Shown piece after piece: positions 1 to 52,162 of a stretch of 52,162 nucleotides of DNA. Source of the stretch: Lachnospiraceae bacterium (GTDB lineage Bacteria; Bacillota; Clostridia; Lachnospirales; Lachnospiraceae); NCBI GenBank assembly GCA_017444015.1, contig JAFSXN010000037.1, positions 1 through 52,162 of the forward strand, written 5' to 3'. The number at the start of each line of letters is the position of its first letter. The stretch's first letter is position 1. The notes under the pieces were generated by a model, which was given only the letters and a program-made list of their open reading frames with translations, made no database searches and was not told the origin of the DNA. Position numbers and translations under genes: made by a program.

Positions 1-995
1 AGGTCGTTGTTAAAAGCCTCCATCCGCCCGTTTTCGTCAAACACCCCCTCCGGCACCGTGTACTTCGTGCGATTGAAGAAGTCATCGTAGTCACGGCAGG
101 CTCCGGTTTCTTCTACAGCTTCTGCTTCTCTCGCCATCCACTCCGGCAAGCTGTTCTTGACCATCTCGTCTAGCAGCTCCAGCAAGAGCCTGATCTGTAC
201 TTCACGATTCGCCTGCTCCGCCCGCTCGGCGTAGAGCCCGTCTTTGCGTCTCCTGATCTCGACGATCTGGCTTCGCAGGAAAGCCGTCTCATCCATCTCG
301 CTGGTGATGACCTGTGTGTTGCCAACCTCGCGGGCCGCGGTGGTGTTCATCGGCTCCTCGTCCTCCGGCACAGCCTCCGCCAGCACCTCAAGCCGCTCCT
401 CCAGCCTGTCCTGCTGTCCGTCCAGCGTTTTGAGAAGTGCGTCGATTCTGCCGATCTCACCCGTAAGCAGCCGCTCCTGCTGTACCACCAGTTCCTCACG
501 CCTTGAAGGCAGCGTGCCCATCGCCATCACCACAGCCCTCTGCGCCTCTGCTTCCCGGACGATGCGGCAGTCGCACCGCGTCGGAGGGAGGCGCTTCGGC
601 GAAGCCGAATTTGCATGCGCCGACCGACTTGCCGCCGAACGAATGTGAGGGGGCGTTTCCGAAATGACATCCTCGTGAAAATCCGTCTTCTTCACCAGCG
701 CCCTCTGCCTGCATCGCCAGTCGGCCAGAGCATCATCCGGTTTCACATACCGCTTCAGCGTCCTGCCGCATTTGCCGCAGATAAGCCTGCCGTTCAGCGC
801 CAGCCTGTTACCGAACCGGAGCTTACTCGGTTCCTTCGCAAGCCCACTCCGCCGCTTCTTCTCGCCCTGCACCTGATAGAACACCGCCTTCGGCACGATG
901 GGGTCGTGGTCATCTTCCACAAAATACTGTGGTTTCTCCCCGCTGTTCTTCACGCACTTGTGGGTCAGGTAGTCCTCCACATACCGTTTCTGCAT
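1..995 (-). pseudogene. Large serine recombinase, C-terminal part (5'-truncated, runs off the left edge)
   Basis: The minus frame is open from 1040 to the window edge and encodes the C-terminal half of a large serine recombinase: the end of the recombinase domain, a zinc-ribbon region opening with CGKCGRTLKRYV and continuing through WRC and CDC cysteines, then a long coiled coil and the usual tail containing FNRTKYTVPEGVFD. Such enzymes integrate or excise mobile elements. The N-terminal catalytic domain is absent, because an in-frame TGA (1041-1043) sits just upstream. The ATG at 995 with AGGAG before it falls inside the family's conserved region, so it is unlikely to be an original start. 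Compared with relatives as I remember them, about 25 extra residues lie between the WRC and CDC cysteines (about 576-655). The downstream end lies outside the window. I read it as a decayed gene; an independently expressed fragment cannot be excluded. Confidence 0.75.
576..655. repeat. GC-rich palindromic in-frame insertion inside the recombinase zinc ribbon
   Basis: This stretch encodes the extra residues between the zinc-ribbon cysteines. It contains a perfect hairpin at about 594-608, arms TTCGGC and GCCGAA around a GAA loop, enclosed by GGCGC/GCGCC arms. Its layout (outer GC arms, inner hairpin with GAA loop, then AT-rich bases) resembles the intergenic repeat at 43313-43433. I infer a REP-like element inserted in frame. 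Confidence 0.45.
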
Positions 996-1192
996 CAGAA
1001 GGTCTCCTCTAATAATCTTAAAGGTGGATCTTGTTATTTTTCAGTATCCCGGCGTACTGACCTAAGCCACTGACAGCAGCTCGAACAGTCTGTGACACCA
1101 AGACATCAGTTTCAGATTTAGCAGCGCTGCCTTATCCAAGACCTCACTGAAATGAGATAAGTGATAAGGACAAACCAGCTGAAAGTCTTGAT

Positions 1193-1558
1193 TTATGCGG
1201 CCTTCCTCTGACTTGTCCTTATTATTACACATTCACCTTTGTACTTTTCATTAGACAACATCCGCCGCACCGTCTGTTGATTCCAAACATCCTTACCGGA
1301 AGGCGTTTTGATGCCACGGCTCGTCAATTCTGTCGCAATAGAATGTGGCGTCATGCCCTCAAGAAATAGGCTGAATATAAGCCGTACCGTCTCTGCTTGC
1401 TCGGGATTAACCACAATCTTGCCAGTTTCTTTATCCTTGTCCAGACCGAGGAAGCGGCTGTATGCAAAACTGACCTTACCATCCGCCATTCGCTTACGCT
1501 GCCCCCATGTGACATTTTCAGAAATGGATCTGCTCTCTTCCTGAGCAAGGCTTGACAT
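1193..1558 (-). pseudogene. Serine recombinase middle fragment (recombinase domain only)
   Basis: This encodes 121 residues typical of the Recombinase domain that follows the resolvase catalytic domain: SSLAQEESRSISENVTWGQ at the start, then VNPEQAETVRLIFSLFLEGM, and TVRRMLSNEKYKGE before the frame runs into an unrelated tail and stop. Family-like residues (AGITIM) continue upstream of the ATG to about 1582, so the true 5' part, including the catalytic serine domain, is missing. The NEKYKG motif at its end aligns with the start of the 1-995 fragment, so the two pieces overlap in homology and are not simply one gene split by a stop. About 200 bases without family similarity separate them. It appears to be a remnant of an excised or degraded mobile element. 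Confidence 0.8.
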
Positions 1559-1613
1559 TATGGTTATACCTGCTGTTTTTCTGAATTACCTTACGACGCT
1601 TGCGATAAAGACG

Positions 1614-1641
1614 AAAAAATACCGCCCTTTTGTGGGCGGTA
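1614..1641 (-). terminator. Intrinsic terminator after lgt
   Basis: A perfect 8-bp stem (TACCGCCC at 1620-1627 with GGGCGGTA at 1634-1641) is followed, read on the minus strand, by six T (1614-1619). It lies about 30 bases beyond the lgt stop codon and ends the leftward cluster. Confidence 0.85.
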
Positions 1642-1672
1642 CTGACTCTTTATCAGGTATTCTGTTTTCTCT

Positions 1673-2488
1673 TCAGGCAGATAGCATGGCAGTTTCTGTT
1701 TTGCTCGTTTCCGTCTCCTCCCCCTCCATAAACGAGGGCTTCAGGTTCAGCTTTTTATTGATAAAGTAAAGCGCTATGGCAAAGGCCAACATTAAGATTG
1801 AGATAAACTGGGAGGTAGACAACGCTCCGACCGCTCCTCTCTCGTCGTTTCGGAAAAACTCGATGATAAACCGTCCGATGGCATAGCATCCGAAGTACAT
1901 CACGGCAACGTCTCCTCTGCGCTTAAATTTCCGGTAATTAACGATCATAACGACTCCTAAGAGAAGATCAAAGGCCGCGGAATACAGCTGGGTCGGGATC
2001 AGAGGAACGCCTGCGGGAGCCAGTGAGTTCTCCGGAAAGACAACACTGAAATGCGAAGTCGTCTCTCTCCCATAGCAGCAGCCGGCCATAAAGCAGCCTA
2101 ACCGTCCAAAGCCCTGATTCAGAGCAACCGACGGGACACTGGCATCCAGATAGCTCAGAAAAGAAACCTTTTTGAACTTACAAAACAGATAGATCGTAAG
2201 CACGCCGGAAAAGATCCCCCCATAAACCACAAAGCCGGAAGAGCTTATAACCGACAGCGGGTTTTCTAAAAAACTCTTAAACTCAACGATCGTAAAAAGG
2301 ATCTTCCCGCCTAAAAAACCAAAAATCAGTACTAAAATCGCTAACGTACTGAAATCATCACCTGAGAGCTTCAGCTGATGATCGCACCGGTAGCTCCCTA
2401 CCAAGACCGCGACCATAAAGCCGATCCCGATCATCAGACCATATCCGTGGATCGTAAAGCTTCCTATTCTAAATAAGTCGATTGCCAT
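1673..2488 (-). CDS. lgt: Prolipoprotein diacylglyceryl transferase
   Basis: Lgt moves diacylglycerol from phosphatidylglycerol to the lipobox cysteine of prolipoproteins at the outer face of the cytoplasmic membrane, the first step of lipoprotein maturation. The 271 residues are a polytopic membrane protein with HGYGLMIG near residue 14, a YGG motif near 89, the Firmicute signature GRLGCFMAGCCYG at about 128-140 and an RFxIEFFR motif near 206-213. Length is normal. The C-terminal tail after the last membrane segment is short and rich in Glu and Thr. Purine-rich RBS sequence precedes the ATG. It is the last gene of the leftward cluster, 51 bases after 1-phosphofructokinase, and a terminator follows. 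Confidence 0.95.
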   Translation of the reverse strand: MAIDLFRIGSFTIHGYGLMIGIGFMVAVLVGSYRCDHQLKLSGDDFSTLAILVLIFGFLGGKILFTIVEFKSFLENPLSVISSSGFVVYGGIFSGVLTIYLFCKFKKVSFLSYLDASVPSVALNQGFGRLGCFMAGCCYGRETTSHFSVVFPENSLAPAGVPLIPTQLYSAAFDLLLGVVMIVNYRKFKRRGDVAVMYFGCYAIGRFIIEFFRNDERGAVGALSTSQFISILMLAFAIALYFINKKLNLKPSFMEGEETETSKTETAMLSA

Positions 2489-2539
2489 ACCTTTCTTCCT
2501 TTCTATAGATACCGAAACGTTATCCTCTATTTTCCGGGA

Positions 2540-3454
2540 TCACCTGAGCAGCCGGTACATCTGGCGGATCTCATCCCCGGATGCAAGACCCTCGATAAAG
2601 GCACTGGCAGAACCTGCCGCAAGGCCCATGATAAAGGCATCCTCGTAATCTGACCTCTCCAGATATCCGGCAATAAAACCCGCTACCATACTGTCGCCTG
2701 AGCCCACCGAGTTCTTAACGATCCCATGCGGCGCCTCTCTAGCAAACATCTGCCCGGTTTCCGTGACAAGCAGTGCCCCTTCCGAAGCCAGAGAGACCAA
2801 TACGTTTCTGGCTCCCTTCTGCTGCAAAAGCCCGGCAGCCTTCGCGATCCCCTCCCGGTCCGATGGGTTGAATTCCTCATTAAAAAGCTCCGAAAGCTCG
2901 ATATGATTCGGTTTGATCAGAAACGGATGATACGGCAGGATATTAAACAGCGCGTCTCCGCTGGTATCCACGACTACGCGTATCTTATCCGAGGGCAGAT
3001 GCTCGATACAGTAAGCGATCAGATCGTCGGGAAGGTTTTCCGGCACCGCGCCCGCGATAACCAGGATATCCTCCTCGGACAGTCCGGAGAGCTTCTCGTA
3101 AAGAGCATTCAGTTCCTCCCCGTTCACGTCGGGGCTCGTCGCGTTGATTTCGCTCTCTTCCCCCGCCTTCAGCTTGATATTGATCCTGGAGTGTCCGCGG
3201 CTCAGATGCACAAAATCCGTTTTACAGCCAAGCCTATTAAGTCCGTCCTCGATCTCACGACCGGTAAAGCCCGCCGTAAAACCAAGCGCCGTATTATCTA
3301 CGCCGAGTCCCAGAAGGACCTGAGAAACATTGATCCCCTTGCCTCCGTAATAAAACGCGTCCTTCTGCATCCGGTTCATGGCCCCGGGGCGAAACTCATC
3401 CCGCAGGTAGACCAGATAATCGATAGACGGGCTGAAGGTTATCGTATAAACCAT
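2540..3454 (-). CDS. pfkB: 1-phosphofructokinase (PfkB family)
   Basis: This 304-residue ribokinase-fold sugar-phosphate kinase probably converts fructose 1-phosphate to fructose 1,6-bisphosphate with ATP. The family signature GGKGINVS is at residues 37-44, and the catalytic C-terminal motif VGSGDSMVAGF places the Asp near residue 254. The N-terminal MVYTITFSPSIDY is typical of the 1-PFK/tagatose-6-phosphate kinase subgroup. A GAGGTC RBS precedes the ATG. No fructose PTS or FruR gene is next to it, so tagatose-6-phosphate kinase activity is the main alternative. It lies 38 bases after the SGNH hydrolase in the same direction. Confidence 0.88.
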   Translation of the reverse strand: MVYTITFSPSIDYLVYLRDEFRPGAMNRMQKDAFYYGGKGINVSQVLLGLGVDNTALGFTAGFTGREIEDGLNRLGCKTDFVHLSRGHSRINIKLKAGEESEINATSPDVNGEELNALYEKLSGLSEEDILVIAGAVPENLPDDLIAYCIEHLPSDKIRVVVDTSGDALFNILPYHPFLIKPNHIELSELFNEEFNPSDREGIAKAAGLLQQKGARNVLVSLASEGALLVTETGQMFAREAPHGIVKNSVGSGDSMVAGFIAGYLERSDYEDAFIMGLAAGSASAFIEGLASGDEIRQMYRLLR

Positions 3455-3492
3455 CTGTCTGACCTCATTTTTTTCAAAGGCTTTCCGGCACC

Positions 3493-4587
3493 TCAGACCG
3501 GAAGATAGCCCAGGTACTGCAATCTTTCGTAGAGCTTTCTGGCGAGGATATCATAGAAATACGCGTTCCCATGAACATAGTCGTTCCTGAGGCTTCTTGG
3601 GATCTCGCCGGAAGCGATATCCTCCCTGTCTCCGGCAGTCTCTCCAAGGCCCTCCGCCTCCAGGCCATATTGTAACATATATTCCCGGATATCCAAAAAA
3701 TTATTTTGATACTCTTTCTCCAAGGCTTCGTTTACCTGCTCAATCTCAGGCATGACCTCCTTGCAGGTCATCCCGATCACAACATATTTTTCGCAGCCGG
3801 AAACCTCCAGGATCCTCCTCTGAAGCTCAATAATATCATCGATCGAATTCTTATCCGGCCGGTCGTTCGTTCCCGTAAAGAGTACCAGGATATCATTCCT
3901 GTCTGCGCCTGCAAGCCCCGCTGTCGTAAGGCGGCTCCCCTTTTCTACATAGACCTCTTCTCCCGGGGAACTCCTCGTAAAAACATAGCCTCCGTTTTCC
4001 GAAAGCGTAAGCCTTCCCCGAACGCCGCCCAGGCTGCATGGATTTACTCCGCTGTCGCCGTATTTAAGAAGCGATACCCTGTTTCCGCTCTTCGTATGCA
4101 GACTTACCTGGACCGGAACAGACTCCGCAGGGATCACGCACTCGTTTGCAAAGATTCCGACGGCTCCCGCGCGCAGCGCGATCTGAAGCGTCGTGTCCGA
4201 ACGGATCCCGTAATTGATGACCTCCGCGCCGCTGAGCTCCCGCAAGACATCCGGATAAGCCGTCCTTTGATCACTGCTTTCCGTCAGAGAATCCCCCCAG
4301 CAGATGATCCTTGGCAGCTCTCCCTCAAATTCCGCGATCGGGGCAGCCTCTTCCTCATTTTCCTCTGTCTCTTCCGCAACAGTCTCCTCTTTTTTTTCAA
4401 ACCGAAGCCACGATATCACATTTTCGGTCCCGTCTGAGATCACCAGCTTATTGACGGAAAAGTTCAGAGCGGGATGTCCGCTTTCCAAAACAGGGCGGCT
4501 GAGTTTGACGACGCAGACTCCGAGTGTGATCAGACAGACGATCACAAGCCCCCATATGATCCTAAGAATCCTTTTGTAATGCTTCAT
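3493..4587 (-). CDS. Membrane-anchored SGNH/GDSL hydrolase
   Basis: A 364-residue protein with one N-terminal membrane segment (about 7-28), a Glu-rich spacer (65-85) and an outward-facing SGNH esterase domain. Block I GDSLTE gives nucleophile Ser100, GTND is the block III motif, and NDYVHGN near the C terminus gives Asp336 and His339. A beta-rich insertion sits between the first and third blocks. The substrate is unknown; such proteins usually remove acyl groups from surface polysaccharides. The ATG overlaps the helicase stop in an ATGA arrangement, so translation is probably coupled. Confidence 0.82.
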   Translation of the reverse strand: MKHYKRILRIIWGLVIVCLITLGVCVVKLSRPVLESGHPALNFSVNKLVISDGTENVISWLRFEKKEETVAEETEENEEEAAPIAEFEGELPRIICWGDSLTESSDQRTAYPDVLRELSGAEVINYGIRSDTTLQIALRAGAVGIFANECVIPAESVPVQVSLHTKSGNRVSLLKYGDSGVNPCSLGGVRGRLTLSENGGYVFTRSSPGEEVYVEKGSRLTTAGLAGADRNDILVLFTGTNDRPDKNSIDDIIELQRRILEVSGCEKYVVIGMTCKEVMPEIEQVNEALEKEYQNNFLDIREYMLQYGLEAEGLGETAGDREDIASGEIPRSLRNDYVHGNAYFYDILARKLYERLQYLGYLPV

Positions 4588-7010
4588 ACCAACGTCCAGA
4601 ATTCGCTCAGCTGATCCTCCTTGGTCGCAAGCCTCAGAACCTCATAGCTGCTCCACTCTCTGGGAAACAGCTTTTTATAGGACGCAGACAGGAATCGCTC
4701 ATCTAAGAGCGCCACCACTCCGATATCATCCACCGTTCGGATGACCCTGCCCGCTGCCTGCAGCACCTTATTCATTCCGGGAAAACGATAGGCGTAATCA
4801 AAACCGTTTAAGCCCTTTTTCTCATAGCAGTCCTTCATCAGCTCCCGTTCGTTGCAGACCAGAGGGATCCCGGTCCCTACGATGACTGCTCCGATCAGGC
4901 TGTCATTTTTCAGGTCGATCCCTTCGGAAAAAATACCGCCGATCACACAAAAGCCGATCCGTGACCGCTCTCCGTCCGCTCTCGCCTTTTCAAAGCTTGC
5001 CAGAAACTCCTCCCTCTCTGCTTCGTTCATACTGCTCTTCTGACAGAGCAGCTCTTCCTCCTCTTCTCCAAAGCATGTGGTATATTGCTCATAGACCCTC
5101 GTTAAAAAGCTGTGGGACGGAAAAAAAACCATATAATTTCCCAGACGGCTGTTCGCTACAGCCCGGATATATTCCGCGATCCTTCTGTACTCCAGTTCAT
5201 TTCGCCTCGTATATTTGCTGCTGACATCCGAAGCGATAAACAGGCCTCTCTTTTTTTCATCAAACACCGTCTTCGCGTATACCGCGTAATCCTCGGCTTC
5301 AGCGCCTAACATATCCCGATAGTACCGTATCGGAAGAAGCGTCGCGGAGAAAAAAACAGTACTGACCGCTTTAGTCAACCTTTGCTTCAGGTTCTCGGAG
5401 GGATCAACGCAGAGGAGCTTGAGCATCAGCCTGCCGTCATCCCCAAACTCCGAATAGATAACATAGTTATTATCCCCCAGGTTATCATACATATTGATGA
5501 AATGCATCAGGCGAAAGTAAAAGTCTAATAACTCCTCCCGCTTCTCAAATCTCTCCTGCTCTTCGAGAAAATCATCGAGTCTGGCATAGACACGGTTCAG
5601 CGCTAAGATCAGCTCCGTGATATCCGAAAAAACCCTGGCCTTGCCGGGCTCTGTCTGTCTCTTGATCAATAACAGCTTTCGATTGCATGTATCAAGCGCC
5701 CTGGAGAGCTTGTGATCGACCTCCCGGACTAAGGACTTTACCGTCAGAAAATCCTCCTTAAAGAGCTCGGCGCTGTACATTTTGATCGCCCGGTCCACGA
5801 GATTATGCGCCTCGTCTACTAAAAAGATATAGTTTCCTGCGGGATTGTCCGAGAAAAACCGTCTCAGATAAACATTCGGATCAAATACATAATTATAATC
5901 ACAGATCACCGCATCGGAGAACAGGGACATATCCAGTCCCAGCTCAAACGGGCAGACCTGATGCTTTATAGCGTACTCTTCAATACTTTCTCTGGAAAAG
6001 CTGTCCGAGTGAGTCAACAGATCGTAGATCGCGTCGTTGATCCGGTCAAAATGCCCCTTCGCAAAGGGACAGTCTTCGGGATTGCAGCTTTTCTGTTCCT
6101 GAAAGCAGATCTTTTCCTTCGCTGTCAGGATCACCGTTTTAAAGCGCAGGCCCTTGTCTCTTAAAATATCAAAGCATTCCGCCGCAACGGTTCTGGTAAT
6201 GGTCTTTGCTGTCAGATAAAAGAGCTTATCGGCCTTCAGGGTCCCCACCGCCTTGACCGAGGGAAACACGGTGGAAACAGTTTTTCCGACTCCCGTGGGA
6301 GCCTCGATAAACAGCTTTTTTCGATGAACGATCGTCTGATAGACTTGCGCGCAAAGCTCCTTCTGTCCCTCTCTGTAGGGAAACGGAAAAGGAAGCTCCC
6401 CCGCCGTACGATTCCTGAGCTGCTTCCATTCGTACTCAAAGACAGCCCATTTTTTATAGGACGAATACAGGGCTTCAAACCAGGCTGTGATCTCACGGAC
6501 GGTATAGGTCTCGTGAAAATAGCGAAGCTGCTGGTTTAAAAGATTCACATAGGTCATCCGAACGGTGATCTCAGGCAGCTCGTTCTGCCTTGCAAACATA
6601 TAGGCGTAGCATTTTGCCTGGGCCAGATGCACCGGCTCCGGCCCCGAAAGCCGCTCCACATCCTTCCAGGTGCTTTTGATCTCGTCAATGACAACCGGAT
6701 CGCCATCCGCAAATCCGTCTTTGTAGATGATCCCGTCCGCCCGCCCCTCGATAACGATATCAAAGGCTTCTTCGGCAAAGCTCTGCCTGAGCATAACCTC
6801 CGCATGATAGTCGCTTCCCATCCGCGACTGGATCATACGGTGGATCCTTGCCCCCTCAAGCATACTCTCCAGATCTCCTCCGCCCTTTTTCCGCTCATCG
6901 ATATCTCCCGAGCGAAGGATGAATTCCACAAGGTTTCGAACAGAGATCCGGACTTCTCCCCGGATCGAAGTCTCCAAAGCAGACTTCATGCTAGCAGGTC
7001 CCGGGGCCAT
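4584..7010 (-). CDS. PDDEXK nuclease-XPD/DinG-type iron-sulphur DNA helicase fusion
   Basis: An 808-residue fusion. The N-terminal 200 residues resemble PD-(D/E)XK/Cas4-like nucleases: GRADG near 89-93 followed by VVIDEIKST, giving Asp91, Glu110 and Lys112. An SF2 helicase of the DinG/XPD class follows: Walker [10 protein letters not shown] at 236-244, four cysteines for a 4Fe-4S cluster (about 302, 309, 314, 353), DEAH at 399-402, and QAAGRVIR near the C terminus. These enzymes unwind DNA 5' to 3' in repair or when clearing secondary structures. The annotated start overlaps the DnaJ gene by 20 bases; a second ATG at 6989, one base after the DnaJ stop, would give MKSALETS and looks equally likely, with no clear RBS for either. 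Its physiological role is not evident from the neighbours. Confidence 0.88.
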
Positions 7011-7746
7011 AGCCGCCGTAGCAGAAGCCGCCCCCGCCGCAGCAGAGATTGCAGATCAGATTCCAGAGGCAGAGTCTCAGACAGAGATTGCTCCCCTGCG
7101 TCATAGTCGTCTGATACGGACTCTGCATATTCCGATACCAGCTTCCTCCGGACTGCAGACGGTTCAGCAGGGATTGGTAGGTCGCATTGTTCGGCTCAAG
7201 TCTGCACGCGTATCTGGCATACTCCATCGCCTGGACATTATTGCCGATCCCCGCGTTTGCCAGAGCCGTGAAATAATACCATTGACCGTCTCGGTCATTT
7301 ATACTGTTCAGCACATTCAGGGCTTCCCGATAGTGGCCGTTATTCAGGTAATTCACGACTGCCTGCATATGGATCGACCGTTCATCCGTCCCCGAAGCGC
7401 TCTGCCTGCCCCCGTTATTGAAGCGCCCGGTAAAGCCGCCGAAATCAAAGCCACCGAAATCGAAACCGCCAAAGTCAAAGCCACCGGTATACTGGCCCCG
7501 TGAGGTATTCTGGTAAGAGCCCGCGCTTTTTGTATTGTACTCAGACCAGGAATAGCCCTTCTGGCGCATATCCATGATCATCTCATAGGCCTGCTGAACC
7601 TGCTTGAATTTCTCCTCAGCCTGATCCTTATTCGGATTGTTGATATTGGCATCGGGATGATATCTTCTGCTCAGACTGCGGTATGCCTTTTTGATCTCTT
7701 CCTCCGTGGCATTTTCCGAAACGCCCAAAACCTGATACGGATTCAT
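6991..7746 (-). CDS. DnaJ-domain protein with FDFGG repeats, TPR-like region and Cys-rich tail
   Basis: A 251-residue protein beginning with a J domain (1-65, HPD at 30-32), which stimulates an Hsp70 such as DnaK. A Gly/Phe region follows with three tandem GGFDF units (88-106), then a helical TPR-like section (122-197) and a C-terminal tail rich in Cys and Gly (222-251; CxxxC, CCGGGG and a final Cys). It is not canonical DnaJ, as it lacks the four CxxCxGxG zinc repeats. The start overlaps the DUF5685 stop by 4 bases, which suggests coupled synthesis and possibly a shared complex. The Cys tail might bind metal or be lipidated; neither is shown. Confidence 0.85.
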
Positions 7747-8651
7747 CTGTTCTCTCCGTTATTCTCCGGATGCCCGCTCCTTTTTTCCCGGATCATCCCA
7801 AATCTGCACCACACGCCGGAATAGAGGATATTCCTGAGTATTTCCACGTCTCCCCCCACGAGAGGAAGCCGTTCAAAGGCCTTCCCGCATTCACCCATCA
7901 TCATGACAAGCATTGCCTCCACATCCTCGATCAGATGATCGTCATATCCGTCGTGGTTCTCATCTAAAAAACCGGCTGCCTCCCGTTTCCTCTGATATTC
8001 GTTTCGTAAAAGCAGCGGATTGTAGCTTCCACTCTTTTCATCCTTCTCAAGATCATCGTAGGCATCCATGATATAGATGAACTTTCCGAGGTAGAAACCG
8101 ATATTTCTGAGTTCTCTTTCCCACTCATCCGGATAGACCGCAAAAAGCTCCGCCATAATATTCCCGAACGCGCCGGCCGGCAGATCGATATTGATCTCCC
8201 GCTTTTTTTCCAGCTCTCCGATCTCTTTGAGACAGGCATCGATCCTTTCGGCTTTCTTCGGATACTTCTCCCGTATCTGTTTGACCCGTTTGGTCAAAAT
8301 ATCGGAATACAGCTTTCCCGACAACTTTTTCTCATCCTGCCAGTCGTCCCTGCACTTTTCATATGTCAGAAGCAGGTTCATATCCGCGGCGTATTCCGTA
8401 AAACGGTTGATCCTTGTGGGATGCTTTTCAAAGGGATGGGCAATGCATTTCACAAGGCCCTCTGTCTCCTCAGGTTCATAAAGCGCAGTTAACAGAAGGA
8501 TAACAAAGGTCAGATCGTAGCTTAAAGAGATCTGTCCTGCCCTTCCGTATCGCTTCTTCAGATCGCTGCACAGCCCGCAATAGTAGGAACGATACCGGTC
8601 AAACTCCCGAAACCGCAACTCCTGTTTATTGACGATCACATATCCGAACAT
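7743..8651 (-). CDS. DUF5685 family protein, isoprenoid-synthase-like acidic motifs
   Basis: A 302-residue mostly helical protein matching DUF5685 as I remember it (start [26 protein letters not shown] at about 23-36, DAYDDLEKD near 196). No function is established. Visible features are a CGLC pair at 25-28 with further C/H residues at 69-77 ([10 protein letters not shown]), and two acidic motifs, DDWQDE at 102-107 and DAYDDLEKD at 196-204. Their spacing and helical setting recall the two Asp-rich motifs of trans-isoprenoid and squalene/phytoene synthases. It sits between a membrane zinc-ribbon protein (9 bases upstream) and a DnaJ protein (4-base overlap). Confidence 0.8.
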
Positions 8652-8660
8652 GGCTTCATC

Positions 8661-9068
8661 CTACGAGTTCTTAATAAATTTTGTCCGGCATTTCGGACAG
8701 GAGATCTCGATCTTTCCCTTTCCTCTGGGCACTCTGATCTTCTGACCGCAGGACGGACATTTATAAATATGATGGGTACGAAGATCCAAAAGCCTTCCTT
8801 TTGTTTTATTAAGGCTCCCCCGGACCCTCGCGGAATACGTGAGGTATTTCTGATTCTCCGCGTATCTGGCAGAAATATTTTTGGAAAAGACTCTGAAATA
8901 CATCACAAGGATCAGAACTAATGTCAAAAGGCTGAACACCGGCCTTGCCACAAAGAATCCGATCACAATGAACACAAAGCAGAGCCAGCCGATAAACTGG
9001 GACAACTGATCCATTCCGTATCGCCCGACCATAAACTGGGCGAGCTTATACCTGAGTTTCTGAAGCAT
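8661..9068 (-). CDS. Membrane protein with C-terminal zinc ribbon
   Basis: About 135 residues: two adjacent membrane segments in the first half (around 22-60), a basic stretch, then a zinc ribbon CPSCGQKIRVPRGKGKIE followed by CPKC, presumably cytoplasmic. I chose the start at 9068 because GGAGG lies 7-8 bases upstream; the in-frame ATG at 9086 has no RBS and would add only six residues. Function is unknown. It stands between prfA and DUF5685 in a leftward run and may form a module with DUF5685 and the DnaJ protein. Confidence 0.75.
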   Translation of the reverse strand: MLQKLRYKLAQFMVGRYGMDQLSQFIGWLCFVFIVIGFFVARPVFSLLTLVLILVMYFRVFSKNISARYAENQKYLTYSARVRGSLNKTKGRLLDLRTHHIYKCPSCGQKIRVPRGKGKIEISCPKCRTKFIKNS

Positions 9069-9092
9069 CCCTACTCCTCCGAACATTTACAG

Positions 9093-9112
9093 GAAACGAA
9101 TTGATTCGTTTC
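9093..9112. other. Short perfect inverted repeat before the zinc-ribbon gene
   Basis: GAAACGAAT and ATTCGTTTC form a 9-bp dyad around two bases, just beyond the prfA stop and 25 bases before the start at 9068. There is no T run, so a terminator is unlikely; an operator or mRNA hairpin is possible. Confidence 0.35.
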
Positions 9113-9124
9113 GTTTACGATACT

Positions 9125-10201
9125 TTACGCGCTTTCATTCATCTTCGTCAGCTTCGCCGCCTGATCCGCGGCGATGCAGGCATCAACGATCTCCTGGATA
9201 TCCCCGTTCATAACCTTATCCAGCTTATATAACGTCAGATTGATCCTGTGATCGGTCACTCTCCCCTGCGGGAAATTATAGGTCCTGATCTTTTCCGAGC
9301 GGTCCCCGGTCCCGATCTGGCTCTTTCGAAGCTCCGCCTCTGCATCGTGGGCCTTCTGCTGCTCGAGGTCATAGAGCTTGGTACGTAGCAGAGCAAAGGC
9401 CTTTTCCTTGTTCTGGATCTGACTCTTCTCCGTCTGAGAATAGATCACGATACCCGTCGGGTAATGGGTCAGCCGGACCGCCGAATCCGTCGTATTGACA
9501 CACTGCCCGCCGTTTCCGGAGGCACGCATGACGTCGATCCGGATATCCTTCTCATCAATCTCGACATCCACATCCTCCGCCTCCGGCATTACCGCCACCG
9601 AAATGGTCGAGGTATGGATCCGCCCGCCGGATTCCGTCTCGGGCACCCGCTGTACCCTGTGGACGCCGCTTTCGTATTTCATAATGGAATACGCTCCCTG
9701 ACCGGTCAGCATAAAGGTCACGCTCTTCATTCCCCCGATCCCGATCTCGTCCGCTTCAAGCATCTCTACTCTCCAGCGCCTGCTCTCGGCATAGTGCACA
9801 TACATCCGGTAGATCTCCGCCGCAAACAGCGCGGCCTCATCCCCGCCGGCACCTGCGCGGATCTCGACGATCACGTTCTTATCATCGTTGGGATCTTTGG
9901 GAAGCAGCAGGACCTTCAGCCTGTTTTCCAGCTCCTCCACGTTCCTTCGCGCGCCGGCAAGTTCCTCCTTTAAGAGTTCGCGCATCTCCTCGTCCTTCTC
10001 GCTCTCCAGCATTACAAGCGAGTCGTCGATATCCTGCTTATTTTTGCGGTACTCCTTATAGGCCTCAACGATCGGCGCGATCTCGCTCTGCTCCTTCATC
10101 AGCTTCCGAAACCGGATCTGATCGTTTGAGACGCCGGGCTCCGAAAGCTCCCGCATAATGTCCTCATACCGCATGATCAAATCATCTAATTTATCAAACA
10201 T
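9125..10201 (-). CDS. prfA: Peptide chain release factor 1
   Basis: RF1 recognises UAA and UAG stop codons and triggers release of the finished peptide. The 358 residues are full length, with the GGQ hydrolysis motif at 231-233 in the context [16 protein letters not shown] and PET at 187-189 at the position of the PxT stop-codon reading motif ([18 protein letters not shown]). GGAGGC precedes the ATG. It follows prmC, which methylates the GGQ glutamine, in the usual clostridial order. Confidence 0.97.
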
Positions 10202-10247
10202 CCTATTGCCTCCAAAATCAGAATAAAACGAATTATGGAAAACGCTC

Positions 10248-11114
10248 TCACCGGGCAGGAACCGGAACTCTTGCCGTAACTACCCTGTCATGTCCCGCGT
10301 AATCCTTAAGGACCCGGATCCCCGAATACCCGGCATCCGAAAGAAGTCTGGCAACAGCCTCCCCCTGATCATATCCGATCTCAAGCATCAAAAGCCCGGA
10401 AAGCATCAGGTGCTCCTTCGCGTCCGCGACGATCCTTCGGTAAAATTTCAGTCCATCCTCCCCGCCGTCAAGGGCAGGCAGCGGATCGTACTCTTTAACC
10501 TCCGGCATCAGATTCGTGATCTCCTCTGTCCGGATATAGGGAGGGTTAGAGAGGATCGCGTCAAATTTCTCGCCGGCAGGAAAGGCTTCAAACAGATCGC
10601 TCTCTATGAACCGGACGCTCTCAAAAAGCCCCAGCCGCTTAGCGTTCTTTTCCGCAATCCGAAGGGCCTCCCTTGAGATATCCGAGCAGACTCCCTCGAT
10701 CCCGTTCTTATATTTCATAAGGCTTAAAAGGATACAGCCGCTTCCGGTACAGAGATCCAGAACCTTCATACCGTCATTTAACTCCTTCATCGCCTCTTCT
10801 ACGAGGATTTCCGTATCCGGTCTCGGGATCAGGACATTTTCGTCCACATAGAAATCAAAGCCCATAAAGGACTGTGTATGCGTCAGATGCTGAAGCGGGA
10901 TCCGTTCGGTTCTTTTTTGAACCAGATCCGAGAACTCCTTAAGTTTCTTTTCATCGGTGAGCTCTTTTTCTCCATCGGTATAGAGCCTTGTCCTTTTAAT
11001 CCCGAAAACAAACTCCAAAATAAGGCCGCTCTCGACCTCTGCTTCGCGCTCCCCGATTCCAGCCTTTTTAAGCTCCCTTACCGTTTCATCATACAGCCCC
11101 CGCAGACTAGGCAT
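10248..11114 (-). CDS. prmC: Release factor glutamine methyltransferase
   Basis: PrmC methylates the glutamine of the GGQ motif of RF1 and RF2 using S-adenosylmethionine. From the ATG at 11114 it has 288 residues: an N-terminal helical domain, IPRPDTE near 96-102, SAM-binding [10 protein letters not shown] near 118-127 and the substrate-binding NPPY at 190-193. I prefer this start because AGAAGGA lies just upstream and the N terminus then matches the family; an in-frame ATG at 11183 would add 23 unrelated residues. The start overlaps the yqhQ stop by 8 bases. Confidence 0.93.
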
Positions 11115-12123
11115 AATAATCCTTCTCTTCCTCATAGGGGATCTCTGTCCCGAATTCCGAAAGCAGATATGCTCTCCAGTCAAAGACCGCTTCGACAGAA
11201 GCGATGGCGACCTCGATCATAGAAGCGTCCGGCTCCCTTGTCGTCAGTCTTTGCAGGCCCATTCCCGGCGCCGAGATGATCTTTACGAAAATATTGTCGC
11301 TCCTTCCCGCAAGCCGGATGATCTCGTACGAAATACCCGCGATCACGGGAATCAGAAGAATCCGGATCGCAACCCTAAGTAGCGGCTCCTCTACCCGGAT
11401 GAACATAAACAGAATCACACTGACAAATACCACCAAAAACATAAAGCTGGTCCCGCAGCGCTTATGCTGCCTCGAGGCCTGCAGGACATTTTCGACAGTC
11501 AGCGCGTTCCCTGTTTCGATACAGTTGATACATTTATGCTCGGCCCCATGATACATAAAGGTACGCTTGATATCGTTCATAAGCGAGATCAGAAGCAGAT
11601 AGCCGATAAAGATCAAAATCCGAAGCAGCCCCTCCGCCGCGGCGATCACGGTCTCTGAAACGATCCATCGCCGCAAAATCGTTGAGAGAAAATAGGGAAG
11701 CAGCATAAAGATCGCAACCGCAAGTACCACGGAAAGAGCGATCGTAAAGCCCGTCACAACCTTTTCCGTATTCTCTCCGAACAGCCGGTCCAAAAGCCCC
11801 TTTCTCTGATGCTTCTTTGTCCGGACATCCTCCTCCTCATAAAAGGAGGCAGAGTAATTCAGGGTCCTGATCCCGATGATCATCGAGTCTATAAAGGCAA
11901 AAACTCCCCGGACAAAGGGGAGTCTTCCGATCCTGTTCTTCGGCCCGAAGGACTCATACTCCTCGATGGAAATATTGATCTCCTGCTCAGGCGTACGAAC
12001 GGCAACGGCGTAACGATCCTTGTTTTTCATCATAACGCCCTCGATCACCGCCTGACCGCCGATTCCGCTGTAGCGCGTCTGACACGCTTTTGTTTTTTCT
12101 TTCCTGATCCGTCTTTTTTTCAT
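11107..12123 (-). CDS. yqhQ: DUF1385 membrane protein (YqhQ)
   Basis: A 338-residue member of DUF1385, the family of Bacillus subtilis YqhQ, with unknown biochemical function. Signatures are GGQAVIEGVMM at 22-32, FVRGVFAFIDS near 70-80, YHGAEHK at 191-197 and the C-terminal DASMIEVAIASVEAV. Four or five membrane segments are visible (about 120-150, 160-182, 212-235, 240-265). The N terminus is very basic. A terminator-like hairpin ends only about 10 bases before the start and the RBS is weak (AGAG), so expression may depend on readthrough from rpmE. The position between rpmE and prmC is conserved in clostridia. Confidence 0.88.
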   Translation of the reverse strand: MKKRRIRKEKTKACQTRYSGIGGQAVIEGVMMKNKDRYAVAVRTPEQEINISIEEYESFGPKNRIGRLPFVRGVFAFIDSMIIGIRTLNYSASFYEEEDVRTKKHQRKGLLDRLFGENTEKVVTGFTIALSVVLAVAIFMLLPYFLSTILRRWIVSETVIAAAEGLLRILIFIGYLLLISLMNDIKRTFMYHGAEHKCINCIETGNALTVENVLQASRQHKRCGTSFMFLVVFVSVILFMFIRVEEPLLRVAIRILLIPVIAGISYEIIRLAGRSDNIFVKIISAPGMGLQRLTTREPDASMIEVAIASVEAVFDWRAYLLSEFGTEIPYEEEKDYYA

Positions 12124-12130
12124 AGTATTC

Positions 12131-12165
12131 TCTGGAAAAAGAAAAGGCTTGCGTCAGCAAACCTT
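12131..12165 (-). terminator. Intrinsic terminator between rpmE and yqhQ
   Basis: Read on the minus strand, AAGGTTTGC and GCAAGCCTT pair around TGAC (12144-12165; one G-U pair), followed by TTCTTTTTCC. It lies directly after the rpmE stop and before the yqhQ start, so it may set the ratio of L31 to the downstream genes. Confidence 0.75.
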
Positions 12166-12179
12166 CTCGTCTTTGTTCC

Positions 12180-12386
12180 TTATTTGCTTTCAACACCGTA
12201 CTTCCTGTTGAACTTCTCAATCCGGCCGTCCATTCTCGCCGATTTCTGCTGGCCGGTATAGAACGAATGACATTTCGAACAGATTTCAACGTGTATTTCA
12301 GGCTTTGTGGAACCTACTACAAAGGTATTGCCGCAGTTACAGGTAACGGTCGCCTGGTGATAATTCGGATGGATTCCCTCTCTCAT
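12180..12386 (-). CDS. rpmE: 50S ribosomal protein L31 (zinc-binding type)
   Basis: L31 is a small protein of the large subunit that bridges to the 30S head. The 68 residues carry zinc ligands Cys16, Cys18, Cys36 and Cys39 (CNC and CSKC), so this is the zinc form. Length is typical. An excellent RBS (AGAGGTGA) precedes the ATG and a promoter lies about 75 bases upstream. A terminator follows the stop codon. Confidence 0.96.
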
Positions 12387-12460
12387 TTTTCTTTCACCTC
12401 TCTATCTCAAATCCATTATTTTTATACGATTTGTCTTTCCGAAAACAAAACAGCTTTTGT

Positions 12461-12489
12461 ATTGTAGCATAACCGGTTATGATGCGCAA
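12461..12489 (-). promoter_or_regulatory. Promoter of rpmE, with a palindrome in its spacer
   Basis: On the minus strand TTGCGC (12484-12489), a 17-base spacer and TACAAT (12461-12466) with TG one base before it form an extended -10 sigma-A promoter. The spacer holds the perfect 14-bp palindrome CATAACCGGTTATG (12468-12481), a possible operator. Confidence 0.65.
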
Positions 12490-12561
12490 GAGCTTTTTTC
12501 AGATTCAGAAAAACCTGGATTTACGGCCTGGATTTACGGAACCCAGAAAGCCTGAAACCGA

Positions 12562-15057
12562 TCAGTAGGTATCCTTCAGGGTCCGGATCACCAGCTGCTG
12601 CTCAAGCTCCGTCCCGTTCTGGATCTCCGGCGTACCGGGAATCAGATAGCGGATATCCGACTTCTTCAGGGTGATCGTCTTTTCCCGCTTAGAGGTCAGA
12701 TGGAAGTAGTTCTCGGAAAAGATCGCGTCGGCTCCGATCAGATCCAGTTCCACAAACGCAGCGAAGCCTCCGGACATCATCCGGATCACGTATTCATCCA
12801 CTAACTCTATGACGGAATAGGAAATAGAGGAGTTGTCAAGACGAAGCCTCTTATAAGGAACAAAGATCTCGATCTCCGTCGAAACGACCACATCCTCATC
12901 ATCGATAAAGACAGCCTCCGCAAAGACCCTGTCCTCGATCCCGTCGATAAAGGCGGCATAATCGATCGAGCAGACCAGCTCCACACTTCCCGGTTGTAAT
13001 TCAACTTCATATTCCATCTCGTGCAGAAGTCTGAAGTCAAACGTCTGAAGACTCAGCTTGACTCTGCGCAATTCGATATCCCTTGTCTCGTTCTGAATAT
13101 AGACGGAAACAACGCTGCCCTCGCGCATAATCGAGCCGGCAATCGGCGCGAAGAAATTCTTTGCCATATACTGGAGGGCTTTATATCTCCCGAAATAGTC
13201 GATACTGGACCAGGAGGCCACCGGCCAGCAGTCATTGAGCTGCCAGTAGAGCGCGCCCATGCATCTCCCCCGGTTTCTTCGCATATGCTCGACCCCGAAT
13301 TTGATGGCGATAGCCTGTAAGATCTGTGACAGATACAGCAGACTGTCAAAATCCTTCGGGAAGAGGAAGTTCTGTGACAGATAGTACAGAATCTTTCCGT
13401 TGGCATCCTCGTTTTTCTGGTGGCTCTCCATGACCTCGGAGAAAATATTCCGATCCTCCGGTCTCGTAAAGGTCTTGATGGTCTTCAGGCTCGGGAAGGA
13501 CTGGAACCCGAATTCCGAGCAAAAGCGCATATAATGCTCCCGATAGGCTGTAAAGGGCTCCTGTTTATGCCAGACCCCCCAGTAATGCCTGTCGCCCCGG
13601 TTATCGTCATCCGGATCGTCAAAGCCTCCGCCCGAGGAGGGCGACGACGGCCAGTAAAAGGTAGACCTGGCGTATTTCTGAACGATCTCCGGAATGATCC
13701 TCTCAAAGATCTCGACATAATCCGCCCTAAGCTCTGCGGAATGATCCATAAAGCCATCCCAGTGATCCCAGGCGGATTCGATCTCGTTATTCCCGCAGAA
13801 CAGTCCGAGACAGGCGTGATGTCTGAGCCTCTTGACATTGTCGATCACCTCGGCGGTGATATTATTCTTAAAATCCGTCGTCAGTTCGTAGAGATTACAG
13901 GCGAACATGAAATCCTGCCAGACAATGAGCCCGTATTCATCGCACAGCTCGTAAAAGGTATCGCTGGGATAATAGCCCCCGCCCCAGACGCGGATCGTAT
14001 TAAAATTACATTTTTTCGCGGCCCTTAATAAATAGGAAATCTTTTCCTTTGTAATAAAGGAGTAGATCGTATCCTCGGGGATGTAATTCGCGCCCATAGC
14101 AAAGATCTTGGTATTATTTACCTTCAGGCAGAATTCACTGCCGTATTCATCCCGCTCTCTGGAAACCGTGATCTCGCGGAGACCGATCCGATAGGTCTTC
14201 TGATCCCACTGATTCCCGTTCATATCCAGAGCGTATACGCTGACCGTATACAGAGGCTGGTCGCCGAAGCCGTTGGGCCACCAGAGCTTCGGGCTTTCGA
14301 TCTCAATCTCGATCGTCGAATGGCCGTCGATCAGGGTATTCGTCACCGCGGAGGGAACGCCGTCGGGAGTCACAAGCTCCGCCTGGATGATATAGGTATC
14401 CGGCCGGATCAGCTCCGCGTCGACATTAATCTCCAAAATGACCTTTTTCTTTTCATGGTGCTGGATGATCTCCACCTCATCCAACTTGATCAGGCTGTAC
14501 CCGATCAGGTCTATGCTCCGCCAGATCCCGCAGTCCGGCAGCTGAGCTCCCCAGTCCCAGCCGAACATACAATGGGCCTTTCTTAAGTACTGATTTCCCT
14601 TCATACAGCCCACCGGCGTATAATGGATCTCCTTATGCAGTCCGGGCCTCACATTCTCGATATAGTTGATCGGAGACTCGATCTCAAGCGTAATGGTATT
14701 GCCCTGCTCCCTGAGATAATCCCTGACATTAAAATAATAGGTCCGATGCATATTATCGGTCCGTCCGATGAGCATATCGTTGATATAGATCCGGGAAATG
14801 GTATCAACGCCCTTCAGGCAGAGATAGATCCTCTCCTGTGTCATCAGATCAGGGTCTACATCAAAGCCCCGGGTAAAATAAAAATCACTTCGAAAAATCT
14901 CCCTGGCCGCGTATTCATTCGTCCCGAAATAAGGATCCTGCATCCGATGCTGCATCAAAAGCGCAGACAAAACAGAGCCCGGAATCTTGCCCTCGACATA
15001 AGCCTCCGAACCCTTTTCATTGATCAGCCACCTTCCGTTTAACGTCTGATAGATCAT
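12562..15057 (-). CDS. Beta-mannosidase (glycoside hydrolase family 2)
   Basis: An 831-residue cytosolic GH2 enzyme, no signal peptide, releasing mannose from the non-reducing end of beta-mannosides. Domains in order: N-terminal beta-sandwich (1-180, with FGWDWGAQLPDCGIWR at 165-180), Ig-like domain (190-295), TIM barrel (from about 300) and C-terminal sandwich domains. RVWGGGYYP is at 356-364, the acid/base Glu425 is in CGNNE (421-425) and the nucleophile Glu515 is in RFCSEFGFQ. Length fits the family. GGGGTGA precedes the ATG. It stands alone between rpmE and a divergent aminotransferase, with no transporter nearby. Intracellular location suggests it acts on imported manno-oligosaccharides. 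Confidence 0.93.
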   Translation of the reverse strand: MIYQTLNGRWLINEKGSEAYVEGKIPGSVLSALLMQHRMQDPYFGTNEYAAREIFRSDFYFTRGFDVDPDLMTQERIYLCLKGVDTISRIYINDMLIGRTDNMHRTYYFNVRDYLREQGNTITLEIESPINYIENVRPGLHKEIHYTPVGCMKGNQYLRKAHCMFGWDWGAQLPDCGIWRSIDLIGYSLIKLDEVEIIQHHEKKKVILEINVDAELIRPDTYIIQAELVTPDGVPSAVTNTLIDGHSTIEIEIESPKLWWPNGFGDQPLYTVSVYALDMNGNQWDQKTYRIGLREITVSRERDEYGSEFCLKVNNTKIFAMGANYIPEDTIYSFITKEKISYLLRAAKKCNFNTIRVWGGGYYPSDTFYELCDEYGLIVWQDFMFACNLYELTTDFKNNITAEVIDNVKRLRHHACLGLFCGNNEIESAWDHWDGFMDHSAELRADYVEIFERIIPEIVQKYARSTFYWPSSPSSGGGFDDPDDDNRGDRHYWGVWHKQEPFTAYREHYMRFCSEFGFQSFPSLKTIKTFTRPEDRNIFSEVMESHQKNEDANGKILYYLSQNFLFPKDFDSLLYLSQILQAIAIKFGVEHMRRNRGRCMGALYWQLNDCWPVASWSSIDYFGRYKALQYMAKNFFAPIAGSIMREGSVVSVYIQNETRDIELRRVKLSLQTFDFRLLHEMEYEVELQPGSVELVCSIDYAAFIDGIEDRVFAEAVFIDDEDVVVSTEIEIFVPYKRLRLDNSSISYSVIELVDEYVIRMMSGGFAAFVELDLIGADAIFSENYFHLTSKREKTITLKKSDIRYLIPGTPEIQNGTELEQQLVIRTLKDTY

Positions 15058-15156
15058 ACTCTCACCCCTTTCCTATAGTAATAAAAAAGAATCCTGTTTG
15101 CAATGTATTTTTCGATACAAAACGACAAGTTTTTTTAACGAGGTTTGAATTACGGC

Positions 15157-15185
15157 TTGCATCCACGGATTTTTTATTGTATCCT
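15157..15185 (+). promoter_or_regulatory. Promoter of the aminotransferase-rho unit
   Basis: TTGCAT (15157-15162), 17 bases, TATCCT (15180-15185) in the 288-base divergent region. The leader to the ATG at 15346 would be about 150 bases; I recognise no riboswitch in it. On the other strand a TGTAT/ATACA dyad lies near 15104-15119 before the mannosidase. Confidence 0.5.
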
Positions 15186-15345
15186 AAGAAAAGCAGGGCG
15201 TTCATGAGACGCTGTACTTTCGCTTAATATATCAAAACACAGACAATTGTTGTAGCTTTAGCATATCTGCCGATGTTTGCCTGATTTCCCTGAAATAACG
15301 AAAGAGATAAAAACAATATACAGAATAGCTGTGAGGAGAATTGTT

Positions 15346-16629
15346 ATGAAAGCTTACAAGGACATGGACAAAAACGAACTTCTGGCTCTGAAGGAGGAGC
15401 TGTCAGGCGCTTATGAAGCGGTCAAGAGAAAAGGGCTGAGCCTCAATATGGCAAGAGGAAAGCCCTCGGATGAGCAGTTGGATCTCTCGATGGGGCTGTT
15501 AGATGTCGTCAACTCCGGGATGAAGGTCGTCGCGGCGGACGGGATCGATTGCCGAAACTACGGCGAGATGGACGGGATCTATGAGGCAAAAAAGCTGCTC
15601 GCGGATATGGTCGGACTTCCTCCGGAGAATATGATCGTCTGCGGAAGCTCCTCGCTTTCGATCATGTATGATACCGTGTCCCACGCCTATGCCCTGGGAG
15701 TCAACGGCAATACGCCCTGGTGCAAGCAGGAGAAGGTAAAATTCCTCTGCCCCGTTCCCGGCTATGACAGGCACTTTGCCATAACCGAGAGCTTTGGGAT
15801 CGAAATGATCAACATCCCGTTATATCAGGATGGTCCCGATATGAAGCTGGTAAAGGAGTACGTGGAAACAGATCCCGCCGTGAAGGGGATCTGGTGTGTG
15901 CCCAAATACTCCAATCCCACCGGCTGTACCTACTCGGACGAGGTTGTAAGAGCCTTTGCCGCGCTGAAGCCTGCTGCCCCGGATTTCAGGATCTTCTGGG
16001 ATAACGCCTACGCGATCCATGATCTCTACGATAACGGCGGGGATCAGCTGCTAAATATCATGGACGAATGCAAAAAGGCCGGAAACGAGAATCTGGCGTT
16101 TGTCTTCTGCTCGACCAGCAAGGTGACCTTCGCCGGCGGCGGTATCGCCGGTATCGCAAGCTCTCCCGAAAACGCGGAGTGGTTCCGGAAAACCCTTGCG
16201 ATCCGTACGATCGGCTATGACAAGATCAATCAGCTCAGGCATGCTCTTCACTTCGGGGGCATCGAGGGTATGAAGAAGCGTATGGCAGAGCACGCGGCGA
16301 TCATCCGCCCCAAGTTCGAGGCAGTCTATGAGTGCTTCGACAGAGAGCTTGCAGGGCTGGAAATCGGTACATGGACAAAACCAAACGGTGGTTATTTTAT
16401 TTCCTTTGACGCACTGGAGGGCTGCGCGAAGAACATCGTGGCAAAATGCAAGGAGGCCGGTATGGTCACAACCGGAGCCGGAGCGACCTTCCCGTATAAA
16501 AAGGATCCCAAGGACCAGAATATCCGGATTGCGCCGACCTTCCCTTCGCTTCAGGATATTAAAACAGCAGCGGAGCTCTTTGCGCTTTGTGTCAAGCTCT
16601 GCAGCGTAGAAAAGCTCTTGGAAGAATAG
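15346..16629 (+). CDS. Class I/II PLP-dependent aminotransferase (aspartate aminotransferase-like)
   Basis: A 427-residue fold-type I PLP enzyme of the Asp_aminotransf subgroup common in clostridia, probably aspartate or a related amino-acid transaminase. SNPTG is at 189-193, FWDNAY at 217-222 includes the Asp that contacts the pyridine nitrogen, and STSKVTFAGGG carries the PLP lysine Lys259. I chose the ATG at 15346 because GAGGAG lies upstream; the longer frame from 15277 adds residues unlike the family. Rho follows after 29 bases on the same strand. Substrate specificity cannot be read from the sequence. Confidence 0.88.
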   Translation: MKAYKDMDKNELLALKEELSGAYEAVKRKGLSLNMARGKPSDEQLDLSMGLLDVVNSGMKVVAADGIDCRNYGEMDGIYEAKKLLADMVGLPPENMIVCGSSSLSIMYDTVSHAYALGVNGNTPWCKQEKVKFLCPVPGYDRHFAITESFGIEMINIPLYQDGPDMKLVKEYVETDPAVKGIWCVPKYSNPTGCTYSDEVVRAFAALKPAAPDFRIFWDNAYAIHDLYDNGGDQLLNIMDECKKAGNENLAFVFCSTSKVTFAGGGIAGIASSPENAEWFRKTLAIRTIGYDKINQLRHALHFGGIEGMKKRMAEHAAIIRPKFEAVYECFDRELAGLEIGTWTKPNGGYFISFDALEGCAKNIVAKCKEAGMVTTGAGATFPYKKDPKDQNIRIAPTFPSLQDIKTAAELFALCVKLCSVEKLLEE

Positions 16630-16658
16630 TTTGCTTATAAAATCAAAGAGAGGAAAGA

Positions 16659-18110
16659 ATGGAACGAGAAAAATACGAATCTCTCAGTCTAGCTGCTCTG
16701 AGGGATATTGCCAAGGCCAGAAATGTCAAAAATGTCACCTCCACCAAAAAAAGTGATCTGATCGAAACCATGCTCGCCATGGACGAACAGGAGGAAAAGG
16801 CAAAGGCGAGACAGAAAACGGCAGCATCTACGCAAACCTCAACATCTACGTCTACAGTTAGAAAAGAAGAGGAAAAGCCCGCAGAAAAGCCTGCGGAAGC
16901 TCCCGCGCCTGCGGAGGAGGATACTCCCGAAGCCAGGGAAAAGGATGCGGCAAGTGAGCTTTCGGAGGATAAAAAGGTATTGGACAGCGGGATCGAGGTC
17001 GGAGGTATCCTCGAGGTCTTAAGCGACGGCTACGGCTTTATCCGATGTGATAACTATATGCCCGGAGACGACGATGTCTATGTCGCTCCGAGCCAGATCC
17101 GCAGATTCTCATTAAAAACAGGTGATATTGTAACCGGAAATATGAGGATCCGCTCCACGAATGATAAATTCGGGGCTCTTCTCTTCGTCAAGTCGATCAA
17201 TGGCCTGAAGCCTGAAAATACGGCAAAACGGGTCAACTTCGAGGATCTGACGCCGATCTTTCCCGACGAGCGGCTGAAGCTGGAGACCCCGAGAGGCCCG
17301 GTCTCCATGCGGATCATGGATCTGATGTCCCCGGTGGGAAAAGGGCAGAGAGGAATGATCGTTTCTCCCCCCAAGGCCGGAAAAACGACTCTCATCAAGG
17401 ACGTTGCCCGGTCCATCACAACCAATAATCCGGAAATGCATCTGATCATTCTTCTGATCGATGAGCGGCCGGAGGAGGTGACCGATATCAAGGAAGCCAT
17501 CGAAGGTGAGCACGTCGAGGTCATCTACTCGACCTTTGACGAGCTTCCGGAGCATCATAAGCGGGTTTCCGAGATGGTGATCGAGCGGGCGAAGCGACTG
17601 GTGGAATACGGACGGGACGTTACCATCCTGCTTGACAGCATCACAAGGCTGACAAGAGCCTATAACCTGACAGTCCCCCCCAGCGGGCGGACGCTTTCCG
17701 GAGGTCTGGATCCCGCGGCGCTACATATGCCTAAGCGGTTCTTCGGCGCTGCCAGAAATATGCGCGAGGGCGGAAGCCTGACGATCCTTGCGACGGCTTT
17801 AATCGATACCGGAAGCAAGATGGACGACGTAGTCTATGAAGAATTCAAGGGAACCGGTAATATGGAAATGGTTTTGGACCGCAAGCTGTCCGAGCGCCGG
17901 GTATTCCCCGCCATCGATATCCCGAAATCCGGAACCAGAAGAGAAGATCTTCTGCTGACGGAATCCGAACTGGAAGCGACCAATATCATACGAAAGGCAT
18001 TGAACGGACTGAAGGCTGAGGAGGCCGTAGAAAAGATCTTGGATATCTTTGCTCATACCAAGAGCAACCGCGAATTTGTCGAGATCGTTAAGAAGAGATT
18101 TATTGTATAA
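16659..18110 (+). CDS. rho: Transcription termination factor Rho
   Basis: Rho is the hexameric ATP-dependent RNA helicase that ends transcription of untranslated RNA. The 483 residues contain an N-terminal Rho_N SAP-like domain (1-45), a low-complexity charged linker rich in Lys, Glu, Ala, Pro and Thr (46-105), a cold-shock-type RNA-binding domain with GYGFIR at 124-129, and the RecA-like ATPase with Walker [10 protein letters not shown] at 236-244 and [10 protein letters not shown]. Clostridial Rho often carries such a linker. AGAGGAAAG precedes the ATG. In clostridia rho usually precedes rpmE on the same strand; here it is on the opposite strand with two genes between. Confidence 0.97.
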
Positions 18111-18140
18111 GGAATAAGGAATAGGGAAAACGGAAAACGA

Positions 18141-18677
18141 TTACAGCAGCTGCTGCATCAGCGTCTTATAGATCTCGGGACTCTTTTTCTCCCAGTTCCT
18201 GCAGACAGCGATGGCGTTTTCCTCCGAGGGAAGCTGGAGCTTTACGGAAACCAGCTCACTGTTGTTCTCATTGATAAAAAGCTCCGCCGTATAGCTGTCG
18301 GAAAGATTCTTATAATAATTGGACTGTACGGAGGTTTTGTTCCTGAGATCGTATTCCTTTTCCAGAAGATAATCGGTGATCCGCTTTTTGCTTTCCGCCG
18401 TGATCCGGTTTTGAAACTCGGCGAGGGTCCTTTCGCCCTCCTCCGTGATTTCCAGATTGATATGATTCCGCTTCGTCTGAGACCGGATCAGCTCCGTATC
18501 GATCATCTCATTAATGATAAGGTTCAACTCAAAATAATCCACATACCCCTGACCCAGTATAAAATCGCTGATCGACGCCTTGGTCATAAACTGACCGGCG
18601 TTGTCCAGCATATACAGGATCATCAGCTTGCAGCTCGTATACAGTTCTGAATTGGAATCCCGGTTCTTCACAATCAC
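18141..18677 (-). CDS. DUF4364 family winged-helix protein
   Basis: About 178 residues matching DUF4364, with a PadR/winged-helix-like N-terminal half (LMILYMLDNAGQFMTKASI, ITEEGERTLAEF) and a C-terminal domain of unknown role. It is probably a DNA-binding regulator; its targets are unknown. The start is GTG: the GTG at 18677 is only three bases from GAGGG, while the next GTG at 18671 has better spacing and may be the real start. It converges with rho, leaving 30 bases without a visible terminator. A promoter and a long hairpin leader lie upstream. Confidence 0.8.
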   Translation of the reverse strand: MIVKNRDSNSELYTSCKLMILYMLDNAGQFMTKASISDFILGQGYVDYFELNLIINEMIDTELIRSQTKRNHINLEITEEGERTLAEFQNRITAESKKRITDYLLEKEYDLRNKTSVQSNYYKNLSDSYTAELFINENNSELVSVKLQLPSEENAIAVCRNWEKKSPEIYKTLMQQLL

Positions 18678-18714
18678 GTACCCTCAAACACTTTTTTTAG
18701 TAAACGGATCTATT

Positions 18715-18781
18715 GATTAAGGCGTCAAAAGTCACATGGCACAAAGTGCCATGGTGAATTTGCACTTTTGACGTCTTAATC
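18715..18781 (-). ncRNA. Long two-tier hairpin, candidate structured leader of the DUF4364 gene
   Basis: Outer arms at 18715-18732 and 18764-18781 pair over 18 positions with a single G-U. Inside, TCAC-ATGGCAC (18732-18742) pairs with GTGCCAT and GTGA (18746-18757) around an AAA loop with one bulged G. It lies between a strong leftward promoter (18803-18831) and the DUF4364 start, so it should be transcribed in the 5' leader. There is no T run for a classical terminator. It could be a cis-regulatory RNA, an operator-like dyad, or a 67-bp MITE with 18-bp terminal repeats. Confidence 0.6.
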
Positions 18782-18802
18782 ATTTATTCGCTTCTATGGC
18801 AT

Positions 18803-18831
18803 AGTATATCAACGATCCCCGTTTACTTCAA
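18803..18831 (-). promoter_or_regulatory. Promoter of the DUF4364 gene, overlapping the ATPase stop codon
   Basis: On the minus strand TTGAAG (18826-18831) is the -35, formed by the last codons of the ATPase gene; then 17 bases and TATACT (18803-18808). The predicted leader is about 115-120 bases. Confidence 0.65.
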
Positions 18832-20736
18832 CGCCCGCATCGCATTCAGGATCGCAAGCGCCGCCACTCCGACATCCGCAAAGACCGCCGCCCACATGGA
18901 AGCCAGTCCGAAAGCGGCAAGGAGCAGAACGATCACCTTGACCCCGATAGCGAAAACGATATTTTCCTTAACGATGTTCAGGGTCTTTTTTGAGATTTTA
19001 TAGGCCTGTAAGAGCTTTGACGGTTCATCTGTCATAAGGACGATATCCGCCGCTTCGATGGCGGCGTCGCTTCCCGCCCCGCCCATGGCTACGCCGATAT
19101 CCGCCCTTGCAAGCACAGGCGCGTCATTGATCCCGTCGCCGACAAAAATCAGCTTTCCTTCCGATCTTTTCTTTTCCGAAAGCAGCTGCTCCAGCTTCTC
19201 GACCTTTCCGGTAGGAAGGAGCTCGGCGTATACCTCTCCTACCCCAAGCTCTCCTGCGACGCCCTCCGCTGTTTCTCTCCGGTCTCCGGTCAGCATAACA
19301 GGGCGAAGTCCCAGGCTCTTCAGGCCAGCGATACATTCCCTCGCATCGCTTTTTAACTCGTCCGAAATCACGATGCTTCCGACAAAGCCGTCTCCTTTGG
19401 CTATATATACTACGGTTCCGGACGTTTGCGGCAGAGCCTCGGGAGACGGAAAGCCGATATCATGCTTCTCAAGCAGCGCCTTGTTCCCGCAAAGCAGCGT
19501 TTCATCTTCATACTGGGCCCTGATCCCAAGACCGGCTTCCTCGTTAACCTCAGAAATCAGAGGCCTGTCCTCTCCGTGAGGCTTTAACAGTCCTCGTTCC
19601 TTTGCCGCCTCCAGAATGGATACAGCGATGGGATGGGTCGAAAAGCTCTCCGTAAGCGCCGCAAGATATAAAAGCTGTTCCTCCGCCTCTGTTTCGTCCT
19701 TTGCTTCCCGAAGGAGGTTTTCAGAGGGAAGGAGCTTTGTGACCGAAAACGAACCCTTTGTCAGCGTCCCCGTCTTGTCAAATACGACCGACTCCGCTCT
19801 CGCAAGCCCCTCGAGGTAATTGCTCCCTTTGATCAAAATCCCTTTGGCAGAAGCTCCTCCGATGCCTCCGAAAAAGGACAGCGGCACCGAGATCACCAGA
19901 GCGCAGGGACAGGAAATGACTAAGAAGGAGAGGGCTCTGTAGATCCAGGTCGTATAAGCCCCCGTAACGATCGAGGGGACGATAGCGATCACAGCGGCCA
20001 GACCCACAACGATGGGCGTATAATACCTGGCAAACCTCGTAATGAAGTTCTCGCTCTCCGCCTTTTTATCGGAGGCTGACTCCACTAACGCAAGGATCCT
20101 CATAACCGTGGAATCCGCATACTCCTTTTCCACCGAAGCAGTTAAAACGCCGTTTAAATTGATACAGCCGCTTACAAGCTCTGACCCCTCCGATACTCTT
20201 CTCGGGACCGATTCCCCCGTGATCGCGACCGTATCAAGCATGGACTCGCCCTTTACCACGACCGCGTCCAACGGGATCCTCTCCCCCGGGCGGATAACGA
20301 TAAGCTCCCCGACCCTGACCTCCTCGGGAGACACGGTCTTTATCTCATCGCCCCTCTGCACGTTAGCGGAATCCGGCCGTATGTCCATCAGCTCGGAGAT
20401 CGATTTTCTCGAACGGTTCACCGCGTAGTCCTGAAAAAATTCACCGATCTGATAGAACAGCATGACCCCGACAGCTTCGCTCATCTCACTGATCAGAAAC
20501 GCGCCGAGAGAGGCGATCGTCATCAGGAAGTTTTCATCTAAGACCTGACCGTTTCTGATATTTCTGACCGCTTTTTTAATGACATCCCTTCCGGTAACAA
20601 GATACGCCGCTAAAAACAGGATGATCTGAACATTTGTATTTTTGATCAGATGCAGCTCTTTGACAAGAACAGCGATCAGAAACAGCAGAGCGCCGCAGAG
20701 GATGGCCCTGGCACGCCTCTTCATTTTTTTAGTCAT
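18823..20736 (-). CDS. cadA: P1B-type heavy-metal ATPase (Zn/Cd/Pb class)
   Basis: A 637-residue metal-exporting ATPase. Residues 13-110 hold the first membrane helices, TGES is at 173-176, the metal-binding SCPCALV with CPC at 276-278, the phosphorylated Asp in DKTGTLT at 320-326, the class-specific HP dipeptide at 368-369, and GDGINDAP near 533. The last helix contains FADVG, whose Asp is typical of the ZntA/CadA zinc-cadmium-lead class rather than copper. It has no N-terminal metal-binding domain of its own; that domain is the separate HMA protein just upstream, whose gene it overlaps by 4 bases. No ArsR, MerR or CsoR gene is adjacent. Confidence 0.9.
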   Translation of the reverse strand: MTKKMKRRARAILCGALLFLIAVLVKELHLIKNTNVQIILFLAAYLVTGRDVIKKAVRNIRNGQVLDENFLMTIASLGAFLISEMSEAVGVMLFYQIGEFFQDYAVNRSRKSISELMDIRPDSANVQRGDEIKTVSPEEVRVGELIVIRPGERIPLDAVVVKGESMLDTVAITGESVPRRVSEGSELVSGCINLNGVLTASVEKEYADSTVMRILALVESASDKKAESENFITRFARYYTPIVVGLAAVIAIVPSIVTGAYTTWIYRALSFLVISCPCALVISVPLSFFGGIGGASAKGILIKGSNYLEGLARAESVVFDKTGTLTKGSFSVTKLLPSENLLREAKDETEAEEQLLYLAALTESFSTHPIAVSILEAAKERGLLKPHGEDRPLISEVNEEAGLGIRAQYEDETLLCGNKALLEKHDIGFPSPEALPQTSGTVVYIAKGDGFVGSIVISDELKSDARECIAGLKSLGLRPVMLTGDRRETAEGVAGELGVGEVYAELLPTGKVEKLEQLLSEKKRSEGKLIFVGDGINDAPVLARADIGVAMGGAGSDAAIEAADIVLMTDEPSKLLQAYKISKKTLNIVKENIVFAIGVKVIVLLLAAFGLASMWAAVFADVGVAALAILNAMRALK

Positions 20737-20954
20737 GCAGGCACTACCTCAACGTCCGGCTCTACCTTATGAATGGCTTTTTCGACCTCCTTGAATATCC
20801 GGTCGAAGCCCTCGTCCTCAGCATCCAGTATCATTTTCTTTGTCATAAAGGTAATGCTGCAGTCGTTGACCCCGTTGATCTTTTTGATCCCCTCCTGCAT
20901 CTTCGCCGCGCAGTTAGCACAGTCCAGTTCTTCAAGAATATACGTTTTTTTCAT
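20733..20954 (-). CDS. Small HMA-domain metal-binding protein
   Basis: A 73-residue ferredoxin-like HMA domain with the metal site DCANCAAKM (CxxC at 12-15). It probably hands metal to the ATPase encoded next, replacing that pump's missing N-terminal domain. The ATG at 20954 is chosen because AAGGAGGATGCT precedes it; the frame continues upstream to 21104 but those residues are unlike HMA. The stop overlaps the ATPase start by 4 bases. Confidence 0.88.
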   Translation of the reverse strand: MKKTYILEELDCANCAAKMQEGIKKINGVNDCSITFMTKKMILDAEDEGFDRIFKEVEKAIHKVEPDVEVVPA

Positions 20955-20980
20955 AGCATCCTCCTTCTTATCTTTAAAGC

Positions 20981-20996
20981 GCCCGGTTTCCCGGGC
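20981..20996 (-). other. GC hairpin with GAAA loop before the HMA gene
   Basis: GCCCGG and CCGGGC pair around GAAA on the minus strand, about 25 bases before the HMA start. With no T run it is probably an mRNA leader hairpin rather than a terminator. Confidence 0.35.
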
Positions 20997-21057
20997 AAAA
21001 TATTTCATTCTTCGTCGTCTTGCTCTCTCTTCTCTGGGCTTCCTGTAAAAAGCTATA

Positions 21058-22878
21058 CTATCTATCCGGACAATACAGCGCAAACAGATAAAAGAAGACC
21101 GCATACGGCATAAAGATCATGATATACCGCACAGCGGGGCCGGGGATCGAGAGCATCAAAAGCGCCGTATAGATAACGACCGGAAGGAGCGGGATCAGAT
21201 ATCTCTTCTCTCTGTTTACGATAAAAGAAGCGCCAAGCACTAACAGAGCAAAGAGCGCCCCGCCTCCCCGGAAATATATCGTCCGAAGCAGAGGGATCCT
21301 GTTGATAAATTCCATAAGCTGCTCCGACATATTATAGAATTCGCCCTTATTCATATAATGGACCTCCGGGAAATCCGGAAAGGACAGCGGGATATGCTCC
21401 AGCCCGTCAAAGGGTCTTGCAATCTCCCAGATCGACTGAGTAACATCAAAATAGGAAAGCAGGCAGTCGATCGTATGGTGCGTCAGATAATACCAGTCCA
21501 GACGGATCACATTGGCCCGGACCCTCCCGTCCTCCAGCTTTAAAACATCATCGCCGATCGAGCTGTATTGACGGCTCAGAGGATCACAATCGTAGGGAGA
21601 ATAGCAGCGGACCCATTTTTCAAGGGGCATGATCTCCTCCATCATCTCCCTTGCGTAAGGGGCGATCTCAAAGCCCTTGGCATCGCTTCGGTAAGCCATG
21701 GCACCCACCAGGTTCATCGGGATACTGTAGCTTACATAAGGGGGATTTTTCTCCGCCTTCAAAATTCCAAAGCCCAGGATACAGGTCAGAAAAACAGTCC
21801 CCAAAACCGGGATCATAAGAGACAGAAGGGCATTTTTAAGCATCCCCTTTCTCTCCTCTCTCCCCTTCTTCTCCCATGCCTTATAGAAAAACACCGCCAG
21901 CATGGAAACCACCGCCACCGGGAATCCGCCGTGGCGAAACATAGCTGCCAGAAGCCCGAATATCCCCAGTCTTAGATACTCCCTCCTGCTGTTTTCCGGC
22001 TGCAGAATGAATTTCAGAGCGTAAATACTATAGGCATACTGCGCGATCAGATAGTTGATATCCTTGCAGAGCCCCGGAACATAACGAAAGGTCATAAGCC
22101 CGAAAACGCACATCAAAAGACTGTATTTCCAGGCGCTTCGGGCCGGAGTCCTGAAATACCTGTGAATAAAGCCGATGGCGTAATTGTGTACCCAGACAAA
22201 GAAAACCGCCTGAACAAGCGTCACCATAAAAATCTTCGGAATAAACGCCGTACAGAGCTTGATGAAATACTGAAAGCCTAACGTATGATAATCCGACCAG
22301 AAAACCTCCGACCAGGAAAGGAGCCGCAAATCAAAATCATAGTTCATTTCCCCGGGAAAATAGGCAAACACAAAAAAAACGGTTTCCAAAAGGATCGGCC
22401 AGGTCTGCAGGTAAAGCCCGAATCTCTTATCCGCCGGGGGTATCTCCTTGTTTTCGAAAGCGCTTACCCCACTTTCCGCTTTTCCTGCCGGGCAGAGTTC
22501 CTCTAAAAGAAACTGGATATCAAAGAACACCGATACAAAAAGCACCGGCAGATACAGCACCTTAAACAGCAGGTGATTCCATTCGTTGTCCATCTGAAGA
22601 AGCCTGCGCAGCGCCTGTTCCATGGACAGCATAACCAGAAACAGCATAGATAAAATAACAGTCGGTATTATAAGTCTGCGGCTGAAATGAAAATGAAGCC
22701 TCTCAAACAGCAGAAGCCCCATAAACATCCCGATCGGTACCAATGAAACCGTAAACGCGTCCAGTTTATAGACCGTCCGGATGATCCCGATCAGAATACA
22801 TTCCGTCAGACAGAGCAGGATCGCAAAGCTCTCAGCAGCTGATTTCCCCTTTGTTCTCATAGCTTTATTCATTCCCAT
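21058..22878 (-). CDS. Polytopic membrane protein, GT-C-like (DUF6020-like)
   Basis: About 606 residues with a dozen or more membrane helices and a short soluble section before the last helices. The loop MNYDFDLRLLSWSEVFWSDYH after an early helix is acidic, as in the first loop of GT-C glycosyltransferases, and the whole resembles the DUF6020 group as I remember it. A role in transferring sugars from polyprenyl-phosphate donors is likely but not demonstrated. The start is uncertain: 22878 or 22872 just overlaps the upstream glycosyltransferase, while the longest frame starts at 22932. It ends the uraA-rsmF-GT2 operon. Confidence 0.7.
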   Translation of the reverse strand: MGMNKAMRTKGKSAAESFAILLCLTECILIGIIRTVYKLDAFTVSLVPIGMFMGLLLFERLHFHFSRRLIIPTVILSMLFLVMLSMEQALRRLLQMDNEWNHLLFKVLYLPVLFVSVFFDIQFLLEELCPAGKAESGVSAFENKEIPPADKRFGLYLQTWPILLETVFFVFAYFPGEMNYDFDLRLLSWSEVFWSDYHTLGFQYFIKLCTAFIPKIFMVTLVQAVFFVWVHNYAIGFIHRYFRTPARSAWKYSLLMCVFGLMTFRYVPGLCKDINYLIAQYAYSIYALKFILQPENSRREYLRLGIFGLLAAMFRHGGFPVAVVSMLAVFFYKAWEKKGREERKGMLKNALLSLMIPVLGTVFLTCILGFGILKAEKNPPYVSYSIPMNLVGAMAYRSDAKGFEIAPYAREMMEEIMPLEKWVRCYSPYDCDPLSRQYSSIGDDVLKLEDGRVRANVIRLDWYYLTHHTIDCLLSYFDVTQSIWEIARPFDGLEHIPLSFPDFPEVHYMNKGEFYNMSEQLMEFINRIPLLRTIYFRGGGALFALLVLGASFIVNREKRYLIPLLPVVIYTALLMLSIPGPAVRYIMIFMPYAVFFYLFALYCPDR

Positions 22879-23872
22879 AGTCGTATACTCTAGACGCAAA
22901 GCGGCAATGCCAGAGCATTCTAAGACCCTCAAGCGGCGTTTTCAGAAGGGCGATATGCTTTCCCTCCTCATAGGAACGCGCCTTGTAGGAGATGGGTCGC
23001 TCAATCGGCGTATACCCCTTTCGAAGGAACCGGATCACTAGCTCCCAGTCCAGTCCGAAATTTCCGCCGATAAAATTGATCCCGTACATACATTCCCTGT
23101 GGAAGATCTTATACATGGTAAAGGGATCCGAGAGCTTCGAGCCGCAAGCCGTATTCAAAAGCCAGGTCAGAAGCGTCTGTCCCAGGTTCAGGTAATCCGC
23201 AAGCCACGCTCTTTTTCCGGAAAACTTCCGCATATGCCAGTCGTCCTTATTATAGCGTGAACCAAGCACAAACAGCGTTTCATCAGCGATTAACGGCGCA
23301 AGGAGTTTATCATAATCATTCACATCGTATTCCAGATCTCCGTCCTGGATCGCGATATGGGTCCCGGACGCGTGCCTGATCCCGTTTAATACGCCGTTTC
23401 CCTTTCCGGCAGGCTGATCCTCGAAAACCAGCGTTACATTGTCATACTTCCCGTAGGTCTTTACGATCTCCCTTGTGGCATCTGAGGAATTGCTTTCCAC
23501 GATCACAAATTCCACCGGCATCGGCCACTTCTTTTCGACCAGGCTGTCAAGTAACGTCCGGACCGTAGCTTCCTCGTTAAAGACCGGGATCACGATGGAG
23601 AGCAGCTTTTCCCTCTTCTCTCCTTTCTTACAGCGAAGCGTTACCAGATCTTTCCGATTCGAAGCATCCCTGTTCTCCTTTAAAGGTGCGATCTGTTCAA
23701 AGCCCGCTTGTATCAGCCTGATACTGTCCTTATGAAAATCAAAAGCATCCTTATTTCGGACAATAAAAAGCTCTGCCCCAGGCGACAGACTCTCATATGC
23801 CGTCTCAAGCAGCTCTTTCGTCAATTCTCTGCCTTCTTCTATTTCATATCTGGACAACGTCCCCTGATTCAT
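22865..23872 (-). CDS. GT2 glycosyltransferase with methyltransferase-like N-terminal stub
   Basis: 335 residues. From about 90 on it is a GT-A fold family 2 glycosyltransferase: LSIVIPVFNEE at 91-101, AGKGNGVLNGIR around 155-165, and QDGDLEYD at 176-183 providing the metal and donor binding site. The first 85 residues are not usual for GT2; they read like the last third of a class I SAM methyltransferase (RELTKELLETAYESLSPGAE, then IRLIQAGFEQI and DLVTLRCKKG), without a SAM-binding motif. The start is two bases after the rsmF-like stop, so coupled translation is likely. It probably makes a polyprenyl-phosphate sugar for the membrane protein encoded next. Confidence 0.8.
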   Translation of the reverse strand: MNQGTLSRYEIEEGRELTKELLETAYESLSPGAELFIVRNKDAFDFHKDSIRLIQAGFEQIAPLKENRDASNRKDLVTLRCKKGEKREKLLSIVIPVFNEEATVRTLLDSLVEKKWPMPVEFVIVESNSSDATREIVKTYGKYDNVTLVFEDQPAGKGNGVLNGIRHASGTHIAIQDGDLEYDVNDYDKLLAPLIADETLFVLGSRYNKDDWHMRKFSGKRAWLADYLNLGQTLLTWLLNTACGSKLSDPFTMYKIFHRECMYGINFIGGNFGLDWELVIRFLRKGYTPIERPISYKARSYEEGKHIALLKTPLEGLRMLWHCRFASRVYDYGNE

Positions 23873-23874
23873 AT

Positions 23875-25266
23875 CTACTGCTTTCTCAAGCCCTTCGGAT
23901 AATGATTCTTCATCGTACCGTTTACGAGCTTTCCAAATCCCAGACTATAGCCGTCCGCACAGATCAGATAATATCCGTTCTCTCCGGGCCACGAAAAGGT
24001 CAGGCCCTTTAAATAGCCGGTGATCCGCTTAAGAGCCTCGGGATCCGTTTTATCATATAACGGCAATAACGCCCTGTGGTTTACCTCCTGTGGCCGCAGT
24101 GCAAGGGCAAGCGCGAAAGAAGGTTCAAACCGGTTCTTTTTATTCTCGCCAAGCAAAAGCCCCGGCCTTAATACCTTGAGTCCCGAAAGCTCAGGCGTTC
24201 TCTCCGGTACGGCAAAGAGCCTTGACCCATAGCAGAGGAGCCTTCCGTTCTCCAAAGGCCCCAAAAAGCTCTCCGGCATCCTGAATTCCATCCGAAAAAA
24301 GGAAATAAGCTCGGGATGATCCTTTAAACGCTCCGTTTTCTGCGCTCCGCCTTCAGCACCTTTTCCGGAGACAGAAAGTCCGGTCTTCTTTTCAAGAACC
24401 GCTGCAAAATGTCCCTCTCCTCTGAGCTTATGCGGGTACAGTCTGGTTTCCTCGAGAAGCTCCATTTCGGGATGCTTTTTGAGAAGCCCTTCGATCACGC
24501 CTTCGTTTTCCTCCAACGAAAAGGTACAGGTCGAATATACCAGCCTTCCGCCAAAGCAAAGCATTTCCGCAGCCCGCTCAAGGATGTCCGCCTGCCTCCC
24601 TGCGCAGCGCTCAACATTTCCCGGGCTCCATTCCGAAACAGCCTCTTCGTTCTTCAGAAACATCCCCTCTCCCGAACAGGGCGCGTCTACCAGGATCCTG
24701 TCAAAATAACAGGGAAAGCGTTCCGCCAGACGATCCGGTGTCTCATTCAAAACCAACGCGTTTCTGATCCCCATCCGCTCGATATTCTCAGACAGGATCT
24801 TAACCCTTGCCGGATGGATCTCATTCGCGAACAAAATGCCCTGCCCGTTCATATAAGAAGCGATCTGCGTCGATTTCCCTCCGGGAGCGGCGCACAGGTC
24901 CAAAACCCTTAAGCCGCTGTCATCAACCGCCAGCCTTGTAACCGGGTACATGGCGCTTGGCTCCTGGATATAGTAAACGCCGGCATCATGATAGGGAGAT
25001 TTCCCTGGCGTATCCTCAGTTCCATAATAAAAGCCAAGCTCCTCCCATTCCACCGGAGACAGGTGGAAGTGCTCCGATAGTAAGTTCCGAGGATGACTGA
25101 ACCGGTCAAAAATTTCTTCTCTGCCGCTTTTTAACGGATTGAGCCGAAGTCCCCGATACGGCTCCTTTTGGTAGCAGGCCAGGAAATCATCAAATTCATC
25201 CGCCAAAAGCTGCTTCATCCGCTTCAAAAAGGCAGGTGGCAGCACCAATGCACGATCTTCGCTCAT
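23875..25266 (-). CDS. RsmB/NOP-family rRNA m5C methyltransferase (RsmF-like)
   Basis: 463 residues. The SAM-binding motif DLCAAPGGKS is at 123-132, catalytic Cys197 lies in DAPCSGEGMF and the second Cys247 in STCTFS, both required for RNA 5-methylcytosine formation. The C-terminal 180 residues form the PUA-like RNA-binding part of the RsmF/YebU group. I see no Shine-Dalgarno before the ATG; the start lies two bases after the stop of the truncated permease gene, so translation may depend on coupling. The precise rRNA target is not deducible. Confidence 0.88.
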   Translation of the reverse strand: MSEDRALVLPPAFLKRMKQLLADEFDDFLACYQKEPYRGLRLNPLKSGREEIFDRFSHPRNLLSEHFHLSPVEWEELGFYYGTEDTPGKSPYHDAGVYYIQEPSAMYPVTRLAVDDSGLRVLDLCAAPGGKSTQIASYMNGQGILFANEIHPARVKILSENIERMGIRNALVLNETPDRLAERFPCYFDRILVDAPCSGEGMFLKNEEAVSEWSPGNVERCAGRQADILERAAEMLCFGGRLVYSTCTFSLEENEGVIEGLLKKHPEMELLEETRLYPHKLRGEGHFAAVLEKKTGLSVSGKGAEGGAQKTERLKDHPELISFFRMEFRMPESFLGPLENGRLLCYGSRLFAVPERTPELSGLKVLRPGLLLGENKKNRFEPSFALALALRPQEVNHRALLPLYDKTDPEALKRITGYLKGLTFSWPGENGYYLICADGYSLGFGKLVNGTMKNHYPKGLRKQ

Positions 25267-25268
25267 TT

Positions 25269-26333
25269 TTATTTACGCTTTTGCGAATTCAGCTCATGCA
25301 ATTCTGCCATTTTGGGGATGAAGCTTAAGATGACCGCATAGACCGCGGCAATCCGGATCACCCCGGGATCATAGACCCTGCTGAGCTCAAGCACTCCCGT
25401 ATTCTCTCCGTAGGTCGTATTCGCCGGCCCTCCAAACAGAGCCGCAAGGGCGGTCGCGATCCCGTCCCCGATCAAGGTCCGGTGAAGTCCCGGAGCTTCT
25501 ATGAAATTTTTTCCGACCGTCGCGGAGATCGCGGACATATCACCGATATGCTCCATCATGGTCGCAAGCGCGATCGGAGCCATAACGAGAACAGCGGTCA
25601 GATTGAATTTACAGAGCTGAAAGGGCGGCAGACCGATCAATCCCGCAGAAGCCACATTACTGAAATCAAGGATCGCCGATCCGTCCGGATTGGTCATTCC
25701 AAGAGCATGGAAGACAAGAGCGGCTGCGTAGGAGATCACAACACCCATAAGAATAGGGATGATCTTAAACATCCCCTTTCCCCAGATATTAAATATGATG
25801 ATCGTAAGCAAAGCAATAAGCGCTAACAGCCAGTTGGTGGACGCATTGCTGATAGCCGAGGGAGCAAGACTCAGACCGATACAGATGATCATCGGTCCCG
25901 TGACCACCGGCGGGAGATACTTCATGACCCTTTTTACTCCTAACAGCTTTATGATCAGGGCAAGCACCAGATACAGAAGTCCCGCAACCACGATCCCGCC
26001 GCAGGCATAGGGCAGCTTCTCTCCCATACTCATCCCGGAAAAGATTCCGGTGTCGAGCTTCGCAACCGTCTGAAAGCCTCCCGGAAAAGCAAAGGAAGAA
26101 CCTAAGAACGCAGGCACCTGCAGTTTTGAGCAGAGATGAAAAAACAGCGTTCCCAGCCCGGCACAGATCAGGGTAACCTGGATCGAAAGTCCTTCCCCTT
26201 CAAAATACAGATTCACAAGAATTGGCACAAGGATCGTTGCGCCAAACATCGCAAACATATGCTGAAGCCCCAGGATCAGCATTTTCGGCAGTCCTAACGC
26301 TTTAGCGTCATAGATCGGTTCCTGATTTTCCAT
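25269..26333 (-). CDS. uraA: Uracil permease, NCS2 family, C-terminally truncated
   Basis: 354 residues of a nucleobase:cation symporter (NCS2). GLQHMFAMFGATILVP at the N terminus, the scaffold and core helices, EHIGDM around 250 and NTTYGENTGVLELSRVYD near 320-335 are clear and fit uracil rather than xanthine carriers. Family members are usually about 420-440 residues; here the frame ends in a polar tail (ELHELNSQKRK) soon after that motif, so the last three or four helices are missing. The next gene starts two bases later, leaving no room for the rest. It may be a recent deletion and the protein non-functional. ATG 26333 is preferred over GTG 26336 because of GGAGG spacing. Confidence 0.85.
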   Translation of the reverse strand: MENQEPIYDAKALGLPKMLILGLQHMFAMFGATILVPILVNLYFEGEGLSIQVTLICAGLGTLFFHLCSKLQVPAFLGSSFAFPGGFQTVAKLDTGIFSGMSMGEKLPYACGGIVVAGLLYLVLALIIKLLGVKRVMKYLPPVVTGPMIICIGLSLAPSAISNASTNWLLALIALLTIIIFNIWGKGMFKIIPILMGVVISYAAALVFHALGMTNPDGSAILDFSNVASAGLIGLPPFQLCKFNLTAVLVMAPIALATMMEHIGDMSAISATVGKNFIEAPGLHRTLIGDGIATALAALFGGPANTTYGENTGVLELSRVYDPGVIRIAAVYAVILSFIPKMAELHELNSQKRK

Positions 26334-26366
26334 CACTACCTCCAGATATATGTTTATCCGCTACAT

Positions 26367-26395
26367 AGAATACATCATGTTGTGGTGTGATGCAA
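26367..26395 (-). promoter_or_regulatory. Promoter of the uraA-rsmF-GT2 operon
   Basis: TTGCAT (26390-26395), 17 bases, TATTCT (26367-26372) on the minus strand. The leader is only about 30 bases, so there is no room for a PyrR-type attenuator. Confidence 0.6.
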
Positions 26396-26402
26396 GTTCA
26401 AC

Positions 26403-27302
26403 TTAGCCCCAGATCAGATGATACCAGCGCTCTAACTCCTCTTCCGTCAGGAACCCGTGGCTCGTCCCCATATGGCCGATCTTATAGGAAGCAAACAGCA
26501 GCGCGTTCTTGATGGAATGGACCGCGTCCCCGCTCTTGATATAGAAGTGAAGGAAGCAGGAAAACAGAGAGTTGCCGGCTCCGGCCGTATTGACGATTTC
26601 CGTCGTTTTCACCGGCCGGTAATGCGCTAACAGATCATCATCGCGCGAGAAGATCGTAAGTCCGTCCGCGCCCTGCCCCAGAATGAAGATTTTCGCGGCA
26701 TGGCTGTCCGCCAGCTTACGTACGAACTCATCCGGCTCCGTAACGATATTGTCATCGCTGAGATAGATGATATCCGCAAGGTCCATCAGATCCTTATTGT
26801 ATTCATATTTATCCTCGGTAAAGCCGCGGAAGTTGATTGCAAGGGTCTTTCCCATCTCCTTTGCGGCCTTTGCCAGAGGTCTGCAGAAATTGGCGTTGGC
26901 TAAGATCACGCAGTCGGCATCCGCGATATTTTTCTTAAAGGGATCAATGGGAAAAACGACATCTCGTACATTTTTGATATCCTCATAGATCTGCTGTTTC
27001 CGATTCTCATCATAGAGGATGACCGCAGAGGGTGTCGCGTCAAGAGCCGGGAAAACATAATCCGCCTCGCTGATCAGCTTATCCTTGACGATCATATCCG
27101 TATTATCCTTCCCCGTCACGGTAAAGAAGGAAACGTTGTTCCCGAGGGCTCTTAAAGCCAGGCACTCATTGTAGGCATCACCGCCTACATTCGTAAAGAT
27201 CGTATTGGGTTTATTCACGACCGGACTGTATTCCACCGGGATCTTATCCACCTTTACTATGGTCTCAATCTGTACGATCCCGGCAACTGCAAATTTGTTC
27301 AT
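26403..27302 (-). CDS. PfkB-family carbohydrate kinase homologue with Asp to Asn at the catalytic position
   Basis: A 299-residue ribokinase-fold protein. The first signature GGDAYNECLALRALG starts at residue 40, and the second, normally GAGD with the catalytic base Asp, reads NTAGAGNSLFS with Asn244. The codon is AAC and I checked it in the DNA. Without the Asp, phosphoryl transfer would be expected to be strongly reduced, so the protein may be a pseudo-enzyme or use another base. The rest of the fold looks intact and full length. It lies 40 bases downstream of the tetR gene on the same strand and may be under the same promoter. Confidence 0.82.
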   Translation of the reverse strand: MNKFAVAGIVQIETIVKVDKIPVEYSPVVNKPNTIFTNVGGDAYNECLALRALGNNVSFFTVTGKDNTDMIVKDKLISEADYVFPALDATPSAVILYDENRKQQIYEDIKNVRDVVFPIDPFKKNIADADCVILANANFCRPLAKAAKEMGKTLAINFRGFTEDKYEYNKDLMDLADIIYLSDDNIVTEPDEFVRKLADSHAAKIFILGQGADGLTIFSRDDDLLAHYRPVKTTEIVNTAGAGNSLFSCFLHFYIKSGDAVHSIKNALLFASYKIGHMGTSHGFLTEEELERWYHLIWG

Positions 27303-27341
27303 GCGCTTTCTCCTTTATCAGAATTGTATCCGGACAGTTAC

Positions 27342-29252
27342 TCAAAATTTCATATTGTAATACGAGGCCGGTTCAAAATTTCCCATTCCGGCAGCATTCG
27401 GGTCATATTCCGGAAGCACCGGAGCCTGTCCGGGAGGAACTGTTCCCTCTCCCTGCCCGTCCCCTGAATCCGACAGAACCTCTCCTGTATCTGATTCCGT
27501 AGAGTCCTCTTCGCTTCCGTTTTCCTTATTTCCTTTTCCGAATAAGCCCGCGAAAAACGATTTTTTCTTAGGCTTCTTTTCCTTCCTTTCCGGTTCAGGC
27601 TCTATAGCAGCCTGATCCGCCTCTCCGTTCTTCTGAAGCTCCTCCCGGATATATTCGTTTGTAAAGGCGTTTCGATAGGCCAAAACCTCATTGACCGGCA
27701 TTTCCTGGGTCGCCCCGTTGATATCGTAGTTATTCACCGAGTTGTAAAGCTCGACATACGCCTGAGAGTCATCCTCAAACACATAACCCTCCGGTAAAGG
27801 CGGGATCCCCGGAAAGCCCATATTCGGATCATAGCCTTCCTGCGGATACCCATACAGATCCTGACCGTAAAAGCCGGCCTGTTCCTCGTAGCCCGCATCC
27901 TCCGGCTGAAGCTCGGGATAATAATACTCCTGCTCCCCAGGCACAGGCATTTCAGTATACTCTGCGGAGGTCCCCGTCATAAGCTCCTCGGTAGCCTCCT
28001 CAAGGCGCTTTGAGAACAGCGCGCTGAGATCGACCATATCCGAATCCGCGTCATTATCAGGCTCTGTATCAGGCACTGCCGCCCTGATTTCTTCTGCCTC
28101 CGGCTCCACTGCCGGTTCAGGCTCTTCTGTCTCGTTTGTCTCTGTTTCTATCGGCTGCTCTGCCTTTTCGTTCTCCCAGGCTTCTGTGGTATCCTCTGAC
28201 TTCTCCCCGGAAATAAGCTTTTCCGTTTCAGCTAAAACAGCTTCCTCCATCTTTTCTTCCGCAGCCGGTTCAGCCGCCTGAACCTCCTTAGGAGTCGCTT
28301 TCTTTCCTTCGTCTTCGGAAAGGATCGGCTCCTTTACCTCCGCTTCCGTCACGGCCGGTTCTGCTTCCTTCTCAGGCGCCTCCTTTGAAGCGGAAGGCTC
28401 CGGTTTCTTTATCTCCTTCTTTTCCTCCTTTGGCGGAATCGGAACGCCGAAGATCGACGTATCCTTCCTGGCCAGCCTCTCCTCAAAGGAAAGCTGCTTG
28501 GCCGCCTCTCTGTTCATCTGATTTGCCAGCTGGCTGAGGGAGGTAGGCTGCTTTGCCGCTTTCTGCTCCGTCTTTGCCATACCGGTATTTCTCGTCACCG
28601 TCTGGGGCTGCTTTGACCCGTAGGCAAAGGACAGCCTTCTGTCGCCGCTCCGGTAGAAATGGCTTCGAAGCATCCGAAGATAGCCGGCAAACTCCTCGCT
28701 CACCTCGTCCAGATCCGGCTCCTCATCTTCTCGGAAGCGGTCCCTGATATAGCCCTCGGACATCCAGCTGATCATATTGATCACCCGGTTCACGTCCACC
28801 GACTCGTCAAACCGGCTCATATCCGCCTGGCGGTATATCTCATTGTAGGTATTTCTCAGGACATTTCTGTCCTCTCCGATCGCGGCCAGCGCGTCCGGAT
28901 GCTCCTCAAAGCGGACGCTGTCCAGAAACTGCTGCATATGAGGATAGTTCCTCATGACCCTGGTCTTGACTCCCTCGATCGTCTTCTGTATCTCGAAAAA
29001 ATCACGTTCACTCTTCTTGACTGACTGGGTCAACTCCAGTGTCATATACTTGACGCTGTAATCGAAGATAAACTCGTACGCACCCTTTTTGGACTCAAAG
29101 TAATGGAACAATAACCCCTTGGAGATGCCGGCTGTCTTGACGATGACATCCGTGCTGGCTTTTTTGTAGCCGTTTTCGGCAAACACCTTTAAGCAGGCGT
29201 TAATAATAGCGTCCTGCTTTTCCTTTTTCACATCAAAAAATTTTGGATTCAT
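27342..29252 (-). CDS. TetR/AcrR regulator with a 430-residue acidic low-complexity tail
   Basis: 636 residues. Positions 1-55 are a TetR helix-turn-helix (KASTDVIVKTAGISKGLLFH) and 56-200 a TetR-type dimerisation and ligand domain. From about 201 to the end the sequence is largely low complexity, rich in Glu, Pro, Ala and Lys with a Tyr/Gly-rich portion (EQEYYYPELQPEDAGYEEQ), then a basic-hydrophobic patch (KKPKKKSFFAGLFGKGNKE) near 570-590. Typical TetR proteins stop near residue 200. The frame is uninterrupted and acidic tails can be functional, so this looks like a genuine long protein. A strong promoter with an overlapping palindrome precedes it, suggesting autoregulation. Confidence 0.88.
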   Translation of the reverse strand: MNPKFFDVKKEKQDAIINACLKVFAENGYKKASTDVIVKTAGISKGLLFHYFESKKGAYEFIFDYSVKYMTLELTQSVKKSERDFFEIQKTIEGVKTRVMRNYPHMQQFLDSVRFEEHPDALAAIGEDRNVLRNTYNEIYRQADMSRFDESVDVNRVINMISWMSEGYIRDRFREDEEPDLDEVSEEFAGYLRMLRSHFYRSGDRRLSFAYGSKQPQTVTRNTGMAKTEQKAAKQPTSLSQLANQMNREAAKQLSFEERLARKDTSIFGVPIPPKEEKKEIKKPEPSASKEAPEKEAEPAVTEAEVKEPILSEDEGKKATPKEVQAAEPAAEEKMEEAVLAETEKLISGEKSEDTTEAWENEKAEQPIETETNETEEPEPAVEPEAEEIRAAVPDTEPDNDADSDMVDLSALFSKRLEEATEELMTGTSAEYTEMPVPGEQEYYYPELQPEDAGYEEQAGFYGQDLYGYPQEGYDPNMGFPGIPPLPEGYVFEDDSQAYVELYNSVNNYDINGATQEMPVNEVLAYRNAFTNEYIREELQKNGEADQAAIEPEPERKEKKPKKKSFFAGLFGKGNKENGSEEDSTESDTGEVLSDSGDGQGEGTVPPGQAPVLPEYDPNAAGMGNFEPASYYNMKF

Positions 29253-29318
29253 TCAGACACTTCCCCCTATTAACCGCAGTAGACACGTTCCCCTCGTGTA
29301 CCTGAAACAGTCCCCTTC

Positions 29319-29333
29319 TGACTGCCTCAGTCA
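29319..29333. promoter_or_regulatory. Candidate TetR operator palindrome
   Basis: TGACTG-CCT-CAGTCA is a perfect 6-3-6 dyad abutting the -10 box of the tetR promoter, covering the predicted transcription start. Position and symmetry suit an autorepressing TetR protein; binding is inferred. Confidence 0.5.
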
Positions 29334-29334
29334 A

Positions 29335-29363
29335 ATCATAGCATAGTTAACATAAATCGTCAA
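29335..29363 (-). promoter_or_regulatory. Promoter of the tetR-like gene
   Basis: TTGACG (29358-29363), 17 bases, TATGAT (29335-29340) with TG one base before the -10: close to a consensus sigma-A promoter. The leader of about 75 bases contains small dyads (for instance ACACG/CGTGT near 29283-29299). Confidence 0.75.
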
Positions 29364-29385
29364 CAACAAACCCTTGCGTTTTGCC

Positions 29386-30990
29386 TCAATGACGGAAATG
29401 ACGCATCCCTGTAAATACCATGGCGATCCCGTATTCATCCGCCTTATCGATAGACTCCTGATCCCGGATGGATCCGCCCGGCTGAATGATGGCTGTGACC
29501 CCCGCTTCGTGCGCCGCTTCAACGGTATCCGAAAACGGGAAGAACGCGTCTGACGCAAGCACAGAACCTCTGGCAGCGTCCTCGCCGATCAGCTCCTTCG
29601 CGTGCTCGATACACTGCTTCGCCGCCCAGACCCGGTTGACCTGTCCTGGTCCGATCCCGATGGACTGGGTATTCTTTACAAGCACAATCCCGTTTGACTT
29701 TGTATATTTCACAAGGCGCATACCAAAGCGCATATCCTCCCATTCCCGTTTCGTGGGCTGCTTCTTTGTAACGACCGTAAGCTCCTCCTCCTTGTAAAGC
29801 TCGGAATCAATGGTCTGTACGATCAGTCCGCCGTTGACCTTTTTAAGATCCAGGGCATTTTTATCCTGCGGAACTGAAATATCCGAAATCCTTAAGATCC
29901 TCAGATTCTTTTTCTCCTTCATAAGAGTCAACGCCTCTTCCTCATACTCCGGCGCTGCGACCACCTCCAGAAAAACCGGCTTCATCGCCTCCGCAAGCCG
30001 CTTCGTCACCTTGCGGTTTACGACACAGATCCCGCCGTAGATCGATACCTTGTCCGCTTCAAAGGCTTTGCTCCAGGCCCTTAAAACCGCCTCCTCCTCT
30101 GTCGGGGCCGTATCGATATCAGAGGAAGGCTCTTTTGCCACCCGGACGGATCCGACCCCGCAGGGATTCCCGTGCTTGCAGGCTACCACCGTAGGGTCCT
30201 CAAACTCCTTCAATAACTCCAAAGCCCCGTTTGTATCATTGATATTGTTAAAGGAAAGCTCCTTCCCGTTCAGCTTTTCAGCATCCGTGATGGACCCCGG
30301 CTTTTTCCCCGGCTCTCTGTAAAATGCCGCCTTCTGGTGCGGATTCTCCCCGTAGCGCATCTCCCCAAGCTTCTCAAAGGTAAGCGTCAGAGTATCGGAA
30401 AAGCCCGTATCGCCTCTTTCCTTTTTCAGATAAGCAGCGATCATCGCGTCATAATTGGCCGTATGCTCAAACACCTTCTGCATAAAATAAAACTTTGTTT
30501 CAAGCGAAACGCTCCCGTTCTCCCGAAGCTGAGACAGAACGACCTCGTAATCCGAAGGATCCGTTACGACAGCCACGTCCTGATAATTCTTCGCTGCCGC
30601 CCGCAGCATAGAGGGCCCTCCGATATCGATATTCTCTACGGCTTCCGCCCTGGTAACGCCTTCCTTCGCGATCGTCTCCTTAAAGGGATAGAGATTGACC
30701 ACGACCAGATCGATGGGCTCGATCCCAAGCTCCTTTAGCTGCTTCATATGCTCTGAGTTGCTTCGCATCGCAAGGATCCCGGCATGGACTCTTGGGTGCA
30801 GCGTCTTGACTCTGCCATCCAGACACTCCGGAAAGCCTGTCAGCTGTGAGATCTCTTCGACCTCGACACCCTCCTCCTTAAGCTTGCGGCAGGTTCCTCC
30901 GGTAGAAATGATCTGAACAGACAGCTTCGTTAACTCCTTTGCAAACTCGACGATCCCGGTTTTATCTGATACGCTGATCAGGGCTCTCAT
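29386..30990 (-). CDS. purH: Bifunctional AICAR formyltransferase/IMP cyclohydrolase
   Basis: PurH performs the last two steps of de novo purine synthesis, AICAR to FAICAR to IMP. The 534 residues begin with the MGS-like cyclohydrolase domain (MRALISVSDKTGIVEFA, ISTGGTCRKL, HPRVHAGILAMR) followed by the AICAR formyltransferase domain (KHGNPCGVG near 280, SIRDQESIDKADEYGIAMV at the end). AGGAGGAAAGAG precedes the ATG, which is 11 bases beyond the stop of the EAL-domain gene. It is thus downstream of guaB in one leftward run. I see no G-box or purine riboswitch. Confidence 0.96.
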   Translation of the reverse strand: MRALISVSDKTGIVEFAKELTKLSVQIISTGGTCRKLKEEGVEVEEISQLTGFPECLDGRVKTLHPRVHAGILAMRSNSEHMKQLKELGIEPIDLVVVNLYPFKETIAKEGVTRAEAVENIDIGGPSMLRAAAKNYQDVAVVTDPSDYEVVLSQLRENGSVSLETKFYFMQKVFEHTANYDAMIAAYLKKERGDTGFSDTLTLTFEKLGEMRYGENPHQKAAFYREPGKKPGSITDAEKLNGKELSFNNINDTNGALELLKEFEDPTVVACKHGNPCGVGSVRVAKEPSSDIDTAPTEEEAVLRAWSKAFEADKVSIYGGICVVNRKVTKRLAEAMKPVFLEVVAAPEYEEEALTLMKEKKNLRILRISDISVPQDKNALDLKKVNGGLIVQTIDSELYKEEELTVVTKKQPTKREWEDMRFGMRLVKYTKSNGIVLVKNTQSIGIGPGQVNRVWAAKQCIEHAKELIGEDAARGSVLASDAFFPFSDTVEAAHEAGVTAIIQPGGSIRDQESIDKADEYGIAMVFTGMRHFRH

Positions 30991-31001
30991 TCTCTTTCCT
31001 C

Positions 31002-33134
31002 CTACAAATATTCTTCTTCAAAAGCATCCTTACTCATAGATCCGTCAAAGAATTTTCCCTGTACGAATCTCACGTTCATTCCGTTTAGCTTCTCAAAGCT
31101 CTCCTGCCGATCTATCCCCTTCAGACAGATCGTAAGCCCCATATAATCCGCTAACATCCCCGTCATACGGGCAAAGGATTCCACATAGGAGTTGTCGGCA
31201 AGCTCCTTTCCGATGCTTTCCGATAACCCTATGACATCCACCGGAAGCTCCTTAACGCCCTCTAACAGGAGCTTTCCGCTTCCGAAATCAAAAATCCCCG
31301 TCCGGCAGCCCAAGTCTTTCAGATCGGACAGCAGTTTTCCAGCCTGTTCTCTGTTTTCGATCACGGAGGTCTCCGACAGCTCGATTGTTAGATTTCCCGG
31401 AGTGACCGCTGTCTCTGAAAGGATCTCCTCCACCATTTCCTTTGTGACCGTATTCAGACCGATATACAGCTTCAGATATGGCCTTCCGGAATCATTCCAG
31501 CTCTTTAGGGACCTGCAGGCCTCCCGCAGTATTTCTTTCTCCCGTCCCGGGGACGCTTCTTTAACGATCGCTTCCGCCCCGATACAGATGCTTCCCTTAA
31601 TAATATCGATCACCGGCTCATAGAACAGATCAATTCCGGGCTTTTCCTGCTTTTTTTCAAGCACAGGTTCCGTTACTTTTTCCGGCTCCGGTTCCGGGAT
31701 CTTTTCAGGCTCAGGTTCAGTTACCTTTTCCGGTTCAGGTTCAGGGATCGGCTCCTGCTCCTCCTGTTCAATCTTCTTTGTAATCTCAAACAAAGAATAC
31801 ATGACCGCCGACCTGCCGTCGACCCAATCCATCTTTGTACTGTGAACCTGGTAGGAACGCCCCTTCTCCTCGTACGTCAGCTCAAATACCGGGCTCGGAA
31901 GCATTCCCGAAGCCTTATTCTCCGCATTCGAAAGCAATTCCGCCAACGTCCCGTTTTTGATCTCGTCCCGGAAGGTTTCGTTCATCGTCCGATTCCGAAA
32001 AAGTACCTCGCCCTTTTGAGAATCCATGACAAAAACACAGCTTCCGACGTTATCCAAGATTACCTGCAGCGAATTATAGGAGGACGAAAGAGAAGCCTTG
32101 TTGGCGCGTCTGTCGTAAATGCTCTGCAGGACCTTCGCCACATCGCCGAAAAACTTGATGTCCTCTCTGCTCCAGAGCCTCGTCGGATCATTGTCCGCGA
32201 AGACGATATACATACAGAGCTTCCGCCTCGGTCTTCCGGTAAAGATCGGAAGCGCTGCAAAGCCGATGATCCCGATCGAACCCAGCCAAAGTCTAAAATC
32301 ATAGTCGATTTCCGTTCGTGAGGAGACGACCACCGGCTTGTCTCCGATCACATCCATATAATTTAACAGTTCTTTCCGATTCGCCCGTTCGATCACGGGA
32401 TTCGCGTTTTCCGAGCGAAAGCGGGCAATAACATCCACCGTGTCATTCTCGTGATTGGGCGCCGCCACATAGGTATGGGAGATTCCTGCTGTTTTAGCGG
32501 ATATTTTAGCGATCTCTTCACAGATATCGGAAAAGCGCTCCTCCGAATCCAGGAGCTGAACGATCTGCGTCAATGCCTCCGACTGCCTGAGCGCTTTCTC
32601 CAAAGCCTGCTCGTTTGCCCTCAGGCTCTCCGATTCCTGTCTTGCCGTTTCAAGCATCAGGGAATTCGCAAAAACTCTGTTGCAGATCTCACGCAGAAAA
32701 TCCAGACCGCCGTAAAAGATACTTTCATCAACGATGGAACGGATATTGAAGACCGCGTTTTCCCCATCCGGCTCGTAGTAGACGGCACAGACCATAAAGC
32801 AGAAAATCGCGGTATTTCCCGACTTGACCGCAACCGCCGCCAGCTTCATATTGGAAAATTCCGTATTCTCTATGATCTGCTCCTCCAGCCGGTTCTGCAT
32901 GACCCGCTTATACAGATCATCGATCTGCCTCTGATTGATCAGCTCGGCAATCCGGTTCGTTTCCCGCATATCCCTGCCCGAAATATCGGTGATCTGTCTG
33001 CCCTGATCATCCAGCGCAAATAAAAACAGACCGGAAACATCCGCAAAGTAATCCTGGATTCTTTGCAGCCAGTCCCGGTCTATCAAAGACCCTTTTTCCA
33101 TGGAAGGATTTTCAAAAATGCCCCCAACTGCCAT
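31002..33134 (-). CDS. PocR-like/GAF/PAS protein with degenerate EAL domain
   Basis: 710 residues, cytosolic. Residues 20-155 resemble a PocR sensory domain (WLQRIQDYFADVSGLFLFA), followed by a coiled coil (160-195), GAF (195-345), PAS (350-455), a Pro-Glu-Lys linker with repeated PEPEK units (463-492) and an EAL-type domain (500-710). The EAL domain has lost key residues: EAL reads EAI, the DDFG motif reads FDFG (615-618), the LKID lysine motif reads IGLS, and EGVE reads KGID (672-675). It is therefore unlikely to hydrolyse cyclic di-GMP and may bind it or another ligand. AGGAGGGG precedes the ATG. It sits between guaB's downstream membrane gene and purH. Confidence 0.82.
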   Translation of the reverse strand: MAVGGIFENPSMEKGSLIDRDWLQRIQDYFADVSGLFLFALDDQGRQITDISGRDMRETNRIAELINQRQIDDLYKRVMQNRLEEQIIENTEFSNMKLAAVAVKSGNTAIFCFMVCAVYYEPDGENAVFNIRSIVDESIFYGGLDFLREICNRVFANSLMLETARQESESLRANEQALEKALRQSEALTQIVQLLDSEERFSDICEEIAKISAKTAGISHTYVAAPNHENDTVDVIARFRSENANPVIERANRKELLNYMDVIGDKPVVVSSRTEIDYDFRLWLGSIGIIGFAALPIFTGRPRRKLCMYIVFADNDPTRLWSREDIKFFGDVAKVLQSIYDRRANKASLSSSYNSLQVILDNVGSCVFVMDSQKGEVLFRNRTMNETFRDEIKNGTLAELLSNAENKASGMLPSPVFELTYEEKGRSYQVHSTKMDWVDGRSAVMYSLFEITKKIEQEEQEPIPEPEPEKVTEPEPEKIPEPEPEKVTEPVLEKKQEKPGIDLFYEPVIDIIKGSICIGAEAIVKEASPGREKEILREACRSLKSWNDSGRPYLKLYIGLNTVTKEMVEEILSETAVTPGNLTIELSETSVIENREQAGKLLSDLKDLGCRTGIFDFGSGKLLLEGVKELPVDVIGLSESIGKELADNSYVESFARMTGMLADYMGLTICLKGIDRQESFEKLNGMNVRFVQGKFFDGSMSKDAFEEEYL

Positions 33135-33136
33135 AA

Positions 33137-33907
33137 TTACCCCTCCTGATCCTTTCCGCGATAGAAATACAATCCGATCGCCGTAGAAAGAATTAGATAC
33201 AAAAAGCCCAGAAATATCGTAAGCGGAATATTTCTTGCCGGATCCGCCGGATAGGGGATCAGATAAAACTGCTGGGTTACGGTGATCGTTCGAATACTTC
33301 GAAACAGCGCAAGCTGAAACGGCTCCGCGGCAAGCAGCATGACAGCTCTTTCAAACACAACCGTAAGTCCCAGAAAAGCCAGATACGCTTTACGTTTGTC
33401 CGCAAAAAGGAACAAGAACATATTCCCTATCCCGATCCCTGCCAGCCAGAGCGGTATCGCATACAGCAGCTTCTCGAAAAAATCCGAAATATCGCCCAGA
33501 CGGATAGTTCCGTCCGAAAAATGAAACAACCCCGTTATCACAAGCAGCGAAACCGAAGTGATCACCAGATAGACCAGAGCCAGCAGGATCGAAAGCAACA
33601 GCTTGCTCAGATACAGCGTTGTCCGACTGATCCCCTTATCCAAACGGCGCTGCTCAGCCTCCGCCACTGTCCCTCCCAGTCCGATATCCGCGATCACGAT
33701 ACAGGTATAATACGGTAGAAAAAAGCACCAGGTCGCGTATTCAATGATATTGTACGCAAAGGTTCCCTCATTGCTGCCGTAGATCATCCGAAATCCGACC
33801 ACCGCTATATTCGCGATAATGCAAAGGGAAACGATCCCGATCATATAGATCCGGGATAATTTGCTTTTAAAAGCCTTAGAAAACTCCTCAGAAATAACCG
33901 TACCCAC
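33137..33907 (-). CDS. ABC-2-like multi-pass membrane protein
   Basis: 256 residues with six membrane helices in the pattern of ABC-2 permease subunits; the start EEFSKAFKSKLSRIYMIG and the loop AEAEQRRLDKGISRTTLYLSK are typical of that group. No ABC ATPase gene is adjacent, so any partner is elsewhere. The start codon is GTG, eight bases after the guaB stop, with AAGG just upstream. It is translationally close to both guaB and the EAL-domain gene (2-base gap). Confidence 0.65.
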   Translation of the reverse strand: MGTVISEEFSKAFKSKLSRIYMIGIVSLCIIANIAVVGFRMIYGSNEGTFAYNIIEYATWCFFLPYYTCIVIADIGLGGTVAEAEQRRLDKGISRTTLYLSKLLLSILLALVYLVITSVSLLVITGLFHFSDGTIRLGDISDFFEKLLYAIPLWLAGIGIGNMFLFLFADKRKAYLAFLGLTVVFERAVMLLAAEPFQLALFRSIRTITVTQQFYLIPYPADPARNIPLTIFLGFLYLILSTAIGLYFYRGKDQEG

Positions 33908-33915
33908 GATGAACC

Positions 33916-35394
<1,479 letters not shown>

Positions 35395-35410
35395 CTATTT
35401 ATATTATTTT

Positions 35411-35914
35411 TTAAAACTCTCTCACCTTCCTTGGGGCGATATTTCGGATCGCCCGGATCATATCCTCATCCGGCTCCAGCTTGAACAGAGCCTCTTCATT
35501 TTCATCGTGATACGCCAGATACCAGGTTTTATGATCGGCATACCCGGAGCTGAAATCCTTCTCCGGTACTCCCCTGCTTTTATAGCTGTCGAATTCATGC
35601 GACGCAGAGGGCGCAAGCAGCTCCATCTTTCCGATATCCAGTACCTGCACTCTCTTGCGCTTCTGTTTAGACATGATTTTATCAATGGTAATCTCTTTGT
35701 CAAGGTAAAGATACTCATATTCGATGCTGAGCATGGGGAAAATGAGGTAGGCCGCAAGAAACCCCAGCACGACCGCGACGATCAGAGTAAACGGGATCCC
35801 CAATAGCGAAAGGATCACCAAAACACTGATCACAGCGATCACCGCCGCCTTGATCAGAATACTGAGCGGATTCTGTTTTCTCGCCACCAGGCATTCTACG
35901 TAGGTTTCATTCAT
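35411..35914 (-). CDS. Small membrane protein (DUF6106-like)
   Basis: 167 residues: start MNETYVECLVARKQNP, two membrane segments (about 20-62), then a soluble domain with YEYLYLDKEITIDKIMSK and a Trp/Asp-rich end. I recall it as resembling DUF6106, a clostridial family found near guaB; this is unverified. AAGGGAATC precedes the ATG. It is 31 bases upstream of guaB, same strand. Function is unknown. Confidence 0.6.
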   Translation of the reverse strand: MNETYVECLVARKQNPLSILIKAAVIAVISVLVILSLLGIPFTLIVAVVLGFLAAYLIFPMLSIEYEYLYLDKEITIDKIMSKQKRKRVQVLDIGKMELLAPSASHEFDSYKSRGVPEKDFSSGYADHKTWYLAYHDENEEALFKLEPDEDMIRAIRNIAPRKVREF

Positions 35915-35931
35915 GGTTGATTCCCTTATTT

Positions 35932-37068
35932 TCAGAGTTTCTTGTAAAAATCATTGACTGCTTCTATTACCTTGAATTTTCTGTCGCCCATCTGATAATA
36001 TAGCGGAAGCCGCAGTAGACGGTCGCTTTCTCTTGTCGTATAACGATCTTCTCCGACGAATCTCCCGAAATTTTTCCCTGCAGGAGCGGTATGTAACGGA
36101 ACATAATGAAAAACAGCGCCAATCCCTCTTTCCTTTAAATAAGCAATCAATCTTGTACGTTCTTCCAGATCCCTTGCTTTTAAATAGAAGATATGTCCAT
36201 TATGCCCACACTCTTCCGGTACATATGGCAATTCGATCATTCCACTGTCCCTGAGCCCCTTCAGACCATCAAAATATGAGTTCCAGGAGTCCAGACGGTC
36301 CTCTGTTATTTTTTCTGCCTCCTCCAGCTGCCCCCATAGGTAGGCAGCGTTCAGATCGCTGGGCAAATAGGAAGAGCCCGCATCCACCCAGGTATATTTA
36401 TCTATCTCACCACGGAAAAATTTACTACGGTTGGTTCCCTTTTCGCGAATTATCTCAGCCCTTTCAATGTTCTCAGCATCCCGGATCAGAAGTGCTCCTC
36501 CCTCTCCCATCGAAAAGTTCTTGGTCTCATGAAAGCTATAGCAACCAAAATTACCCAGGGTTCCCAACACATTGCCTTTATAGGTACTCATTACGCCCTG
36601 CGCCGCGTCCTCAATTACCGTTAGTCCATACCCCCTTGCGAGCGACAGAATACTGTCCATCTCGCATGAGACACCTGCATAATGCATCGGTATAATAGCC
36701 TTTGTCTTGTCTGTAATAGCTTCCTCGATCTTATTCTCATCCAGATTCATCGTATCCGGACGAATATCGACAAAAACCACTCTTGCCCCTCGAAGAACAA
36801 AGGCATTAGCAGTAGAAACAAAGGTAAACGAGGCCATAATGACTTCGTCTCCTGACTGGATATTGGCAAGTAACGCCGCCATTTCTGTAGCGTGTGTACA
36901 GGAGGTCGTCAGAAAAACCTTTCTGGAACCAGTTCTCTTTTCCAGGAAATCACTGCATTTTCTTGTATATACCCCATCACCGCTGATCTTATGACTGTGC
37001 ATAGCTTCAATAATATATTTCTCGCTTTTCTCAGTATAGATCGGCTGATTAAATGGTATTACGTCCAT
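35932..37068 (-). CDS. rffA: dTDP-4-amino-4,6-dideoxygalactose transaminase (RffA/WecE-type)
   Basis: A 378-residue DegT/DnrJ/EryC1/StrS PLP aminotransferase that probably aminates C4 of dTDP-4-keto-6-deoxyglucose to give dTDP-Fuc4N. It is strikingly like enterobacterial RffA: MDVIPFNQPIYT at the start, DEVIMASFTFVSTANAFVLR, VIEDAAQGVMSTYKG, FHETKNFSMGEGG with PLP lysine Lys183, EIIREKGTNRSKFFRG, and GEDRYTTRESDRLLRLPL. It lies six bases after a second aminotransferase. No glucose-1-phosphate thymidylyltransferase or 4,6-dehydratase gene is in the window. Confidence 0.88.
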   Translation of the reverse strand: MDVIPFNQPIYTEKSEKYIIEAMHSHKISGDGVYTRKCSDFLEKRTGSRKVFLTTSCTHATEMAALLANIQSGDEVIMASFTFVSTANAFVLRGARVVFVDIRPDTMNLDENKIEEAITDKTKAIIPMHYAGVSCEMDSILSLARGYGLTVIEDAAQGVMSTYKGNVLGTLGNFGCYSFHETKNFSMGEGGALLIRDAENIERAEIIREKGTNRSKFFRGEIDKYTWVDAGSSYLPSDLNAAYLWGQLEEAEKITEDRLDSWNSYFDGLKGLRDSGMIELPYVPEECGHNGHIFYLKARDLEERTRLIAYLKERGIGAVFHYVPLHTAPAGKNFGRFVGEDRYTTRESDRLLRLPLYYQMGDRKFKVIEAVNDFYKKL

Positions 37069-37073
37069 CGTTT

Positions 37074-38207
37074 TTACCTTTCCATTTGTATTATAAGCTC
37101 ACAGATCCGATCCACATCCGATAAGGAGAGGTCCGCATATAGAGGGAGTGTCAGAACCTTTTTACTAACGGACATCGTAATCGGCGTTTCGAACGGATCG
37201 TATTCCGTACGGTAGCATTCAAACGCATTCGTCGGCGGATAAAAATATTTTCTGGCAAAGATCCCCTTCTCCCGTAGCCTTTCTGCCACCTGATCCCTGG
37301 AAGCTCCGAAGACGTCTTCGTCAAACAGTACCGGAAAATAGGCGTAATTTGACTTTACATCCTTCTGGACTTTGTTCAATACGATCCCTTTGACTTTGGA
37401 AAGCCTTTCCCTGTATCGTGAGACAACTTTTTCTCTCTTTGCGATCTCTTCGTTAATATGTCGCAGATTGCAGAGCCCCATCGCCGCGCAGAATTCATTC
37501 AGCTTTGCGTTTGCCCCGATCGCTTCTACCTGATCCTCTCTGCTGATCCCGAAATCCTTCAGTAAATAGATCTGCTCGCCAAAATCTTTATCCCTGCTTG
37601 AATAACAGACAGCACCGCCCTCGATCGTATTGAAAACCTTTGTCGCATGAAAGCTGAAGCAGGAAGCATCCCCATAGGAACCGATCCCTTTGCCCCGACA
37701 GGTCACGCCGAAGGTATGCGCCGCGTCATAGATCACCTTCAGACCATACTCCCGGGCAATTTTATCAATTTCATCCACCTGGCAGACATTTCCGTAGACA
37801 TGGACAGGCAGGATCGCTGCGGTCCGATCCGTGATCCGCTCTCTGAGTTTTTTCGGATCGATGGTATAGGTCTCAGGGTCGATATCACAGAAAACAGGCT
37901 TCAATCCGCTTCGGACAATAGCATGGGTCGTTGACGCAAAGGTGAACGGAGTCGTTATTACCTCTCCCTTAAGATGAAAGCCCAAAAGCGCCAGTTCGAT
38001 CGCCATATGACCGTTCGTAAACAGTTCGATTTCTTCTACACCCAGATATTCCCGAAGCTCAGAACGAAGCCGTTCGTGCTTCCTTCCCATATTCGTAAGC
38101 CAGTGATCGTCCCACATAGAACGGATCTCATCGATATATTCCTCAAACTCCGGCAACGAAGATCTTGTTACTAAGATATTTTCCTGCATAATAGAGTCAC
38201 AATCCAT
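37074..38207 (-). CDS. DegT-family sugar aminotransferase (VioA/Qui4N-like)
   Basis: 377 residues, another PLP aminotransferase of the DegT family: WDDHWLTNMG, TTPFTFASTTHAIVRSGLKP, VIYDAAHTFGV with Asp161, SFHATKVFNTIEGG with Lys190 as PLP site, and AKLNEFCAAMGLCN. The pattern resembles VioA-type enzymes that make dTDP-4-amino-4,6-dideoxyglucose; a 3-amino sugar is the alternative. The start is uncertain: ATG 38207 or 38189 (MQENILVTRSS), neither with a clear Shine-Dalgarno. A promoter lies just upstream. The sugar presumably enters a surface glycan made by the neighbouring genes. Confidence 0.82.
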   Translation of the reverse strand: MDCDSIMQENILVTRSSLPEFEEYIDEIRSMWDDHWLTNMGRKHERLRSELREYLGVEEIELFTNGHMAIELALLGFHLKGEVITTPFTFASTTHAIVRSGLKPVFCDIDPETYTIDPKKLRERITDRTAAILPVHVYGNVCQVDEIDKIAREYGLKVIYDAAHTFGVTCRGKGIGSYGDASCFSFHATKVFNTIEGGAVCYSSRDKDFGEQIYLLKDFGISREDQVEAIGANAKLNEFCAAMGLCNLRHINEEIAKREKVVSRYRERLSKVKGIVLNKVQKDVKSNYAYFPVLFDEDVFGASRDQVAERLREKGIFARKYFYPPTNAFECYRTEYDPFETPITMSVSKKVLTLPLYADLSLSDVDRICELIIQMER

Positions 38208-38251
38208 TGTCTGAAAGGACCAATGTCTTTCTTACAATTATACGTTTAACA

Positions 38252-38280
38252 AGTATAGCAAAAAAAGATCTTATAAGCAA
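38252..38280 (-). promoter_or_regulatory. Promoter of the aminotransferase genes
   Basis: TTGCTT (38275-38280), 17 bases, TATACT (38252-38257) with TG one base upstream of the -10, on the minus strand. The leader is about 38 bases. Confidence 0.6.
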
Positions 38281-38301
38281 GAATCGATAACTGACCAGTC
38301 A

Positions 38302-38325
38302 GCCGCTCGCAGACTTGCGAGTGGC
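38302..38325. other. Hairpin between two divergent promoters
   Basis: GCCGCTCGCA and TGCGAGTGGC pair over 10 positions (one G-U) around GACT. It sits between the -35 boxes of the leftward promoter at 38252-38280 and the rightward one at 38375-38403, so it may be an operator dyad rather than a transcript feature. Confidence 0.35.
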
Positions 38326-38374
38326 GTACCGACAAATTATCGGGGCCAAGCAACTGGGCAGATACAAGAATCGG

Positions 38375-38403
38375 TTGATTTCGGCACAGCTGCGTTATAT
38401 TAT
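38375..38403 (+). promoter_or_regulatory. Promoter of the membrane-anchored protein gene at 38436
   Basis: TTGATT (38375-38380), 17 bases, TATTAT (38398-38403), about 33 bases before the start codon. Confidence 0.5.
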
Positions 38404-38435
38404 TAGGGAAATGTTTAAGAATCAGGGGATCCGAA

Positions 38436-39203
38436 ATGACCGAAGTAGAAAAGGAAATCAGGAAGGAACAGAAGGAACATCTGAAAAGAATGAATCCCCG
38501 GGAAAAGACAGCTTATCTTTGGACCTATTACAAATGGTACCTGATCGGCTTTATCTGTATCCTGGGCTTGATTCTTTTTCTGATAAGGGATATTTCCTAT
38601 GGAAGTAAGCCTTCCTATCTAAATGTGATCGTGATGAACGCATCTCCCGACTTTGATCCCAAAGAAGCGCTGATCCCGGATCTTACAGAATATGCCGGTA
38701 TCGACCCAAAGGAATCCCGGATCAATATCGATACTTCCATGTATATAGGAAACTCCCCCGGAGCCGCCCAGATCACTATGGGCTCCGAGCAAAAGCTGCT
38801 TGCGCTGTATGCCGCCGGGGAGGCCGATGTACTGATCGCTCCGGAAAGCGTGATCGAACATTATCTGCAGGCGGGTCTGTTTATGGATCCAAGTGCTGTC
38901 CTTTCGCCTGAAGCTTTAAAAAAGCTTCAGGCGAAAGGTTTTGAGCCATATCTCCGCCTGAAAAGTGAACCGATCTCAGAGGAAACTGCTGTTTCGGATC
39001 ACGGAAATGAGGAGAAGGCCGGAGAAGAGGAAACGGTATGTCTTGGAATCGATGTAAGTAACAGTCGTTATCTTAAAAGTCTCGGTATTTATAATGATTC
39101 GAACGAAGCTGAGGACATGTCGATAATATTCGTATTTTCCGCTGTTTCCAAGAATATTAAATCGTCAATTAACTTATTAAATATGCTTGTCAGCAAACAA
39201 TAG
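38436..39203 (+). CDS. Membrane-anchored extracytoplasmic protein, function unknown
   Basis: 255 residues: a charged N terminus, the motif NPREKTAYLWTYYKWYLIG leading into one membrane segment (about 34-51), then an outward-facing domain with EADVLIAPESVIEHYLQAG. This layout recurs in uncharacterised Lachnospiraceae proteins; the soluble part faintly recalls solute-binding proteins. An AGGGGAT RBS precedes the ATG. The gene contains a perfect 17-bp inverted repeat (38900-38938) encoding LSPEALKKLQAKG. It converges with the next gene with an 18-base gap and no separate terminator. Confidence 0.7.
   Translation: MTEVEKEIRKEQKEHLKRMNPREKTAYLWTYYKWYLIGFICILGLILFLIRDISYGSKPSYLNVIVMNASPDFDPKEALIPDLTEYAGIDPKESRINIDTSMYIGNSPGAAQITMGSEQKLLALYAAGEADVLIAPESVIEHYLQAGLFMDPSAVLSPEALKKLQAKGFEPYLRLKSEPISEETAVSDHGNEEKAGEEETVCLGIDVSNSRYLKSLGIYNDSNEAEDMSIIFVFSAVSKNIKSSINLLNMLVSKQ
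38900..38938. repeat. Perfect 17-bp inverted repeat inside a coding region
   Basis: Arms CCTTTCGCCTGAAGCTT (38900-38916) and AAGCTTCAGGCGAAAGG (38922-38938) around TAAAA. It is read through in frame (about residues 155-168 of the host gene) and followed by TTTT on the plus strand, so it resembles a terminator within the gene. Confidence 0.9.
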
Positions 39204-39221
39204 TTCGATATTTGATTCGGA

Positions 39222-39947
39222 TCAGCAGGAGAATTCATCAATCTCCTTATTGAGTCTTCGAAAGTCCGATAACGCCTGTTTTCCTATTTTGAAGATCCGT
39301 TTCATATTGATCGAATTGACTCCGCCCTGCCTCGGCCGGAAGGTGATCGGGATGTATTTGACTCTGCAGCCCTTCTTTGCATAGATCACCGAAATCAGTA
39401 CATTCGAAAGAAAAAAATTCTCCGGGATCAGAGCAAAATAGCGTTTTAAGGTTTCTGTCTTCATCAGCCGAAAGGGCGTATTGGCATCTGTCACGCGGAC
39501 GTGAAAACAAAGCCGGATGACTGCCCGAAGCGTCCTTGTCACAAAAACCCGCGAGGTTCCGTCCTGTCTTCCCTTACGGCTTCCAATCACCATATCGTAC
39601 GCTTCCTTCTGTTCCCAGAACGGTTCAAATTCCTCCGGCAGGGTCTGTCCGTCCGAATCCGTCTGAAAGATATAATCCGCGCCATTGTCGATGGCAAAAC
39701 GATACCCGAAGATCAGCGTCGCTCCATGTCCCCCGTTCTCCTTTGTAAGCGGCATTAAAAGCGGTCTTGTTTCCGCAAGCTCCAAAAGCTTTTCATAGGT
39801 TGAATCCTTACTTCCGTCGTTAATGATCACCAGACGGGAGGTGTTGTCGCCGCTATGACGTTCTATGACCGGATACCAGTCATTAACGACCGTTTCTATG
39901 TTTTCTTCCTCATTATAGGCGGGGATGATAATATACAGCTTCTCCAT
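39222..39947 (-). CDS. GT2 glycosyltransferase (dolichol-phosphate mannose synthase-like)
   Basis: 241 residues, a single GT-A domain without membrane helices. LYIIIPAYNEEENI opens it, VIINDGSKDST and NGGHGATLIFGYRFA follow, and QTDSDGQTLPEEF contains the metal-binding acidic motif. The C-terminal IPITFRPRQGGVNSINMKR is usual in the family. It likely loads a sugar onto a polyprenyl phosphate. AAGAAGG precedes the ATG. It is divergent from the MBOAT gene. Confidence 0.85.
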   Translation of the reverse strand: MEKLYIIIPAYNEEENIETVVNDWYPVIERHSGDNTSRLVIINDGSKDSTYEKLLELAETRPLLMPLTKENGGHGATLIFGYRFAIDNGADYIFQTDSDGQTLPEEFEPFWEQKEAYDMVIGSRKGRQDGTSRVFVTRTLRAVIRLCFHVRVTDANTPFRLMKTETLKRYFALIPENFFLSNVLISVIYAKKGCRVKYIPITFRPRQGGVNSINMKRIFKIGKQALSDFRRLNKEIDEFSC

Positions 39948-39989
39948 AGATTGCCTTCTTTCTATTATATATATTTTATGTAGTGTCTC

Positions 39990-40019
39990 TTGATAATTGA
40001 TGGACTGTTATGCTATGAT
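39990..40019 (+). promoter_or_regulatory. Promoter of the MBOAT-SGNH pair
   Basis: TTGATA (39990-39995), 18 bases, TATGAT (40014-40019) with TG one base before the -10. The start codon is about 60 bases downstream. Confidence 0.6.
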
Positions 40020-40078
40020 AAACATCGGATGTTGAACCGTCACCTGTATTCTGTATTGACGCTTTTTATATCGCAAAG

Positions 40079-41692
40079 ATGAGCCTGATATCCGTAGAAT
40101 TTTTTGTATTCTTCCTTATTACTATAATAGTATATTTTATCCTTCCAGGCAAGCTGCAATGGATCTGGCTTTTTTTAGCAGGTGTTTTTTTCTACTGGAA
40201 GAATTCGACACCTGTTCAGATGCTGATTTTTTTAGCCATACTGCTGGTCAATTACCTCTCGACCGTTTTCGTTTTCACTGTCGTTGACGTTTCTTCAGAG
40301 GATAGTGCGGGAAATCACAGATTTCTTTCCGAAACAACAGCCTACCGGATCGCTCTGATCACAGATATCTGTTGTCTCGTTGTTTTTAAATATGCCGGCT
40401 TTTTCCTCCGTCTGTTTAACGGCATTCTGAAAATTTTCTCCACGGGGATGAGCGACGACAGGATCTCCTCCTTGGTGGCTCCTCTGGAACTGCTGTCTCC
40501 TCCGAGGATATCCTATTTTATTCTGATCATCATCGGTTATATCACAGATGTCCACTGGGAAAGGATCAAGCCGCTCAAGAATCCCTGCAGATTCGCTCTG
40601 CTTGCCTCCTATTTCCCCCTGATGACCTCCGGTCCCATCGTTGAATATGATCAGGTCGGCACTTCCCTTTTTAATGAAGAAAAAAATCATTTTTCCTACG
40701 ACCGGACAATCCGCGGCCTGATGCGTATCCTCTGGGGACTCTTTAAAAAGCTGGTGATCTCAGAACGTTTTGCCGTGATCGTCAATACGATCTACTCCTT
40801 CTATGAAACCTATCCGGGTTTTTATATCCTGGTCGGCGCTTCCTGCTTTGCCATTCAGCTGTATACGGATTTCTCCGGACTTATGGATATCGTTCTCGGA
40901 ATTTCCGAAACCTTAGGCATTATTCTTCCGGAAAACTTTCGTACGCCGTTTTATTCGCTTTCCCTTGCTGAATTCTGGCGGCGCTGGCATATCACGCTCG
41001 GCGGATGGCTGAAGGATTACGTATTCTATGCCGTTCAGCGTACCAGGCTCTTCACCGGGCTCAGGAAATTCTGTAAGAAAAAGCTGGGAAGGGGCTACGA
41101 AAAGAAATATAATATCCCTCAATTCCTGGGACTTTTGATCTCCTGGTTTCTGATCGGTCTCTGGCATGGCGGCGGTCTGAATTATATCTTCGGAGTCGGC
41201 CTCTATATGGGGATCATTATTATCCTCAGTGAGCTTTTTTCTCCGTTTCTTCAAAAACTGGTCTCCTGGCTTCATATTCGTACAGACTGCTTCAGCTACC
41301 GCCTCTTTCAGCGGATCAGAACCTTCTTTATATTTATTTTCGGCTTATCCTTCTTCCGGGCTTCTTCTTTAACCGATGGCTTTAAAATGTGGAAAAGCGC
41401 TTTTTCCCTGTTCAATCCCTGGATCTTCTTTGACCGGTCCCTTTACGAGCTCGGTTTAACTGAGTCCGAGATTTTCATTGCGCTCTTCTCTCTTCTGCTG
41501 TTATTCATCGTTTCTTATTTTCAGCACCGTGAAGAAACAGCGGAAAGCGGTCTCTGTGTGAGAGATCTTATAATGAAGCAAAATGTTGTGTTCCGTTTTC
41601 TTCTGTTCTGGTGCCTGTCGATTGCGACATTCCTGTGGGGATATTACGGAACCTCGTTTAACGCGGCTGATTTTATATACGGAAGGTTTTAG
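40079..41692 (+). CDS. MBOAT-family membrane O-acyltransferase (AlgI/DltB-like)
   Basis: 537 residues with about 11 membrane helices. LYTDFSGLMDIVLGISETLG near 261-280, FRTPFYSLSLAEFWRRWHIT at 287-306 and LWHGGGLNYI with the catalytic His363 are the family motifs. These enzymes pass an acyl group (usually acetyl or D-alanyl) across the membrane to a secreted polymer, together with an extracellular SGNH or DltD-type partner. That partner is the next gene, three bases away. No dltA or dltC is present, so acetyl transfer to a surface glycan is more likely than D-alanylation. The RBS is weak. Confidence 0.9.
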   Translation: MSLISVEFFVFFLITIIVYFILPGKLQWIWLFLAGVFFYWKNSTPVQMLIFLAILLVNYLSTVFVFTVVDVSSEDSAGNHRFLSETTAYRIALITDICCLVVFKYAGFFLRLFNGILKIFSTGMSDDRISSLVAPLELLSPPRISYFILIIIGYITDVHWERIKPLKNPCRFALLASYFPLMTSGPIVEYDQVGTSLFNEEKNHFSYDRTIRGLMRILWGLFKKLVISERFAVIVNTIYSFYETYPGFYILVGASCFAIQLYTDFSGLMDIVLGISETLGIILPENFRTPFYSLSLAEFWRRWHITLGGWLKDYVFYAVQRTRLFTGLRKFCKKKLGRGYEKKYNIPQFLGLLISWFLIGLWHGGGLNYIFGVGLYMGIIIILSELFSPFLQKLVSWLHIRTDCFSYRLFQRIRTFFIFIFGLSFFRASSLTDGFKMWKSAFSLFNPWIFFDRSLYELGLTESEIFIALFSLLLLFIVSYFQHREETAESGLCVRDLIMKQNVVFRFLLFWCLSIATFLWGYYGTSFNAADFIYGRF

Positions 41693-41695
41693 CGT

Positions 41696-43312
41696 ATGGA
41701 TCCAAGACGAATAAACCTGATCAAAGCAATATTCATTATAGTAATCGCTGTCGTAACATATGTTATGCTGGATAGGATCCTCCTTCTGAAAAGCGAGGAC
41801 GGCATCGAGCAGATCAAAGCAATGTATCAGCAGGAGGAGGATTCCATCGATGTTCTCTTTGTCGGGACCTCTCATACCTACTGTCACGCAAATACCGGTC
41901 TTCTCTGGAGCGAATTCGGAATTTCCGCCTATAATCTGGGCGGAGCCGAGCAGCCCTATTGGAATACATATTATTATATCAAAGAGGCCTTGAAGACACA
42001 GCGGCCCGATCTCATCGCCTTTGAATTTACCGGACCCGGAACGATTCAGACACAATATCAGAACGAAAACTGGTTTGTGACAAATAATTACGGGCTCAAA
42101 CGAAACGCAAACCGATATGAGTCTATGAAGGTCAGCTCTGCTGCTTCCGACTTTCCAAAGCGCCTGATCCCGTTAAATATCATCCATGGGCGCTACGCGG
42201 ATCTGACAGCCGACGATTTTATCGATAAGGATAATACGATTAATTTCAAGGGCTTTGACCCGAGAGAAACTCTGGTGCGCTTTGATACGCCACAATTAGG
42301 AGCTACAAATGAACGGGCTCCGCTGTTAGAAAAGGAAGAGGTCTGGCTCAGAAGACTCATCGAATACGTGCAGTCTGAGGAGATCCCCCTGCTTCTGTTC
42401 TGCTCCCCCTACTATATTACTCCAGAGGATCAGGCCCTCTATAATACCGTGTACGATATTGCCGCGGAATATGAGGTTCCGTGCGTAGATTTCAATCTGT
42501 TCTATAACGAAATGAATCTGGATTTTGCCACCGATATGGCGGAAGAGCTGCATCTGAACCGGGTCGGAAACGCGAAATTCTCCCTCTTTTTGGGAGCCTT
42601 TCTTCAGAATGTCTATGATATCGCCGATCATCGGGAGGAAGGAACAAGCAAAGACAGTATCTACTATTCCTGGAATCGTGAAGCCCTCTATCAACAGCAG
42701 AGCAACGCTTCCTGGTATATTCGCAATGTCTATCATCCCGATAAATATTTTACACTGTTTTTGGACGATACGGTACCTGAGATCAACGAATATATGACAA
42801 ATTACGATCCTTCCAAAGACGACGAGATAAACGATGATCCGGTTTATGAAGACGGTTTGATCCGCTATTTTATGCCCAAAAAGGAAAACTATATCGTTTT
42901 TGTGCAGATCGCGCCGGAAACGACTTCTATTTCAGAGGAACTTCTTGAAAAGCTCTCTGCCATCGGGATCTCCGACCCCGTACCCGGCGGAGCCTATGCT
43001 CTCTGTGACGGAGAAGTCCTGTTCTTTGACGATACCAACAGCTTCAGCTATACGTATTATGACCAAAAAAACCGAATCACTCTTTCCAGAGTTCCATCCG
43101 ATGATTCCGGAAAAATGAAGGCTGTTTACTCTCCGGAGTATCGGACCTCTGTCCGGATCCTCGGAGATGTTATCCCCCTTGACAAGGAAGAGGTGGCGAT
43201 CACGGTTTATGACAAGGTACTCCACAAGTTGGTAGATAACCTGGTAATCGGCACCGATCCCGATTCCTATTATATCCGGCATAATGAAATCGAGCCGGAT
43301 GAAATCGAGTAG
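41696..43312 (+). CDS. SGNH-like extracytoplasmic partner of the MBOAT protein
   Basis: 538 residues: one N-terminal membrane segment (about 8-30), then an outside domain with FVGTSHTYCHANTG (putative Ser59 nucleophile, GTSH motif), YNLGGAEQPYW and EELHLNRVG with His286, the pattern of AlgX/DltD-type SGNH proteins. A Glu stands where a DxxH Asp would be expected. The C-terminal 200 residues are beta-rich and of unknown role. It probably completes acyl transfer from the membrane enzyme. GGAAGG at the end of the upstream gene serves as RBS. A repeat cluster and a terminator follow. Confidence 0.75.
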   Translation: MDPRRINLIKAIFIIVIAVVTYVMLDRILLLKSEDGIEQIKAMYQQEEDSIDVLFVGTSHTYCHANTGLLWSEFGISAYNLGGAEQPYWNTYYYIKEALKTQRPDLIAFEFTGPGTIQTQYQNENWFVTNNYGLKRNANRYESMKVSSAASDFPKRLIPLNIIHGRYADLTADDFIDKDNTINFKGFDPRETLVRFDTPQLGATNERAPLLEKEEVWLRRLIEYVQSEEIPLLLFCSPYYITPEDQALYNTVYDIAAEYEVPCVDFNLFYNEMNLDFATDMAEELHLNRVGNAKFSLFLGAFLQNVYDIADHREEGTSKDSIYYSWNREALYQQQSNASWYIRNVYHPDKYFTLFLDDTVPEINEYMTNYDPSKDDEINDDPVYEDGLIRYFMPKKENYIVFVQIAPETTSISEELLEKLSAIGISDPVPGGAYALCDGEVLFFDDTNSFSYTYYDQKNRITLSRVPSDDSGKMKAVYSPEYRTSVRILGDVIPLDKEEVAITVYDKVLHKLVDNLVIGTDPDSYYIRHNEIEPDEIE

Positions 43313-43433
43313 GGGTGATGAAGTCCCCTACGCGGATCTGCCAATCGAGTAGGGGAGACGAAGTCGAACCCTACTCGCCGCGCGGGCGGCACTCCGACGA
43401 AGTCGGAATAATTCTTCTGTGCCGCCCTGCGCA
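43313..43433. repeat. Cluster of three palindromic repeat units
   Basis: Three successive hairpins lie here: GTAGGGG/CCCCTAC (about 43316-43340); CGAGTAGGG/CCCTACTCG (about 43346-43378) enclosing GAC-GAA-GTC; and GCGC-GGGCGGCAC/GTGCCGCCC-GCGC (to 43433) enclosing TCCGAC-GAA-GTCGGA. Two copies of ATCGAGTAGGGG occur, and the first begins within the 3' end of the preceding gene. The last 22 bases recur exactly at 50185-50206. It looks like a REP-type intergenic element. Confidence 0.7.
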
Positions 43434-43466
43434 TAAAAAGGAGAACGACCTGCGTTCTCCTTTTTA
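43434..43466. terminator. Bidirectional intrinsic terminator
   Basis: A perfect 13-bp stem, TAAAAAGGAGAAC with GTTCTCCTTTTTA, and a 7-base loop. The A and T runs serve the rightward MBOAT-SGNH unit and the leftward glycosyltransferase, whose stop codon lies in the stem. Confidence 0.9.
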
Positions 43467-44153
43467 TCGGTATTTCCAGATACAGTAAATCGCCCTCAGG
43501 CCATCCCGAAACCCAATCTTTTTCCCTTCCTCCATCGTCCGGGGATGATAGGAGATCGGAACCTCTTTGATCTTGATCCCTAACCTCGTCAGCTTCGCCG
43601 TTATCTCCGGTTCAAAGCCGAATCGTTTTTCCTCGATCTCAATCGACTGTATGATCTCTCTTTTGAAGCATTTATAACAGGTCTCCATATCCGTCAGCTT
43701 CTGGTGCGTAAATAGATTTGACAGAAATGTCAGAAACCTGTTGGCAAAGCGGTTGGCATAATAGCCCTTTGCCCTCTGGTTCAAAAAACGGGAACCATAG
43801 CAGACCTCAGTTTCTCCTGAAGCGACGGGTTCCGCAACTTTCCCGTACTCCATCGGATCATACTCGAGATCAGCATCCTGGACGATGACCAGGTCGCCGG
43901 TGGCGTACCTGAAGCCGGTTCGCAGTGCCCCGCCCTTTCCCGTATTCTCCGCATGATAGATGATCTGATCTACAAGAGGGGCGATCTCCGTCTTAAGTAT
44001 CTCTCTTGTCCCGTCTGAGCTTTTATCGTCTACGATAATGATCTCTTTCTTTTTGACCGGCGAAGCTATGATTCTGTTAATGATATCCCTGATACCGTCC
44101 TTTTCATTATAGCAGGGCACAATAACAGAAAGGACGAAATCCTCCCTATCCAA
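43464..44153 (-). CDS. GT2 glycosyltransferase (polyprenyl-phosphate type)
   Basis: 229 residues, one GT-A domain: LSVIVPCYNEKDGI, IIIVDDKSSDGTREIL, NTGKGGALRTGFRYA and VQDADLEYDPMEY with the acidic metal motif, ending in the usual VPISYHPRTMEEGKKIGF. It resembles dolichol-phosphate mannose synthase-like enzymes without membrane helices. The start codon is TTG (44151-44153), inside the end of trxA by 8 bases, with AAAGGAG just upstream, so its synthesis is tied to trxA translation. Confidence 0.85.
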   Translation of the reverse strand: MDREDFVLSVIVPCYNEKDGIRDIINRIIASPVKKKEIIIVDDKSSDGTREILKTEIAPLVDQIIYHAENTGKGGALRTGFRYATGDLVIVQDADLEYDPMEYGKVAEPVASGETEVCYGSRFLNQRAKGYYANRFANRFLTFLSNLFTHQKLTDMETCYKCFKREIIQSIEIEEKRFGFEPEITAKLTRLGIKIKEVPISYHPRTMEEGKKIGFRDGLRAIYCIWKYR

Positions 44154-44457
44154 GCATCTCCTTTAATGCGGAAGCCGACATCGCGCCGATCTTCTTATCC
44201 ACAAGCTCTCCTCCCTTGAAGAGTCCGAACATAGGAATACTGGAAACATTATATCTGGCCGCCAGATCGCTTTCCTCGTCAACGTTGAGCTTGCCTACCT
44301 TGACCTTGCCGTCATATTCCTCCGCCAGCTTTTCCACTACAGGACCCATCATCTTGCAGGGGCCGCACCAGGGAGCCCAGAAATCCACCAGTACAGGCAG
44401 GTCTGACTGCAAAACCTCCGCGTCAAAATTCTGTTCCGTTATTTTTACTTCTGCCAT
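44146..44457 (-). CDS. trxA: Thioredoxin
   Basis: 103 residues, the standard thioredoxin fold with the redox motif WAPWCGPCK (Cys31 and Cys34), SSIPMF cis-proline loop and a normal length. It reduces protein disulphides using thioredoxin reductase, which is not encoded here. CGGAGG precedes the ATG. The end overlaps the following glycosyltransferase start by 8 bases. A thioredoxin inside a glycan cluster is unusual; it may simply be a housekeeping copy caught in the island. Confidence 0.96.
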   Translation of the reverse strand: MAEVKITEQNFDAEVLQSDLPVLVDFWAPWCGPCKMMGPVVEKLAEEYDGKVKVGKLNVDEESDLAARYNVSSIPMFGLFKGGELVDKKIGAMSASALKEMLG

Positions 44458-44481
44458 AATGATCCTCCGTTAAGATTTTAT

Positions 44482-44559
44482 ACTCGCAAACGCAATCAGC
44501 TGCCGATTACGACTAAGCAAATGTATTGAAATCGCGTTTGCGAGTCCGGTTTATCGGCA
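44482..44559 (-). other. Interleaved inverted repeats in the trxA leader (possible pseudoknot)
   Basis: ACTCGCAAACGC (44482-44493) pairs with GCGTTTGCGAGT (44534-44545), and TGCCGAT (44501-44507) pairs with ATCGGCA (44553-44559). The order A-B-A'-B' permits a pseudoknot in the RNA. The last arm is about 25 bases from the trxA start, near its RBS. Confidence 0.45.
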
Positions 44560-44672
44560 ACGAAAATCGTTAACAAGTATAAATAAGAATAAAACATAGC
44601 TGCCCAGAGTACCTGAACAGAAACAATAAATACTTGTGTTTATTTTATCATGCTTTTGTGTGATCTTCCAGA

Positions 44673-45671
44673 CTATCTTTTTTCAGATTCCAAAAGCGCT
44701 TTTAGAAAAAGGACCGCCTGATATTCAAGCTCCCGCTCCTTTCTGAGATAAAACGCCTCAGCCGCTCCCTCCGGGATCTCCTCCGACCTCTCGCTTTCTG
44801 CCATTCTTCCCGGGTGGAACAAAATCTCCAGATTCCGTCCCTGCTTTTTAGCATAATTCATAAGCGGGCGAACGAGCTTACCGACTCTCTCCGCATCCAT
44901 TTCCCCGCTCATGATAAGCCCCCATAACAGCATACAGTCTCTTTTGTTCTTTCGATCCTCCGTATCCAGCTTTCCGGAATAAAAAAAGAGGATACGGTTT
45001 TTGACCAGATTGACCGGACGGAAGCTTAAGATCATGGGCCTTCCCTCTATCCGGTTCCTGATTCCCTCGGATAAAAAAGGAAACAACGGCTCTCTGGAAT
45101 TACGGATATATTCCACCGAACCGTTCTCGTTTGCGTTTTCCCTTAGAACCTCTGACAAAGCCTCTCTGACCACCGGGATCAGATGCGTATGCTGATGACT
45201 GTCGATACGAAGACCAAACTGGTCACAGGTGACACCATACTCCTTTGCGATCTCAAGACACCTCTGAATCGTTATCCAGACTTTATTGACCTGACTGGTT
45301 ATTTCCAACTTCAGCTCTTCCTTCAGCCGCCTCCTTCTGTTCGGAAGATAAGAACCCAAAAACAGAGCCTTCCAGTCCGTTGCGATCAAAGGAAGCCCAC
45401 GAACTCCCTCTTTGACAATCTGACTGCTCCGGTCCAGCTCTCCCTCCTTTGCGGCAAGACAAATCCCCTCTACAAGATCCAGATGTACGGACATCCTCGG
45501 CAGAAAGGGCAGAGACGGGATCGCTTCCTGCAGGAGCCTTATGCATTCCTCATAACAGCTCATATTAGGCACTATACTGATGCTGTTTAAGGCCCCTTCC
45601 TTCATAAGAGAAAGCATCTCTTCGGAGGTCCTCATTGTCAGCGCAAAGTCATCCGCATGAATATCGACCAT
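44673..45671 (-). CDS. YdjC/ChbG-family sugar N-deacetylase (NaxD/LgmC-like candidate)
   Basis: A 332-residue metal-dependent amidohydrolase. The N-terminal HADDFAL (His5, Asp7, Asp8), SVHLDLVEG (His63), DSHQHTH (Asp157 to His163) and LFHPG near the C terminus are the metal and catalytic residues of the YdjC/ChbG family. Known members deacetylate chitooligosaccharides, hopanoid sugars (HpnK) or undecaprenyl-phosphate-GalNAc (NaxD). Here it is nine bases after a polyprenyl-phosphate glycosyltransferase gene, so a lipid-linked amino sugar is the most likely substrate. The RBS (GGAG) is 12 bases from the ATG. No signal peptide is seen, as expected for deacetylation on the inner membrane face. 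Confidence 0.85.
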   Translation of the reverse strand: MVDIHADDFALTMRTSEEMLSLMKEGALNSISIVPNMSCYEECIRLLQEAIPSLPFLPRMSVHLDLVEGICLAAKEGELDRSSQIVKEGVRGLPLIATDWKALFLGSYLPNRRRRLKEELKLEITSQVNKVWITIQRCLEIAKEYGVTCDQFGLRIDSHQHTHLIPVVREALSEVLRENANENGSVEYIRNSREPLFPFLSEGIRNRIEGRPMILSFRPVNLVKNRILFFYSGKLDTEDRKNKRDCMLLWGLIMSGEMDAERVGKLVRPLMNYAKKQGRNLEILFHPGRMAESERSEEIPEGAAEAFYLRKERELEYQAVLFLKALLESEKR

Positions 45672-45680
45672 AGGGTTTTG

Positions 45681-46712
45681 TTACTCCGTTGTTCTTTTTC
45701 GATCTGTATCTGCCCGGTCCCCAATATTCTCCCTCCAGATCACAGAGTCAATGATATAATGGGGACGGTGCTTGGTTTCCATATAGATCTTTCCGATATA
45801 TTCTCCGATCACTCCCAGGGACAGAAGAATCACTCCCGCTGCGATCAGGGTAACGATCAAAAGCGTCGTATACCCGGGCACGTTTTTCCCAAGGATCCAG
45901 TCCGCTACAGCCACAATACACATCACAACGCTTAACAGGACGACGATGCAGCCGATCAGACTGATGAGATGTAAAGGTCTCGTGCTGAAGGAAGTGATCC
46001 CGTCCATGGCAAGCGTCAGCATCTTCTTTAAGGTATATTTGGAACTTCCGGCTTCCCGTTCCTTTACATCAAAGTATACAATATCTGAAGGAAACCCCAT
46101 GGCAGGGATCAGGCCGCGCAGGAACAGGTTGACTTCCCTGTAATCCGAAAGCGCGTCTAAGACCTTTTTAGAAACCAGCCGATAATCCGCATGGTTTGTG
46201 ATAACATTGCTCCCAAGTCCCTGCATCAGCTTATAGTAGAGAGAAGCTGTGGTTTTTTTCAAAAAGCCATCCGAGCTCCGGTCATTGCGAACCCCGTAAA
46301 CCACCTCGCTGCCTTTCTTATAGCAATCGATAAACCGGTCCAGCGCTTCGATATCCTGCTGGAGATCGGCATCGATGGTTACTACGATATCCGCCCTCTC
46401 CTTTGCGGTCATCATCCCGGCAAGGATCGCGTTTTGATGCCCTCTATTTCCCGCAAGCTTTACAACAGAGCAGCGGGGATCCTCTTTTGTGATCTGACAG
46501 AGCAGTAAAAAGGTTTTATCCGTGCTTCCGTCATCCACAAACAGGACCCGGCTTTCCTCATGGATCTGCTTCTCCTTTGCAAGCCGTTTCAGCTTATCCG
46601 AAAGCACTCCTGCCGATTTTCGAATGATCTCTTCCTCGTTATAGCAGGGGACGACCAGTATCAGCAACGGTCTTTCTCTGTTTTCCCCGATCATTGATCC
46701 ATCCATTGTCAC
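45681..46712 (-). CDS. Polyprenyl-phosphate glycosyltransferase with two membrane helices (GtrB/ArnC-type)
   Basis: 343 residues: a GT2 domain (LLILVVPCYNEEEII, FVDDGSTDKTF, NRGHQNAILAGM, TIDADLQQD) followed by two C-terminal membrane helices (about 235-262 and 272-300), the arrangement of GtrB, CsbB, ArnC and FlmF proteins, which attach a sugar to undecaprenyl phosphate. The segment GSSKYTLKKMLTLAMDGI before the helices is a family hallmark. It overlaps the upstream GT-C gene by 4 bases and precedes the deacetylase by 9, so the three should be made together. Confidence 0.9.
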   Translation of the reverse strand: MTMDGSMIGENRERPLLILVVPCYNEEEIIRKSAGVLSDKLKRLAKEKQIHEESRVLFVDDGSTDKTFLLLCQITKEDPRCSVVKLAGNRGHQNAILAGMMTAKERADIVVTIDADLQQDIEALDRFIDCYKKGSEVVYGVRNDRSSDGFLKKTTASLYYKLMQGLGSNVITNHADYRLVSKKVLDALSDYREVNLFLRGLIPAMGFPSDIVYFDVKEREAGSSKYTLKKMLTLAMDGITSFSTRPLHLISLIGCIVVLLSVVMCIVAVADWILGKNVPGYTTLLIVTLIAAGVILLSLGVIGEYIGKIYMETKHRPHYIIDSVIWRENIGDRADTDRKRTTE

Positions 46713-48415
46713 TCTTTCCTTCTGTATAAAATTGAATACTCCGGAAGCGTCTGATCCGCTTCAAAGCCCTCCGAGATCAGGTACGAAACAATATGCGGCC
46801 AGTCATCGTGAATGATATATACGGCATTTTCCTCTACGTTCAGCTCATCCGGAAGCTTTGCCGTAGCTCTCCCGTAGGACGGCTCTTCATCACTGTAAAC
46901 CTCCCCCTTCTCTCCCGCGAAATAATAGGTCTGCTGGTAGGAAGAGATCGCGCCATCCGCAAACTGTATATAAATATGCGTATTTTCATCCGTAAGATAC
47001 TGCTCCTCACTTTTCAGGATCGCTTTGCCCGGGGAGGCGCTGGTATACAGCGGATGGTACCCATAGACAGCATTCTGTAAAAAGAAATAGAAATACAGGA
47101 AAAAGGCAAAGGATGCCGAATTCCAGAGAAACAGCCAGATCAGATAAAACGGTCTTGAGGCAAACAGTCTGTATACGGCGATGGCGATAAACAATAAAAA
47201 CGGCATAAACAGCTCATTCACCCGGTTGACGTTGGGTTTTGTCACAAGAAGCATAAACACCGTAGCCCCGAACCAGTAGAACAGAAGCAGCGCAGAGACC
47301 GTAAAGCTCCTCTCCCGAAGTGAGCGGACCAGATCCTTTATACAGATCACAAAGCCCGCAAGCACAAAGGGCAGAAGAAACAGATAGATCGTTCCAAACT
47401 CCTTAAACGAATTATAGGTCAGCTCCTCGCCTCCTAAAAACAATTCCCTGAAAAACGAAAGATTAATACAGATATTGGAAAGGCTGACCTCCTGCTCCCT
47501 CGGGATCGGCAGCGGAAAGAAATCAGAGATCAGAGTAGAAAACCCCGGAATGATCTTAAAGTTGACCAGCTGGAACAAAACAAGCGGAAAGGCTAAGAGC
47601 CCTAACGGGATACCCAGTAAAAGCACCCGCTTTACGCTCAGCTTCCTTACTCGGATCAGGTAAATTCCGGTCAAAAGCAGAAAGATCGGAAAGACAATAT
47701 AGGATACCGCGTAGGTATAGAGGGAAAAGCCCATGACCAGTCCGGTCATTATCCAATCCCGATCCCTCTCATATTTTACTGCACGGATCGCAAAGTACAT
47801 AACAAAGGAAGAAAACGGAAGAAACAGATATGCCTCAAGTCCCCACCGTTCGGACATCAGATAGACCGGCATCGTAGTAACTAAAAGCGGCCCGAGCAGC
47901 GCCCACCCGTAGCTGCCTGTGATCTCATAACAGATCCCGAACATGGCAAAAAAGCAGAGCGCTCCCCAGAAAACAGCCTGGATCCGGAAGGAAAAGATCG
48001 TAGAAGGCAGGAAATTCAGCAGAACAGCCTCAACATAGGTATAAAGCGCGTTCTGTCCCCCGCCGTAATTCTGAAAATACACCGGATACCGGATACCGGA
48101 ACGGTCAGTGCCGTTGTCCCGGATACTCTTGGCATCCACCGCCATAGATAATTCATCCACATGGAATCCGTTCGGAAAGGAATCCAGTTTGAAAATCCGG
48201 GTAAACAAAAAAACCGCAAAAATCAGCAGAAGGATCACAAGATAATATCTGGTGATCCACTGACCCAGACGAAACATTATTTTGACCGATTCGGTCGATT
48301 CCATCTCCGGTGCCGTACCGCTCTCTGCTTCTGCCTGCTTTTGTCCTTTGAAATACGGTACTGCCGCAAACAGCAACGTGAGTACCAGCCCGGTTACCGC
48401 AAATAACTGAAACAT
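46709..48415 (-). CDS. GT-C glycosyltransferase (GT39/ArnT-like)
   Basis: 568 residues with about 12 membrane helices and a soluble C-terminal domain. The first outside loop contains FPNGFHVDELS with the acidic pair Asp87/Glu88 where PMT/ArnT-type enzymes keep their catalytic Asp; LMSERWGLEAYLFLP follows. Such enzymes take a sugar from polyprenyl phosphate and put it on an extracellular acceptor. Gene order with the GT2 and deacetylase suggests it uses their lipid-linked sugar. GAGGGAAAG precedes the ATG. An N-terminal helix plus charged segment (residues 1-48) precedes the usual first helix. Confidence 0.8.
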   Translation of the reverse strand: MFQLFAVTGLVLTLLFAAVPYFKGQKQAEAESGTAPEMESTESVKIMFRLGQWITRYYLVILLLIFAVFLFTRIFKLDSFPNGFHVDELSMAVDAKSIRDNGTDRSGIRYPVYFQNYGGGQNALYTYVEAVLLNFLPSTIFSFRIQAVFWGALCFFAMFGICYEITGSYGWALLGPLLVTTMPVYLMSERWGLEAYLFLPFSSFVMYFAIRAVKYERDRDWIMTGLVMGFSLYTYAVSYIVFPIFLLLTGIYLIRVRKLSVKRVLLLGIPLGLLAFPLVLFQLVNFKIIPGFSTLISDFFPLPIPREQEVSLSNICINLSFFRELFLGGEELTYNSFKEFGTIYLFLLPFVLAGFVICIKDLVRSLRERSFTVSALLLFYWFGATVFMLLVTKPNVNRVNELFMPFLLFIAIAVYRLFASRPFYLIWLFLWNSASFAFFLYFYFFLQNAVYGYHPLYTSASPGKAILKSEEQYLTDENTHIYIQFADGAISSYQQTYYFAGEKGEVYSDEEPSYGRATAKLPDELNVEENAVYIIHDDWPHIVSYLISEGFEADQTLPEYSILYRRKE

Positions 48416-48438
48416 CTTTCCCTCTTTTTCAGATCATT

Positions 48439-48471
48439 CGTAACTGTTCAGTCATAGCCTGAACAGTTACG
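48439..48471. other. 13-bp inverted repeat between the two GT-C genes
   Basis: CGTAACTGTTCAG and CTGAACAGTTACG form a perfect stem around TCATAGC, just past the stop of the upstream GT-C gene. There is no T run on the coding strand; it may act as an mRNA processing or stability hairpin. Confidence 0.5.
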
Positions 48472-48472
48472 T

Positions 48473-50062
48473 TCATTCTTTTTTGGGGATATAAAAATAC
48501 GTCTCCATGCCCTGTGCTTCTACGAAAACCTCAAACTCATCCGCCAGATCGTAATTTTCCTCAAGGAGACTACGGAATTCGTCCTCCTTTCCGAAAATTT
48601 CAAACGGCGTATCAATACTGTCGATCGTTACCAGGGAATACTCCCTGTTCCTGAGCTTTTCAAGCACCATCAGAGCATAATCTTTATATTTATCCTCAAA
48701 CTCATTCACATAGGGGAACAGGAGCTTTAAGATCCCGCTGTCCGCTCTGGTCACCGGGAGATAGCAGAGATCCCCGTGATTGAAATTATAGATACCGTTC
48801 ATTGTCCCGTAATACGCAAGAGGCGACGAAAGAATCATATCCTCGCTCCGGTAGCGGTCAAGCAGGGCGTAAGCCTTCCCCTGCGACTCCTCCCAACGGC
48901 GGATGTACTTCGGCCTCGGACTTAAGGAAAGCGCTGTCGTAAACAAGCCGGCAAAGCAGCAGAGAGAGAATATCACAAGTATTAACATCCAATTCCCCGA
49001 TGTTTGCATAATTCCATGCAGATTATACATGGCAATCAAAATCATTGACGGTATAAGCATAAAATAAAAATACCAAAGATCCGCACCATCGTGTCTGCCC
49101 AGGTAGGTAAGCGCCAAAGCATTAACGATTATATTGACCCAGACATAAGAAAGATTGTTCTCCGAAACCTCCGCGTAGAAATGGGCTTTGTCCGTAAAAA
49201 ACAGGATAGTATGCCTGAGTCCTCCCCACAGAGTCAGAAGAAACACCGGAAAGAACATCACAAACAACCGCTTCCACTTATCCAGAGCATATATAAAGCC
49301 CGCGCTTCCTCCTCCGACTCCGGTAAACATCTCATATAACCGGATCCCCCAGACACTTAAATGGGTCGGAAATACCGCATTGACGATCAGAACAGAGCCC
49401 GCAAACAGGATCGATCCGCTCAGAAGAAAAGTCAGAAGCTTTCTGTTTTTCATCTCAAAGAAGAACACCATAAGACCGATCAGAGCGTAATGCGGCTTCA
49501 GATAGACGATCAGAACCAGGAAAAACGCCCTGAGTACGGTATCAGCATAGGAGACCCTGTTCTCAACGATACTTAAGATCAGAATAAGCATCAGTGTTTC
49601 CGCCAAGGTATCCGGTCTTACGCATAGGAGGCCCCATCTTCTCAAGCAGAAAAACAAAAGGATCGCGGAGTACAGCGAGAGCGTCAGATCTCCCGTCAGT
49701 TTTTTTGTGATCACACCGATCAGGACCATCGATGCCGCCAGGTAGATAAAACCCATAATATACAAAGCGGGCGCAGGCGACAGTCCAAAGACCCTGACTA
49801 AAAGAAGCGCCGGAAATACATTCAAAAAACCACTGTCCAGTACTACTCTCGGAGCCTCATCCGTAGACAGATAGTCCAGCGCATACGGATTGATCCCTTT
49901 CGAGAGATCCTGTACTACCTGGAGTACCGCCCCGTCTCTGTATTCCGCCGGAAAATCATAAAACACAAAGGCCCGGACCAGATAGAAGGAACAGAGAACG
50001 ATACAGACAGCCAGAAGAAGCAGGTTGACTATGCGGGACGTTTCCGTTTGGTTCTTGAACAT
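48473..50062 (-). CDS. Polytopic GT-C-like membrane protein
   Basis: 529 residues with about 11 membrane helices; the first outside loop reads FPAEYRDGAVLQ, with Asp43 at the GT-C catalytic position, and the C-terminal 150 residues are soluble (SPRPKYIRRWEESQ, ending YFYIPKKE). It is probably a glycosyltransferase acting outside the membrane, second of its type in this unit. Its closest family is not clear to me. The putative RBS (AAGGA) is far from the ATG. It is the first gene of the leftward run that leads to the deacetylase. Confidence 0.65.
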   Translation of the reverse strand: MFKNQTETSRIVNLLLLAVCIVLCSFYLVRAFVFYDFPAEYRDGAVLQVVQDLSKGINPYALDYLSTDEAPRVVLDSGFLNVFPALLLVRVFGLSPAPALYIMGFIYLAASMVLIGVITKKLTGDLTLSLYSAILLFFCLRRWGLLCVRPDTLAETLMLILILSIVENRVSYADTVLRAFFLVLIVYLKPHYALIGLMVFFFEMKNRKLLTFLLSGSILFAGSVLIVNAVFPTHLSVWGIRLYEMFTGVGGGSAGFIYALDKWKRLFVMFFPVFLLTLWGGLRHTILFFTDKAHFYAEVSENNLSYVWVNIIVNALALTYLGRHDGADLWYFYFMLIPSMILIAMYNLHGIMQTSGNWMLILVIFSLCCFAGLFTTALSLSPRPKYIRRWEESQGKAYALLDRYRSEDMILSSPLAYYGTMNGIYNFNHGDLCYLPVTRADSGILKLLFPYVNEFEDKYKDYALMVLEKLRNREYSLVTIDSIDTPFEIFGKEDEFRSLLEENYDLADEFEVFVEAQGMETYFYIPKKE

Positions 50063-50184
50063 TACTAAATGCGATCCTTACTATATATTTGTATCTGCCC
50101 GGTTATCCTGGTCAGTCACATATATTTACCATAATCTGCGATTCCGATAAAGTATAGCACAAGATATGGGATTTTACTATAGAT

Positions 50185-50206
50185 TTCTTCTGTGCCGCCC
50201 TGCGCA
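50185..50206. repeat. Exact partial copy of the 43.4-kb repeat
   Basis: The 22 bases from TTCTTCTGTGCC to CCCTGCGCA match 43412-43433 exactly. It contains only the right half of the hairpin, next to the groL terminator. Confidence 0.7.
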
Positions 50207-50241
50207 CAACAAAAGAAGAGACTGCCAAAGCAGCCTCTTCT
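50207..50241 (-). terminator. Intrinsic terminator after groL
   Basis: On the minus strand AGAAGAGGCTGC pairs with GCAGTCTCTTCT (one G-U) around TTTG, followed by a T-rich tail (TTTTGTTG). It lies about 40 bases after the groL stop. Confidence 0.85.
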
Positions 50242-50282
50242 CCGTTTTTAAACCCATATTTACGTATGTCGATCCGACCTGT

Positions 50283-51920
<1,638 letters not shown>

Positions 51921-51963
51921 TTATATAATGATATTTTGATAACTCTTTAAAACAACCGGACGG

Positions 51964-52162
51964 TTATTCTACTACCGCAAGGATATCGCTCTGCTTTACA
52001 ATGATATACTCCTCATCGTCGAGCTTGACATCCGTTCCGGCATACTTTGAATAGATCACCTTCTGGCCAACGGAAACCTCCATCTTGACTTCCTTTCCGT
52101 CTACAACGGTTCCGGGGCCTACCGCGATGATTTCAGCCTGCTGCGGCTTTTCCTTGCTGTTG
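51964..52162 (-). CDS. groS: 10 kDa co-chaperonin GroES, 3' part
   Basis: The last 66 codons of groS, cut by the window's right edge. IIAVGPGTVVDGKEV, VGQKVIYSKYAGTDVKLDDE and the end IVKQSDILAVVE are typical of GroES, the lid of the GroEL chamber. It precedes groL as usual. Confidence 0.96.
   Translation of the reverse strand, partial: NSKEKPQQAEIIAVGPGTVVDGKEVKMEVSVGQKVIYSKYAGTDVKLDDEEYIIVKQSDILAVVE

Follow-up and report, generated by a model that had tools for sequence, protein, structure and literature searches.

We identified a gene pair in the Lachnospiraceae in which a YdjC-family deacetylase gene is tightly linked to the gene for a polyprenyl-phosphate glycosyltransferase of family GT2, while the GT-C-type membrane proteins found beside the pair change from locus to locus. 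On balance, and on a computational basis, we favor the reading that the GT2 (gt2a) makes polyprenyl-phosphate-HexNAc, that YdjC deacetylates it, and that an exchangeable GT-C protein transfers the resulting hexosamine to a surface glycan. The window, meaning the whole 52,162-nt stretch of DNA that was analysed, is the forward strand of contig JAFSXN010000037.1 (positions 1-52,162) from the Lachnospiraceae bacterium assembly GCA_017444015.1. We confirmed 279 relatives of the window ydjC and retained the best 80, picked by similarity to it; these loci are related by descent, and two (L092 and L095) share a bin. A second sample comprised 299 Lachnospiraceae genomes including the window's own, with some contigs common to both samples (L056=G193, L086=G060, L103=G003, L109=G107 and L113=G031). 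ORFs of relatives were called with a simple longest-ORF script and helices with a hydropathy threshold. Window-type ydjC occurs in 18 of the 299 genomes, and a search of plasmid records found no ydjC matches.

Gene order and protein families

Re-checking the ORFs reproduced to the base the four co-directional minus-strand genes of the original prediction (gtcA, gtcB, gt2a and ydjC), with a 57-nt gap, a 4-nt overlap and a 9-nt gap between successive genes (Table 1). The gt2a start is a GTG; an ATG two codons further in would replace the overlap with a 2-nt gap.

Table 1. Coordinates and assignments of the cassette genes and neighboring features in the window.
Feature	Position	Strand	Length	Assignment	Basis or remark
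MBOAT-like protein	40079..41692	+		MBOAT-like; converges on cassette	LTA_dltB 115.4 bits vs cut-off 375
SGNH-like protein	41696..43312	+		SGNH-like; converges on cassette	called by eye
ydjC	44673..45671	-	332 aa	window-type YdjC-family N-deacetylase candidate	PF04794, motifs, hydropathy scan, tree
gt2a	45681..46712	-	343 aa	polyprenyl-phosphate GT2 with two C-terminal helices (GtrB/ArnC/PgfS type)	PF00535
gtcB	46709..48415	-	568 aa	GT-C-like membrane transferase	PMT_2 just under cut-off, alignment
Palindrome	48439..48471	.	33 nt	dispersed repeat	within gtcA-gtcB gap
gtcA	48473..50062	-	529 aa	polytopic membrane protein, GT-C-like	topology alone
groEL-gtcA intergenic region	50063..50282	-		terminator-like stem and TGCTATACT, possible extended -10	by eye only

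The ydjC product matches PF04794 at 77.6 bits (Pfam cut-off 29.7) and has the motifs HADD (residue 5), DSHQHTH (157) and HPGR (286) all intact. Across 50 aligned ydjC sequences, the window's included, H5, D7, D8, H63, D157, H159, H161 and H286 are invariant, confirming the complete metal motifs that had been predicted. R190, N221, K224 and R313 are also conserved. Hydropathy scanning, the one method applied to this point, gave 0 hydrophobic segments. A single-sequence search returned no related solved structures; a profile search returned 7vi8, 2i5i and 8jqe. The predicted two-helix GtrB/ArnC-type GT2 is likewise borne out by gt2a, which matches PF00535 at 73.2 bits (Pfam cut-off 23.3), has 2 helices in the hydropathy scan and matches the solved structures of GtrB sll0501 (E 3e-52) and ArnC (E 4e-33). 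Its top named NCBIfam model is PgfS, at 228.6 bits and below the equivalog cut-off of 500; PgfS acts in protein glycosylation.

The two GT-C proteins of the original prediction hold up to different degrees. Both are polytopic membrane proteins, with 16 helices counted by hydropathy scan in gtcB and 21 in gtcA, which are surely overcounts. The gtcB product lies slightly under the Pfam cut-off for PMT_2 (25.3 bits, cut-off 26.1), and its D87-E88 is invariant in eight aligned sequences; neither single-sequence nor profile searches gave it a convincing match among solved structures, the profile retrieving no ArnT. No Pfam or NCBIfam match was found for gtcA, and its profile matched no solved structure; because it has no family match, it takes its GT-C label from topology.

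Linkage of GT2 with YdjC and exchange of GT-C partners

Co-conservation of ydjC with the GT2 gene, as originally predicted, is clear among the best 80 of the 279 relatives. A GT2 of 58-74% identity lies upstream on the same strand at 74 of 77 evaluable loci, the other 3 being cut by a contig end. In 48 of these 74 pairs the genes overlap or lie ≤60 nt apart, in 2 they are ≤600 nt apart, and in 24 one gene lies between them. As a control, from a list of 31 places we examined 17 other PF04794 genes (16 regions plus the window genome's own second copy), excluding window-type genes and the tandem copy in G065:C76; none of the 17 had a gt2a-like protein (E 1e-10) within up to four genes on each side, and one (L214) sits in a GH4/PTS neighborhood by Pfam. 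The comparison of 74/77 with 0/17 indicates that the linkage exceeds chance. Linked GT2s also cluster in a GT2 tree, requiring 4 changes vs 22 in shuffles; this tree holds 51 linked rows, with every second locus taken from the clade closest to the window. Its unlinked rows are mainly the best-scoring ones, and three rows at a distance of 3-5.5 kb or from another clade (L125, L126 and L135) were counted as linked. Deeper sampling of the Lachnospiraceae found 4 of 17 ydjC loci without any gt2a-like gene, and 5 of 9 close pairs have a GT2 from outside the window clade (34-35% identical in four, 55% in L034).

The GT-C proteins were also expected to be co-conserved, and this is observed for GT-C proteins as a kind but not for the individual proteins of the window. 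Among the 74 pairs from the best 80 of 279 loci, 42 have a LIC_10190-type, DUF6056, GtrII, DUF6020 or gtcB protein within 3 kb, and 32 have no recognised GT-C within that distance. At 24 of the 74 it is a LIC_10190-type protein, detected by BLAST to L080, that lies between GT2 and ydjC; NCBIfam gives this name to the L041 copy. Relatives of gtcB lie beside the pair at only 2 of the 74 loci (L056 and L094), on the opposite strand, and relatives of gtcA at none. Matches to gtcA occur in 5 of the 299 family genomes, its own included, the closest to any ydjC being a 22% match some 31 kb away in G193; we therefore rejected the idea that gtcA belongs to the conserved cassette.

Five other clostridial families show a further arrangement. 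At 10 of their 11 loci a GtrII-type GT-C (by Pfam for two) abuts ydjC, with a phosphoglycosyl transferase directly on the far side of ydjC at 9 of the 11; a gt2a-like GT2 was found at 1 of the 11, with up to five genes in each direction searched. The operons of L253 and L257 include GtrA, and in L257 GtrA, GtrII, ydjC and a GT2 of 33% identity stand in a row.

The prominence of the phosphoglycosyl transferase at these loci, and the scarcity of the GT2, would suit a different division of labor, in which the GT2 carries a different sugar, for instance galacturonic acid, and the substrate deacetylated by YdjC is some other precursor of the same glycan, such as polyprenyl-diphosphate-HexNAc. For 48 of the 74 pairs from the best 80 of 279, a UDP-glucose dehydrogenase gene (ugd) and a uronate-epimerase homologue (gae) are found no more than 4 kb away, with gae directly before the GT2 in, for instance, L041 and L109, so that a galacturonate donor would fit. 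The epimerase is found at 55-89% identity in 6 of 8 genomes searched, including the window's own (55%, on another contig). However, 26 of the 74 pairs are kept without ugd and gae nearby, some of these loci being cut by contig ends, and two of the 8 genomes have the pair but lack the epimerase (no match in G193, a 35% match only in G003), which makes an obligatory galacturonate donor unlikely, although in the window's own genome, with its 55% homologue, such a donor may still apply. Overall we regard this reading as unlikely, with perhaps a minor share of the probability.

The proposed pathway and known systems

Under the reading that we favor, the cassette would be a Gtr-type extracytoplasmic glycosylation set with a built-in deacetylase. 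At the inner membrane face gt2a would load an N-acetylhexosamine, supplied in UDP form, onto polyprenyl phosphate; YdjC, taken as cytoplasmic, would remove the N-acetyl group from the lipid-borne sugar; a flippase encoded elsewhere would flip the lipid; and gtcB (possibly gtcA) would serve as the GT-C protein that attaches the free hexosamine, now positively charged, to a surface glycan, which could be a wall polymer. The sequences show the gene order, the families, the GT2-YdjC linkage and the exchange of the GT-C partner; the sugar, the lipid substrate and location of YdjC, the flippase step, the acceptor and any role of charge are inferred from these. The original aminosugar-transfer interpretation is partly supported: neither outcome named in advance as refuting it occurred, the deacetylase being GT2-linked and not ChbG-like, and the part that did not stand is the co-conservation of the window's own GT-C proteins.

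The GtrA/GtrB/GtrC scheme uses a GT2 acting on polyprenyl phosphate, a flippase and a membrane transferase outside the cell. A GT2 on polyprenyl phosphate, a flippase and then an extracellular membrane transferase are also described for Bacillus csbB/yfhO (PMC5836110). Like the Gtr scheme, the cassette has a GT2 with two C-terminal helices; neither the Gtr nor the Bacillus system has a deacetylase step. GtrA was not found on the window's contig, and the draft genome has one match on another contig.

Such a step is known from lipid A modification. In Francisella, NaxD (YdjC family) deacetylates the undecaprenyl-phosphate-GalNAc made by FlmF2, and FlmK moves the hexosamine to lipid A; FlmF2/NaxD/FlmK, like Bordetella LgmB/LgmC/LgmA, combine a GT2, a YdjC-family deacetylase and a GT-C in one pathway. 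The cassette is likened to both by family and gene set (GT2, YdjC and GT-C-like), but its host is clostridial and its GT-C partner is exchangeable. NaxD forms GalN in the cytoplasm (PMC9431647), and the presence of GlcN on lipid A depends on LgmA-C (PMC4993483).

The original prediction held that there is no characterised Gram-positive version, and this needs qualifying: partial precedents exist. In mycobacteria, the transferase Rv3779 is a GT-C. The PpgS/Rv3779 route loads GalNAc onto polyprenyl phosphate, flips and deacetylates it and passes GalN to arabinogalactan, its deacetylase being described as unidentified (PMC9671496). Our proposal shares with it the deacetylation of a lipid-borne HexNAc followed by transfer to a surface glycan, but gt2a reaches only 30.7 bits against the PpgS model (cut-off 370). 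The other precedent is C. difficile HexSDF, which produces an amino-glycolipid through enzymes of different families (PMC10128005). Among the matches listed in our literature search (titles and abstract openings, with subscription journals mostly outside it), there was no Gram-positive YdjC/GT2/GT-C system, and the literature searched yielded no structural work on such surface glycans.

HexSDF and P. aeruginosa GpgSDF both deacetylate a lipid-borne N-acetylhexosamine to an amino sugar, so amino-glycolipid pathways exist in Gram-positives and Gram-negatives (PMC10128005, PMC12713373), and the hexosamine here might end up on such a membrane lipid or, as in the PgfS system, on a protein, instead of on a wall polymer. 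A protein acceptor would agree with PgfS being the best-scoring named model for gt2a. The two glycolipid pathways are described in those papers with other synthase and deacetylase families, predicted flippases (MprF-like, YbhN-like) and no GT-C; judged by the families named there, the window cassette differs from them in synthase, deacetylase and flippase. In addition, the scanned loci contain sugar transferases, sugar-nucleotide enzymes and MBOAT proteins. We consider a lipid or protein acceptor improbable.

A further possibility is that ydjC, as a member of the same Pfam family (PF04794), encodes a chitooligosaccharide deacetylase (ChbG) of catabolic function whose position next to envelope genes is fortuitous. 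In line with the original prediction, the deacetylase does not group with ChbG: in a quick YdjC tree, built without bootstrap and with a long-branch warning for sequences including L222, L217, L219 and L215, a branch with SH-aLRT 100 separates the window-type sequences from E. coli ChbG. This separation, a score of 24.1 bits against the NCBIfam ChbG equivalog (cut-off 227), the conserved GT2 linkage and, with the E. coli chb operon as comparison, the absence of PTS and glycoside hydrolase proteins among the ten neighboring window proteins scanned leave next to no room for a catabolic role, which we set aside.

More tentatively, window-type YdjC proteins could form a clostridial family of polyprenyl-phosphate-hexosamine deacetylases. 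GT2 and YdjC would then form a charge module into which unrelated GT-Cs (PMT_2-like, LIC_10190, DUF6056, GtrII) are swapped for different surface glycans, in the role that D-alanylation has elsewhere, and enzymes of this class would become candidates for the deacetylase that is missing from other free-hexosamine pathways. If the favored reading is true, a minority of Lachnospiraceae carry free hexosamine on their surface through a route so far described chiefly in lipid A modification, and these species can be recognised by a compact gene pair. Free amino sugars would alter surface charge and, plausibly, how the cell reacts to cationic peptides, phages and host lectins.

Flanking genes and intergenic features

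The MBOAT-like and SGNH-like genes that face the cassette may or may not be members of it. A Pfam search matched neither protein, and an MBOAT cluster is present at 66 of the 80 ydjC loci (best 80 of 279 relatives). We rejected true dlt D-alanylation through the neighboring MBOAT, as no protein in the draft genome reaches the DltA cut-off (13 weaker matches); since the draft has 94% completeness and 5.5% contamination, the missing DltA match is weak evidence.

Upstream of gtcA, the TGCTATACT region in the interval to groEL was not listed by a consensus scan. Between gtcA and gtcB, the 57-nt gap contains a 13-bp hairpin, and the 27-nt core of the palindrome there is present in 10 copies across the draft genome at ≤2 mismatches.

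Gene cassette and its genome

The arrangement put forward in the original prediction is exact: on the minus strand, gtcA and gtcB (two polytopic, GT-C-like membrane proteins), gt2a (a GtrB/ArnC-type GT2) and ydjC (a candidate YdjC-family deacetylase) follow one another with successive gaps of 57, -4 and 9 nt, and groEL lies upstream of the row. With 201 contigs totalling 3.77 Mb, the draft assembly is 94% complete and 5.5% contaminated. Between gtcA and gtcB lies a palindrome that belongs to a dispersed repeat, with a 27-nt core at 10 places in the draft genome (≤2 mismatches); a reversed control pattern of this core was found at 0 places there.

Coordinates of the cassette genes and of other features discussed in the text
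Feature	Position	Strand	Family match
groEL	50283-51905		
gtcA	48473-50062	-	no family match
palindrome	48439-48471		
gtcB	46709-48415	-	PMT_2, 25.3 bits, under cut-off 26.1
gt2a	45681-46712	-	PF00535, 73.2 bits
ydjC	44673-45671	-	PF04794, 77.6 bits
additional GT2 gene	43464-44153		
MBOAT-like and SGNH-like proteins	40079-43312		
additional GT2 gene	39222-39947		
two DegT-family aminotransferase-like genes	35932-38207		
recombinase-like fragments	3-1558		
second YdjC gene of the draft (G000:C58)	L022:7583-8326		
other-family GtrII operon	L253:1896-13853		

The GT2-YdjC pair

Using a ydjC profile built from 18 relatives, we found 279 relatives in named genomes and kept the best 80; the loci of the nearest relatives are mostly from Lachnospiraceae. 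Three of the 80 loci (L057, L076 and L105) lie on contigs that stop before the GT2 position, and all 77 remaining loci contain a gt2a-like gene. This GT2 is 58-74% identical, on the same strand and upstream of ydjC in 74 of the 77 (hereafter linked loci), compared with 0 of 17 control genes around which a gt2a-like protein (E 1e-10) was sought up to four genes on each side. The controls were other PF04794 genes in 16 regions from the same family, plus the second YdjC copy in the window's own genome. In the three exceptions (L113, L114 and L118) GT2 identity is 29-36%. Among linked loci the two genes overlap or are ≤60 nt apart in 48 and lie within 600 nt in 2, while a single gene of ~560 codons separates them in the other 24. 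The pair is kept although flanking genes vary from clade to clade. The GT2 half of the proposed system therefore passes the co-conservation check, and judged by gene order the pair is genuine; its two members very probably serve one shared pathway. Window-type ydjC is patchy, being present in 18 of 299 sampled Lachnospiraceae genomes. In a deeper sample of 17 ydjC relatives, a gt2a-like GT2 lies within 400 nt in 9 (four of these only 34-35% identical, and those of L031 and L038 on the other strand) and within 6 kb in 12, with one more at 6.4 kb (25%); at 4 of the 17 loci none was found.

The alignment of gt2a with the solved GtrB protein sll0501 (E 3e-52) spans both helices, as does that with ArnC (E 4e-33); the closest NCBIfam models of gt2a are PgfS (228.6 bits, cut-off 500) and ArnC (147 bits). 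Matches at E 1e-90 or better occur in 104 of the 299 genomes, and the six best after the window's own (54-73%) are all in genomes with ydjC. In a tree built from 77 GT2s, linked status changes 4 times versus 22 in shuffles, with 0 of 500 shuffles as low. The linked GT2s largely form a clade of their own, an imperfect fit in that the unlinked rows L127, L128 and L130 are placed beside or among linked ones.

The ydjC protein scores far under the NCBIfam models for HpnK (29.4 bits, cut-off 232.6) and ChbG (24.1, cut-off 227). That ydjC is a ChbG, an outcome that would have counted against the original prediction, is rejected on a tree of 61 YdjC proteins, quick and unrooted and with a long-branch warning for some control rows, in which window-type YdjC (43 rows, six families) stands apart from E. 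coli ChbG and the control PF04794 genes, on opposite sides of a branch with SH-aLRT 100. D-x-H-x-H and HPG are present in 43/43 window-type rows, whereas E. coli ChbG has DSHHH and HPA. R190, N221, K224 and R313 are invariant in an alignment of 50 sequences, as are the metal-site residues; that these four bind phosphate is only an idea.

Exchange of the GT-C partner

Co-conservation of the GT-C genes held for the class and failed for the window's own proteins. A recognised GT-C family lies ≤3 kb from the pair in 42 of the 74 linked loci, and none was recognised within 3 kb in 32. The kinds are LIC_10190 (24), DUF6056 (13), GtrII (9), gtcB (2) and DUF6020 (1), with more than one at some loci. 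BLAST relates the 24 intervening ~560-codon genes to the LIC_10190-type membrane protein of L080, and NCBIfam gives the L041 copy this name. The gtcB gene is matched in 26 of the 299 genomes, above 50% only in G193, of the same genus; it adjoins the pair at L056 (the G193 contig) and L094, on the opposite strand in both. Matches to gtcA occur in 5 of 299 genomes, its own included, and none lies within 3 kb of a pair among the 74 loci. In five other clostridial families GtrII directly adjoins ydjC in 10 of 11 loci (a contig end cuts the eleventh, L245); at L248 the GtrII reading frame is split and the neighbour is one of its fragments. One of these loci, L257, has the row GtrA, GtrII, ydjC and a GT2 of 33%. 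GtrII and GtrA were named by Pfam in L253 and L257; the rest were identified by BLAST. On this comparison of gene neighbourhoods, the GT-C partner is exchangeable.

Predicted pathway, sugar and neighbouring genes

In the mechanism that we propose, gt2a would load HexNAc onto polyprenyl phosphate on the inner side, and ydjC, in which a hydropathy scan found no hydrophobic segment, would deacetylate the lipid-linked HexNAc inside. The lipid would then be flipped, perhaps by GtrA, one of which was found in the draft genome on another contig than the cassette, and gtcB would transfer the free hexosamine outside. The detailed order of steps for NaxD, with deacetylation of a lipid-linked GalNAc before FlmK moves the hexosamine to lipid A, and the similar one for LgmC are as the original prediction gives them. 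According to an excerpt of PMC9431647, NaxD generates GalN cytoplasmically, and GlcN on lipid A requires LgmA-C (excerpt of PMC4993483). The original prediction knew of no characterised Gram-positive version; partial Gram-positive precedents exist. For arabinogalactan galactosamine, an excerpt of PMC9671496 describes lipid loading, then flipping and deacetylation by unidentified factors, then transfer. We consider a lipid-phosphate HexNAc the probable YdjC substrate, and a wall polysaccharide a possible but tentative acceptor.

For the sugar, family chemistry points to an N-acetylhexosamine. YdjC may also act on other lipid-linked sugars, a rival reading favoured by nine other-family loci in which a phosphoglycosyl transferase takes the place of the GT2, on the far side of ydjC. 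The operon of GtrII, YdjC and phosphoglycosyl transferase, conserved in these nine loci of several families, additionally has in L253 GtrA, a GT4, a metallophosphoesterase and a GGDEF protein. The GT2 of the window's cassette could instead use a galacturonate donor. UDP-glucose dehydrogenase and an epimerase are both ≤4 kb from the pair in 48 of 74 loci, and the epimerase is akin to the solved 5u4q and to the 6zl6 group, which we take to be UDP-glucuronate 4-epimerases. It occurs at 55-89% identity in 6 of 8 genomes searched, including the window's own (on another contig). However, G193, which is listed as 99% complete and has the pair and gtcB, gave no epimerase match and G003 one of 35% only, so the pair cannot strictly require galacturonate as donor.

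The draft's second YdjC gene has a UDP-sugar dehydrogenase gene directly on one side and the gene for a YfhO protein (PF09586, 293 bits) directly on the other; the three share a strand. In the YdjC tree this copy is placed outside the window type. It hints at more than one origin for the pairing of a YdjC protein with a membrane transferase. In Bacillus, yfhO is required for lipoteichoic acid glycosylation (excerpt of PMC5836110).

MBOAT genes are present in 66 of the best 80 of 279 ydjC loci, and DltA has no match over cut-off in the 94% complete draft. The window itself encodes an MBOAT-like protein (DltB-like, below cut-off) with an SGNH-like protein identified by eye, and two additional GT2 genes. 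Two adjoining DegT-family aminotransferase-like genes, also seen by eye, are possibly for amino-sugar synthesis. At the contig's left end are fragments that by eye resemble an interrupted serine recombinase.
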